A stretch of 38,935 bases of DNA, taken from the IMG/VR virus record IMGVR_UViG_3300025641_000021, positions 1-38,935 of that record. The stretch is one strand, 5' to 3'. The stretch's first letter is position 1, and the number at the start of each line of letters is the position of its first letter. Shown one piece after another: positions 1 to 38,935 of the stretch. A program made the position numbers and the translations under genes. The notes under the pieces are model-generated. The model made no database searches. It was not told the DNA's origin and saw nothing but the letters and a program-made list of their open reading frames with translations. Source of the stretch: a virus.

Positions 1-1
1 A

Positions 2-1081
2 CACGTGTTAATTTGGCAAAAAATATTAGATGATAATGTTAATTGTGCACTAATATTAGAAGATGATTTTAAATTAGCCAGAAAATTACCAGAAAGAATA
101 ATCCCAGAAATAGATTATGATATTGCTTTTTTAGGTAGACATGCTTTATTTCCAGGTGATGAGACGCCAGCGGATCATAATTGGGTTAATGCATTAAGTA
201 GTTATAATACACATGCGTATGTTATTAAAAATAATACAGCTAAGATTTTACTAAATGAATATGACTACGCTAGAAACATCATTCCACCTGATGAGTTTTT
301 AACCGCAACATTTACTGAGCATCGAAGAGAAGATATCGCTCAACTGTTCCCACCTAAACTCAAAGCTATTGCACCCACGGTAAACTATATAGAACAAGAT
401 CGACCACACGAACATTCTAATACAGAACCGAGCGGCGCAAATATTAATCTTATGAAAGAAGAAACCAAACCTTATTTTGAAATATTAGATGATTCTAATT
501 GGGAAGATTGGAAATTAAAATATGTAAACCAAACTCTAGCAAAGGGTGAATATGACCTAATGATAGACGATATCGGTAATAATATATATGAGTTTCCATT
601 ATTCACTGAAAAATTCTGTAAAGAAGCAATAGCATTGGCAGAAACTTTAGATAAATGGACACAAGACCGCCATGAATTTTATCCAACGAATGATGTCTTA
701 TTGCCTGAAATTGGATTAGATCACATTTATAGTAGAGTTCTTCGAGAGGTAGTTTATCCAATATGTATACATTTGTGGCAATTAGAAGGTGTTGGCTGGG
801 ATACAATGTATAGTGAAAATTTCATGGCAAGATACACGACCGATAGACAATCTCACTTATCACTACATCACGACTTTAGTCATGTGACTATGGTTGTAAA
901 ATTAAACGATGAGTTTGATGGTGGAGGCACATGGTTTCCAAAATACAAAACATTATCAAATCCTGTTAAAGTTGGCACTGCAACATTACACCCTGGAATG
1001 ATCACGCATTTACATGGAGCTAGACCCATCACAGCAGGTAAGAGATATATCAATGTCTCTTTTATGAGGAAAATAAATTAA
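2..1081 (+). CDS. PLOD-like fusion: GT25-type glycosyltransferase + lysyl-hydroxylase (2OG-Fe(II) dioxygenase), 5' partial
   Basis: The frame is open to the left edge, so the start lies outside the window; the GTG at position 5 is not a convincing start. Numbering from that GTG, residues 10-130 look like the C-terminal part of a GT25 fold (LEDD metal/sugar-nucleotide motif at 18-21). Residues 200-358 are a 2-oxoglutarate/Fe(II) dioxygenase with the iron triad H288-x-D290 and H337, and the 2OG-binding R347 exactly ten residues after the distal His. The stretch from the GGGT motif (307) to HPG (329-331), TH and KRYINVSF closely follows the C-terminal catalytic domain of animal procollagen lysyl hydroxylases (PLOD), and the domain order (GT then hydroxylase) is the same. 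Family knowledge: PLOD/LH3 and mimivirus L230 hydroxylate and glycosylate lysines of collagen-like proteins. The substrate here is unknown, and no Gly-X-Y repeat protein is in the window. It is followed by a HAD phosphatase 14 nt downstream. Confidence 0.8.
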   Translation, partial: HVLIWQKILDDNVNCALILEDDFKLARKLPERIIPEIDYDIAFLGRHALFPGDETPADHNWVNALSSYNTHAYVIKNNTAKILLNEYDYARNIIPPDEFLTATFTEHRREDIAQLFPPKLKAIAPTVNYIEQDRPHEHSNTEPSGANINLMKEETKPYFEILDDSNWEDWKLKYVNQTLAKGEYDLMIDDIGNNIYEFPLFTEKFCKEAIALAETLDKWTQDRHEFYPTNDVLLPEIGLDHIYSRVLREVVYPICIHLWQLEGVGWDTMYSENFMARYTTDRQSHLSLHHDFSHVTMVVKLNDEFDGGGTWFPKYKTLSNPVKVGTATLHPGMITHLHGARPITAGKRYINVSFMRKIN

Positions 1082-1095
1082 TTAATAATAAAAAA

Positions 1096-1524
1096 ATGAA
1101 ACAAGAAATTAGATTTAATAAGACCGTCGGAGATGATGGCCATTTGGTATCACCAATATTAAATGAGGGTTGCAAGAATTACTTAATTGATATTGATGGT
1201 ACTGTTACAGACGATGTGCCTAATGAAGAACCAGAAAGAATGTCAGTTGTATTACCGTATGCAGGTTCAGTTGAAACATTAAATAAATGGTATGACGAAG
1301 GACATGTAATTACATTTTTCACTTCACGTACAGAAGAAGTTAGAGATATAACAGAAGCTTGGTTAAATAAGCACGGCTTTAAGTATCATGGTCTATTAAT
1401 GGGTAAACCTCGCGGTGGAAATTATCACTGGATCGACAATCATATTGTTAGAGGAACTCGTTATAATGGTGTATGGTCAGATTTAGTAGAAAAGGAAGTG
1501 ACTATTGAAGTATTCCAAGACTGA
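1096..1524 (+). CDS. HAD-superfamily phosphatase-like protein
   Basis: A 142-residue protein with HAD motif I at D32-I-D-G-T (nucleophile D32, acid/base D34), motif II in FFTSR (T76/S77), a motif-III lysine K104 in GKP and a late acidic position D114 in WIDN. The length and lack of a large cap suit a small C0-type HAD hydrolase such as those acting on sugar phosphates or nucleotides. The substrate cannot be read from sequence. It sits between the glycosyltransferase/hydroxylase fusion and the ATP-grasp gene, so a role in glycan or small-molecule modification is possible but inferred. It is the first of three HAD-fold proteins in the window (others at 9494 and 12943), and they are not close paralogues. 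The leader is A-rich with no Shine-Dalgarno motif. Confidence 0.75.
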   Translation: MKQEIRFNKTVGDDGHLVSPILNEGCKNYLIDIDGTVTDDVPNEEPERMSVVLPYAGSVETLNKWYDEGHVITFFTSRTEEVRDITEAWLNKHGFKYHGLLMGKPRGGNYHWIDNHIVRGTRYNGVWSDLVEKEVTIEVFQD

Positions 1525-1534
1525 TATATAATAA

Positions 1535-2488
1535 ATGAGAAAGATACACACATTTAATGATTTCCTAAACGAGGCTAAGGAACCTCAAGATCTAAATAAA
1601 ATTTATTTAGCATATAATCCAGATTTAGGCCATAGATTTTGGTCTTATAAGGATTTTGCTTCTGATAAGTTTTTTATTAAAGTGACACCTGAAAATTATA
1701 AAGATATTGATATCAATAAAGATTTCCCAGTATTAACATATAATAGTAAGGTGGTTCAAACTCTATTAGATGAAGATTTAATTAAAATAGAAAATGTGTA
1801 TAACAAACCTGAATTCATTGTAAATTCAGGTTCTAAATCTGAGTTTCATAAGATAGTTGATGGTGATGAGAATATACCTAAGACTTGTTTAAAAACTGAA
1901 GATGCGGTTAAAGAGATTGGTTTCCCTATGATCGCAAAACCAACTGAAGGTCATTCGGGTTTAGGAATTACTGTAATTAAAAATCAAAAAGAATTTGACG
2001 CAGCAGATCACGATAAGTTAGATGTATATTCACAATACATTGACAAAAAAAGTGAGCACCGTTTTTTTACATTTAAAGGTAAACCTTTCTTTTGGCAAGA
2101 GAGACAACCTACTAATGATAAAGCAAAAACAGGGGATGGTGACGACAAAGAAAGAATGATGTTTAATTACATTAAAAAAGATGTGTCCAAGACTCCAGAA
2201 AAATTTAATAAAATAATTTCAAAATTTGGTAAAATATTTAAAGATTTACCGTTTATTTGTTTTGATATTATGGAAGATCAGGATGGTAAACTTTATATTA
2301 TTGAATCTAATTCAATGCCAGGTGTACCATTTGACTCAACTGTAGATATTTATAGAGTGATCTTTGAGGATTTTTATGGTCGAAAGGTGGATGCAGAAAC
2401 TGAGACTAAGCTAAAAGAATTAGCAAACTACATGAACAATAAAACCGTTACAATGGACGGTGGAGATAGATTTAGTGTAGAAAAATAA
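1535..2488 (+). CDS. ATP-grasp ligase with capsid-targeting-like N-terminus
   Basis: A 317-residue protein. Residues 130-150 hold the ATP-grasp nucleotide-binding loop (AKPTEGHSGLG, K135), and residues 240-262 hold the metal-binding strands (FDIM with D244, then IESNSMPG with E257 and N259). This is the RimK/D-Ala-D-Ala-ligase-like arrangement: ATP-dependent C-N or C-O ligation through an acyl phosphate. Residues 1-14 (MRKIHTFNDFLNEA) match the tag seen on several other proteins here and end in LNE|A, a textbook T4 gp21 cleavage context (LxE|A). I infer a packaged, processed enzyme that would act in the newly infected cell. Substrate unknown; host-protein or peptide modification is a guess. 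A GATATATA box lies just upstream (1523-1530) but is so close that a transcript from it would be nearly leaderless. Confidence 0.75.
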   Translation: MRKIHTFNDFLNEAKEPQDLNKIYLAYNPDLGHRFWSYKDFASDKFFIKVTPENYKDIDINKDFPVLTYNSKVVQTLLDEDLIKIENVYNKPEFIVNSGSKSEFHKIVDGDENIPKTCLKTEDAVKEIGFPMIAKPTEGHSGLGITVIKNQKEFDAADHDKLDVYSQYIDKKSEHRFFTFKGKPFFWQERQPTNDKAKTGDGDDKERMMFNYIKKDVSKTPEKFNKIISKFGKIFKDLPFICFDIMEDQDGKLYIIESNSMPGVPFDSTVDIYRVIFEDFYGRKVDAETETKLKELANYMNNKTVTMDGGDRFSVEK

Positions 2489-2498
2489 TAATAACTCG

Positions 2499-2506
2499 GA
2501 TAAATA
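2499..2506 (+). promoter_or_regulatory. Possible late promoter box (GATAAATA)
   Basis: GATAAATA differs by one base from the T4 late consensus TATAAATA and lies 19 nt before the ATG at 2526. That would give a leader of roughly ten nucleotides, like the better late promoters at 18664 and 20252. It is a single weak match in AT-rich DNA. Confidence 0.35.
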
Positions 2507-2525
2507 AATCTTAATTAAATTAATT

Positions 2526-2768
2526 ATGGCAGAACCAAATATGAATTGTATGATTGTTAATGTGTGGATACACCACATGCAAGTTGACGAATTGTTTGAT
2601 TTTTTAAATGAAAGAATAGACCGTGCACCTCTTTATTGGTTAAATGAGGCTTCGGTACCTGTTTCAATAACAGGTGGATATGTCATGATTTCATTAACTT
2701 ATGATTCTTATTCGCATTTGTCATCTAATAGAAATTGGGACGAAGCTCCGGGTTGGATAAAAGAATAA
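2526..2768 (+). CDS. Hypothetical protein, 80 aa
   Basis: Not recognised. An 80-residue acidic protein, rich in aromatic residues (several W and Y), with no membrane segment and no signal peptide. The middle (VNVWIHHMQVDELFDFLNERI) looks like a strand followed by a helix. The ATG is preceded by an A/T-only leader and a possible late box at 2499. It is followed after 1 nt by a tiny 37-aa gene and then a strong terminator, so the two probably end one transcription unit. Confidence 0.6.
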   Translation: MAEPNMNCMIVNVWIHHMQVDELFDFLNERIDRAPLYWLNEASVPVSITGGYVMISLTYDSYSHLSSNRNWDEAPGWIKE

Positions 2769-2769
2769 T

Positions 2770-2883
2770 ATGAAAAAACAACAAACAAAAATGAAAGCGT
2801 TTCTTTTAAATTATAAAGGAACCAAGTACAAAGCAGATACATTATTAGGTATCATTTGGCAGTTTATTACAAAGAAAAAATAA
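2770..2883 (+). CDS. Small basic protein, 37 aa
   Basis: A short reading frame starting with ATG 1 nt after the preceding stop codon. It encodes a very basic peptide (MKKQQTKMKAFLLNYKG at the start, KKK at the end) with no recognised family. The spacing matches the rest of the operon and it fills the gap before the terminator at 2910. That is the main support; it could be spurious. Confidence 0.4.
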   Translation: MKKQQTKMKAFLLNYKGTKYKADTLLGIIWQFITKKK

Positions 2884-2909
2884 ACAAACTTAAAAAATCA
2901 AGTATAAAG

Positions 2910-2940
2910 AACGTCTAAGTTAACTCTTAGGCGTTTTTTT
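2910..2940 (+). terminator. Rho-independent terminator
   Basis: A ten-base stem (2910-2919 with 2926-2935, one G-T pair) with a short loop runs into a T-tract ending at 2940. It closes the unit 1..2883. The exonuclease gene starts 24 nt later. Confidence 0.85.
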
Positions 2941-2964
2941 AGGTTTAAGGATTAAAAGAAATAT

Positions 2965-3708
2965 ATGTATACACTAAGCGAATTACAGAAGATGATCTTT
3001 ATAGACATCGAAACGAGTACACAAAAAGAAACTCTACAGGAGGTCATAGATGATAACCCTGCACTCGAAGAGTATTGGAATATAAAGACTACGCAACTTA
3101 TTGAAAGTCAACCAGAAACTCTTAAGGACTTCACAGATCCTCATAAAATGTGGTCACGCATGGCGGGTCTTTATCCAGAATGGGGTAAAATAGTTTGTAT
3201 TTCATTTGGTCAATTAAAGTTTGATGAAACTGGATTTCCAAATGATTTTAAAGCGATGTCATTTAGCGGAACTGATGAAAAACAAATTCTAAAAGACTTT
3301 TCACAGACTGCTGCCAAAATAATGCAAAAATACCCTAATATGAAATGGGTCGGCCACAATATCAAAGGGTTCGATATGCCATATATTATTAAAAGATCAT
3401 TGATCAATGAAGTTAGTTTACCATCGGCATTCCATTTACACAAACAGAAACCATGGGAAAATTGTCTTTTAGACACACAAGATGTTTGGAAATTTGGTGG
3501 TTGGAACTCTGCTAAATTAGGATTAATATCAGAACTACTCGGTATTCCATCACCTAAAGATGCGATGTCGGGACCAGAGGTTAATGAGTATTATTGGAAT
3601 GATAGACACGAAGAGATCAAAACTTATTGTGAAAAGGATATTCAAGCAACTGCAAATATCATGTTAAAGATAAGTGGTATGCCAATTATCCAAGACGCTC
3701 CGTTTTAA
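2965..3708 (+). CDS. DEDDy 3'-5' exonuclease, DnaQ/PolB-exonuclease-like
   Basis: A 247-residue protein with a full RNase H-fold proofreading exonuclease set: ExoI D14-x-E16 (FIDIET), ExoII in VGHNIKGFD (N132, D137) and ExoIII Y221-x3-D225 (YCEKD). This is the DEDDy class, resembling the stand-alone 3'-5' exonucleases related to the PolB proofreading domain. Expected activity: metal-dependent 3'-5' removal of nucleotides from DNA or RNA ends. There is no polymerase domain and no polymerase gene nearby, so it may act in DNA repair, proofreading in trans, or nucleotide salvage. It is transcribed after the terminator at 2910, probably as a single-gene unit before the Hsp20 gene. Confidence 0.85.
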   Translation: MYTLSELQKMIFIDIETSTQKETLQEVIDDNPALEEYWNIKTTQLIESQPETLKDFTDPHKMWSRMAGLYPEWGKIVCISFGQLKFDETGFPNDFKAMSFSGTDEKQILKDFSQTAAKIMQKYPNMKWVGHNIKGFDMPYIIKRSLINEVSLPSAFHLHKQKPWENCLLDTQDVWKFGGWNSAKLGLISELLGIPSPKDAMSGPEVNEYYWNDRHEEIKTYCEKDIQATANIMLKISGMPIIQDAPF

Positions 3709-3840
3709 TACTGTCAATATGTCATCTTCATCTTAAAAAATATGACAATAAGTCTTAATACTTAGTTTGGTATTAAATTTGAAATATCTATACTGTCCGG
3801 ACAAATGGACGTTAATATTAATCAAATAAAATTATAAATT
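3709..3840 (+). promoter_or_regulatory. Intergenic region with inverted repeats before the Hsp20 gene
   Basis: This 132-base gap has no gene. It contains an inverted repeat TGTCAT/ATGACA (3720-3725, 3742-3747), a second hairpin TTAATAC/GTATTAA (3755-3761, 3770-3776), and a perfect ten-base palindrome TGTCCGGACA (3794-3803), unusually GC-rich for this sequence. TAAATTTG at 3774-3781 fits the Bacteroidota -7 consensus TAnnTTTG, but I see no clear -33 TTTG at the right spacing. Reading: probably the promoter and operator region for the Hsp20 gene. Confidence 0.4.
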
Positions 3841-4209
3841 ATGTTTTACACAACAGACTTTGACAGACACATTGATTCTATTTTCGGAGGTTTACATGAA
3901 CCTTTATGGAGAACCGCAAAAACGGTAAGTGATCAAATTACAGAATATCATTACGAGGATGGTGTTCTTCAAATGGCATTACCTGGATTTTCAAAAAAAG
4001 ATTTAGAAATAGAGATAGAAGGTAATAGACTTAAAATATCTTCTGAAGTTGCCGAAGATCAAGAGACTCAATTTAAAAAATCATTTGACAAATCTTTTAA
4101 GATTCCATCTGATATTAATGCCGAGAGCGCATCAGCTACCATGAAAGATGGTGTATTGACAATTGAATTTGGTAAAAAAGCAGAAGCTAAGAAGATTAAA
4201 GTAGCTTAA
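3841..4209 (+). CDS. Small heat-shock protein (Hsp20/alpha-crystallin)
   Basis: A 122-residue protein with the alpha-crystallin domain over about residues 30-115: an N-terminal strand region with LPGFSKKDLEIEIEGNRLKI, and the family signature ending in MKDGVLTIEF (the A-x-x-x-n-G-v-L motif). The N-terminal arm is short and the C-terminal tail is Lys-rich (KKAEAKKIKVA), ending in a possible IKV-type oligomerisation motif. Family knowledge: Hsp20 forms oligomers that hold unfolding proteins in an ATP-independent way; T4-like cyanophages also carry one. It has its own upstream region and is followed directly by a terminator, so it is likely monocistronic. The phage DnaJ gene lies 1.2 kb downstream. 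Confidence 0.93.
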   Translation: MFYTTDFDRHIDSIFGGLHEPLWRTAKTVSDQITEYHYEDGVLQMALPGFSKKDLEIEIEGNRLKISSEVAEDQETQFKKSFDKSFKIPSDINAESASATMKDGVLTIEFGKKAEAKKIKVA

Positions 4210-4214
4210 TTTAT

Positions 4215-4260
4215 AAATCCTGGACAAAAAACTTAAAACTTTTTTATCCAGGATTTTTTT
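4215..4260 (+). terminator. Rho-independent terminator
   Basis: A perfect ten-base stem (4215-4224 with 4247-4256) with a 22-nt A/T loop and a T-run to 4260. Its T-run is shared with the repeated promoter-like module that begins here. Confidence 0.9.
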
Positions 4261-4298
4261 ATGTCAATTATTTGTGGTATATTAGCAGTATAATTAAA
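4254..4298 (+). promoter_or_regulatory. Repeated promoter-like module, copy 1
   Basis: T-run, then ATGTCAATTATTTGTGG, then TATATTAGCAG, then TATAAT (4289-4294) and TTAAAA. It is nearly identical to copies at 8994, 10235 and 12597. TATAAT lies 15 nt before the ATG of the next gene, as expected for a -10 box with a short leader. There is no -35 at 17 bp; instead TTTGTGG sits 11 bp upstream of TATAAT, the layout of T4 middle (MotA-dependent) promoters. Confidence 0.7.
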
Positions 4299-4309
4299 AC
4301 GTTAAAGAT

Positions 4310-4504
4310 ATGACAACATTAGATTACACTAAGATTAGTGACGTAGAAGTAGACGGAATAGACACCGCAGATTACCCAGATTTTTGTGATGCATTTATCT
4401 CATATGCAGAATATGATGGTAGAGAAATGACAGACGAGGAATTAGATATACTAAACGAAGACGGTGATTTTGTATATAGTGCAGTTGAAAACTATTTATA
4501 CTAA
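4310..4504 (+). CDS. Small acidic phage protein, 64 aa
   Basis: A 64-residue, strongly acidic protein. The pattern DYPDFCDAFI...YDGREMTDEELDILNED..FVY resembles a conserved short protein of unknown function in T4-like marine phages; that is recognition from memory, not a search. There is no membrane segment. Transcription is likely from repeated module copy 1 immediately upstream, so it is the first gene of an operon running to the terminator at 4875. Confidence 0.75.
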   Translation: MTTLDYTKISDVEVDGIDTADYPDFCDAFISYAEYDGREMTDEELDILNEDGDFVYSAVENYLY

Positions 4505-4514
4505 TATATAAATT

Positions 4515-4829
4515 ATGGAAGACGGGGATTTTGATTTTGAAGATTTCATGGAAAATAGCAACCATGATTTTGAAATGAAGCTAGAAGAGTATAGAGACAA
4601 GATGATGAAACTAGCAATTGAGACAAACTATGAAAATATAGTTAAAAACGGCATTAATGAATATCATCTTAGGCACATGTATAATACCGAATTAAATGAC
4701 CTCAATAACACATTCAAGATGATGATTCAATATTTTGAAGATATGGAGGATTATGAAAAGTGTGCAGTCGTTTTAAAGGAACAACAAAAAGTTAATTCGG
4801 TAATTTCTCAAAGAGAAGATGTACAATAG
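4515..4829 (+). CDS. YFE/YEKC-family small protein, paralogue 1
   Basis: A 104-residue acidic, helical protein. Residues about 65-95 read MMIQYFEDMEDYEKCAVVL, the same block found at the C-terminus of the proteins at 6165 and 6729 (consensus hMIxYFExxEeYEKCxxh). The block resembles the UVR-type helical hairpin (dFExAaxLRD) of UvrB/UvrC and other proteins, which mediates protein-protein contacts; this is an analogy. Function unknown. The gene follows the 64-aa gene by 10 nt and is in the same operon. Confidence 0.7.
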   Translation: MEDGDFDFEDFMENSNHDFEMKLEEYRDKMMKLAIETNYENIVKNGINEYHLRHMYNTELNDLNNTFKMMIQYFEDMEDYEKCAVVLKEQQKVNSVISQREDVQ

Positions 4830-4874
4830 GGATATATAATATGTCAGTGCTATCTAACTGACGGGCCCCCGATT

Positions 4875-4901
4875 AAACCAGCAGTGATGCTGGTTTTTTT
4901 T
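4875..4901 (+). terminator. Rho-independent terminator
   Basis: An eight-base perfect stem (4875-4882 with 4889-4896), six-base loop and T-run to 4901. It is followed at once by GATATATA (4902-4909) and the next ATG at 4914. Before it, 4841-4861 holds only a six-codon frame (MSVLSN), which I do not call. Confidence 0.9.
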
Positions 4902-4913
4902 GATATATACATT

Positions 4914-5171
4914 ATGAAGCATATAAAATTATACGAAGAATTTAGGGCAGATCTCAAGGACGAGAACTCATTATTACAGGATATTAGACATTTTAATGGA
5001 TCTATCCAATCACTTGACGATTGGTTACGATCTAAAATAGGTGAAACAAATCCATATAAAGACACTATAATGGTAAATGGCCCACATAAGGGCGATAAAG
5101 ATAATTCTCTGCCTTATCAAGATTTTCAAAACGGTAAGTCAGACCTTGTAAAAAACAGACATGGAAGATAA
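4914..5171 (+). CDS. Small protein with capsid-targeting-like N-terminus, 85 aa
   Basis: The ATG at 4914 was chosen over one at 4884 because the earlier start lies inside the terminator stem and T-run. The 85-residue product begins MKHIKLYEEFRADLKDE, the same tag as five other proteins in the window but without the clean IxE cleavage site; a cut after a later Glu is possible. The remainder is polar and charged and ends KNRHGR, with no recognised domain. If the tag is a capsid-targeting sequence, the mature part would be a small polar internal head protein. It overlaps the next gene by 11 nt. Confidence 0.65.
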   Translation: MKHIKLYEEFRADLKDENSLLQDIRHFNGSIQSLDDWLRSKIGETNPYKDTIMVNGPHKGDKDNSLPYQDFQNGKSDLVKNRHGR

Positions 5172-5382
5172 AACAGCAAAAGAGCTAATAGCTCAATTAA
5201 AAAGAATAGCCGACGCATTAGAAAAATCTAACAAGGCTACAGAAGCCTCTGAAAAGAGAAGAATTGTTATAGAGAAGCTGCAAGAAAAAAATCTAAAAGC
5301 AGATCTAAGGGAGAAGTTAAACGTAGATCCTGAAAAAGTTATACGCACTGCACCTAGACTAGAATCAGATGGATCCGTATAA
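5161..5382 (+). CDS. Small coiled-coil protein, 73 aa
   Basis: A 73-residue protein whose residues 5-55 form an almost uninterrupted charged helix with heptad-like Leu/Ile spacing (LIAQLKRIADALE..., then VIEKLQEKNLKADL). Function unknown; likely an oligomeric adaptor. It overlaps the upstream 85-aa gene by 11 nt and the downstream DnaJ gene by 14 nt, so translation of the three is probably coupled. Confidence 0.65.
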   Translation: MEDKTAKELIAQLKRIADALEKSNKATEASEKRRIVIEKLQEKNLKADLREKLNVDPEKVIRTAPRLESDGSV

Positions 5383-6178
5383 CGTATTAGGAGTTGACAA
5401 AACATCTTCACATGATGATATAAAAAAAGCTTATCGTAGACTAGCTAAAGAACATCATCCTGATAAAAACGGAGGGGATGATAGTCAATTTAAAGAAATA
5501 GCAGAGGCATATGAAAAGATAGGAGATGAATCTTCTAGACAACAATGGGATGCTACATCTAATTTCCAAAATTTTTCAGGATTTGATGGCCGAGTTAATA
5601 TGTCTGATTTATTTGATCAGGTTTTTGGCAACGCATTTAATTCATCCAGGCAATCGACCAAAGGATCTGATCTAAGATTAGATTTACATTTAAGTTTTGA
5701 TGAAGCATATCATGGAACTTCCAAGCAATTTACAGTAAATGGACAAGATCTTAGGGTTGATTTTAAACCAGGTCTAAAATCAGGTATGAAACTTAGAATA
5801 CCCGGAAAAGGTCAACCTCATCAATTTAATAGTACTTTACCAAACGGAGACTTAATAATCCACGTACACGTCATACACAATTCTAATTGGATTTTACAAG
5901 GTGATGATATATGGGTAGAACTTAACATAAATTGGTATGATATTTTCTTAGGTACTAGGGTCAGTGTCAATACGCCAAGTGGACAACTTTACATTAATAT
6001 ACCAGAAAATAGCTATCCAGGAAAGACGTTAAGAATAAAGGATAGAGGATATCCTATCTATAATACTGACAAAAAGGGTGCTCTTTTATGTAAATTAAAT
6101 CCGATTTATAATGAACTAAATCATGATCAATTGGAATATATAAAGAAAGTAAAAGATACCGATAATGGATATAAATGA
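5369..6178 (+). CDS. dnaJ: DnaJ-like co-chaperone (class B, CbpA-type)
   Basis: A 269-residue protein. Residues 1-65 are a J-domain with the invariant HPD at 30-32. A short linker (70-100) replaces the usual G/F region, and there is no CxxCxGxG zinc finger. Residues 100-260 are the two beta-sandwich substrate-binding domains (LRLDLHLSFDEAYHG... and IPGKG). This makes it class B, like CbpA. J-proteins stimulate the ATPase of a DnaK; no DnaK is in this window, so it presumably recruits the host Hsp70 or one encoded elsewhere. With the Hsp20 at 3841 it forms a partial phage chaperone set. It overlaps the next gene by 14 nt. Confidence 0.93.
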   Translation: MDPYNVLGVDKTSSHDDIKKAYRRLAKEHHPDKNGGDDSQFKEIAEAYEKIGDESSRQQWDATSNFQNFSGFDGRVNMSDLFDQVFGNAFNSSRQSTKGSDLRLDLHLSFDEAYHGTSKQFTVNGQDLRVDFKPGLKSGMKLRIPGKGQPHQFNSTLPNGDLIIHVHVIHNSNWILQGDDIWVELNINWYDIFLGTRVSVNTPSGQLYINIPENSYPGKTLRIKDRGYPIYNTDKKGALLCKLNPIYNELNHDQLEYIKKVKDTDNGYK

Positions 6179-6419
6179 TTATACCTTTGGCGATAATAAC
6201 AAGTGGTTCAAAATAATAGACGGACTAATTGTTAACAATGAAGACATGTTCTTTAACGCATTATATATGGCCATGACTAATCATCCAATGTATGTTATAT
6301 CGTCAGACATTGAAAACGAAAGAAAAGACGTTATTTTAAGTGCTATGATAAAATATTTTGAAGTTAAAGAAGAATTTGAAAAGTGCGCGAGCATATACAA
6401 TATAAAAAAACAAATATAA
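6165..6419 (+). CDS. YFE/YEKC-family small protein, paralogue 2
   Basis: An 84-residue protein whose last 32 residues (AMIKYFEVKEEFEKCASIY and following) match the C-terminal block of the proteins at 4515 and 6729. The N-terminal half differs between paralogues, suggesting a shared helical-hairpin interaction module with variable heads. Function unknown. It overlaps the DnaJ gene by 14 nt and lies 6 nt before the bS21 gene. Confidence 0.65.
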   Translation: MDINDYTFGDNNKWFKIIDGLIVNNEDMFFNALYMAMTNHPMYVISSDIENERKDVILSAMIKYFEVKEEFEKCASIYNIKKQI

Positions 6420-6425
6420 ATCCAA

Positions 6426-6614
6426 ATGTTGATAACCAAAGTAGAAAATGGTAATATAGAAAAAGCTTTAAAGCAATATAAGCGAAAAGTTATTAATACC
6501 AAGCAAATTAAAAATTTAAGAGATCAACAGGATTATACCAAACCATCTGTTAAAAAGCGCCTGAAATTCCAAAAGGCCAAATACTTAGAAAATAAGAATA
6601 ATTCTTTATTATAA
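6426..6614 (+). CDS. rpsU: Ribosomal protein bS21 homologue
   Basis: A 62-residue, very basic protein that aligns over its length with bS21: an N-terminal V-x-N-G-N-I-E-K-A-L-K-Q-Y-K-R helix, then a central LRxxQxYTKPSVKKR segment and QKAKY near the end. The YTKPS (residues 37-41) and QKAxY features are those of the Bacteroidota form rather than the E. coli form. Y53 aligns with the tyrosine that, from published F. johnsoniae ribosome work as I recall it, helps occlude the anti-Shine-Dalgarno of 16S rRNA. Expected role: incorporation into host 30S subunits and altered mRNA selection. Its leader has no Shine-Dalgarno sequence, unlike what is described for the autoregulated host gene. Confidence 0.88.
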   Translation: MLITKVENGNIEKALKQYKRKVINTKQIKNLRDQQDYTKPSVKKRLKFQKAKYLENKNNSLL

Positions 6615-6688
6615 TATTAATAAATTATCCTAATATTTTCACAGTAAAATTCAATGTTAGTAAAATCTTTATACTAATATATACAATG

Positions 6689-6704
6689 TGATACTAAGGT
6701 ATCA
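6689..6704 (+). other. Small hairpin in a 114-nt gene-free gap
   Basis: The gap 6615-6728 holds no gene. The hairpin TGATAC-TAAG-GTATCA lies 25 nt before the next ATG, and an AATATATA stretch is just upstream (6676-6683). There is no T-run, so it is not a standard terminator; it may be part of a leader or a protein-binding site. Confidence 0.35.
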
Positions 6705-6728
6705 TTATAAAAATATCTAAAGACACAG

Positions 6729-6989
6729 ATGGCAGGCTTTATTTCCGGTTCAGATAAAGATAGTTTAATGAGGGCTAGTTATTATCAAATAACGCGCAAC
6801 TTTACTAAAACAGTAAATCGATTCATCGCGTTCAAAGATACTGATCGTATAGTTGAAATTCCACATGGTATTAAACAAAGAAGTAAATTCATAGATTTAA
6901 TGATTAAATATTTCGAATCTTTGGAAGAATACGAGAAGTGTACAAAATTGATGAAGTTAAAAGAACTTGTCATCATGGCAGGGGATTAA
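6729..6989 (+). CDS. YFE/YEKC-family small protein, paralogue 3
   Basis: An 86-residue basic protein. Residues about 54-84 (DLMIKYFESLEEYEKCTKLM) match the C-terminal module of the proteins at 4515 and 6165. The N-terminal half is basic (RNFTKTVNRF, IKQRSKF) where paralogue 1 is acidic. Function unknown. It starts a short unit with PhoH, whose ATG follows the stop by 19 nt. Confidence 0.65.
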   Translation: MAGFISGSDKDSLMRASYYQITRNFTKTVNRFIAFKDTDRIVEIPHGIKQRSKFIDLMIKYFESLEEYEKCTKLMKLKELVIMAGD

Positions 6990-7008
6990 TATAAAAATAA
7001 ATTATTAC

Positions 7009-7716
7009 ATGAGCGATAAACGTGAAAGACAATCAAGACAAAGTAAAGGTGGAACAATTGAATCCGGCTTGAAAAGAGTTCAACTTAGACAATCACAACA
7101 AAAATATGTAAAACAAATAGAGGAAAACGATATAACGTTTTGTTACGGACCAGCAGGTACCTCAAAAACATTCACAGCATGTTACGTAGCACTTAAATTA
7201 TTACAAGAGAAAAAAGTCAAAGAGATTATTCTTTGCAAACCTATACAAGAAGCTGGTGAAAAATTAGGATTTTTGCCAGGTACAAAAGAAGAAAAGATTG
7301 ATCCTTACATGAATTCGTATATTTCAAATATTACGAAGATTGTTGGAGGACAACAAGCTAAATATTTATTTGATAGCAACACAATTAGATTCGAGCCATT
7401 GGCATATATGAGAGGTGATACTTTCGACGACGCATTAATGGTATTAGATGAGGCACAAAATGCAACCTTTAAACAATTAATGTTATTTGTAACTAGAATG
7501 GGTAAGTCTAGTAAAGTTGTTGTTACTGGTGATGTTAGTCAACACGATATCGCTAGACAACATGTTGGATTACCAGGATTTATAGAACTTATGAAAGGTA
7601 TTAAGGGCATTGGTGTACACGTATTCAATAACACTGATATAGTTAGGGCTAAAATCCTCCAAGAAGTTGTAGAGAAGTACGATAATTGGAAAGCTAACAA
7701 CGAGAATAAATTCTAG
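7009..7716 (+). CDS. phoH: PhoH-like P-loop ATPase
   Basis: The ATG at 7009 is preferred to an in-frame one at 6967, which overlaps the upstream gene and adds a non-conserved leader. The 235-residue product has Walker A G47-PAGTSKT-54, Walker B VLDEAQN, and the PhoH-typical RGDTFDDA and VTGD segments, so the P-loop core is complete. Family knowledge: PhoH proteins are cytosolic ATPases related to RNA helicases, often linked to phosphate starvation or RNA metabolism, and are common in marine phages; the exact role is unsettled. The basic first 30 residues (many R/K/Q) may bind RNA. RNase HII follows. Confidence 0.92.
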   Translation: MSDKRERQSRQSKGGTIESGLKRVQLRQSQQKYVKQIEENDITFCYGPAGTSKTFTACYVALKLLQEKKVKEIILCKPIQEAGEKLGFLPGTKEEKIDPYMNSYISNITKIVGGQQAKYLFDSNTIRFEPLAYMRGDTFDDALMVLDEAQNATFKQLMLFVTRMGKSSKVVVTGDVSQHDIARQHVGLPGFIELMKGIKGIGVHVFNNTDIVRAKILQEVVEKYDNWKANNENKF

Positions 7717-7726
7717 AAACAATTTG

Positions 7727-7767
7727 ACTGATCCACGTATAAGTATAAACATTATATATGGATCAGT
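7727..7767 (+). promoter_or_regulatory. Start-codon-sequestering inverted repeat with late-like box in its loop
   Basis: ACTGATCCA (7727-7735) is perfectly complementary to TGGATCAGT (7759-7767), which includes the TG of the RNase HII start codon and codons 2-3. TATAAACA (7744-7751) lies in the loop; transcription from it would begin after the 5' arm and leave the start codon free. Read-through RNA from PhoH would fold and hide it. T4 lysozyme and some other late genes use this arrangement. Confidence 0.5.
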
Positions 7768-8390
7768 ATCAAATTTTATTAAAACACAGTCACACTGGCG
7801 ATGAAGCGATCATTGAGATTGGATTAGACGAAGCAGGTCGTGGCGCATTAGCAGGTCCAGTAACTGTCGCGGCATGTATAATGCCATATGGATTTCAACA
7901 TGAACTTATTAAAGACTCTAAACTATTGAGTGAACCACTGCGAGCAGCAGCTAGACAATTGGTATTAGATAATTGCTTAGCTTATTCAGTGGTTCATATT
8001 CCTGTTGAAGAAATAGAATCCACAAACATTCTTAAAGCAACACTTAACGGCATGAGGGCGTGTTTAGAAGAAGTTAAAAAAAATCATGACTTTGATTTTA
8101 TCCTCGTAGACGGCGATCAATTCCATGGATATGACGGTATACCATTTGAAACTGTAGTTGGAGGAGATAATATGTATGTTAGTATTGCAGCCGCATCTAT
8201 TCTAGCTAAAACCGAGCGAGATCGTTTAATGAAAGACTTAAGCGTAGATTATATGTCATACGGATGGGGATCAAATAAAGGATATGGTACTAAACAACAT
8301 AGAGATGCCATCGTAAGCGAAGGATCAACACCTCATCATAGACAATCATTCATTAGTCACATGTTGACTAAAACAAACACATTATTTTGA
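7758..8390 (+). CDS. rnhB: Ribonuclease HII
   Basis: A 210-residue protein with the RNase HII signature G22-L-D-E-A-G-R-G (catalytic D24, E25), a VDGD segment (D118), and the IAAASILAKTERD helix ending at D155, so all four acidic residues are present. The C-terminal GSNKGYGTKQH and HRQSF segments are also typical. Expected role: cleavage of RNA in RNA-DNA hybrids, including primer removal and single ribonucleotides. T4 uses an unrelated RNase H (Rnh), so a type-2 enzyme in a T4-like phage is a functional substitution. The start codon is caught in the inverted repeat described at 7727. The stop overlaps the next gene. Confidence 0.95.
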   Translation: MDQYQILLKHSHTGDEAIIEIGLDEAGRGALAGPVTVAACIMPYGFQHELIKDSKLLSEPLRAAARQLVLDNCLAYSVVHIPVEEIESTNILKATLNGMRACLEEVKKNHDFDFILVDGDQFHGYDGIPFETVVGGDNMYVSIAAASILAKTERDRLMKDLSVDYMSYGWGSNKGYGTKQHRDAIVSEGSTPHHRQSFISHMLTKTNTLF

Positions 8391-8731
8391 GAGGACTTTT
8401 AACAGGCATGTTATTATTTTTAGCAGGACAAACTATGATTTGGTTTCAAACTAATGGCCAGTTTATATCACCGTGGATAAAAAAGAATCCTATTTTTGTT
8501 TCTATTTTAGGCGGAACTATTATAAGCTATATGTTTATTAGAGCTACTGCTTTAATAGCTGGTTATTATGATGGAGCCATTTGGCCAGGTAGATTTATTG
8601 GATTTTCAATGGGTATCACTTCTTTTGCATTCCTAACTTGGTATTTTATGGGAGAAGGTATTAATACTAAAACATTGGTTTCATTAGGTTTAGCTACTTG
8701 TTTAATCTGCGTGCAATTATTTTGGAAATGA
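8387..8731 (+). CDS. Small membrane protein, four predicted TM segments
   Basis: 114 residues if started at TTG 8387, which overlaps the RNase HII stop as TTGA; ATG 8408 is an alternative that shortens it to 107. I lean to the TTG because it supplies a charged residue before the first hydrophobic stretch (MRGLLTGMLLFLAGQT). Hydrophobic segments lie at about 3-18, 38-60, 70-88 and 95-112. The GQTMIWFQTNGQF stretch after helix 1 looks like a conserved phage membrane protein of unknown function. The end overlaps the next gene as ATGA. Confidence 0.65.
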   Translation: MRGLLTGMLLFLAGQTMIWFQTNGQFISPWIKKNPIFVSILGGTIISYMFIRATALIAGYYDGAIWPGRFIGFSMGITSFAFLTWYFMGEGINTKTLVSLGLATCLICVQLFWK

Positions 8732-8982
8732 AAAAATTAAATTTACCTTGGTTAGAAAACGATAAACCAACTAATGTTGTTGTCTATAGAAAAACAAAAA
8801 CTAGTAAGAAATACTACATGATAGTTACTAATATACATTTGGATGTTATTAATAATCTTAGAGCAACTAAACCTATAATCCCACACAAATATGAAATTGT
8901 AGAGATGGGCATAGGGCATAGTTTTATAGAATCTTATGCTAAGACTTATAAGATAACTAATCCAGAAATAATTACAAAATAA
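8728..8982 (+). CDS. Hypothetical basic protein, 84 aa
   Basis: Starts with the ATG at 8728 in an ATGA overlap with the membrane-protein gene, rather than at an upstream in-frame start inside that gene. The 84-residue basic protein has alternating strand-like segments (VVVYRK, YYMIVTNIHL, KYEIVEMGIG) and no recognised motif. It is the last gene before repeated module copy 2. Confidence 0.6.
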   Translation: MKKLNLPWLENDKPTNVVVYRKTKTSKKYYMIVTNIHLDVINNLRATKPIIPHKYEIVEMGIGHSFIESYAKTYKITNPEIITK

Positions 8983-8993
8983 ATTACCTCAGA

Positions 8994-9038
8994 TTTTTTT
9001 ATGTCAATAATTTGTGGTATATTAGTAGTATAATTAAA
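8994..9038 (+). promoter_or_regulatory. Repeated promoter-like module, copy 2
   Basis: T-run, ATGTCAATAATTTGTGG, TATATTAGTAG, TATAAT (9029-9034), TTAAA. It matches copy 3 base for base through TATAATTAAA. Unlike copies 1 and 3 there is no terminator stem before it, although CAGATTTTTTT is kept. TATAAT is 10 nt from the ATG at 9045, so the leader would be only a few bases. Confidence 0.65.
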
Positions 9039-9044
9039 GGAAGA

Positions 9045-9269
9045 ATGATAAGAAAGAAACTACACAAACATCAAGGAAATCCGATAGTCATTGATTTGAC
9101 AGGTCCCGAAGGAAACGCATTTATGTTACTTGCATACGCTAAATCATTTTCAAAAGATCTTGGAAAAGATTACACAGAAATATACAAGCAAATGACAAGT
9201 GGAGATTACGAAAATTTAATTAAAGTCTTTGACGATTCATTTGGAGACTTTGTAATACTAGAAAGATAA
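9045..9269 (+). CDS. Hypothetical phage protein, 74 aa
   Basis: The ATG at 9045 is chosen; the longer frame from 9012 runs through the repeated promoter module. The 74-residue product has a pattern I associate with a conserved T4-like phage protein of unknown function (IDLTGPEGNAFMLLAYAKSF, then SGDYENLIKVFDDSFGDFV). It looks like a small alpha/beta protein without membrane segments. It has one of the few purine-rich stretches close to a start (AAAGGAAGA), although the spacing is too short for a normal Shine-Dalgarno. The next gene begins 1 nt after the stop. Confidence 0.7.
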   Translation: MIRKKLHKHQGNPIVIDLTGPEGNAFMLLAYAKSFSKDLGKDYTEIYKQMTSGDYENLIKVFDDSFGDFVILER

Positions 9270-9270
9270 T

Positions 9271-9492
9271 ATGAAAAGATCAATTAATATAATTAGCACT
9301 TGGATTGGTGCACTCATAGCTGTAGCGCTTATAGCTGTTTTTATGGCATTACCAACACAATGGCTATGGAACACTTGTTTAGTTCCAGCTATTGATGGTG
9401 TTAATCCCATAGGTTTTTGGCAAGCACTAGGTTTGAATGTACTAGCTTCTATTTTATTTAAGAATTCACAAATTAAAAAAACAGAATCATAA
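9271..9492 (+). CDS. Small membrane protein, two TM segments
   Basis: A 73-residue protein with hydrophobic segments at about 7-28 and 47-63, a tryptophan-rich loop (TQWLWNTCLVPAIDGVNPIGFWQALG), a basic N-terminus and a Lys-rich tail. The FWQALGLNVLASILFK block is typical of a short membrane protein common in T4-like phages, with no known function. It is in an operon with the nucleotidase, 1 nt apart on each side. Confidence 0.7.
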   Translation: MKRSINIISTWIGALIAVALIAVFMALPTQWLWNTCLVPAIDGVNPIGFWQALGLNVLASILFKNSQIKKTES

Positions 9493-9493
9493 T

Positions 9494-9946
9494 ATGGGGA
9501 AAAAGATAATGTATCTAGATATGGACGGCGTCTTAGTTGATATTTTTAAAGCATGTTCAGATAAGTATGGAAAAGATTCTATCACTAAAATAGGTGATTT
9601 ATTAGATGAGGATCCACAATTATTCTATGAAGCAGAGCCTATTCCGGGTGCCATAGAAGCTTTTAATAAATTAGTTGAGGTATTTGATGTATACTTACTA
9701 ACAAGTGCACCTTGGAAAAGTATGGGTTCTACTGAAGCTAAACAACGATGGGTTATGGAATATTTAGGAGACTCAGCAAAAAAACGAGTAATCGTAAGTC
9801 ATAATAAAAACTTAATGATAGGAGATTATTTGATCGATGATAGAACTGCTAATGGAGCCGGCGAATTTAAGGGAGAACTAATTCAGTTTGGAACTGAAAG
9901 GTATCCAAATTGGAAAGAGGTTCTTAAATATTTAAATGTAGAGTAA
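9494..9946 (+). CDS. 5'(3')-deoxyribonucleotidase-like HAD phosphatase
   Basis: A 150-residue HAD protein with D9-M-D-G (nucleophile D9, acid D11), a middle TSAPW motif, basic KKRVIVSHNKN and a late IDDR motif. This matches the NT5C family of 5'(3')-deoxyribonucleotidases, which dephosphorylate deoxynucleoside monophosphates. In a phage it could adjust dNMP pools or process host-derived nucleotides, in line with the dCMP deaminase at 21364. It is flanked by the small membrane protein and a 75-aa unknown in one operon started from module copy 2. Confidence 0.82.
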   Translation: MGKKIMYLDMDGVLVDIFKACSDKYGKDSITKIGDLLDEDPQLFYEAEPIPGAIEAFNKLVEVFDVYLLTSAPWKSMGSTEAKQRWVMEYLGDSAKKRVIVSHNKNLMIGDYLIDDRTANGAGEFKGELIQFGTERYPNWKEVLKYLNVE

Positions 9947-9947
9947 T

Positions 9948-10175
9948 ATGGAATGTGATATATCTAGAGTTTTTGAAATTCATAAAAAAGCCAATAAAGT
10001 AATTAGCTCATGTCAAAATGAAATTCATTTAAAGGGAGCATACGCGTATTGTGAAAATGTAAAAAATTACATGTCTTTCATTAATACTCAAACTACAGAA
10101 GAAACAGAACTTATCAATTCTATTCTTTTTAATATAGAAAAAAGCTTAAATGTTAAAAAAGCTACAATAAAATAA
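9948..10175 (+). CDS. Hypothetical helical protein, 75 aa
   Basis: Not recognised. 75 residues, mostly helical by composition, with three Cys in the first half and a Lys-rich end. The ATG follows the nucleotidase stop by 1 nt. It is the last gene before the terminator at 10196. Confidence 0.55.
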   Translation: MECDISRVFEIHKKANKVISSCQNEIHLKGAYAYCENVKNYMSFINTQTTEETELINSILFNIEKSLNVKKATIK

Positions 10176-10195
10176 ACAACAAACAATGCTTTATA

Positions 10196-10241
10196 AAATC
10201 CCAGTAAAATTGTTCGTAACTTTTTTAGCTGGGATTTTTTT
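10196..10241 (+). terminator. Rho-independent terminator
   Basis: A perfect nine-base stem (10196-10204 with 10229-10237), 24-nt loop and T-run to 10241, fused to promoter module copy 3 in the same way as at 4215. Confidence 0.88.
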
Positions 10242-10280
10242 ATGTCAATAATTTGTGGTATATTAGTAGTATAATTAAAA
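10235..10280 (+). promoter_or_regulatory. Repeated promoter-like module, copy 3
   Basis: T-run, ATGTCAATAATTTGTGG, TATATTAGTAG, TATAAT (10270-10275), TTAAAA. The ATG at 10290 is 14 nt after TATAAT. The stretch after the module (GTTAAACATATGACA) also resembles that after copy 1 (CGTTAAAGATATGACA). Confidence 0.7.
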
Positions 10281-10289
10281 GTTAAACAT

Positions 10290-10700
10290 ATGACAGATTT
10301 CAAATTTAATGCAGCCGATGTGAAAGCCAACGGCGTTGGTGGTAGCGGTTACCAAGCAGTTTTAAAGTATCGTGGCGATGTTCGCTCTATTGTAGACGAA
10401 GTAGTCAATACAATTGGTCGAGATAAGCTCTATGAACTTGCAGTAGCTTCGGGTGATAAACACGATGATTTTCACGCCGGTTCTAGATTTAATTCTAATG
10501 AAGACCTAACTTATAGATTAGTTACTTCTCTAGCGGGTTATATTTGGCCTAAGTTTAAAAATGATCTATTGACAGAAATGTATGTAGGTGGTCTTTTTGC
10601 TAGACTAAGTTATGACGAGAAACAGATTTTAGTGGTAGATGCTGCCCGCGATTGTGCAGGTGCAGATCATTGGTATACATTTGAAAAAGATTGGGGGTAA
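10290..10700 (+). CDS. Hypothetical protein, 136 aa
   Basis: Not recognised. A 136-residue soluble protein with a glycine-rich start (NGVGGSGYQAVLKY), an amphipathic helix (VRSIVDEVVNTIGRDKLYELAV) and a helical C-terminal half with YDEKQILVVDAARDCAG. It is the first gene behind module copy 3, so probably expressed with early or middle genes. The stop codon overlaps the next ATG (TAATG). Confidence 0.65.
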   Translation: MTDFKFNAADVKANGVGGSGYQAVLKYRGDVRSIVDEVVNTIGRDKLYELAVASGDKHDDFHAGSRFNSNEDLTYRLVTSLAGYIWPKFKNDLLTEMYVGGLFARLSYDEKQILVVDAARDCAGADHWYTFEKDWG

Positions 10701-10921
10701 TGATGGACATGGATCAAAGATTTGATAGAATAGACAATGCACCATACGTGGTCTTTCTTGATGATAAATCAATTCACACTGTAGAAGATATTCAATTGTA
10801 TGACAATATGATTTTGATATTAACGGAATCTGGCTATCTTTTTAACGACATGGATGTATTTACTGTTGAAGAAATGGTAGATGTGGAAGAAAAAGTAGAA
10901 GAATTAATTAAAAACAGTTAA
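10700..10921 (+). CDS. Hypothetical acidic protein, 73 aa
   Basis: Starts at the ATG overlapping the upstream stop (TAATG). An upstream TTG in frame is possible but unneeded. 73 residues, strongly acidic, with a predicted beta segment (PYVVFLDDKSIHTVEDI) and a Glu/Val-rich C-terminal helix (VEEMVDVEEKVEELI). No recognised family. Confidence 0.6.
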   Translation: MMDMDQRFDRIDNAPYVVFLDDKSIHTVEDIQLYDNMILILTESGYLFNDMDVFTVEEMVDVEEKVEELIKNS

Positions 10922-10922
10922 G

Positions 10923-11093
10923 ATGGAATTAAAGAAAAAGATTAAATCAAAAATATTAACATATCTATTTAATGATTGGGTTAAAACCGAAGAAGATATC
11001 GAAACTCTTCAATTAACTAAAATGATGATTGAGAATAGAGCTAACACTATTTGTCCACCTAAACCAACTATCGGGTTTAGATCACGCTTATGA
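10923..11093 (+). CDS. Small basic protein, 56 aa
   Basis: A short frame of 56 codons with ATG 1 nt after the preceding stop, ending in an ATGA overlap with the RNA ligase gene. Basic at both ends (MELKKKIKSK, GFRSRL) with a helical middle. The position and overlap make it a credible gene. Function unknown. Confidence 0.55.
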   Translation: MELKKKIKSKILTYLFNDWVKTEEDIETLQLTKMMIENRANTICPPKPTIGFRSRL

Positions 11094-12202
11094 AAATAAC
11101 TAAAGATATATTAGAGAGATATGTTGCGGAAGGTTGGTTGATCTCACAAAGGCACCCGACTTTACCTTTAACTATTTATAACTATTCTCAAGCAACTCAA
11201 TATGAGGCTAAATGGGATGAGGTTACTCTTTCATGTCGCGGGGTTATTACTGATGATGAAACTGGAGAAGTGATCATTAAACCATTCTCAAAGTTTTTCA
11301 ATTATGAAGAGGTGCCTAACGAAGTGCCCTGGGAATCTTCAGAATATGTGTATGTTCAAGATAAAATGGACGGATCTTTAGGAATCTTGTTTAATTACAA
11401 GAATCAGTGGATCATGTCTACTCGTGGATCATTCATGTCTGAGCAGGCGATTAGAGGACTTGAAATCTTGAAAGAGAAATATATCCTTGATACATTTGAA
11501 CCTTCGGTAGCTTACATTTGTGAGATCATTTATCCTGAAAATAGAATCGTAGTTGACTATGGATCTAAAAAGAAAATAGTATTCTTAGGAGTTGTACTTA
11601 ATCGCTCTTGGAATTGGAATGCAGGAGGAGATGATGAGTTGCATTGGACTACCGCATGTACATATTTTAAAATGAGCGGAATTAAAAAGTCTGACATCGT
11701 TAAAACTGAACAGGTATTTAATGGACTTGGACCAGATATGTACAACTTGTTAAAGTCTAAGAACACTGATAACTCCGAAGGATTTGTTTTACGATTCCAT
11801 CCTTCTAACACACGTGTGAAGATTAAGTTTGCAGACTATGTAAAATTACATCGCGTCTTGACCAATTGTTCTTCTTACGATATTTGGGAGAACTTGAAAG
11901 AGTTTGACAAGTTACCTGAAGATGTGTTGCAAGATGTACCTGACGAGTTCTATGATTGGGTTCATGGAGTTGAATGGAAACTTAGAAAGAGTTTCAATCA
12001 CATTGAACATTTGCACATGGCGCACCTTTCGTCTATAATTAGATATGGGCTTGATCGTAAAGAATTTGCGTTGAGAGTTCAAGAGCTAAATGATGTCAAT
12101 CACGGACTTATTTTTGCTATGTATAACAATAAACAAGATAAGGTAAAACAACTAATTTGGAAAATGATAAAACCAGAATACGAAAAACCATTTAAAAAAT
12201 GA
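11090..12202 (+). CDS. rnlA: RNA ligase, T4 Rnl1-like
   Basis: A 370-residue ATP-dependent ligase. Motif I is K92-x-D94-G95 (the lysine that becomes adenylated), preceded by the upstream SCRGVI element. Motif III/IIIa lies around AYICEIIYPENR (141-151), motif IV is E230-G-F-V-L and motif V is K244-I-K246, followed by the YVKLHR helix typical of Rnl1. Family knowledge: T4 Rnl1 with Pnkp repairs tRNAs cut by host anticodon nucleases; it joins 3'-OH and 5'-phosphate RNA ends. The kinase gene follows in an ATGA overlap and the 3'-phosphatase lies 740 nt further, completing an end-healing and sealing set. It was expressed probably from module copy 3. Confidence 0.92.
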   Translation: MKITKDILERYVAEGWLISQRHPTLPLTIYNYSQATQYEAKWDEVTLSCRGVITDDETGEVIIKPFSKFFNYEEVPNEVPWESSEYVYVQDKMDGSLGILFNYKNQWIMSTRGSFMSEQAIRGLEILKEKYILDTFEPSVAYICEIIYPENRIVVDYGSKKKIVFLGVVLNRSWNWNAGGDDELHWTTACTYFKMSGIKKSDIVKTEQVFNGLGPDMYNLLKSKNTDNSEGFVLRFHPSNTRVKIKFADYVKLHRVLTNCSSYDIWENLKEFDKLPEDVLQDVPDEFYDWVHGVEWKLRKSFNHIEHLHMAHLSSIIRYGLDRKEFALRVQELNDVNHGLIFAMYNNKQDKVKQLIWKMIKPEYEKPFKK

Positions 12203-12585
12203 AAGAGTTATATTTATTAAGAGGATTACCGGGGAGTGGCAAATCAACAATTGCAAAATCATTAGCAGGATGTCACGTAGAAGCAGATATGTATTTTATG
12301 AATGGCGGCAGGTATGAATTTGATGCATCTAAATTATCTGAAGCACATAATCTCTGTCAAAACAGAGCAGCTTCTTATATGCATACCAATTGGCCAAGGG
12401 TAGTAGTATCTAATACGTTTACACAAGAGTGGGAAATGGAATCATATTATGAACTTGCTAAAAAGTATGGCTATACAGTTTTCTCTTTAGTAGTAGAGAA
12501 TCGTCACGGAGGCGTTAATAAACACATGGTTCCTGATGAGATCATAGAAAAAATGGAAAATAGATTTACTATTAAATTAAAATAA
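12199..12585 (+). CDS. Polynucleotide 5'-kinase (T4 Pnkp kinase-like)
   Basis: A 128-residue P-loop kinase with Walker A G9-LPGSGKS-16, an EADMYF segment for substrate binding, and the VVSNTFTQEWEMESYYELAKKYGY stretch (residues about 68-91 region) shared by polynucleotide kinases and the N4BP2-like kinase domain. It lacks the C-terminal phosphatase domain of T4 Pnkp; that domain is encoded separately at 12943. Expected role: phosphorylation of 5'-OH ends of cut RNA before sealing by the ligase. It overlaps the ligase gene by 4 nt. Confidence 0.85.
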   Translation: MKELYLLRGLPGSGKSTIAKSLAGCHVEADMYFMNGGRYEFDASKLSEAHNLCQNRAASYMHTNWPRVVVSNTFTQEWEMESYYELAKKYGYTVFSLVVENRHGGVNKHMVPDEIIEKMENRFTIKLK

Positions 12586-12596
12586 TTAACTCCAGA

Positions 12597-12643
12597 TTTT
12601 TTTATGTCAATTTTTTTTGGTATATTAGTAGTATAATTAAAAA
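12597..12643 (+). promoter_or_regulatory. Repeated promoter-like module, copy 4 (divergent box)
   Basis: T-run, ATGTCAATTTTTTTTGG, TATATTAGTAG, TATAAT (12632-12637), TTAAAA. The upstream box is TTTTTTTGG rather than ATTTGTGG; the rest is unchanged. The ATG at 12653 is 15 nt downstream. No terminator stem precedes it. It splits the RNA-repair set, driving the small unknown and the 3'-phosphatase. Confidence 0.65.
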
Positions 12644-12652
12644 GATAAAAAC

Positions 12653-12946
12653 ATGATACAGTTTAAAGATTTAGTATTCCATTCAAACCGCACAGGTGGT
12701 ATTAACAGTCGAACGGACTTTGACAATGGATTTTCAATTAGCGTAATAGCAGGTCGTATGGCTTACAGTACGCCACGTGAAGATAAAAATAGCCCTGATG
12801 ACTTTAGTTCATTTGAGATAGCAGTATTTGCTCCCGATGGTGAGTTTACGCGTGAATTCTTTCCTAAAGATCATAATGATGATGTTTTGGGTTGGCAAAG
12901 TAGAAAAGATATTAATAGTATTATAGAAAAAATAAACAAGCAATGA
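12653..12946 (+). CDS. Hypothetical protein, 97 aa
   Basis: Not recognised. A 97-residue, probably beta-rich protein (FSISVIAGRMAYSTP, FSSFEIAVFAPDGEF) with no membrane segment. It lies between the RNA kinase and the RNA 3'-phosphatase, is the first gene behind module copy 4, and overlaps the phosphatase as ATGA. Position hints at a link to RNA repair, but nothing in the sequence shows it. Confidence 0.65.
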   Translation: MIQFKDLVFHSNRTGGINSRTDFDNGFSISVIAGRMAYSTPREDKNSPDDFSSFEIAVFAPDGEFTREFFPKDHNDDVLGWQSRKDINSIIEKINKQ

Positions 12947-13410
12947 AAAAAGTAATATTTGATTTAGACGGGACTTTGGCCCTCATCGACAAGAGGAGAG
13001 CTATCTCTACTAAAGACAACGGTAAAATGGATTGGGATAAATTCTTTGATCCTAAGAACATTGACCTTGACCAACCACATGATGCTGTAATTAAGATGGC
13101 TCAAATATTAGATGCAGCTGGACACATGATCGTTATTTTTAGTGGAAGATCTAAGGCTACTAAAGATGCTACTAAAGCTTGGTTAAAAAAGTTTGATGTA
13201 CCATGTGATGTATTGAAGATGAGACCAACTAGCAGCGACTTTAAGTTTATGCCCGATGATGATCTTAAGAAGAAATGGTTTAACGACTTATTTCCAACAC
13301 AAGATCATGTTGATGATATAGTTTGTGTATTTGATGACAGACAAAAGGTAGTTGATATGTGGAGAGATATGGGTTTAACTTGTATGCAAGTAGCACCTGG
13401 TAATTTTTAA
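12943..13410 (+). CDS. Polynucleotide 3'-phosphatase (T4 Pnkp phosphatase-like HAD)
   Basis: A 155-residue HAD protein: D7-L-D9-G-T motif I, S67-G-R motif II, basic KK around 110, and D131-D132-R motif IV. The ending (FDDRQKVVDMWRDMGLTC then QVAPGNF) closely follows the C-terminal phosphatase domain of T4 Pnkp (IDDRTQVVEMWRRIG... QVASGDF). Expected role: removal of 3'-phosphate or 2',3'-cyclic phosphate from cleaved RNA. In T4 it is fused behind the kinase; here it is free-standing with one gene and a promoter in between. Confidence 0.88.
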   Translation: MKKVIFDLDGTLALIDKRRAISTKDNGKMDWDKFFDPKNIDLDQPHDAVIKMAQILDAAGHMIVIFSGRSKATKDATKAWLKKFDVPCDVLKMRPTSSDFKFMPDDDLKKKWFNDLFPTQDHVDDIVCVFDDRQKVVDMWRDMGLTCMQVAPGNF

Positions 13411-13421
13411 ATTTATATAAT

Positions 13422-13781
13422 ATGATAGGTGGAGTACAACCAAAAGTAATAATGAATGTTGACGATGATGGTAATCTAGTCATGACTGATCAATTTGTAG
13501 ATCTTTTTTATAAAGAACAAGAAATAAATTGGAAGTTAGTCAGAGAGCGTGATGGTTTGACAAAACAATCTAGAGCTGTTACATGGATTGAATGGAACGA
13601 TAACGGGACGTTTAAAGAACAATTCGAAAAGATCGATATTGGTAGAAGTTTAATAATGAGTCCATTTAACAGTGCATTCACATGGCAAACAACCGAAGTG
13701 ACAGAGATTGTAGAAATGCAAGAAGACTATATTAAGTTTAAGACTAAAAATTCAAATTACGAATTGTTTAAAATAAATTAA
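13422..13781 (+). CDS. Hypothetical protein, 119 aa
   Basis: Not recognised. A 119-residue acidic protein, with strands suggested by VIMNVDDDGNLVM and YIKFKTKNSNYELFKI and several tryptophans in the middle. It begins 11 nt after the 3'-phosphatase and its stop overlaps the next ATG (TAATG), so it belongs to the same operon. Confidence 0.65.
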   Translation: MIGGVQPKVIMNVDDDGNLVMTDQFVDLFYKEQEINWKLVRERDGLTKQSRAVTWIEWNDNGTFKEQFEKIDIGRSLIMSPFNSAFTWQTTEVTEIVEMQEDYIKFKTKNSNYELFKIN

Positions 13782-14377
13782 TGAGTAGTCGTCAATTTAC
13801 ATGGTGGAGAAGATTTGTGGGGGTTCAGAAGTTGCCTAAACATTATTTGTACAAAGGAGCTTCTGAGCTTTTACAGCGTATAGAATTTGGTGAATATGAA
13901 TGCGATCATTTGGGTAGAGAAGTTCATCTAGAGGATAAGATCTACGAAGCTAAGATCGAAGTTATTAAGAAAGAAAAACCTTGGCTTAAAGGTGAAACAT
14001 TAGCCGAGGCAGTAGAGTATGATCGTAAATTGTATAACAAAAGAAAGGCTGTGATGATGAAAAATCATTTAGAAGCTGAACAAAAATTGTTATGGAAATT
14101 AGCAGAAGATTTATCTAAAGAATTTAATATGTCCAAAGAAGATGTAAATGATCTAATGGAAACATTCGATGGTACCACACGTGAACTCTATTTTAAATGT
14201 ATGAGTATTTCAATTGGTAAAGTGATTGATCCAGATAAAATGCAAAGATTTTTTCCTGAACAGCCACGACATATTTTAAAACCAAAGGAACGCAAATATG
14301 TAAAGCTTTGGATAGATCTAGTTAAACACAATAAATGGCAAAGATTTTTGAATTGGGAAACATTTAGTAATTCTTAA
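13781..14377 (+). CDS. Hypothetical helical protein, 198 aa
   Basis: Not recognised. A 198-residue, Lys/Glu-rich, largely helical protein. The basic, aromatic N-terminus (RQFTWWRRFVGVQKLPKHY) and the tryptophan-rich C-terminus (WIDLVKHNKWQRFLNW) flank a long charged helical middle. It could bind nucleic acid or protein; there is no motif to decide. It overlaps the 119-aa gene by 1 nt. Confidence 0.65.
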   Translation: MSSRQFTWWRRFVGVQKLPKHYLYKGASELLQRIEFGEYECDHLGREVHLEDKIYEAKIEVIKKEKPWLKGETLAEAVEYDRKLYNKRKAVMMKNHLEAEQKLLWKLAEDLSKEFNMSKEDVNDLMETFDGTTRELYFKCMSISIGKVIDPDKMQRFFPEQPRHILKPKERKYVKLWIDLVKHNKWQRFLNWETFSNS

Positions 14378-14388
14378 GTATAACAATA

Positions 14389-14595
14389 GTGAATACATTT
14401 CAATACATATCTTTTTATTTAATGATAGGCATAACCTTTAATGCGCTATATGATTTATTAATATCTTATATAAAAAATGAGGATCTTCGTCTAAATATAA
14501 AAGAGCGAATAGTTTTCACTTTAATTTGGCCAATATACTTAGCATTACTATTATTTAATTTTATTAAAAATATTATAAATGGATCAAACAACTAA
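14389..14595 (+). CDS. Small membrane protein, two TM segments
   Basis: A 68-residue frame with a GTG start; no ATG of suitable length exists. Hydrophobic segments lie at about 4-24 and 41-61, with a charged loop between (NEDLRLNIKER). It overlaps the UV endonuclease gene by 17 nt. Real gene likely but not certain; function unknown. Confidence 0.5.
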   Translation: MNTFQYISFYLMIGITFNALYDLLISYIKNEDLRLNIKERIVFTLIWPIYLALLLFNFIKNIINGSNN

Positions 14596-15511
14596 TTACG
14601 GATACTGTTGTATTAACACGACTTTACAAAAGTCTGACAAAATCACTACTAATCGTAGTATGATTAAGCGCACATTTGCAGAGAAAGGTATCGATTACGC
14701 ATCAGAGTTGGCTCTCGCTAACGTTAAGGATCTCGTTAAGATTATTAACTGGAATAATCGACAAGGTATCAAGCTCTTCAGAATCAGTTCCGATATGTTC
14801 CCTTGGATGAGTGAATATAATTTACCTGATTTGCCTGATTATGATAAAATTTCTAATATTCTTAGAGGTGCTGGTAAAATTGCAATGGATAATGGTCAAC
14901 GTCTAACATTTCATCCGGGTCCATTTGATGTTTTAGCTTCAACTACGCAGTCAGTAGTTGATAAGTGTATTAAAGATCTTAATAAACACGGGGAAATAAT
15001 GGATCTCTTGGGTTTACCACGTGATCACTCTGCTCCTATTAATATACATGTTAATACTACACAAGGTGGTAAAGAAGTTGCCATGCAACGCTTCTGTGAT
15101 AACTTCCACTTATTAGATACATCAGTTCGTACACGACTAGTTGTTGAAAACGACGATAAAGAGAAACAATATACAACAGAGGATTTATATCAAGGTGTAT
15201 ATTCTAAAGTTGGCGTACCTATTACATTCGATTATCATCACCACTGGTGTCATCCCGGAGAATTGACACAGGAAGAAGCTCTTAAATTAGCTTCGACTAC
15301 GTGGCCAAAAGGAATCAAACAACTTGTACATTATTCTTCATGTCAAATGATACATGAAGATGAAACGCAGACTAATAAAAGAGCACACGCTGATTACATT
15401 TACGAACATATAGAAACATATGGTTTGATATTAGACATTGAATTAGAGGCCAAAGCAAAAGAGTTAGCTCTTTTACAATACGTGAAACAAAATCAACTAC
15501 AATTAGTATAA
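14579..15511 (+). CDS. uvsE: UV damage endonuclease (UVDE)
   Basis: A 310-residue TIM-barrel enzyme with the UVDE motifs in order: GYCC near the start (residues 8-11), FRISSDMFPW, a LTFHPG metal ligand, IHVN, VVENDDK, FDYHHHWCHPGE and HYSS, then AHADYI. These supply the His/Glu/Asp set for the metal cluster. Expected role: a nick 5' to UV photoproducts in DNA, starting alternative excision repair. T4 uses DenV for this; UVDE is an unrelated substitute. It is the last large gene before the terminator at 16008. The ATG is inside the upstream membrane-protein frame. Confidence 0.92.
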   Translation: MDQTTNYGYCCINTTLQKSDKITTNRSMIKRTFAEKGIDYASELALANVKDLVKIINWNNRQGIKLFRISSDMFPWMSEYNLPDLPDYDKISNILRGAGKIAMDNGQRLTFHPGPFDVLASTTQSVVDKCIKDLNKHGEIMDLLGLPRDHSAPINIHVNTTQGGKEVAMQRFCDNFHLLDTSVRTRLVVENDDKEKQYTTEDLYQGVYSKVGVPITFDYHHHWCHPGELTQEEALKLASTTWPKGIKQLVHYSSCQMIHEDETQTNKRAHADYIYEHIETYGLILDIELEAKAKELALLQYVKQNQLQLV

Positions 15512-15528
15512 GTAATATAAAAAAAATT

Positions 15529-15735
15529 ATGAGAAACATTTTTAGTAGAATTGTATCAACACTGAGTCGCTTAAACTCTAGAGTTACGGGTGTTCAAGGT
15601 ACATTATTTTTAATATTCGCAATATTCGCCTTATTTGGAACTTCAAATAGATTTTGGATGTTTATGATTGGATCTATTGTTTTTACAGCACTACAATCTA
15701 TTATTGACGAACTTAGAAAATTAAACAACAAATAA
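15529..15735 (+). CDS. Small membrane protein, 68 aa
   Basis: 68 residues: a basic amphipathic start (MRNIFSRIVSTLSRLNSR), a hydrophobic segment at about 25-40 and a second at about 43-58, then a charged tail. Possibly a membrane-active protein; there is no family match. The ATG is preceded by an A-only leader. It is 17 nt after UVDE and 3 nt before the next gene. Confidence 0.6.
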   Translation: MRNIFSRIVSTLSRLNSRVTGVQGTLFLIFAIFALFGTSNRFWMFMIGSIVFTALQSIIDELRKLNNK

Positions 15736-15738
15736 ATT

Positions 15739-15984
15739 ATGAGCTTAAAAGTAGACGCTCTTAGAGCAAAGTACATCGCGATGAGGTTAGAGGCCATCGC
15801 AACGCTAGAGGTGTATACCAAAAATTCTGTAGGAATTGGTGAGCATCCGCAAATCATTGAAGAAATGGATAAACTAGTTAGAGTCGTTGCAGACGTTAAT
15901 GGTTATTTAGAAGCGCTAGATAGTGTTTTCGTTTCCAACGACAATGGTACAGAAATAGGTGAAACTGGTCCTATAAACGACTAA
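15739..15984 (+). CDS. Hypothetical helical protein, 81 aa
   Basis: 81 residues; a helical protein (LRAKYIAMRLEAIATLEVY, then a second helix around EEMDKLVRVVADVNGYLEAL) with an acidic end. The pattern is one I associate with conserved short T4-like phage proteins, with no known function. It is the last gene of the unit closed by the terminator at 16008. Confidence 0.65.
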   Translation: MSLKVDALRAKYIAMRLEAIATLEVYTKNSVGIGEHPQIIEEMDKLVRVVADVNGYLEALDSVFVSNDNGTEIGETGPIND

Positions 15985-16007
15985 TAAAATACGAACCTTA
16001 ACCTATT

Positions 16008-16039
16008 AAATGGGATGCAGAAATGCGTCCCATTTTTTT
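16008..16039 (+). terminator. Rho-independent terminator with GNRA-type loop
   Basis: A twelve-base stem (16008-16019 with 16024-16035, one G-T pair), GAAA tetraloop and T-run to 16039. It is followed by GATATATA (16042-16049) and the ATG at 16054. It separates the repair operon from the late-type cargo block. Confidence 0.93.
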
Positions 16040-16053
16040 ATGATATATAATTT

Positions 16054-16752
16054 ATGAAACACGTAAAAACATATGAACACTTTATAGGGGAAGGCAGATC
16101 TGCATATGACGGGTTAGCTTCTAAATTAACTAGAAGTGTATTTAATAAGTGGGTCAAATCATATAAAGGTGGCAACGATACTATAAATTACGGGGATCAA
16201 ATTGAAGAAAGAGGTTTAGAATTTGATATCGAGGCTACTATTCATATAGATAAGAAATTTAAAGGATTTGAAGTATTAGATTCTACTGGCGCTGATGGAA
16301 GAGATGAAGATGATGATGGAGATTTTCAAACACCATATATTGTTATAGATTTTGGCTTAAATCCGGAATGGATACCAGGTGAATGGTCGACTGTTTATTT
16401 TCATTTAGCTGATGTGATTAGACATGAAATGGAACATATTACACAAGACGGTATTGATACTGGAAATTACAGAAGCGGTAAACCCAATGAAGATGATAGT
16501 GAGCTTAGAGCATATATAAAAATGGGTCTTTTACCAAAATCGCAATATTTAATGTTACCTAAAGAGGTAGATGCTAATTTACAAGGACTTAGATATGAAG
16601 CTAAGAAACGAAAAGAATCAATGTCAGACGCAGTTAACCGTTATTTAGATACACAAGAACAAGGCGGAGTTATTAATGGTACTGAAAGAGAAGATGTATT
16701 GGATCTTTGGAGAAGAAGAGCTAAAAAAATAGGTGGAATACCTAAGTTTTAA
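16054..16752 (+). CDS. HExxH zinc metalloprotease-like protein with capsid-targeting-like N-terminus
   Basis: 232 residues. Residues 1-14 (MKHVKTYEHFIGEG) form the recurring tag, ending IGE|G, a good T4 gp21-type cleavage context. Residues 118-135 carry H124-E125-x-x-H128, the zinc-binding and catalytic motif of zincins, in a helix (LADVIRHEMEHITQDG). E171 in LPKEVDANLQG, 43 residues on, could be the third metal ligand as in gluzincins. The C-terminal 60 residues are Arg/Lys-rich and helical. I infer a protease packaged in the head, delivered with DNA and acting on a host protein, or alternatively acting during head maturation. It heads a run of three tagged genes spaced 1-2 nt apart. Confidence 0.75.
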   Translation: MKHVKTYEHFIGEGRSAYDGLASKLTRSVFNKWVKSYKGGNDTINYGDQIEERGLEFDIEATIHIDKKFKGFEVLDSTGADGRDEDDDGDFQTPYIVIDFGLNPEWIPGEWSTVYFHLADVIRHEMEHITQDGIDTGNYRSGKPNEDDSELRAYIKMGLLPKSQYLMLPKEVDANLQGLRYEAKKRKESMSDAVNRYLDTQEQGGVINGTEREDVLDLWRRRAKKIGGIPKF

Positions 16753-16754
16753 TC

Positions 16755-17099
16755 ATGAGAAGTATTAAAATATTTGAAGATTTTATAAAAGAAGGATATG
16801 TTATGCAAGATTTAGAAAAAGAGTTAGGTATAGTTCTTGATCTATGGGATAACGGTGATCATTTAGAATTAGGTAAAATTGAAGTGCCTAAAAATTTAAG
16901 AGGAACCGGAGTAGGTACCAAGGCCATGGAAAGAATTGTAGCATTTGCTGACAAAGAAGGTAAAGATATTAGACTTACACCTAGTACAGATTTCGGCGCT
17001 ACTTCAGTTTCTAGATTAAAGAAATTTTATAAAGGATTTGATTTTGTAAAAAATAAAGATTATAAGTATAAAGATACTATGGTCAGATACGCACAATAA
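16755..17099 (+). CDS. GNAT-type acetyltransferase with capsid-targeting-like N-terminus
   Basis: 114 residues. The tag (MRSIKIFEDFIKEG, ending IKE|G) is followed by a compact GNAT fold: strand ELGKIEVP (38-45), the acetyl-CoA pyrophosphate loop R49-G-T-G-V-G54 and its helix, then strand DIRLTPS and the C-terminal FYKGFDF motif. Expected chemistry: acetyl transfer from acetyl-CoA to an amine; the target is unknown. At about 100 residues after the tag it is a minimal GNAT. It sits between the tagged protease and the tagged Lys-rich protein. T4 packages Alt, an enzyme that modifies host RNA polymerase, so packaged modifying enzymes have precedent. Confidence 0.78.
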   Translation: MRSIKIFEDFIKEGYVMQDLEKELGIVLDLWDNGDHLELGKIEVPKNLRGTGVGTKAMERIVAFADKEGKDIRLTPSTDFGATSVSRLKKFYKGFDFVKNKDYKYKDTMVRYAQ

Positions 17100-17100
17100 T

Positions 17101-17757
17101 ATGAAATATATTAAATTATTTGAGGACTTTGTTAATGAACAAGATAGTTACAATGATTATCCTTCTGCGGCCAAAAAGAATGCACAATTAGCAATTGATT
17201 GGAAAGAAAAATATGGACGAGAAGAGGTCGATGCGGGCACTGCAGTGGGTTGGGCTAGAGCACATCAATTAGCAAAGGGTGAAAATCTATCAGCGGATAC
17301 TGTTAAACGAATGGCGTCATTTAATAGGCATCGTAAAAACTCTACAATATCTTCTGAATTTAAAGATACTCCATGGAAAGATAAAGGTTATGTTTCTTGG
17401 TTAATTTGGGGTGGAGATGAAGGCGTCGATTGGGCACTACAAAAATCAAAAGAAATAGATGAATCAATTCTGGAAAAGAAAAAAAGTAAGCCCAAAACAG
17501 ATAAACAAAAAATAAAAGATTTAACTAAAAAGCAAAAGAAATTATCTGATAAAACTAAAGATATTAAGGATCAGATAAATAAGATGGCAAAGGACGACAA
17601 AAAAGAACCTACTGAAAAATTACAAGCTGCTTTACTAAAAACTCAAATGCAACAAACTTCAGTAGACGGTATGAAAGCGTCAGTTCAAAAGCAACAAATA
17701 GCTTTAAAATCTAAATTAAAAACGGCTAAAAAGAAGGAGTCATCACGTAAGAGTTAA
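17101..17757 (+). CDS. Tagged protein: GWARA...WLIWGG domain plus Lys-rich coiled-coil tail
   Basis: 218 residues. The tag is MKYIKLFEDFVNEQ (ending VNE|Q). Residues 18-118 resemble a phage-associated domain with the pattern ALxWRxExGRGGTAVGxARA...LSxDTVKRMxSFxxRH...YPSxGRIAWLLWGG, known to me from virion and head proteins and of unknown function; here YVSWLIWGGDEGVDWA is the matching end. Residues 120-218 are a Lys-rich coiled coil (KKQKKLSDKTKDIKDQINKM and similar), very basic, which would suit DNA binding inside a capsid. T4 internal proteins are likewise basic. It ends 2 nt before the glycosyltransferase gene. Confidence 0.7.
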   Translation: MKYIKLFEDFVNEQDSYNDYPSAAKKNAQLAIDWKEKYGREEVDAGTAVGWARAHQLAKGENLSADTVKRMASFNRHRKNSTISSEFKDTPWKDKGYVSWLIWGGDEGVDWALQKSKEIDESILEKKKSKPKTDKQKIKDLTKKQKKLSDKTKDIKDQINKMAKDDKKEPTEKLQAALLKTQMQQTSVDGMKASVQKQQIALKSKLKTAKKKESSRKS

Positions 17758-17759
17758 AT

Positions 17760-18668
17760 ATGAAAAGAGAGGGATCAGCGGCTCTTAATAATTTTATTGA
17801 AAGAGCAGAAAATTGGACCAAATGGTTTATAAAGAAATTAAGTGAAAGGCCTAATCACGAATGGCAATACCATGAATTAGATTTTTATAAACACGTGGAT
17901 GTGACATATGTGTTACATGTACCAGAATTTACAGAAAGGAAGACCATAGTATCTGATAGATTATCAGAACAAAAAATTAAATCAGGAAAAACACTATTAG
18001 ATACTACTACTTGGTGGAATGGATTTTATGGGGAAAACCACATAGATCCATTAGTTCATGTACCTGATTTTACATATCATTATTGTTGGTTAACTAACCC
18101 CGATCCATTTCAAAAATTTGGTAAAAAAGAAGATGAGGTAATTGACGTCATGTCAGTTGAACAGATGCAGAACTTTATTATAACCGCATCTCAGGCTGAA
18201 AGCAATATAGCTATGGGACATGTTGATATTCTAAAAGATATTGTAAAGAACGGTCATAAAGCCGCTCTCATAATGGAAGATGATATTACCTTTGGCGCTG
18301 GAGCAATGTGGTTATTAGAATCTATGTTTGAAGAACAATTGCCACATGATTGGGATTTGGTGTATTTAAGTGGACAACCATGTGATTGGGGATTTGAATC
18401 AGAACCTTATTCAAGAGATTTAGATAGAGTTTATAACGGTGTATATTGGATGTCAGGTTTTATAATAAGTCAGTCAGGTGCCCGCAAATTACTAGATAAT
18501 TTACCTGTAATTGGACCAGTTGATGTATGGATTAATCACCGTTTTAGAGATATGAAAGTTTATACAACATTTAAACCATATATTGGTCAAGATAAAGCAC
18601 TTGATAGCTATAATCGTTATTCATTTGCAGATGCTATTCTAAAAGAGAATAATAATAAAGATATATAA
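17760..18668 (+). CDS. GT25-type glycosyltransferase
   Basis: 302 residues. The core motif is LIM-E173-D174-D175, followed by DLVYLSGQP, then GVYWMSGFIISQSGARKLL and GPVDVWINHRF, all in the order seen in family GT25 (LPS and collagen galactosyltransferase-like enzymes). There is no signal peptide or membrane segment, so it is cytosolic. Likely substrates are a virion protein or a surface glycan. There is no recurring tag at its N-terminus (MKREGSAALN). It is the second GT25-like domain in the window, after the PLOD-like fusion at the left edge. The late promoter for the haloperoxidase lies at its 3' end. Confidence 0.8.
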   Translation: MKREGSAALNNFIERAENWTKWFIKKLSERPNHEWQYHELDFYKHVDVTYVLHVPEFTERKTIVSDRLSEQKIKSGKTLLDTTTWWNGFYGENHIDPLVHVPDFTYHYCWLTNPDPFQKFGKKEDEVIDVMSVEQMQNFIITASQAESNIAMGHVDILKDIVKNGHKAALIMEDDITFGAGAMWLLESMFEEQLPHDWDLVYLSGQPCDWGFESEPYSRDLDRVYNGVYWMSGFIISQSGARKLLDNLPVIGPVDVWINHRFRDMKVYTTFKPYIGQDKALDSYNRYSFADAILKENNNKDI

Positions 18669-18687
18669 ATAAAAATAATATAATAAT
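18659..18687 (+). promoter_or_regulatory. T4-type late promoter and leader, copy 1
   Basis: Contains TATAAATA (18664-18671), the exact T4 late -10 consensus, 16 nt before the ATG at 18688. The stretch 18659-18692 is identical over 34 bases to 20247-20280, so promoter, leader and start codon are duplicated. The leader is A/T only, without a Shine-Dalgarno motif. Confidence 0.75.
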
Positions 18688-20232
18688 ATGAAGAATTTAA
18701 GCAATATTAAAAATAATGTTATTAATGCTAGATTCATTCAGTCAAAAAGAAGGGCTGCAGATTCAGAGTCTACTGAACGTGCTGACGATTTAATACGTAA
18801 CGTTTATGAGGGTTTATATGGTAAAGCAATGCGCCATGAAGCCGATGGAACTCCAAATGTATTAGATATTGAAAACACTGTTTTTGCATTACAATCTGGA
18901 AATCAAATTGATTTTGATGCAATTGAATTAGGTGGCGCTAGAAAACAAGCAAACCCACAAGCAGCATTAGCACAAGAATTAACTGGTGCAGATCCAGAAG
19001 GTGTTTCAATGTTAAAAGCACCTGCACTAAATTCAAGAGAGACAGCAGCTGAAATGCTTGAAGTTTATGAAAAAAACATCTTAAGAAATTTATCATTTGC
19101 CGAAATTAGCAGTAACATTGCAAATTCAGATTTAGATCGTGCAATTACAACACTAAACGCATTTGGTAATGATTTTACAGGTCCTAAAATTGATGGTGCT
19201 GTAACTAGAAAATCTTTATTTAGAGGTAATGCACCTGGTGAACTTGTAGGTCCTTACGTAAGCCAATTTATGTTATTAGACGTAAATTTAGGTAATCACA
19301 CAATTGTACAAAAAGGCCCAACAAAAACAGGAGTATACGGTATTACTGAAAACAATTGGTTAGAAATTCAAAAAGGTAATGTCCCTGTTGCACAAACAGT
19401 TGATGCTAACACAAAATACATTTATAACCCTGCTCAATTAGGTTCATTCGTACACGTTGACTTTGTATACCAAGCGCACTTATACACGGCATCTATTTTA
19501 GCTTCTAATGGTGCTGCGAAACAATCTGGCTTCGTATCGCAAGCTAAAGAAGGTGCTTTCGTTGATAATGGTGGTGTTGCTGAAATTGCAGCGGCAATTG
19601 GTGAAATTTCAAGGCATGCGTTGAAAGCGTCATGGGTACAAAAATGGAGAAAGAATTTAAGATTAAGACCAGAAGCAATGGCTGGTAGAATTGCCAAAAT
19701 TGAAGACGGCGTATTAGCTTCTTCATTAGTACACACTGATTTATTTACTGAAGGTGCAAATACAATTGCAGCTGTTAAAGCTCATAATTCTGCACAAGGC
19801 GGCGAAGCTAAAGCATGGTTACCAATCCAGTTTGCTGAAGGTTCTCCAACACACCCGTCTTATCCAGCAGGTCACGCTGCAATCGCAGGCGCTTGTTCAA
19901 CACTGCTTAAAATCTACTTTGCAGACGGTGCATGGTCAGATTTAGGTCTTTCAGTTGTTGAATCATTAAATGGTGATTCTTTATCTGCATATTCTAATTC
20001 AGATAACGATGAGTCAGAAATGACTATCCATGGTGAACTTAATAAACTTGCTTCTAACATGTCAATTGGTAGAAATATGGCAGGTGTTCACTACAGATCA
20101 GATGGTGACCAAGGTATGATTTTAGGTGAGAAGGTAGCGATTCAATACTTCAAAGATATGAAAGAAACTTATAACGTTTCTATTGGTGAAATATCTTTTG
20201 TAGGTTTTGACGGCTCGACAATCACTATTTAA
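18688..20232 (+). CDS. Vanadium-dependent haloperoxidase
   Basis: 514 residues. The C-terminal half has the complete vanadate-binding pattern of bacterial V-haloperoxidases in the PAP2 superfamily: K319 and R327 in KWRKNLRLRPEA, PSYPAGHA with G395 and H396, and R462 and the vanadate-linking H468 in SIGRNMAGVHYRSDG. One position differs from the best-known enzymes: the SGH serine is Ala394 here. Expected reaction: H2O2-dependent oxidation of bromide, chloride or iodide to hypohalous species; a phosphatase activity is the alternative for this fold. There is no secretion signal. It sits behind an exact late promoter, so it is likely made with virion proteins and may be a virion component. Phage copies are not something I can recall as characterised. 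Confidence 0.88.
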   Translation: MKNLSNIKNNVINARFIQSKRRAADSESTERADDLIRNVYEGLYGKAMRHEADGTPNVLDIENTVFALQSGNQIDFDAIELGGARKQANPQAALAQELTGADPEGVSMLKAPALNSRETAAEMLEVYEKNILRNLSFAEISSNIANSDLDRAITTLNAFGNDFTGPKIDGAVTRKSLFRGNAPGELVGPYVSQFMLLDVNLGNHTIVQKGPTKTGVYGITENNWLEIQKGNVPVAQTVDANTKYIYNPAQLGSFVHVDFVYQAHLYTASILASNGAAKQSGFVSQAKEGAFVDNGGVAEIAAAIGEISRHALKASWVQKWRKNLRLRPEAMAGRIAKIEDGVLASSLVHTDLFTEGANTIAAVKAHNSAQGGEAKAWLPIQFAEGSPTHPSYPAGHAAIAGACSTLLKIYFADGAWSDLGLSVVESLNGDSLSAYSNSDNDESEMTIHGELNKLASNMSIGRNMAGVHYRSDGDQGMILGEKVAIQYFKDMKETYNVSIGEISFVGFDGSTITI

Positions 20233-20246
20233 TATGACAAACTCTT

Positions 20247-20275
20247 AGATATATAAATAAAAATAATATAATAAT
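20247..20275 (+). promoter_or_regulatory. T4-type late promoter and leader, copy 2
   Basis: TATAAATA at 20252-20259, 16 nt before the ATG at 20276. This is the second copy of the 34-base identical block, giving the acidic-protein gene its own late promoter and the same leader as the haloperoxidase. Confidence 0.75.
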
Positions 20276-20842
20276 ATGAACAAAAAAATATTATCATTTG
20301 AAGAATACGCTGCTAGTAAAAATCTAGATAGCGCTGAAGAAATCACAGAATCATGTGACGCATGTGGTGAAGATCCATGTGTTTGTGAATCTGAAGAAGT
20401 TGAAGACACAGAAGAAGTTGAAGACACAGAAGAGGTTGAAGACGAGGATGAGGTTGAAGACGAGGATGAAGATGAAGATGAGGATGAAGGCGAAGATGAT
20501 GACGAAGATGAGGATGAAGACGAGGATGAGGATGAAGACGAAGACGAAGATGAGGAAACATTAGAGTCATGTTCTGAACAATTAAAGAAATGTTATGAAT
20601 ATGCTATTAAAGAAGCATGTGATTATGACAAAGATGATTATCCAGATCATACGCTAGAAGGCTACCTTAAAGAAAACGCTGCGTTAGTAGCGGCTTTATC
20701 TGCATCAGCATTGGAACAAGCACACGCTGAGCTTAAAGACGACGAACTTACCATTGAGGTATACGAGTCTTGTTTAAACGCCATGAAAGAATCATACAAT
20801 AAAAAAATTGACGAATTAAAAGAGACTTGGTCATCAAAATAA
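20276..20842 (+). CDS. Highly acidic Cys-containing protein (possible head-core or internal protein)
   Basis: 188 residues in three parts. Residues 1-37 end in a CDACGEDPCVC cluster (C27, C30, C35, C37), which could bind metal. Residues 38-95 are an almost pure Glu/Asp tract. Residues 96-188 are a helical domain with three more Cys (C99, C106, C115) and one near 166. The start MNKKILSFEEYA is a loose relative of the packaging tag. T4 gp67, a prohead-core protein, has a similar acidic tract, so a head-core or DNA-mimic role is possible. It shares its late promoter sequence with the haloperoxidase. Confidence 0.7.
   Translation: MNKKILSFEEYAASKNLDSAEEITESCDACGEDPCVCESEEVEDTEEVEDTEEVEDEDEVEDEDEDEDEDEGEDDDEDEDEDEDEDEDEDEDEETLESCSEQLKKCYEYAIKEACDYDKDDYPDHTLEGYLKENAALVAALSASALEQAHAELKDDELTIEVYESCLNAMKESYNKKIDELKETWSSK
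20387..20560 (+). repeat. Low-complexity GA[A/T/G] (Glu/Asp) codon tract
   Basis: About 58 codons almost all GAA, GAG, GAT or GAC, with an imperfect EEVEDT repeat at the start (20395-20430 region). It creates open frames on other frames and on the complementary strand, which are not genes. Confidence 0.85.
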
Positions 20843-20854
20843 TAATTAAGTATT

Positions 20855-21280
20855 ATGAAACACATAAAACTATATGAAGAATTCATCAACGAAAAACTAA
20901 AGGCTGGTAGAGATGAACCAATCGCAAAAGCTATTATTGCATATAGATATGCTGTAGAAGGTAGTGGTCGCGAAAAAGCACTTTTCGATATGGGGTTGAA
21001 TCCCGAAAGAACTGACTCAAACCCAGATCAGATGGAATATCTTTCAGGTTGGGGTAAAGATGTTATTAAAGCTCTTTCAGGAGCTAGAAGAGTTCCTAGT
21101 AAATATATGACAGGTACTGTAATTACTCTGGCAGCTGATAATGGTAATTCATACTACTTTGATGGTAGCGATTTAGTAGAAGGTGATAAAACTATTGTTA
21201 GAAATGCTTTGAAATTAACTTGGACTCAACTTATTGACGAATTAATCAAGCTAAAAGTTATTGAAGAGCCTAAATACTAA
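20855..21280 (+). CDS. Tagged protein of unknown function, 141 aa
   Basis: 141 residues beginning MKHIKLYEEFINEK, the clearest form of the recurring tag (INE|K). The rest is a mixed helix/strand protein: a helical AIIAYRYAVEGSGREKALFDMG, a middle SGWGKDVIKALSGARRVPSKY, strands TGTVITLAADNGNSYYF and a C-terminal helix TQLIDELIKLKV. No family recognised. It is the last gene of the block closed by the terminator at 21313. By the tag I infer it is a capsid-packaged protein. Confidence 0.7.
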   Translation: MKHIKLYEEFINEKLKAGRDEPIAKAIIAYRYAVEGSGREKALFDMGLNPERTDSNPDQMEYLSGWGKDVIKALSGARRVPSKYMTGTVITLAADNGNSYYFDGSDLVEGDKTIVRNALKLTWTQLIDELIKLKVIEEPKY

Positions 21281-21312
21281 TTGAGTTTAAGTATCATCGA
21301 ATTAAACTTTTT

Positions 21313-21345
21313 AAAAGGTCTGTGTATAATGCATGGACCTTTTTT
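21313..21345 (+). terminator. Rho-independent terminator
   Basis: An eight-base perfect stem (21313-21320 with 21336-21343), 15-nt loop and T-run to 21345. It closes the cargo block 16054-21280. Confidence 0.82.
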
Positions 21346-21363
21346 ATTTAATAGACTTTAAAT

Positions 21364-21885
21364 ATGCCTAGAATACCAGTAGAAATTATTTATATGCAAA
21401 TAGCATATCAAACAGCTAAACTTAGTTATGCCCAACGTCGTCGCGTTGGTTGTATTATTGTTAAAGATGAACAAATTGTTTCATTTGGTTATAATGGCAC
21501 TCCACATGGATTTAATAATGAGTGCGAAGAAACTTTAGTTGAAACTCAAAATTATGAGAACCCCGATCATGCTCTACATTTAATAGAAGAACATGGATAT
21601 GTATGTGAGAACGGATGTTGTACTAAAGAGACTCAAACTACAAAACGAGAGGTTCTACATGCGGAATCGAATGCTATTACAAAATTAGCAAAATCTACAA
21701 TGACATCTATTGATGCAGACCTATATACTACAACAGCTCCATGTTTTGATTGTGCTAAATTAATTATCCAAGCGGGTATTAAACAAGTATATTATTCAGA
21801 AGATTATAGAGATATGAGTGGCGTTGAATTATTAGAAAAGGCAGGAATCATCACAAAACAAGTTATATGTTGGAACGCGGATTAG
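21364..21885 (+). CDS. cd: dCMP deaminase
   Basis: 173 residues with the zinc-dependent cytidine/deoxycytidylate deaminase motifs: H99-A-E101 (Zn ligand and proton shuttle) and P126-C127-F-D-C130 (Zn ligands). The N-terminal AQRRRVGCIIVKD and GYNGTPHGF are typical of dCMP deaminases, and CENGCC (81-86) may add a structural zinc site. Expected role: dCMP to dUMP, feeding dTMP synthesis for phage DNA. It overlaps the helicase gene by 19 nt. Confidence 0.93.
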   Translation: MPRIPVEIIYMQIAYQTAKLSYAQRRRVGCIIVKDEQIVSFGYNGTPHGFNNECEETLVETQNYENPDHALHLIEEHGYVCENGCCTKETQTTKREVLHAESNAITKLAKSTMTSIDADLYTTTAPCFDCAKLIIQAGIKQVYYSEDYRDMSGVELLEKAGIITKQVICWNAD

Positions 21886-23597
21886 ATCAAATTATCGATA
21901 GCGCATTAGAAAAGAATACATTCGGAAAGGATTTTAAATTTAGAAAGGGTCAAAGAGAGATCATAACTAAAATTTGTGAAACATATCTCAATGATCCTGA
22001 TTCTACATTAGTTATAGATGCACCGACTGGTGCTGGTAAGTCACTGATTGCGATGTGGTCTGCTCATATCCTAAAAGAGTTAGGTAATAGAGGTTATATG
22101 GTTACTAGTGACCTGAGTCTCCAGGATCAATATGAGACTGACTTCTATAAGTATGGTTTGAGATGGCCGTCAATTAAAGGTGTCGATAATTATGAGTGTT
22201 CTGTCAATGGTTTACCATTTTCATTAGGTGATTGTAAACTTAAGGGTATGGGTTATGAGCAAGCTGAGAAATTAAGTTGTTATAATTCATGTGAATATCT
22301 TCAAAACAGAAGAAGAGCAATTGATCAACCCATTTCACTTCTTAATTATTCATTTTGGTTGATTCAGCGAAACTATGTTGAAGCCAAAATGCAACAAGAA
22401 GAACGCACGGTTCCTTTTGAAAAAAGAGATTTTGTATTCTTTGACGAAGCACACCGAATAGATGATATTGTACAGAGTCATTTTAGCCCAAGAATAGAAC
22501 ATTCGCTAGTTGAGAAAATGGTAACTCTAAATAGATTTGCTAGTAAAAATGGATTTCAAGAAGCTAGTTATACTAAAAATAAAATACAATCACTAGTTAA
22601 CCATATGATGAGTGGTGATAAACACGATGTATTTAGTGCGATGAGTGAATTTGAAAGAATTCTTCATGGTTTTGGCAAGGTTAGACAGGTGGCCAATAAG
22701 ATGGCTAAAAAGAGATTTGGAGTTTCAGGTGTGCCTAAAAATTGGCAAACAGCATTTGGTCACTTTGACAGACTTAAAGATGTTCACTGTAAAGTAGAAG
22801 ATTATCTTAGTTTGATTAAAGAAGTTGGAGTTGATAAGATGGTATTAGATCAAAATGAACATGAAGCAAAATTCATGTGTGTTGAAGAAAGTCTAATGAT
22901 TAACAAATATCTACATGAAAAGGCTGGATTCAAAGTTTTTATGAGTGCTACTATAGGTGATCCTCGAGCATTTGTTAGAATAATGGGAATTAAGAATGCT
23001 AAATTTATTAGAATGGATAATGCATTTAATTACGATAAATCACCAGTAGTATTTGTCAATCGACATAAGCTTTCATTTAGAGAACGAGATGAGAGTCTAC
23101 CAAAGGTAGTAGAAATATTGGATCAAATTATAGATAAACACGAGGGTCAACGCGGGGTCATTCACACTGGTTCATATGCGTTCACTAATTACATCAAGCA
23201 AAATAGTAAACATACGTTTAGATTGATGGATTATGAAAACAGTAAGGAAAAGTCTGATATGTTAGAACTTTTTAAAAAGAAAGATGGCGCAGTATTAATG
23301 GGACCGTCTCTTCTAGAAGGTTTAGATTTAAAAGACGATACAAGTCGATTCCAAATATTCTTTAAGGTACCATATCCTTCATTAGGCGATCCATTAATTA
23401 AAGCTAAAATGAAAACATCAAATGAGTGGTATGATTGGAAAACAGGAATTAGTGTTATGCAAGGTGTTGGTAGATCAGTTAGAAGTAAAGATGATTGGGC
23501 CGTAACATATGTGCTGGATGCATGTTTTAGAAGTTTGATAAATAAACCAGGGTTTTTCCCTCCAAGTTTTATGGAAAGAGTCAAAACTATAAAATAA
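21867..23597 (+). CDS. Superfamily 2 helicase, XPD/DinG-like with Fe-S cysteines
   Basis: 576 residues. Walker A is DAPTGAGKS (51-59). Four cysteines (C111, C123, C138, C142) lie between motifs Ia and II in the place of the XPD/DinG 4Fe-4S cluster. The DEAH box is in FFDEAHRID. Motif III-like MSATIG and motif VI QGVGRSVRSKDD complete the set. Expected activity: ATP-dependent 5'-3' DNA unwinding for repair or replication-fork restart. T4 has Dda, UvsW and gp41, but not this Fe-S type, so it is an accessory helicase. It begins inside the dCMP deaminase gene and ends 11 nt before a lipoprotein gene. Confidence 0.9.
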   Translation: MLERGLDQIIDSALEKNTFGKDFKFRKGQREIITKICETYLNDPDSTLVIDAPTGAGKSLIAMWSAHILKELGNRGYMVTSDLSLQDQYETDFYKYGLRWPSIKGVDNYECSVNGLPFSLGDCKLKGMGYEQAEKLSCYNSCEYLQNRRRAIDQPISLLNYSFWLIQRNYVEAKMQQEERTVPFEKRDFVFFDEAHRIDDIVQSHFSPRIEHSLVEKMVTLNRFASKNGFQEASYTKNKIQSLVNHMMSGDKHDVFSAMSEFERILHGFGKVRQVANKMAKKRFGVSGVPKNWQTAFGHFDRLKDVHCKVEDYLSLIKEVGVDKMVLDQNEHEAKFMCVEESLMINKYLHEKAGFKVFMSATIGDPRAFVRIMGIKNAKFIRMDNAFNYDKSPVVFVNRHKLSFRERDESLPKVVEILDQIIDKHEGQRGVIHTGSYAFTNYIKQNSKHTFRLMDYENSKEKSDMLELFKKKDGAVLMGPSLLEGLDLKDDTSRFQIFFKVPYPSLGDPLIKAKMKTSNEWYDWKTGISVMQGVGRSVRSKDDWAVTYVLDACFRSLINKPGFFPPSFMERVKTIK

Positions 23598-23608
23598 AAT
23601 ACACTATT

Positions 23609-24469
23609 ATGAAAAGATTTTTAAATAGATTTAGTACTTCTGATAAAATAACTATACTACTAAAGATTTTAGCTGTGGGTACATTAGCTTTACTTATGAG
23701 TAGTTGCGCTTCTTTAGATTTTAGAATTGCTACATTAAATTACGCTACACAGAGACAATCGTTGAATGTATCTAGTCCAATTGAGGCACAAACGTTTACA
23801 AGCGACTTTGACACATTTAAAAATTTAGATCCTCAGGATTTAGGACTTTCATTTGGTGGAAATTGGGTTCATTGTCGAATTCATGGTTTTCATGATTTAA
23901 ACAATTGGACAGATTTTACTTATAATCCATATTGGTGTAGACCTAGTAATGGTTTTATGAGAGCGTCTTTATATAACTGGAACTGGGGAGGTTACAATTA
24001 TTGGAATAATCAAATATGGGGATATACTCCATATAGATGGTCTCCGTTTGGATACGATAGATGGGGATATAACAATTGGATGGGTAATGTTTATTATGGT
24101 AATGGGTGGAATAACTATTATGGATGGAACAATAATTACATACCATACCGTTGGAGAAGATCAAATATAAACGGTAGGAGAGGTAATGTTGCACCTAGAA
24201 CAAGATCAACTAGAGTTATTAGAACTACGCCTACAAGAACTCGAACAATACCAAACAATGTTAGACCAACTAGGACACCAATTCCAAATAATGTAAGAAC
24301 TATTAGAACACCTATAAGAAGATCTGACGTAAAACCGCCAATAAGAACAAACACAAGACCGGTTAATAATACACCTAATAATATTAGGCCTGTTAGAACA
24401 AATACTAGGACGACTACTCAGCCTAGAAGATCTAGACCAACAAATGTAAAGAAAGACAATTTAAAATAA
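23609..24469 (+). CDS. Lipoprotein with W/Y/N/G-rich middle and basic Thr-Arg tail
   Basis: 286 residues. A signal peptide with a basic N-region (MKRFLNRF), hydrophobic core 16-30 and lipobox LMSS-C33 directs lipid attachment at C33. Residues 90-180 are very rich in Trp, Tyr, Asn and Gly (for example YNWNWGGYNYWNNQIWGY). Residues 185-286 are a basic, Thr/Arg/Pro/Asn-rich tail with repeats of the type IPNNVRPTRTP. This composition resembles outer-membrane lipoproteins of Bacteroidota and suggests a gene taken from the host. Possible roles are surface modification or superinfection exclusion during infection; nothing decides. Confidence 0.75.
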   Translation: MKRFLNRFSTSDKITILLKILAVGTLALLMSSCASLDFRIATLNYATQRQSLNVSSPIEAQTFTSDFDTFKNLDPQDLGLSFGGNWVHCRIHGFHDLNNWTDFTYNPYWCRPSNGFMRASLYNWNWGGYNYWNNQIWGYTPYRWSPFGYDRWGYNNWMGNVYYGNGWNNYYGWNNNYIPYRWRRSNINGRRGNVAPRTRSTRVIRTTPTRTRTIPNNVRPTRTPIPNNVRTIRTPIRRSDVKPPIRTNTRPVNNTPNNIRPVRTNTRTTTQPRRSRPTNVKKDNLK

Positions 24470-24475
24470 AAAAAC

Positions 24476-24706
24476 ATGGGATTTAACAAATTATTTTTAC
24501 CTGAACTACACACACTTAAACAGCAATTAGAAGAATTAGGAGAAACTGATTTTGGAAAATATTGGTTAAGACGCTTACAAAAGTCTGATGCGACCATTGG
24601 ATCGATTGAGTCGAATGACTTTATTAAACCTTTTGTAGATTTCGCATATAATAATAGCAAACTAATATTTGTAAAAAATGAAATGGATACAGATATTAAA
24701 AAATAA
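24476..24706 (+). CDS. Hypothetical protein, 76 aa
   Basis: Not recognised. 76 residues, helical, with a Leu-rich start (LFLPELHTLKQQLEEL) and the motif GKYWLRRLQKSDATIGS. It follows the lipoprotein gene by 6 nt and is separated by 4 nt from the next start. Confidence 0.6.
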   Translation: MGFNKLFLPELHTLKQQLEELGETDFGKYWLRRLQKSDATIGSIESNDFIKPFVDFAYNNSKLIFVKNEMDTDIKK

Positions 24707-24710
24707 ATTT

Positions 24711-25343
24711 ATGTCAACACAATCAAATACTAATAATCAGCAATTTTATGTTTGGATTAAATCAGAAAGAACTGGCCAAATTGTAGAGGTTGCAGAAACA
24801 CAAGACGATGCATCTTGGATTAAATTTACAGATGGTACTAAATGTAATTCTAAACTAGCCAGCGAATTTTTATTACCAGCTTCAAGTGAAGATCAGGCTA
24901 ATATGATCGCGAAAGATTTTGGAGGAATTACAACTTATATCGATCCTACTGATGCAACACCGGTTAGACCACGAAGAGATGTGGAACCTACTGATGCAAC
25001 TCCTGTTAGGCCTCGAAGAGATGTAGAACCTGTACAAGAAATTAATGTAATGATGGAAATGCTCAAGAAGATGAGCACTAAGAATAAAGCAGATCTACCT
25101 ATTAAAGTAAATCTACCTTCTAAAGAGGTCTATTCTTTACTTAAAGATCAGATGGATATTACAAAGAAAGATCTAAATTCACAAATTGTGGCGCTCGTAG
25201 AAAATCAGATAGATAATTTAAGAGACGAACTAAAAGAACAAATAGAAACATTTATTAATAATTATTATAATGGCAGAACAAACACAACCAACAGAACAGG
25301 TGGAAGCTCAAGCTCAACAGAATCAGGAAATTCCAACGCGTAG
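24711..25343 (+). CDS. Hypothetical phage protein with internal tandem repeat, 210 aa
   Basis: The ATG at 24711 (AAATAAATTTATG leader) is chosen; an upstream in-frame ATG at 24678 overlaps the previous gene. N-terminal residues 10-75 look like an SH3-like beta domain (FYVWIKSERTGQIVEVAE). Residues 79-106 are two copies of PTDATPVRPRRDVE, and residues 110-190 are helical with a coiled coil (LVENQIDNLRDELKEQIETF). The last 20 residues are Thr/Ser/Asn/Gly-rich and are encoded in the overlap with the next gene. The start of the tail region is the likely context; the role is unknown. Confidence 0.7.
   Translation: MSTQSNTNNQQFYVWIKSERTGQIVEVAETQDDASWIKFTDGTKCNSKLASEFLLPASSEDQANMIAKDFGGITTYIDPTDATPVRPRRDVEPTDATPVRPRRDVEPVQEINVMMEMLKKMSTKNKADLPIKVNLPSKEVYSLLKDQMDITKKDLNSQIVALVENQIDNLRDELKEQIETFINNYYNGRTNTTNRTGGSSSSTESGNSNA
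24945..25028 (+). repeat. Tandem repeat, 2 x 42 nt
   Basis: Two adjacent 42-nt units (24945-24986, 24987-25028) encode PTDATPVRPRRDVE twice. Most differences are at third codon positions, so the repeat is kept at the protein level. Confidence 0.9.
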
Positions 25344-25695
25344 AGAGCGTAGACGTAGACTAAAACAACAAGGTGTATTAAGATATCTTAGTAAGAAGAG
25401 TTTTTTAGATCCTATTCGTGCGAATTTTAGAGCAGAAAACATTAAGACTGGTTTTAAGATTCAAGAAATTAGACTTAAACAATTACAAGAAGAGTGGGAA
25501 GAAGCATTCATGACTAGATTAGAGTCTATGAAAGAAACTTGGTATGAAATGGGATATAACTCTGAAGAAATCGGTTGGTTAGAAGAGGCAGCTGCAATTA
25601 GTTTTGCTAATGTCAAAGAAACTCGTCGCGAAGATAGAAAAGAAGCACAACAATTAATGAAACGTGCTAAGGAATCATTGTTAACAAGACAATAG
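25270..25695 (+). CDS. Hypothetical helical protein, 141 aa
   Basis: 141 residues beginning 74 nt inside the upstream gene in another frame. It has a Gln/Thr-rich N-terminus, then a very basic segment (RRERRRRLKQQG, residues about 24-35), then long charged helices (KIQEIRLKQLQEEWEEAF) and an Arg/Lys-rich end. Basic plus coiled-coil composition suggests nucleic-acid contact or a structural core role. The next gene begins 3 nt after the stop. Recognised family: none. Confidence 0.65.
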   Translation: MAEQTQPTEQVEAQAQQNQEIPTRRERRRRLKQQGVLRYLSKKSFLDPIRANFRAENIKTGFKIQEIRLKQLQEEWEEAFMTRLESMKETWYEMGYNSEEIGWLEEAAAISFANVKETRREDRKEAQQLMKRAKESLLTRQ

Positions 25696-25698
25696 ATT

Positions 25699-26022
25699 AT
25701 GTTAAGTATTGGAATCGAGCCAGCAGATAATGGCGTCATTAAAACACTACTAGACGATAACGTCAATGGTGGTGGAGAACAATTTGAGGCTAGACAGGTT
25801 TATGAATTCGAAGGACCTATGAAAAGACCTAATCAAATTAAATTTATTAAAGATTTAATATTTGATTTAGGTATTGACATTGGAACAGAGTTAGATCCTG
25901 ATTATCTTCAAATATTTGCCGGATGGGGCAGAAAATACAAAGGTTCCGAAAAGGAAATAAAAAATAAAATCCAAATTTTACAAAAAGAAATTGAAAGATT
26001 AGGATCTATGTTGGAAGAATGA
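25699..26022 (+). CDS. Hypothetical protein, 107 aa
   Basis: Not recognised. 107 residues, mixed fold (FEARQVYEFEGP, then FIKDLIFDLGIDIGTELDPDYLQIFAGWG) with a C-terminal coiled coil (EKEIKNKIQILQKEIERLGSM). It overlaps the next gene by 4 nt (ATGA) and is in the tail-gene operon. Confidence 0.65.
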   Translation: MLSIGIEPADNGVIKTLLDDNVNGGGEQFEARQVYEFEGPMKRPNQIKFIKDLIFDLGIDIGTELDPDYLQIFAGWGRKYKGSEKEIKNKIQILQKEIERLGSMLEE

Positions 26023-26420
26023 ATTTAAAAGTCGAAGGCGTTTGGTGTAAAACTAGAACAGAGTTTGATAAATTATCTAAAACAGGTGATTACGATCTGT
26101 CTGTATCTTATTATGACATTTTTAATAGATTAATTAAAAGTGATCCTAATAACACCGAGCCATCTGACATAATTATTTCTATTTATATTAGGAAAACAAT
26201 TCAAAAAACTCTAAGAGATCTGGGCGAAGATAGTGATGCTAAGATTCTTTATATGTTTAAATCCCTGAGTGCAGATACTGTTAATGGATTTAGAGAATTT
26301 ATAAATACTATGGTCGATGAAGAATGTGAATTAGATTTATTGGTTGTCAATAGGTGTGATTTTCCAAAAACAGGTGTTCTTAGCAAATTCGATAATGTTA
26401 GGTTTATAGATAATGATTAA
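26019..26420 (+). CDS. Hypothetical protein, 133 aa
   Basis: Not recognised. 133 residues, mixed alpha/beta, with a possible globular fold (IIISIYIRKTIQKTLRDLG, CELDLLVVNRCDFP). It overlaps its neighbours at both ends (4 nt and 8 nt), which supports it as a co-translated part of the tail module. Confidence 0.65.
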   Translation: MNLKVEGVWCKTRTEFDKLSKTGDYDLSVSYYDIFNRLIKSDPNNTEPSDIIISIYIRKTIQKTLRDLGEDSDAKILYMFKSLSADTVNGFREFINTMVDEECELDLLVVNRCDFPKTGVLSKFDNVRFIDND

Positions 26421-27012
26421 ACATAAATTATTTGCAAAGGGTGATCAAATCCATGCGTTAATTTCAACAACGCAACAACCTAACTTATTAATACCCGTTA
26501 GGGCTACTATATATGATGTCAAATTCGATGACGTCAATCCACAATATCAAATTAGGATCAAAAAATTCTACGATCCTGTTTATTTTTTAAAGAAAAACTT
26601 ATTTGGCGGGAGATTTATAAAAAACTTTGAAGGAAAAGACACTAAGATAAATCTAAAAAGAGCACTGTATTCTACTGTTGAAGATATTGAAAATAATATA
26701 TTTAACGGTGACAAATGGAAACAGTATTTAATTGTAGTTGATTCTGTTTTTTGTACAAGAACACGAGCTGAACAAGAATCCCTTTTTAATAAAATTCAAA
26801 CATTTCATATTGAAATGAAGATTAAAGAACTTTATGAATTAGTGAATAGGTCAGTATATAGAAGCGGTGAATTCTATTGGCACACGAAGGGTGAATATAT
26901 AAAATCCTTACAGAAATTCTTAGGAAATAAATATCCCAAAGATTCTAAATGGGTAGATGAATTGTTATATAGACCTGATACTGACGAAATGGACAACGCA
27001 GAATGGGTTTAA
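26413..27012 (+). CDS. Hypothetical protein, 199 aa
   Basis: 199 residues, soluble. The N-terminal part is probably a small beta barrel (LFAKGDQIHALIS..., VRATIYDVKFDDVNPQYQIRIKKFY), which resembles an SH3/Tudor-like fold. The remainder is helical and basic. No family recognised. It is the last gene before the hairpin and GATATATA box at 27022, ahead of the large structural genes. Confidence 0.65.
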   Translation: MIKHKLFAKGDQIHALISTTQQPNLLIPVRATIYDVKFDDVNPQYQIRIKKFYDPVYFLKKNLFGGRFIKNFEGKDTKINLKRALYSTVEDIENNIFNGDKWKQYLIVVDSVFCTRTRAEQESLFNKIQTFHIEMKIKELYELVNRSVYRSGEFYWHTKGEYIKSLQKFLGNKYPKDSKWVDELLYRPDTDEMDNAEWV

Positions 27013-27021
27013 TATAATATC

Positions 27022-27044
27022 CTACCATATTAGGTAGATATATA
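27022..27044 (+). promoter_or_regulatory. Hairpin and GATATATA box before the structural block
   Basis: CTACC-ATATTA-GGTAG (27022-27037) can form a short hairpin, and GATATATA (27037-27044) begins in its last base, 19 nt before the ATG at 27064. The distance equals that of the late promoters at 18664 and 20252. It is a candidate late promoter for the large tail genes. Confidence 0.45.
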
Positions 27045-27063
27045 TAAAAAAGAATATCCATAT

Positions 27064-28899
27064 ATGCCGATTACTGACGACGCACATTTTATTTTTAAAA
27101 AGGTACTTAATATTGCTGATGAAACTACAGGTGTAGATGTTACGCAATATTTTTATGAGGATACAAGGACTGGAAAAGAAGTAAAAACCAGTGCACCTAA
27201 ACCAGGTTCTCTTAATAATGCCCCTCCAGAACCAATTGATACGGCTGGAACAGGTAAAAATACACTAGATTTAAATAATACAACCGCTAATTTTGGTGAA
27301 GGTTCTCTATATCCAACCAATGGTGTAGATTCTAGAAGTTATCCGGTTAGAACTGCTATTAGTGGAGATAAAGGTGATATTACATATGAAGATAAAGGAG
27401 ATACAGTTACCTTAGGTAAAGCACCTCGAAGTTTATTTAATAATTGGACATTACATAGATATGATAATAGAGTAGGTGTTGTCGCACGAGACAGCACGAG
27501 TGAAATAGGAGGTAAAGATTATAATAAACCTGTTATGAGCGCGTTGGGTGAGAATATGATACTTAATCCAACTGCTAGAAATATAGTTGAATACGCTAGT
27601 AGTACTGGTGGAGAAAGCTTTGCATACAGTTATAGTGATTTTATTCAAATGGAACACTACGGTCAAATATCTAATGATTATTTAATTACGCTTAGACGTT
27701 TCGCTTATCCTGTCGGTGATGATTTATTAAGTCCAAAAATGGCGGGTACTAAACCCGAACCTATTAATGCAGATGCCCCTGATTTGGCTAGAGCTGTTAC
27801 GTGGTTATCTCCTGCATTGGGCAATGATTTAAAAGAGATACTTAAATTTAAGGCTGGTTTTAAATGGACTGAAGCTAAATCAGAAATACAGGACGCACAA
27901 TCTAGACAAAGCGATACGGGTGCTTTAGGATCTGCCATAGATAATAGTAAATATGGTTCAGCTATTGAATCTGGTTTAAATGGTTTTACTGCAGCTCAAG
28001 CTAAGAAACTTAGACTTGCAGGTAATGTGGATCATACTAAAGAAACGTATCCTAATAAGGTTTTCGGACCTCTTAATATCATTGATCAGGTTTTAACCAG
28101 AGACAAGGGTTTAACCTTTGATCAAGAATTTAAATTATCATTTCACTATGATTTAAAAGCATTTCCTGGAACTAGTCCAAAGGTTGCATTTATGGATACA
28201 TTAGCTAACGTATTGGCGCTTACATATAATAATGCACCGTTTTGGGGAGGAGCTACTAGATTTAGTGGTAGTGGAAAAACCGGAAAACCTTTTGGAGATA
28301 CATCTCTTTTAGAAAAAGGAGATTATGCTGGTTATATTGGTTCTATTGCTGACACGCTCGCAGGGATGGGTGGAAACTTTATGGATCAATTAAAGAAGAC
28401 TGCAAAAAATATAGCTGGCGGCGAAGGAATTAATAAAATTTTAGGTGATTCTTCTATTCTTGAAAATATTGTTGGAGGCGGTTTAATGAAAATGCTGGGT
28501 GGACCTTCAGGTGGTGATGTTATTAAGGCCTTTTTAACAGGCGATCCAACTGGACAATGGCATTTAACTATAGGAAATCCAATGAACCCGATAATGGTCT
28601 GTGGAAACTTAGCATTACAAGATTCTGAATTTAGTTTTGAAGGTCCTCTAGGTTTTGAAGGTTTTCCTACTAAAATGAAAGTTGATATAACACTTAAACC
28701 TGGTAGACCTAGAGATAAAACAGAAATAGAATCTATGTTTAACGCAGGTAGAGGTAGAATGTATTTACAACCTGAATGGGGTGATGGAGAAGGTATAGAT
28801 ATAGATGCAATGCTTAATGTAGATGCGTATGGCCAAAATGGTAAAAATATCTCAAATAAAGCTTATATGAGTAGACTTTCTGATATGTCTGCTGGATAA
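27064..28899 (+). CDS. Large virion structural protein, probably tail or baseplate, 611 aa
   Basis: 611 residues, no signal peptide. The N-terminal 100 residues are polar and probably extended. The C-terminal 110 residues (WHLTIGNPMNPIMVCGNLAL, then FEGPLGFEGFPTKMKVDITLKPGRPRD) look like a beta-rich domain found in phage tail/baseplate proteins. The middle has a FRRFAYP-like stretch (TLRRFAYPVGDDL) and Gly-rich linkers (for example around GGNFMDQL). It heads the block of LysM-like, hub and spike genes, which is the main basis for a baseplate or tail assignment; the T4 counterpart is not identified. Confidence 0.6.
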   Translation: MPITDDAHFIFKKVLNIADETTGVDVTQYFYEDTRTGKEVKTSAPKPGSLNNAPPEPIDTAGTGKNTLDLNNTTANFGEGSLYPTNGVDSRSYPVRTAISGDKGDITYEDKGDTVTLGKAPRSLFNNWTLHRYDNRVGVVARDSTSEIGGKDYNKPVMSALGENMILNPTARNIVEYASSTGGESFAYSYSDFIQMEHYGQISNDYLITLRRFAYPVGDDLLSPKMAGTKPEPINADAPDLARAVTWLSPALGNDLKEILKFKAGFKWTEAKSEIQDAQSRQSDTGALGSAIDNSKYGSAIESGLNGFTAAQAKKLRLAGNVDHTKETYPNKVFGPLNIIDQVLTRDKGLTFDQEFKLSFHYDLKAFPGTSPKVAFMDTLANVLALTYNNAPFWGGATRFSGSGKTGKPFGDTSLLEKGDYAGYIGSIADTLAGMGGNFMDQLKKTAKNIAGGEGINKILGDSSILENIVGGGLMKMLGGPSGGDVIKAFLTGDPTGQWHLTIGNPMNPIMVCGNLALQDSEFSFEGPLGFEGFPTKMKVDITLKPGRPRDKTEIESMFNAGRGRMYLQPEWGDGEGIDIDAMLNVDAYGQNGKNISNKAYMSRLSDMSAG

Positions 28900-28913
28900 A
28901 ATAATACTAATAT

Positions 28914-29816
28914 ATGGAATTTAAAGTATTCAAATCTAAAAAACTCAACGGTGATAAGAATAAACTATTCTTAGCGCAACCTACCATGATGTTTAAAAGT
29001 TTGAGTCCTAGTGAGTCATACATGATCGCTAAACACATTGTTAAAGATGATGATGTTGTTAGACCGGATAGAGTGGCAGTAGAACATTATGGTACTACAG
29101 ATGGTTTAGATATTATTTTAAAATTCAATGGTATATCTGATCCGTTCTCTCTTAGTCCTGGAGAAACTCTTTGGATACCTATAGACACTATATCATATTA
29201 TAAATTAGAATCACCTACGGCATTTGAGGAGAATCCTATTAAGAAGCAATTTATAGACACTAAGAGATTAAGCAAGACTGACCAAAGAAGATTAGAAGCT
29301 CTTAAGAAAAAATATAATAAAGAGGCTTTACTTCCACCTAATGTTATTCCTTTAGGCAAAAAGACATATCAATTTGATGGTACAAACGTTAGATTAGGCA
29401 TGCATGTACAAACAGATGACGTAGTTAATTCTATATTATCTGATATACGAGAAGGAGAACTTTCTACAAATACTATCGATTTAAACGACGAAGATGTATT
29501 AGTTATAAACACATCAGATGATTTAAATAGTACTTCTAATGGTAATGGAACCACTAATGGTGACGACAATTCTGATGGATCGAACACATCATTATATGAA
29601 GATGCTCTTATTAAAAATAGTGGTAATTACATAAAATCAAGTGGAAGTGGTGCTGGATCAATAGGCGGTGCTGGATTAAACGGAAGTGGTTCTGGTAAAT
29701 CAGATAAAGCCGATATATTAGGCGGAAATATACCTGACGGTTCGGGACCTACATCTACAGGAAATAATACTTCTGGAGGAGGGGCTGATAGTTCGGATTC
29801 ACCTTGTTCTAAATAA
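28914..29816 (+). CDS. LysM-like baseplate protein (gp53-like)
   Basis: 300 residues. Residues about 50-95 (DRVAVEHYGTTDGLDIILKFNGI...LSPGETLWIPI) match the pattern of LysM-like domains of phage baseplate proteins: a YG turn, a two-helix unit, N-G, then PGxxhxIP. T4 gp53 and gpX-type proteins have this. The middle (100-200) is charged. The last 90 residues are Ser/Gly/Asn/Asp-rich and low in complexity. Its place directly ahead of the hub gene fits a baseplate component that interacts with peptidoglycan or organises the hub. Confidence 0.6.
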   Translation: MEFKVFKSKKLNGDKNKLFLAQPTMMFKSLSPSESYMIAKHIVKDDDVVRPDRVAVEHYGTTDGLDIILKFNGISDPFSLSPGETLWIPIDTISYYKLESPTAFEENPIKKQFIDTKRLSKTDQRRLEALKKKYNKEALLPPNVIPLGKKTYQFDGTNVRLGMHVQTDDVVNSILSDIREGELSTNTIDLNDEDVLVINTSDDLNSTSNGNGTTNGDDNSDGSNTSLYEDALIKNSGNYIKSSGSGAGSIGGAGLNGSGSGKSDKADILGGNIPDGSGPTSTGNNTSGGGADSSDSPCSK

Positions 29817-29822
29817 TAAAAT

Positions 29823-31853
29823 ATGGAATTATCTAACAATATATTAGCGGTAGTAGAGCCTAGTATTAGGCCTATGGAAATAAAAATCGATGCTTTAGCT
29901 GAAGAAGAGGGAGATGACGCTGAATTCAAGCAAACCACTGTTATAGCTACTCTTAAGCCAATGGTGTTAGTCAATGGGTATCAATTTTCCCCCGGAGATA
30001 TAGAATACTTTGAGCTTAATTTAACTCAAGTTTTACCTACGTGTAAGTTGACACTAAGAGATGGTGCTGGTAAATTCGGTGTTGGTAGTTATCCAAGAGA
30101 TGGTGATTATTTTACTATATTAATCAATTCAAAAAATCAAGAAACGTTTAAATCCATTCATATGGATTTTGATATAAGTTCATCTTCAGCTCCTAAGGAA
30201 GGTAATATAGAACCTGCTACATTCAGTATGAGCGGATTCTGTAAAGTACCTAGGATATATGCAGAAGATTGTGTTAGTCTTGAATCTGGAGATTCTTTAG
30301 AACATTTGGAAGTAATAGCTAGAGACCTTGGCCTTGGATTAGCTACCAATATAGATACAGCGGATGATAAACAAGCCAGAATTATGGCTTTTACTCCATA
30401 TTTAGATTTTATAAAATCAATAGTAAAAGAAAGTTATATCGGTGAAGAATCATTCCAAAAATTTTGGATAGATTCATATTACTACGTGAATTATGTAGAT
30501 GTTAATGCATTGTTTAATTCTCCTAATCCACCCATTGAAGAGTTTGCTGAATCGCTTGCATCTGCTGCCGAGTCAATGACACCTGATACCGAAACTGCTA
30601 AAAATGCAGAAGAAGATGGTACGGGCAATGATATAGAGGTACCATTGATGTTGACAAATCATATAATGTTCATGGGTAATAATGCTTTTATTGAATCTCA
30701 CAGAATTATAAATAATTCAAATACTATTAGTACTACCGCTGGATATGCTAGAGAAATTACAATATATGACGATAATGGTGAAGATAAGAAACAAGAGTTT
30801 AGAATTGAACCTTTAGGTGGAAATGATCTAAAGGAATTAGAAGAACCACTGAGAGGTAATAGGAATGATGATAGACATGTTTCTCAAATAAAATATAAGT
30901 ATATCGGTAGACAAAACGCGGGTGAAGATGGTTTAGGTAATGTCCACCCTAATGCCGCATTTGCTCAATTACATAATAAACAAAATGAGATGGAAACTCA
31001 AAAAATGAAATTAGAAGTTACTTTAAATTCATTTAATCCATCTTTATATAAGTATCAAAAAATACCTGTTTTAATGTATTTGATGGATTCACAGGCAATA
31101 GAGCAAAACGAAAGAATTAAAGGAGATAAAAAGGAATTAGGCATGGATAAAGACGAGCCTTTTAGCCTAGGTGAAGATACTGAAAGCATTACCGATGAAG
31201 GTAAAAGAAGTCCTTCGCAGGCACTAGATACTTTTTTATCGGGTTATTATTTAATAGAAGATATTGTATATAGAACTGAAGACGGTGAAACTAAACAAAC
31301 TGTAACCCTGTTGAGAAGAGAGTGGCCTACTAGAACTGAGAATTTAATTAACCCACCTGGACTTGAAGGTGCCAGTGATGAAGAAAAAGCAGATAATGTT
31401 GCTAAAAACAGCCCAGCACCAGAGCCAGCACCGGAACCAACACCAGAGCCAACGCCGGAAGCAACACCAGAGCCAACACCAGAGCCAACACCAGAACCAG
31501 AAGAATTAGAAATTACTTTAAAAATAAACGGAGATGGTTCAACGTTTTTACAAGACGATAGTAATGTTATTGCTCCTTCTCAAAATAAATATTTGAGTAT
31601 AACTGGTACTTGGTCTTCAAATAGAGATTTTGAAGGATTTACAGCAGTAGAAATAGAATATGAAGGGATGGTTGAAGGTGATGGCGCTGAATGGAGTTAT
31701 CCTAAAATAACAGCTAAAAATGATGGTACTTGGATTTTTGAATCTCCACCATATACATACGATGAAGACAACTATAAAATTGAAGTTAGATTCCAAGCAG
31801 AAGACAAATGGTTTACAGCTAATGCTAGAATGACAATAGGCTTCGTAGATTAA
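29823..31853 (+). CDS. Baseplate hub protein, gp27/gpD-like, with PEPTPE linker and C-terminal beta domain
   Basis: 676 residues. The N-terminal 500 residues have the layout of a gp27/late-control-D hub: a tube-like domain (YQFSPGDIEYFELNLTQVLPTCKLTLRDG), a segment YAEDCVSLESGDSLEHLEVIARDLGLGL and a second barrel ending at YLIEDIVYRTEDGETKQTVTLLRRE. Residues about 530-562 are a Pro-Glu-Thr repeat. Residues about 565-676 form a beta-sandwich domain (ITLKINGDGSTFL, ..YKIEVRFQAEDKWFTANARM). The hub trimer would sit under the tube and hold the spike at 33294. The added linker and C-terminal domain are not a T4 feature and could bind a surface. Confidence 0.72.
   Translation: MELSNNILAVVEPSIRPMEIKIDALAEEEGDDAEFKQTTVIATLKPMVLVNGYQFSPGDIEYFELNLTQVLPTCKLTLRDGAGKFGVGSYPRDGDYFTILINSKNQETFKSIHMDFDISSSSAPKEGNIEPATFSMSGFCKVPRIYAEDCVSLESGDSLEHLEVIARDLGLGLATNIDTADDKQARIMAFTPYLDFIKSIVKESYIGEESFQKFWIDSYYYVNYVDVNALFNSPNPPIEEFAESLASAAESMTPDTETAKNAEEDGTGNDIEVPLMLTNHIMFMGNNAFIESHRIINNSNTISTTAGYAREITIYDDNGEDKKQEFRIEPLGGNDLKELEEPLRGNRNDDRHVSQIKYKYIGRQNAGEDGLGNVHPNAAFAQLHNKQNEMETQKMKLEVTLNSFNPSLYKYQKIPVLMYLMDSQAIEQNERIKGDKKELGMDKDEPFSLGEDTESITDEGKRSPSQALDTFLSGYYLIEDIVYRTEDGETKQTVTLLRREWPTRTENLINPPGLEGASDEEKADNVAKNSPAPEPAPEPTPEPTPEATPEPTPEPTPEPEELEITLKINGDGSTFLQDDSNVIAPSQNKYLSITGTWSSNRDFEGFTAVEIEYEGMVEGDGAEWSYPKITAKNDGTWIFESPPYTYDEDNYKIEVRFQAEDKWFTANARMTIGFVD
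31413..31502 (+). repeat. Pro-Glu-Thr/Ala repeat in the hub gene
   Basis: About 30 codons alternating CCA/CCG with GAG/GAA and ACA/GCA (PEPTPE units). It encodes a stiff extended linker; nucleotide repeats of 6-24 nt make length variation likely between relatives. Confidence 0.85.
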
Positions 31854-31869
31854 AATGAATATATAACAT

Positions 31870-33294
31870 ATGTCAGACTTTAAACATATTAATGAATTTA
31901 GAAAAGGTACTACTTTAAGAAAGATCAGTGAAGATCCAACTTATCTTAGTTTCTTTTTGATGTTCGATAGTGTAGATCCTGAACATTCTCCACTATTATC
32001 TGGTAGAGCAGAAGCTTATTTGAAAAAATTTGTTGACACAAAAGACGGAAACACAAACTACGCTGGAAATTTAGCTGCATTTAAAAAAGTTTTAATGAAA
32101 ATCAATAAAGATATGCCATGGTTTTGGCAAAAAATATCTGGATTGGAGTTAACGCAGACATACGGTAAAATGCAAGAGCCATGGCACGGTGCAGAAAGTC
32201 CTAAAATAGACATTGAGTGTTTAGAAGAAAATGTAGAATTAACTGCAATAAGTCTTATGATGTTATACAGAAAGGCTGTTTATGACTATCAAAGATACGT
32301 TGAAATTTTACCAAAAAACTTAAGATATTTTAGAGTGTGGATTGTAATGTCAGAAGTTAGGACATTTCAGCAAGATACTGCTGCCAGAGATTTAAATTTA
32401 TACGGTACAAAGATGCCAGAAGATAGAGCTGGTTCTGATGTTGAACTCATTCCTAGGGCAAAAGGATATGAAACAGCAGGCCCAAGAAAAGGGCGTGACT
32501 TTGACGCTGCTTTAGTCAATAATTATAATGCTGAATCAAAACCACATATGATGTTTGAATTAGATTTCTGTGAGTGGATAACTGACTCTATAGCTGACAT
32601 GTTTGCTGATGCATCTAAAATGCCAGAATTAAAAAAACCTAAAATTTCTTTTTCATGGCAACATTCACATATATCTGGTTCTAAATTTGGACCTAATATT
32701 ACTAAGTCAGAAGAAGAAAATCTTATACCAAAAAAACCAGAAGATGATTTATATCCAAATACGCCATTTAATCCGTTGGCAAACGCACAGAATGCTATTA
32801 GCGATAAAGTAAATGGTTTAGCAGGTTCTCTAGTAAATAGATTTAATAACTTAAAAAATAGTTTACCGGGACAAGGTAATAATCCATTAGGTAGAGTTTA
32901 TCCGGAAGGATTGACAGGTGCGGCAGCAACAATTGCTAATGCTGGTATGGATAAAGTAAAATCACTTATATTAGATAATGTTCACGGAGCTAGTACAGGT
33001 TTAGGTTCTTTAGGAGATATAAATTCTGCATTAGAGTCTGGTAGTATTAATGGTATTGCTAATTTAGCAGGTCAACTGTTTGGTACTAAATCTTCTAAAC
33101 CAATAAAGGGTAATATTTCACCTACTAAAATATATGAGCCTGGAATTGATACTTCCCCGGACGAAAGGATAAACGAAAAGGTTTATGATCCTATTCAGCA
33201 AGCTAATGATCAACCTATAAGTCCAGGTAGAATATATGATCCTGGTGTAGATAGCACACCTGACAATAACATTAACGATAACGTATACGAATAA
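31870..33294 (+). CDS. Tail or baseplate structural protein (tube-cap-like), 474 aa
   Basis: 474 residues. Residues 20-230 are a folded domain with FFLMFDSVDPEHSPLLSGRAEAYLKKF, NKDMPWFWQKISGLEL and PKNLRYFRVWIVMSEVRTFQ, a pattern I associate with T4-type tube-proximal baseplate proteins such as gp48/gp54; the match is by feel. The remainder is low-complexity Gly/Asn/Ala/Leu sequence, and the end carries two copies of the motif IYxPGxDxxPDxxINxxVY (about residues 420-440 and 455-474). The stop overlaps the spike start (TAATG). Confidence 0.6.
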   Translation: MSDFKHINEFRKGTTLRKISEDPTYLSFFLMFDSVDPEHSPLLSGRAEAYLKKFVDTKDGNTNYAGNLAAFKKVLMKINKDMPWFWQKISGLELTQTYGKMQEPWHGAESPKIDIECLEENVELTAISLMMLYRKAVYDYQRYVEILPKNLRYFRVWIVMSEVRTFQQDTAARDLNLYGTKMPEDRAGSDVELIPRAKGYETAGPRKGRDFDAALVNNYNAESKPHMMFELDFCEWITDSIADMFADASKMPELKKPKISFSWQHSHISGSKFGPNITKSEEENLIPKKPEDDLYPNTPFNPLANAQNAISDKVNGLAGSLVNRFNNLKNSLPGQGNNPLGRVYPEGLTGAAATIANAGMDKVKSLILDNVHGASTGLGSLGDINSALESGSINGIANLAGQLFGTKSSKPIKGNISPTKIYEPGIDTSPDERINEKVYDPIQQANDQPISPGRIYDPGVDSTPDNNINDNVYE

Positions 33295-34004
33295 TGGATG
33301 AATTATTTCTAGACAATCTTAGAGATTCACATTGGTTAGGAGAGGTAGTTGTAAACGAAGATCCTCTCTTAAATGGTAGATGTAAGATTAAGGTTTATGG
33401 TAAATTTGATAAACTAACTGACGACGCTATTCCATGGGCAACACCTATGAATAGGGATCAAGTAGGTTCACATGCTGTACCTAGAGTTGGTGATATTGTT
33501 GCTGTTAGATTTGATAATGGTAATATTTATCACCCAGAATATTGGTTTCAAATAGATCAAAACACAGATCTTAAGACAGATATTTTAGAAACATCTGACG
33601 CACCACATGATGTAATAAGTTTAGTATATGATGCTGAACGAAATGTAAGAATTTATCATTCTCCAGAAGATGGCTTAGTTATTACAAGAGGTAGTGGTGC
33701 CAAAGAGCGTCCAATCATTCAGATGGATGAAGAAGGGTTTATAAAAATTAGTACTGACGCTAAAATGTTCTTAGACTGTGGTGATATATTCGTTTCAAAT
33801 ACGGGCGAACCGGGAGCAGATGAAACAGAACCTGCAGTAAGAGGTCAATCTTTACAAGATTGGCTACAAATGTGGTTAGATGATTATAACGCACATATTC
33901 ACCCGACAGGCGTTGGACCATCTGGACCACCTATGCCACCTACACCAGTAACTGTAGGAAAATTATCTAGTACTCATATTAACTATCAACAAAAGAATAA
34001 ATAA
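33294..34004 (+). CDS. Baseplate spike, gp5-like OB-fold protein
   Basis: 236 residues. Residues 12-90 are the OB-fold of gp5/gpV spikes: WLGEVVVNEDPLLNGRCKIKVYG, then AIPWATPM, then GSHAVPRVGDIVAVRFDNG and HPEYWF. Residues 95-190 are likely beta-helix or strand-rich stalk, with DEEGFIKISTDAKMFLDCGDIFVS. The last 60 residues hold YNAHIHPTGVGPSGPPMPP, where H-x-H could bind a metal at the tip as in Mu gp45 and P2 gpV. There is no lysozyme domain, unlike T4 gp5. It sits below the hub encoded at 29823. Confidence 0.85.
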   Translation: MDELFLDNLRDSHWLGEVVVNEDPLLNGRCKIKVYGKFDKLTDDAIPWATPMNRDQVGSHAVPRVGDIVAVRFDNGNIYHPEYWFQIDQNTDLKTDILETSDAPHDVISLVYDAERNVRIYHSPEDGLVITRGSGAKERPIIQMDEEGFIKISTDAKMFLDCGDIFVSNTGEPGADETEPAVRGQSLQDWLQMWLDDYNAHIHPTGVGPSGPPMPPTPVTVGKLSSTHINYQQKNK

Positions 34005-34006
34005 AC

Positions 34007-35722
34007 ATGCCTGCACTTTGGCCAACATTCATACCAGCATTAGCGTCTGATATAGCAGGTCAGTCATTCACTAAACCAGGCGGGGCTATAGTTTCTTATG
34101 AGCTCCCAAAGGTTGGAACCGATCAAGTTCCTATTTTTCCACCATCTAAAGAACTAATAGAGTCTGTTAAACCTGGAAATCCGGTTAACGCTAATTTAAC
34201 AACTGATCCCACTTCAATGATCAACGCCATAAATTTGGCACCATTAAGCGGAAGATATGATTTTGGTGTAAGAGTAGCTGAAAGATATTTAGAGGCTGTA
34301 AAAAGCTTGGCAATGACGCCATATGGCGCAGTACACACTAATAATCCAGCCGCTGAATTTATTTTAAAACAAGGTTATGGTTTGGTTTTTGAAAGACTAT
34401 TAAAAGAAGGTGACATACCTTTACTAGACCAAAAGGATGAAAATGGTAATATTATAGAACAAGGTAAAGAGTCACATCCTGATTATGCTGATTTTTGCCC
34501 GGGCCCAATCGAAGAGCCAGATCCAGTCGAAGAACAAAAGAAGTTAGATAAGAAATTCGATAAGTTTGTAGATGAAAATAAAAATGATCCATATTGGGAT
34601 TTATATAAGTTTAGATTTTTTGAATTTCCATGTCTAAGTGGTAATGAAACTCAGTCGGAATTAGAAAATCTGTTTGCTGCTAGATTGATAGAACAATATA
34701 AAACATCTAATGATAAAGCAGAATTTAAATTATGGGCAGAATGTTTAGGTTCTAAAAAATATAAAGACAGTACTTTATCGATATCTAACAAACCATATCC
34801 TAATATTAGTACACAAACTAGAGCTGATATAACAGCAGCCGGTTATAACTGGCAATCTTTAGCAGATAATGTGAGTGATTTATTTATAGCTGGCATAGAA
34901 GGCAATGGACCTACATTAGAGTGTCCATTAAATGAATGGAAAATTCAAGTAGCATATGATTTTGATCATGATCCTCCTGAAAATCCAAGTAAAAGACCTA
35001 AAATATTAACATCTAATGTAGTGGCTACTTTTAGCTGGTATCCTGGTTTAAGACAAGGTTCTTTTTCTTATCTTAATGGATCTGCTGTTTCTGCACCTAA
35101 GTGGATAAAAACTCCAAATTGGATTGAAACTGTATACGAAAAAGGTGAATGGAAAAATCATTGGAGAAAAGTACCTGAAGATAAAATAAGACAAGCTTCT
35201 AGAGCATCTGATCCGGGCGAAGAACTTTTAAAAATAGATCCAAAATTAGGGGGTACTTTATTTAAGTTTCAAATGAAAGAAGCCTTAGATGCAAAAAAGG
35301 TAGCCGATGAATGTGAAGCTATTGAACCAAGCTCTAATATTAATTATAATTGGCCAGGTGGCGATCCATATGAAGAAATGGCAGCCGTTACTATTGCTTA
35401 CTGGTATGCATGTTTAGTAAAACCTTTTGCACCAACTCCATCTGCTTTACCTGCGTTAATTCCTCCACCATTAACAGGTATCTACATACCATTATATTAT
35501 GGTAGTAAAAAAAGATTAGCTAATAATTTAAGGAAGGCTTGGAATACTGGCAAAACATTTAGTGTATTACCTGCCCCAATGCCGCCTGCACTTGCGGTTT
35601 CTACTGCGGTCGCTGCAGCGTATGCTTTGCATTTATTGGAATTTAAATTACTTTATTTAGGAGGTATACCTACACCAGTGGGTCCAGTACCCATGGTTGG
35701 TTTTGTACCTGTGGTATTCTAA
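34007..35722 (+). CDS. Virion structural protein, tail or baseplate, 571 aa
   Basis: 571 residues, not recognised. The N-terminal 60 residues are Pro-rich. Residues 70-170 contain SGRYDFGVRVAERYLEAVKSL and NNPAAEFILKQGYGLVFERLL, helices typical of virion proteins. The last 140 residues are Ala/Pro-rich (FAPTPSALPALIPPPLTG..., PAPMPPALAVSTAVAAAYAL) and end in a hydrophobic, Val/Pro-rich stretch without a clear TM charge pattern. Position directly behind the spike gene supports a baseplate-associated role. Confidence 0.6.
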   Translation: MPALWPTFIPALASDIAGQSFTKPGGAIVSYELPKVGTDQVPIFPPSKELIESVKPGNPVNANLTTDPTSMINAINLAPLSGRYDFGVRVAERYLEAVKSLAMTPYGAVHTNNPAAEFILKQGYGLVFERLLKEGDIPLLDQKDENGNIIEQGKESHPDYADFCPGPIEEPDPVEEQKKLDKKFDKFVDENKNDPYWDLYKFRFFEFPCLSGNETQSELENLFAARLIEQYKTSNDKAEFKLWAECLGSKKYKDSTLSISNKPYPNISTQTRADITAAGYNWQSLADNVSDLFIAGIEGNGPTLECPLNEWKIQVAYDFDHDPPENPSKRPKILTSNVVATFSWYPGLRQGSFSYLNGSAVSAPKWIKTPNWIETVYEKGEWKNHWRKVPEDKIRQASRASDPGEELLKIDPKLGGTLFKFQMKEALDAKKVADECEAIEPSSNINYNWPGGDPYEEMAAVTIAYWYACLVKPFAPTPSALPALIPPPLTGIYIPLYYGSKKRLANNLRKAWNTGKTFSVLPAPMPPALAVSTAVAAAYALHLLEFKLLYLGGIPTPVGPVPMVGFVPVVF

Positions 35723-35732
35723 TAATTAATTG

Positions 35733-35740
35733 GATATATA
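35733..35740 (+). promoter_or_regulatory. GATATATA box upstream of the S1-domain gene
   Basis: GATATATA, 28 nt before the ATG at 35769, in a 46-nt gap between a virion gene and the bS1-like gene. It is one of several such boxes (others at 27037, 37074, 4902, 16042) and a possible late promoter variant. Confidence 0.35.
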
Positions 35741-35768
35741 TTATGTTACACCTTTAATATAAAAATAA

Positions 35769-37055
35769 ATGAACAACGAAAAAAACAAAAGAGTTAGAAT
35801 TGGCGAAGTTAAAGTCGAGGAAACTAAAATCGAAGAAGTAAACAATCAAGTTGAAAATTCACAAGAAGATTTACAGGATGTCACCGAATCCTATTACGAT
35901 GAAAATGGTGAATTTATGTGGGACGCATATGAAGCTAGTTGCCCATCTAAAACAAGAAAACCCAATCCACATATCAAAACTCTAAGAGGAGATAAAGTTT
36001 TTTCTAGAGAAGATTACGCACAAGATTTTTATGACTTATTAGCTGAATTTGACAGTAAACATAGTTTAATTACTAAACTAAATGCAGGTGAAATTCATGA
36101 AGGTAAAATTTACGGAGTAAGTTCTGAATTTATTAGCGTTGATATTGGTTATAGAGAATTAATATACGTTAAATATGATAAAGAACCTGCTGATATACAA
36201 GCATTAAAACCAGGTGATGAAACATCTGTTTTAATTACTCAACTTACTAAAAACTCACATATATTAGGATCAATTCACGGAGGTGTTAAACATCGTGTAT
36301 TCATGGATCTTAGAGAAGGTGTAGAAACAGGCGGAACCGCATGGGTTGGTACTGTAACACATATGATTGAAAATGGAGGTTACATGGTAATGATTCAAGG
36401 TATTGAGTGTTTTATGCCAGGATCACTTGCTGGAATTAATAAACTGCATGATTTTTCATCCATCATTGGTAAAGAAATATATGTTGTGCCAGTTAGTTTC
36501 TCACCAGAAAGAGGCACATTGGTAGTTTCTCATAGAAAATATTTACAAGCGTTAATTCCTAATGAAATATCGTCATTAAAAGAAACACAAGGCGAAACTC
36601 TTACCGGAAATGTAACAGGAACTGCAAAATATGGTGTTTTTGTAGAGTTTAATAAATGTCTAACTGGTATGATTCATAATAATGACTTAGACGAAGAAAC
36701 TTTAGTTAAATTTAAAGCTAGAGAAATTAAACCAGGTGATCAAATATCTTTTATGGTAAAAGATATCATAAGTAATACAAAAATTACGTTAACACAGAAA
36801 GCAAATATCGTAGTAAATCCATGGAGCGATATCACATCAAGATACACCATTCCTTCTGTAATAGAAGCTACTGTTAAGACTAAAAAAGACTATGGTCTAT
36901 TCATTACAATAGAAGAGGGTGTTACTGGACTATTACACGTGAGCGAATTAGGTGAAGAAGTTATGAGTGTATTTAAGGCCGGTGATAAGATCACTGTTCA
37001 AATTACAAGAATCGATGTTGATTCAATGAAAGTCTTTTTAAAGATGCCTCAATAA
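35769..37055 (+). CDS. bS1-like RNA-binding protein with four S1 domains
   Basis: 428 residues. The N-terminal 100 residues are charged and extended. Four S1 OB-folds follow at about 106-168 (GEIHEGKIYGVSSEFISVDI), 189-257, 276-344 (GETLTGNVTGTAKYGVFVEF) and 362-428 (IEATVKTKKDYGLFITIEEG..GLLHVSEL). The third and fourth keep the typical YG-F/L-V/I pattern. Host bS1 has six; this one is shorter, with an acidic N-terminal extension. Expected role: single-stranded RNA binding, perhaps at the ribosome to steer translation to phage messages. T4 RegB uses host S1, and Qbeta replicase recruits it, so phage use of S1 has precedent. It is oddly placed among tail genes. Confidence 0.85.
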   Translation: MNNEKNKRVRIGEVKVEETKIEEVNNQVENSQEDLQDVTESYYDENGEFMWDAYEASCPSKTRKPNPHIKTLRGDKVFSREDYAQDFYDLLAEFDSKHSLITKLNAGEIHEGKIYGVSSEFISVDIGYRELIYVKYDKEPADIQALKPGDETSVLITQLTKNSHILGSIHGGVKHRVFMDLREGVETGGTAWVGTVTHMIENGGYMVMIQGIECFMPGSLAGINKLHDFSSIIGKEIYVVPVSFSPERGTLVVSHRKYLQALIPNEISSLKETQGETLTGNVTGTAKYGVFVEFNKCLTGMIHNNDLDEETLVKFKAREIKPGDQISFMVKDIISNTKITLTQKANIVVNPWSDITSRYTIPSVIEATVKTKKDYGLFITIEEGVTGLLHVSELGEEVMSVFKAGDKITVQITRIDVDSMKVFLKMPQ

Positions 37056-37073
37056 CTATTGCAACGAGAGTGT

Positions 37074-37081
37074 GATATATA
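37074..37081 (+). promoter_or_regulatory. GATATATA box upstream of the amidoligase gene
   Basis: GATATATA, 26 nt before the ATG at 37108. A short inverted repeat (TGATAT near 37073 and ATATCA near 37093) lies between them. Possible late promoter variant; weak evidence on its own. Confidence 0.35.
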
Positions 37082-37107
37082 TTGAAACGATAATATCATA
37101 ATCTAAT

Positions 37108-38415
37108 ATGCAAAAATTAAATATAGATTCTTCAAGGGAATCAATTTTGAATGCGGCACTCATGGGTGTTGAATTTGAATTCTATTCTAATATCGATCTA
37201 GAAGCTACCAAAAAATCTTTGGCTCAGCTTCTAGATCGTAAGATTAGGTTGGAAGACAAAGCTCATTCTGATTTCCAACCATCTGCTGAAGAATTTAAAA
37301 TAGAACCAGATATGTCGGGTGGAAAAGGTCTAATGGAACTAGTTACAGGACCTATTCCGTATAGAAATGCTAGAATAGTTGTAAACAAAGTTTTAGATTG
37401 GATATCTAAAAACGGATACACTAACGATAGAGCATCAATTCATGTTAATTTATCATTCGATAAAAAATTCTTAGAAGATAAAGATCTTATTTCTAGAATG
37501 AACGTTCTTAAGTTTATTTTAGAATTTGATGAAAAACAAGTTTATAAATTCTTTCCTGATAGAGAAAATTCTGCATACGCAAAGAGTGTCAAATGGGTAA
37601 TGCCAAAATGGGAAGCATTTCATTTTGACGCAAATCAAATTGCATCTAATAATTTTAAATTTGCCGATACTAAATACTATGGAATAAACTTTTCAAAGAA
37701 GGAAAAGAATTATTTAGAATTCAGATACTTAGGAGGTCAAGATTATGAAAAGAAAGTTGATAATATACTTTATTTAACTGAGAGTTTTTTAATGCAAATG
37801 TGGCATTCTTGTAATGATCCTAGATTTACAGCTGAAAATAAAATAGAACTTCAGAGAATTTTAAATAAAAATAAACCTATTTCAGAGGCACTTAAAAATT
37901 ATACTAATGTCAATAAACATTGGCCTAATATAGAAATACTAGTAGATTTACAAAGTAATCCTACTATTATTAATGTACACTGGGAAAGATTTAAACACAG
38001 AGTTGTTGATTTATTGGTCAATGGTTCTATGGAAGCAGGAATTATAAACTACGATTCAGATTATGGTGCGGTTCAGGTGAAAGATGGAAAGTTTCCAACT
38101 GTTTATTTACTAGAAAATTTTGAATTCATAGACTGTGAATTAACAGGTAATATAACCAACTGTAGTTTTTATAATTGTGAAGTTAGCGGTTCGGCTATTA
38201 TGATGTGCAGTCTATACAAAGGTACTAAAATAAAGGAGTCTAAAGTAGAGTCATGTTATACACATGGAAGTTGTGAATTAACCAACTGTTATGTTGCCGG
38301 AAGAGACACTATGTTTAAAGGTAAAATGATAGGTGGAATATTTAGAGAGGGCTTTAGAAGTAAAGACGCTAGATTTGAAGAAACTGAAATAGTAGTAAGT
38401 AAAAAAATAAACTAA
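37108..38415 (+). CDS. Amidoligase-like enzyme with C-terminal beta-helix-type repeats
   Basis: 435 residues. Residues 15-220 fit the amidoligase family (COOH-NH2 ligases of the glutamine-synthetase/GCS fold): MGVEFEFYSN at 19-28 for metal binding, SGGKGLMELVTGPIPY, and a late DRASIHVNLSF motif. Family knowledge: these form amide bonds, often in peptide or cell-wall-like modification, and phage members are known. Residues 330-430 carry repeats spaced by about 6-8 residues (FIDCELTGNITNCSFYNCEV, then SAIMMCSLYKGTKI), like a right-handed beta-helix or pentapeptide-type solenoid, Cys-rich. Such a fusion could anchor the enzyme in a virion. It is close to the S1 gene and ahead of another structural gene. 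Confidence 0.7.
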   Translation: MQKLNIDSSRESILNAALMGVEFEFYSNIDLEATKKSLAQLLDRKIRLEDKAHSDFQPSAEEFKIEPDMSGGKGLMELVTGPIPYRNARIVVNKVLDWISKNGYTNDRASIHVNLSFDKKFLEDKDLISRMNVLKFILEFDEKQVYKFFPDRENSAYAKSVKWVMPKWEAFHFDANQIASNNFKFADTKYYGINFSKKEKNYLEFRYLGGQDYEKKVDNILYLTESFLMQMWHSCNDPRFTAENKIELQRILNKNKPISEALKNYTNVNKHWPNIEILVDLQSNPTIINVHWERFKHRVVDLLVNGSMEAGIINYDSDYGAVQVKDGKFPTVYLLENFEFIDCELTGNITNCSFYNCEVSGSAIMMCSLYKGTKIKESKVESCYTHGSCELTNCYVAGRDTMFKGKMIGGIFREGFRSKDARFEETEIVVSKKIN

Positions 38416-38419
38416 TATA

Positions 38420-38935
38420 ATGAGTGAAATTAGAAGCGGGTCTAATAACGACTTGACAACCGGAAGACAATTTGATGCAAACTGTTTGAACGCATTTCTA
38501 GATGAATTAGGTGACGATATCACAGGAGCATGTATGGTTCCTATTAATTTACCACAAAAAGAAATTATCAATATAATTAAGAGAGCTAAAAAATGGTTTT
38601 ATAAAAAATATGAGTATTCTGTAAAAGAGAATTTATACCATATTCCAAATAACGTATTTAGTAGTGATTATTTTAAATCTCATAGAACTCTTAATTTACC
38701 AGGACCAAGTTTAGATGGTGGAGGCGGAGTATTTTCTGTTTATGGATTGTATGACCTAATGTCTGGTTTCCATGGTCAAGGAGGTGGATTAGATCTTAGA
38801 TTCCAGTCTGGTGGTGACTTCTCAATGGAGAGAATGTTGTTTAGAGGTATGTATGAAGGTTCTGGAATGGCTGAGGCTGCAGAAGAATTACAATACTATG
38901 TATTGAATGCTTCAATGGCAGACCTGTCTAGACAG
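38420..38935 (+). CDS. Virion structural protein, 3' partial
   Basis: An open frame of 172 codons from ATG 38420 to the window edge with no stop, so the protein is truncated here. Residues about 40-75 (MVPINLPQKEIINIIKRAKKWFYKKYEYS) suggest a helix next to an N-terminal beta segment, followed by Gly-rich turns (PGPSLDGGGGVF, GQGGGLDLRFQSGGDF). The style is that of a tail or baseplate protein, but there is no family recognised. It follows the amidoligase gene by 4 nt. Confidence 0.6.
   Translation, partial: MSEIRSGSNNDLTTGRQFDANCLNAFLDELGDDITGACMVPINLPQKEIINIIKRAKKWFYKKYEYSVKENLYHIPNNVFSSDYFKSHRTLNLPGPSLDGGGGVFSVYGLYDLMSGFHGQGGGLDLRFQSGGDFSMERMLFRGMYEGSGMAEAAEELQYYVLNASMADLSRQ

Follow-up and report, generated by a model that had tools for sequence, protein, structure and literature searches.

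Protein bS21 is reportedly the ribosomal protein that phages carry most often. A phage-encoded bS21 of the Bacteroidota kind, bearing Tyr54, has been published (Chen 2022, PMC9723584) and was discussed by McNutt 2023 (PMC9976891), and the transcripts of phage bS21 are abundant late in infection (PMC9723584). The bS21 gene of F. johnsoniae, rpsU, has an extended Shine-Dalgarno (SD) sequence; ribosomes without bS21 recognise it best, which results in feedback of bS21 on its own synthesis (McNutt 2023, PMC9976891). Ribosomes of this bacterium that are depleted of bS21, or that carry the Y54A mutation, prefer the SD-bearing rpsU mRNA, and ribosomes without bS21 or its C-terminal part show poorer initiation on SD-less mRNA (PMC9976891). 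According to work cited in PMC9976891, the bS21 of Pelagibacter phage HTVC008M enters E. coli ribosomes.

The DNA analysed here, referred to as the window, is a stretch of 38,935 nucleotides from a virus record. It encodes a baseplate OB-domain protein and gives weak matches to tail-sheath and wedge proteins. The only cultured relatives found for its 676-aa protein (29823-31853) are Flavobacterium phage MaF61 and the Chryseobacterium phages MA9V-1 and MA9V-2, which indicates a Bacteroidota host, probably one of the Flavobacteriales. The product of the rpsU gene at 6426-6614 is most likely a functional bS21 from a Bacteroidota myovirus. The phage copy is without the extended SD that precedes many host rpsU genes, a difference that the first-pass annotation of this DNA missed.

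Other genes of the window include a T4-type RNA ligase (11090-12202) and a UvdE-like UV endonuclease (14579-15511). An ATP-grasp protein (1535-2488) was considered as a bS6-modifying RimK and rejected, since its matches are to generic ATP-grasp models only, far below the RimK cut-off. Its PHROG name is S6 glutaminyl transferase; the other libraries call it generic ATP-grasp. An Rfam search of the window gave no match and a tRNA search of the window found none.

The bS21 protein and its relatives

The translation of 6426-6614 (+) is MLITKVENGNIEKALKQYKRKVINTKQIKNLRDQQDYTKPSVKKRLKFQKAKYLENKNNSLL, 62 aa. It scores 47.3 bits with the PF01165 (Ribosomal_S21) model, whose cut-off is 27, and 39.4 bits with TIGR00030, the NCBIfam bS21 model, whose cut-off is 28.95. 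Its top PDB relative is the F. johnsoniae bS21 (7jil chain z, E 3.6e-10). These three matches confirm the identity that had been assigned from the letters alone, and the motifs quoted in its favour, YTKPSVKKR and QKAxY (here QKAKY) with Y53, are correct in the translation. The assignment to the Bacteroidota type agrees with the nearest PDB relative; window Y53 aligns opposite F. johnsoniae Y54, the tyrosine that stacks on the anti-SD. The alignment supports a Bacteroidota-type bS21 with a Tyr that is predicted to stack on A1534.

The ATG at 6426 is the natural start of rpsU, with an in-frame stop three codons upstream. Median dN/dS (omega) for rpsU was 0.07, and it exceeded 1 in none of the 92 usable pairs, which were taken from relatives of at least 75% identity and, sharing sequences, are non-independent. 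The frame is under purifying selection and is therefore no chance ORF. In an alignment with 101 distinct cellular bS21 sequences, 23 columns have a conservation of 95% or more, and the window protein keeps 17 of them, including K17, K20, R21, K22, K40, P41, S42, R46, K51, A52 and Y54. The changes in conserved columns are I4T, K7E, a missing E10, R14K, R18Q and Q56E, mainly at the N-terminal end. The first-pass annotation had named a lack of residues contacting 16S rRNA as evidence against its reading; judged by this conservation, no such loss is apparent.

The viral proteins share a signature. Of 74 distinct viral proteins, 72 have Gln28, which none of 63 host proteins has, and the other changes relative to the host are G27 to K or R, F23 to V and R18 to Q. 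Position 54 is aromatic in 60 of the 74, the window protein included. The viral set consists of 68 loci from a search with the window protein, with more added via a small alignment. In a tree that is rough, being built on few columns with a bootstrap that is not settled, the host main copies and the host paralog form one group (80/92) and the viral sequences fall outside it. Identity to the window protein never exceeds 60% over the matched segment in the nearest 80 genome loci. Recent acquisition from a host was rejected, as no near donor is found among these loci and the tree keeps the viral copies apart from the host clade. The SD-less paralog of the host was likewise rejected as the source of the phage gene, as the tree places it with the host main copy.

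Gene block, promoter-like elements and loss of rpsU

The gene rpsU is co-directional with its neighbours in a block, lying between orf84/dnaJ and orf86/phoH (Table 1). The order orf73, dnaJ, orf84, rpsU, orf86, phoH, rnhB is conserved, and its core was found in about 34 non-redundant loci. A YFE..EEYEKC motif is C-terminal in both orf84 and orf86, and structure searches with either protein lead only to uncharacterised phage proteins, the same ones for both, at E >0.001. A PDB fold search with orf86 gave no significant match. A role of orf84 as a dedicated partner of bS21 was rejected, because orf84 is kept in phages without rpsU.

Table 1. Features of the window in and around the rpsU gene block
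Feature	Position	Strand	Basis or context
TTAGYAGTATAATTAAA, four near-identical copies	4282-4298, 9022-9038, 10263-10279, 12625-12641		shortly before small genes
Intrinsic-terminator-like hairpin and T run, just 5' of the operon	4875..4896	+	sequence
GATATATAC, promoter-like element before the operon ending in rpsU	4902..4910	+	7-mer over-representation
First ORF of the rpsU operon (inferred start)	4914..5171	+	sequence, element position
orf73, conserved upstream neighbour, overlaps dnaJ	5161..5382	+	14 syntenic loci
dnaJ (DnaJ domain and DnaJ_C), overlaps orf84	5369..6178	+	PF00226, PF01556; syntenic
orf84, conserved small helical protein directly 5' of rpsU	6165..6419	+	synteny
rpsU start region, G-free 34 nt	6392..6425	+	sequence; pairing +0.4 kcal/mol
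rpsU, bS21, 62 aa	6426..6614	+	PF01165, TIGR00030, 7jil match, purifying selection
TAATATATA element between rpsU and orf86	6675..6683	+	sequence, relatives
Hairpin 3' of the TAATATATA element, before orf86-phoH	6688..6705	+	fold in window and relatives
orf86, strongly conserved protein	6729..6989	+	conservation; YFE..EEYEKC motif common to orf84
phoH (PhoH-like ATPase)	7009..7716	+	PF02562
rnhB (RNase HII)	7758..8390	+	PF01351

A short operon (4914-6614) most likely ends with rpsU. Among the 7-mers upstream of window genes, ATATATA is the most over-represented, with 12 occurrences against 1.3 expected; elements of this class precede the operon, at 4902, and several large genes, at 18688, 20276, 27064 and 31870 (form TATATAA). 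The ATATATA element is similar to the late promoters of phage T4 (TATAAATA). By analogy, it may serve as a late-type promoter and, if this holds for the class, expression of rpsU would be late, in line with the transcripts of Chen et al. The repeated TTAGYAGTATAATTAAA may represent a second promoter-like class. Of 62 distinct relatives, 59 have AATATATA at the site between rpsU and orf86, where 2.5 would be expected. The hairpin that follows this site in the window differs in sequence among relatives, and some hairpin tends to persist.

A search with orf86 as the query, which does not select for bS21, found rpsU directly upstream in 61 of 77 evaluable loci and absent in 16. A sister clade lacking rpsU has no bS21 on its long contigs, to 234 kb, although these may be fragments. 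The tree of the neighbouring proteins requires at least three gains or losses of rpsU. Locus L346 (2855-2991) has flanks almost identical to those of locus L343, but the middle of its rpsU is lost in frame and the start and end are kept, leaving a relic of 14 residues, MLIINAKYKQPRDL, which could be an assembly artefact. Since most loci keep rpsU, whereas L346 and the sister clade are without it, the gene is old in the lineage yet dispensable in some members. L343 and L346 are a natural pair with and without rpsU, which indicates that loss of the gene is possible and suggests what to compare.

SD usage in the phage and the start region of rpsU

The 47 predicted starts of the window have a mean best SD pairing of -1.99 kcal/mol, weaker than the -3.38 kcal/mol of a mock window (p=0.0026). 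The starts are A-rich at -13, -11, -4 and -2, as expected for Bacteroidota hosts. SD pairing is also weaker than mock in Flavobacterium phage MaF61 (p=0.0039) and Chryseobacterium phage MA9V-1 (p=0.018), and a bS21 search gave no match in either phage. In the sister phages without rpsU, SD windows are not enriched over mock windows (means -1.86 for SD and -2.14 for mock); T4, used as a control, shows clear SDs (p=3e-5). Because phages without a detected bS21 and the rpsU-less sisters share it, the absence of SDs is imposed by the host, and SD avoidance was rejected as a sign of phage bS21 action.

The first-pass annotation had observed that almost all of the phage genes lack SDs, and the 47 starts bear this out. 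It had also taken the missing SDs as agreeing with a ribosome whose anti-SD is hidden. The Bacteroidota-type bS21 with its Tyr stands; the use of the missing SDs as its evidence falls, since the same is seen in MaF61, MA9V-1 and the rpsU-less sisters. That the SD-less genes result from, or testify to, the phage's own bS21 hiding the anti-SD is scarcely tenable even though the phage genes do avoid SDs, for the host ribosome suffices as the cause.

The start region of rpsU itself differs from that of host genes. No G is present in the 34 nt before the ATG, so this stretch could not offer an SD to any C-rich anti-SD. With the 3' tail of 16S rRNA it pairs at +0.4 kcal/mol, whereas the median for the hosts is -20.9 kcal/mol. 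The extended SD, a feature of host autoregulation in many Flavobacteriales, is present in 64 of the 80 host loci nearest in sequence (-17 to -23 kcal/mol) and missing from the window rpsU. Among 76 distinct viral copies of rpsU, 72 are without even a moderate SD; 4 reach -7 kcal/mol and none reaches -14 kcal/mol. All of these phages' genes are without SDs, so that an SD-less rpsU is the default and need not have been selected. One type of viral rpsU (L191-L194) has an SD (AAAGGAGG, -12.2 kcal/mol) although the neighbouring genes have none.

The host loci other than these 64 are second, SD-less paralogs, with the exception of the single copy of one member of the Saprospiraceae (L143). In all 11 two-copy genomes that were checked, one rpsU is SD-bearing and the other SD-less. 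An SD-less second rpsU is found in Flavobacteriaceae, including Algibacter, Tamlana, Gaetbulibacter and others (L083, L094, L096-L100, L106, L121, L132, L133, L138, L139, L142, L144), and every checked genome with such a Flavobacteriaceae paralog also has an SD-bearing copy.

In a wider sample of Flavobacteriales, with rows picked by Pfam score, only 10 of 30 rpsU genes have the extended SD. A universal host feedback is therefore unsupported, and the feedback argument depends on the host. Six SD-less Flavobacteriales rpsU genes (L258, L262, L265, L266, L269, L272) have in common a TTTGCAGCCC-like stretch 15-25 nt upstream of the start, which may be a promoter that yields a very short leader.

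Of 34 syntenic relatives, 31 have the orf84 stop codon within rpsU, the two genes overlapping by 7 or 10 nt, an arrangement that points to coupled translation. The window has orf84 and rpsU in the same frame, separated by TAA ATC CAA. Translation of the phage rpsU is most likely coupled to that of the preceding gene.

A group of viral bS21 proteins has Arg54 and an altered C-terminus (L159, L160, L161, L164, L168, L181-L184, L187, L196, L199, L200). Within the open-licence literature this clade appears new; Chen et al. reported an aromatic residue in all of theirs. Its rpsU is co-directional with protease, scaffold and capsid genes, and AAGGA or AAGGAG occurs in 8 of 11 listed start regions of the downstream scaffold gene (-5.1 to -8.2 kcal/mol). 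The motif is absent before the related gene in Tyr54 phages, but the Arg54 clade is a single lineage, so the comparison is confounded by kinship. An association of Tyr54 loss with general SD use was rejected, as the genes flanking rpsU in the Arg54 clade are not SD-rich (8/92 at or below -6 kcal/mol against 18 mock).

Possible roles and comparison with known systems

Replacement of the host bS21 by the phage copy, proposed previously (PMC9723584, PMC9976891) and again in the first-pass annotation, is plausible. Our main reading, to which we assign a probability of roughly 0.55, is that the phage makes a replacement bS21 that is not subject to the host's feedback and that would hold ribosomes in a replete, SD-blind state during phage protein synthesis. 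The phage rpsU, last in its operon behind the ATATATA element, would be translated without an SD, and its product would bind the 30S subunit in place of, or besides, host bS21. Tyr53 would keep the 3' tail of 16S rRNA tucked away, and the complete, SD-blind ribosomes would translate the abundant SD-less, A-rich phage mRNA. In hosts with an extended-SD rpsU, ribosomes filled with phage bS21 may shut host rpsU off, while the phage rpsU, having no SD, would escape the feedback. Against this reading count the dependence of the feedback on the host (10/30), the dispensability of the gene, the SD-less default and the SD of L191-L194. Bacteroidota bS21 controls the ribosome's view of SDs, a state to which host rpsU often responds. 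With the anti-SD clamp kept and the control signal dropped, phage copies would have a precise, testable reason for carriage, and whether viral parts are swapped into host ribosomes becomes directly testable.

A published proposal holds that ribosomes with phage bS21 favour phage mRNAs because of the phage-specific residues in helix 1 and the hinge. The viral signature at positions 18, 23, 27 and 28, which falls in the divergent region listed in PMC9723584, fits such specialised ribosomes, as does the entry of a Pelagibacter-phage bS21 into E. coli ribosomes, so far as the citation in PMC9976891 describes it. No start-site feature was found, however, that separates the SD-less, A-rich phage mRNAs from host mRNAs. 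The host SD-less paralog also has K27 and is without F23, so the signature is partly not phage-specific, and phages of the same lineage do without rpsU. Specialisation is a possible but doubtful explanation. A one-way anti-SD switch, in which the SD-less, coupled Tyr54 rpsU would lock SD-blindness and silence host rpsU while the Arg54 clade would open the anti-SD, with AAGGA(G) before its scaffold gene, is a speculative and unlikely reading.

The protein could bind RNA or another partner off the ribosome, perhaps as a decoy; bS21 has been reported in the OLE RNP of Bacillota (PMC12054373), and the protein departs from host bS21 at several conserved positions. Most of the conserved Bacteroidota bS21 residues, Tyr54 among them, are nevertheless kept, for which an unrelated role would give no reason, and this makes it quite improbable. 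A passenger gene of recent host uptake and little effect would account for the losses in L346 and the sister clade, but it would predict a near-identical cellular donor or neutral dN/dS in close relatives, and neither was seen. The nearest 80 genome loci are all at or below 60% identity (matched segment), the viral copies branch outside the host clade (80/92, rough, few columns), purifying selection is strong and most members of the lineage, a diverse one, have rpsU, so that a mere passenger is very improbable.

The replacement bS21 of the main reading can be set beside four known systems. Like the SD-less second rpsU of Flavobacteriaceae, whose product is the cellular protein most similar to that of the window (56-60% identity in the best segment), the phage gene has an SD-less start, K27 and no F23; unlike phage bS21, that paralog groups with the host main copy and has Val rather than Gln at residue 28. 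To our knowledge, bS21 of alphaproteobacteria is not known to hide the anti-SD. Pelagibacter phage HTVC008M (Mizuno et al. 2019, PMC6375957), whose bS21 is also phage-encoded, is, unlike the window phage, a phage of an alphaproteobacterium.

The phage protein resembles F. johnsoniae bS21 (7jil; PMC9976891) in length, core residues, Tyr54 and presumed anti-SD sequestration. It is without E10 and differs by R18Q, F23V, G27K, T28Q and Q56E, and F. johnsoniae rpsU has an extended SD for autoregulation whereas the phage rpsU has none. Within the open-licence literature, where absence is weak evidence, the gene block, the SD-less and mostly overlapping rpsU start as against the SD-bearing host gene, and the natural rpsU deletion appear to be new. 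A term search of Chen et al. 2022 (PMC9723584) found no analysis of the rpsU start region. The window shares with the phages of that study (PMC9723584) a Bacteroidota-type bS21 with an aromatic residue 54, a large myovirus as carrier, divergence in helix 1 and separation from bacterial bS21 in trees. In those phages the reverse strand encodes rpsU, which is surrounded by genes for terminase, portal, protease and capsid proteins and has bS21_CN (fam498) as a neighbour. The window rpsU instead belongs to the co-directional dnaJ-orf84-rpsU-orf86-phoH-rnhB block, in which orf84 and orf86 are, by position alone, candidate analogues of the bS21_CN neighbour.

Follow-up and report, generated by a model that had tools for sequence, protein, structure and literature searches.

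The window, as we call the whole 38,935-nucleotide stretch of viral DNA analysed here (IMG/VR record IMGVR_UViG_3300025641_000021), carries a haloperoxidase gene between a gene for a family-25 glycosyltransferase and one for an acidic protein, in the following arrangement.

Organisation of the locus

16054-16752, + strand: 232-aa protein with capsid-targeting-like start MKHVKTYEHFIGE and a HEMEH motif suggesting a metallopeptidase; no Pfam match
16755-17099, + strand: GNAT-like protein with capsid-targeting-like start MRSIKIFEDFIKE
17101-17757, + strand: 218-aa protein with capsid-targeting-like start MKYIKLFEDFVNE
17760-18668, + strand: glycosyltransferase family 25, the upstream neighbour (PF01755 above cut-off)
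18659-18692, + strand: 34-nt leader with TATAAATA (18664-18671), a late-promoter candidate, identical to the next gene's leader
18688-20232, + strand: vanadium-dependent haloperoxidase, bromoperoxidase type, 514 aa (ORF from ATG to TAA; assigned by sequence and fold)
20247-20280, + strand: second copy of the 34-nt leader, ahead of the acidic-protein gene (by sequence identity)
20276-20842, + strand: very acidic protein, 188 aa, with capsid-targeting-like start MNKKILSFEEYA and the same leader as the haloperoxidase
20855-21280, + strand: 141-aa protein with capsid-targeting-like start MKHIKLYEEFINE

The first-pass annotation had given the haloperoxidase gene an exact T4-type late promoter. The octamer is indeed present, but it occurs in the window (33% GC) at chance level, with 10 copies found against 9.5 expected, and was rejected as late-promoter evidence on its own; we therefore rely on the identical 34-nt leader instead, which is the better evidence for late expression. 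Elsewhere in the window a repeated upstream element, TGGTATATTAGTAGTATAATTAAA, is found at 8992, 10233 and 12618, lying within a 47-nt repeat at the first two positions; it resembles an early or middle promoter of sigma70 type and in this differs from the leader of the haloperoxidase. Shine-Dalgarno sequences are seen at few gene starts, and the upstream regions are rich in A/T, a feature also of Bacteroidota that may be a clue to the host. The window contains no tRNA gene, and at 23609-24469 it encodes a predicted lipoprotein that is rich in N, Y, W and G and then in R, T and P.

Five genes of the neighbourhood (beginning at 16054, 16755, 17101, 20276 and 20855) have MKHIKLYEEFINE-type leaders resembling T4 capsid-targeting peptides, and to this extent the head-packaged context proposed by the first-pass annotation stands. 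The haloperoxidase itself has an N-terminus, MKNLSNIKNNVINARF, that is unlike these starts, and because it is without its neighbours' leader its own packaging into the head is unsupported. Starts of the same kind are seen at seven genes of the window, those five together with the genes at 1535 and 4914, and the seven products may be head-packed cargo, the GNAT-like protein and the possible metallopeptidase with the HEMEH motif among them.

The window is probably a piece of a very large phage, because its nearest relatives are phages of 462-735 kb: its helicase is nearest to that of a 462 kb uncultured phage and a late-region protein to those of uncultured phages of 462 to 735 kb. The closest relatives of the segments at 21867-23597 and 37108-38415 are LR756500-LR756504, uncultured phages in the same size range.

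Family assignment and predicted fold

The haloperoxidase gene encodes a member of the vanadium bromoperoxidase (VBPO) subfamily of algal and cyanobacterial type. With phmmer, the protein matches the VBPOs of Corallina, Acaryochloris and Ascophyllum at E 1e-52 to 2e-41, those of Corallina being the closest solved structures by sequence (E 1.3e-52), and a profile built from the phage copies described below reaches a Corallina VBPO at E 5.9e-71 and the bacterial iodoperoxidase 4cit at merely E 0.0055. The gene is easily overlooked, because Pfam gives only a sub-threshold match to PAP2 (PF01569; 23.2 bits against a cut-off of 27.2), while NCBIfam and PHROGs return no match for the protein. Membership of PAP2 would call for PSGH and for K-X6-RP, which is the Lys-to-Arg spacing of PAP2 phosphatases; the window protein has PAGH and K-X7-RP, the latter being the spacing of VBPOs.

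An AlphaFold2 model built on the phage alignment (mean pLDDT 71, pTM 0.80) has the whole two-bundle fold of vanadium haloperoxidases (VHPOs), although it is weak, with pLDDT under 50, at residues 380-392 and 462-467, stretches that hold part of the active site. VIA-align superposes the model on the Ascophyllum VBPO 1qi9 with Z 34.4 and 2.7 A over 463 of 555 residues, and gives Z 29-33.5 for the remaining VBPOs, 7.8-13.7 for chloroperoxidases, iodoperoxidases and other VHPOs, and at most 10.7 for acid phosphatases; the Foldseek ranking is concordant. The first-pass annotation had named a placement with PAP2 phosphatases only as one result that would overturn its reading, and this is not what we find. 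PAP2 phosphatases were ruled out as the nearest family by the Pfam score and by this gulf in Z between VBPO and phosphatase structures. Among viral models (BFVD), full-length matches come only from giant viruses of protists and are labelled PAP2 or uncharacterised, the VBPO-like entries being A0A3G5AI90 (Sylvanvirus), A0A1V0SGK0 (Hokovirus) and A0A5K0U6L7 (Yasminevirus).

The vanadate site

Three stretches of the gene hold the site residues, each located by alignment.

19633-19668, + strand: codons W316 to R327, with the halide-specificity position W316 and vanadate-site K319 and R327
19852-19875, + strand: codons H389 to H396, the vanadate-site motif HPSYPAGH, in which Ala394 replaces Ser
20071-20091, + strand: codons R462 to H468, RNMAGVH, with the vanadate ligand H468

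The first-pass list of site residues (K319, R327, A394, G395, H396, R462 and H468) proves correct when aligned with the Ascophyllum nodosum VBPO, and we add two to it. K319, R327, G395, H396, R462 and H468 align with K341, R349, G417, H418, R480 and H486 of that enzyme, the added H389 and W316 match H411 and W338, and A394 stands opposite S416, the serine of the SGH motif. The numbers of W338, K341 and R349 were read from the alignment; H411, S416, G417, H418, R480 and H486 also follow the numbering that we take the enzyme to have. The W, K, R, H, G, H, R and H of the site, H389 included, are identical in all 12 phage copies.

All 12 phage copies have Ala where the SGH serine would be, two algal sequences have Ser, and the four homologues from plasmids have either Ala or Gly. 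Membership of the wider subfamily thus does not strictly require the serine. It had been suggested that the change from Ser to Ala might affect halide choice; the Ala itself is confirmed, but it is not peculiar to the window protein, and its fixation in the phage copies, together with the Ala or Gly of the plasmid homologues, makes it weak evidence for such a shift. Judging from these alignments, the replacement is a property of the phage clade and not a defect of the window copy, and it is perhaps also a trait of the clade's bacterial kin. In the fungal enzyme the SGH serine hydrogen-bonds vanadate (PMC10278073). At the position equivalent to W316 chlorinating enzymes have Trp, and in Corallina pilulifera a change from Arg to Trp or Phe increased chlorination (PMC11871015).

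The fixed Ala could also mark a loss of peroxidase function, leaving a PAP2-type phosphatase or a vanadate or phosphate binder derived from a haloperoxidase; some plasmid homologues are without the SGH histidine (GGA, AGL), and phosphatase activity has been reported for a vanadium chloroperoxidase (PMC4859513). We consider such a loss improbable, since the other site residues, H389, H396 and W316 among them, are invariant in 12 diverged copies and both the VBPO-like Lys-to-Arg spacing and the entire two-bundle fold are retained. Moreover, PAP2 phosphatases also have the SGH serine, and its loss therefore does not point to them. The central claim of the first-pass annotation, a vanadium-dependent haloperoxidase in a phage genome, is upheld by sequence, fold, site residues and late-type leader, and the enzyme is very probably an active one.

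Distribution among phages

Scans of viral contigs recovered the gene from eleven additional contigs (L001, L002, L005-L012 and L017) at 45-61% identity; there was no relative among 50,697 phage records or PHROGs, and no INPHARED phage matched. Two scans of 84,980 bacterial species found no bacterial relative, using phage-derived motifs that would miss diverged homologues. These eleven include T4-like, siphovirus-like, podovirus-like and giant phages, which have little else in common, and several bear clear phage hallmark genes. L001 has a head protein gene and L007, with the same gene layout, a portal gene; L005 carries a head-tail adaptor and a tape measure, and L006 a DNA polymerase, ClpP, GroEL and an endolysin. 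In L008 the portal is of podovirus type and is accompanied by a head protein and an internal virion protein. The portal, maturation protease and major head protein of L012 match phrog_213, phrog_207 and phrog_138, which we take to be T4 gp20, gp21 and gp23, and L011 and L017 share its layout.

In a phylogenetic tree a branch with 100/100 support separates the 12 phage proteins from the six other sequences, four encoded on plasmids and two from algae; this non-phage sample is small, with an interrupted plasmid gene entered as its 3' piece only, and an undiscovered bacterial sister is therefore possible. Seven pairs of phage copies have dN/dS of 0.09-0.17, indicating purifying selection, the mark of a working protein. 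The gene seems to be cargo that moves between phages, because the window and L006 otherwise share little and because the tree groups the window copy with those of L001 and L007, phages of a different kind. The haloperoxidases of the window and L006 are 61% identical, and what these two otherwise share is an endonuclease (48%, on L023, which belongs to the same contig as L006); when the window was compared for synteny with L006, L010, L012 and a 45-kb region of LR756500, the only genes shared beyond the haloperoxidase were a helicase (LR756500) and this endonuclease.

At eight of the 12 loci the gene lies inside a head or fibre module. It is 3' of the major head protein gene in L001, L007 and the T4-like L011, L012 and L017, is flanked by genes for coiled-coil, fibre-like proteins in L002 and L008, these proteins being homologous between the two contigs (E 1e-15 to 1e-19), and precedes the head-tail adaptor in L005. 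In L006, L009 and L010 it is outside the structural module, near stress and metabolic genes (ClpP, GroEL, Hsp20, IMPDH/GMP reductase). A placement among head and fibre genes would be consistent with a structural reuse of the fold, the protein serving as a non-catalytic part of the capsid or fibres; we regard this as very improbable, given the invariant catalytic residues, the low dN/dS and the three loci at which the gene stands apart from the structural module.

Proposed mode of action

The best explanation overall, and in our estimation a probable one, is an intact haloperoxidase that would be made late and act outside the cell, either on the virion or after release at lysis. This explanation is based on family, fold, site residues, a clade that is phage-only in the sample, purifying selection and gene position, and it is from these that we infer that the enzyme is active, which halide it uses, when it is expressed, where it acts and what it brings the phage. 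Weighing against it are the Ala in place of the vanadate-bonding serine, the three loci outside the structural module, the N-terminus of the window copy, which is not of the capsid-targeting-like type, and the weakly modelled stretches of the active site. Vanadate would be held by H468 together with K319, R327, G395, H396 and R462; hydrogen peroxide and the bound vanadate would form peroxovanadate, as in VBPOs, and this would oxidise a halide, most likely bromide or iodide, to a diffusible hypohalous acid. In algal and cyanobacterial VHPOs the hypohalous acid is generally released and freely diffusible (PMC8407465).

Synthesis would take place in the cytoplasm late in infection, and no signal peptide is visible in the translated 514-aa protein. 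Since the protein is without a visible signal peptide and its context is that of late and virion genes, we place its action outside the cell, where it would be attached to the virion with the head or tail fibres or freed at lysis, and where vanadate and, as we assume, halide would be at hand. The hypohalous acid would then attack surfaces, signals or competitors near the lysed cell by oxidation or halogenation. The present data do not favour any one of the roles that the first-pass annotation proposed, namely action on quorum signals, protection from hydrogen peroxide and killing of competitors. For extracellular or virion-linked action as such we see slightly better than an even chance. More tentatively, some phage particles might carry an active halogenating enzyme with the head or tail fibres and make hypohalous acid from dissolved halide and hydrogen peroxide. 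A virion-borne enzyme of this kind, for which no counterpart is known in phages, might serve as a redox weapon, quench signals or cross-link the virion.

The want of a visible signal peptide would also suit an active enzyme that stays inside the infected cell, using up hydrogen peroxide or oxidising host signals or metabolites in late infection, and the three copies near ClpP, GroEL, Hsp20 and IMPDH/GMP reductase genes are consistent with such a role. Vanadate and halide are scarcer in the cytoplasm, however, hypohalous acid would damage replication there, and the majority of copies lie among virion genes, so that we think intracellular action unlikely. Of the alternatives we rank it first, ahead of lost activity, with a purely structural role last. 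A distinct clade spread across several kinds of tailed phage and kept intact by selection would place phages among the halogenating entities, and it would raise the new question of what benefit a phage draws from a bleach-making enzyme.

Comparison with known systems

Algae, fungi, cyanobacteria and other bacteria are the known sources of VHPOs, enzymes whose products are hypohalous acids and volatile organohalogens. The first-pass annotation named no characterised phage example, and the literature likewise yielded no phage vanadium haloperoxidase in a search that covered few subscription journals and no preprints, so that this absence is weak evidence. The name haloperoxidase is also applied to cofactor-free alpha/beta hydrolases, and the haloperoxidase-like protein of mycobacteriophage TM4 is, we presume, probably of another enzyme class. 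That protein is named in a review (PMC9317374).

The PAP2 proteins of Sylvanvirus, Hokovirus and Yasminevirus resemble the window protein over its whole length in predicted fold (TM about 0.8), but belong to protist viruses rather than phages and have 24-29% identity. The haloperoxidase-like proteins on plasmids of Rhizobium phaseoli, Microvirga, Polymorphobacter and Pseudanabaena are of the same subfamily and likewise have Ala or Gly for the serine; they differ in being only about 29-33% identical, in that two are without the SGH histidine and in that a transposase insertion interrupts one of them. On the Rhizobium phaseoli plasmid, defence genes of AbiGi and Shedu type are found at a distance of about 0.8-2.7 kb from the VBPO-like gene (L014, 5001-6398), which has GGH for SGH. 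The bacterial and fungal chloroperoxidases and iodoperoxidases (3w35, 1vnc, 4cit) share superfamily and vanadate site, but only about 230-260 of their residues are alignable (Z 7.8-13.7).

Closer to the phage enzyme is AmVHPO of the cyanobacterium Acaryochloris marina (5lpc), a member of the same subfamily (Z about 29) that differs in having R425 at the position of W316; the wild-type enzyme chiefly brominates (PMC11871015). At this position the phage copy has Trp, as does Ascophyllum, whereas Corallina has Arg. A diverged enzyme set in which Ala and Trp are fixed at two key positions also lends itself to studies of halide choice. The strongest likeness is to the VBPOs of Ascophyllum nodosum (1qi9) and Corallina (1qhb and 1up8), with which the phage protein shares fold (Z 32-34), vanadate site, K-X7-RP, the histidine H411/H389 and the C-terminal strand region; unlike them, it has Ala for Ser416, is 514 rather than 555-597 residues long at 25-33% identity, and is encoded by a phage.
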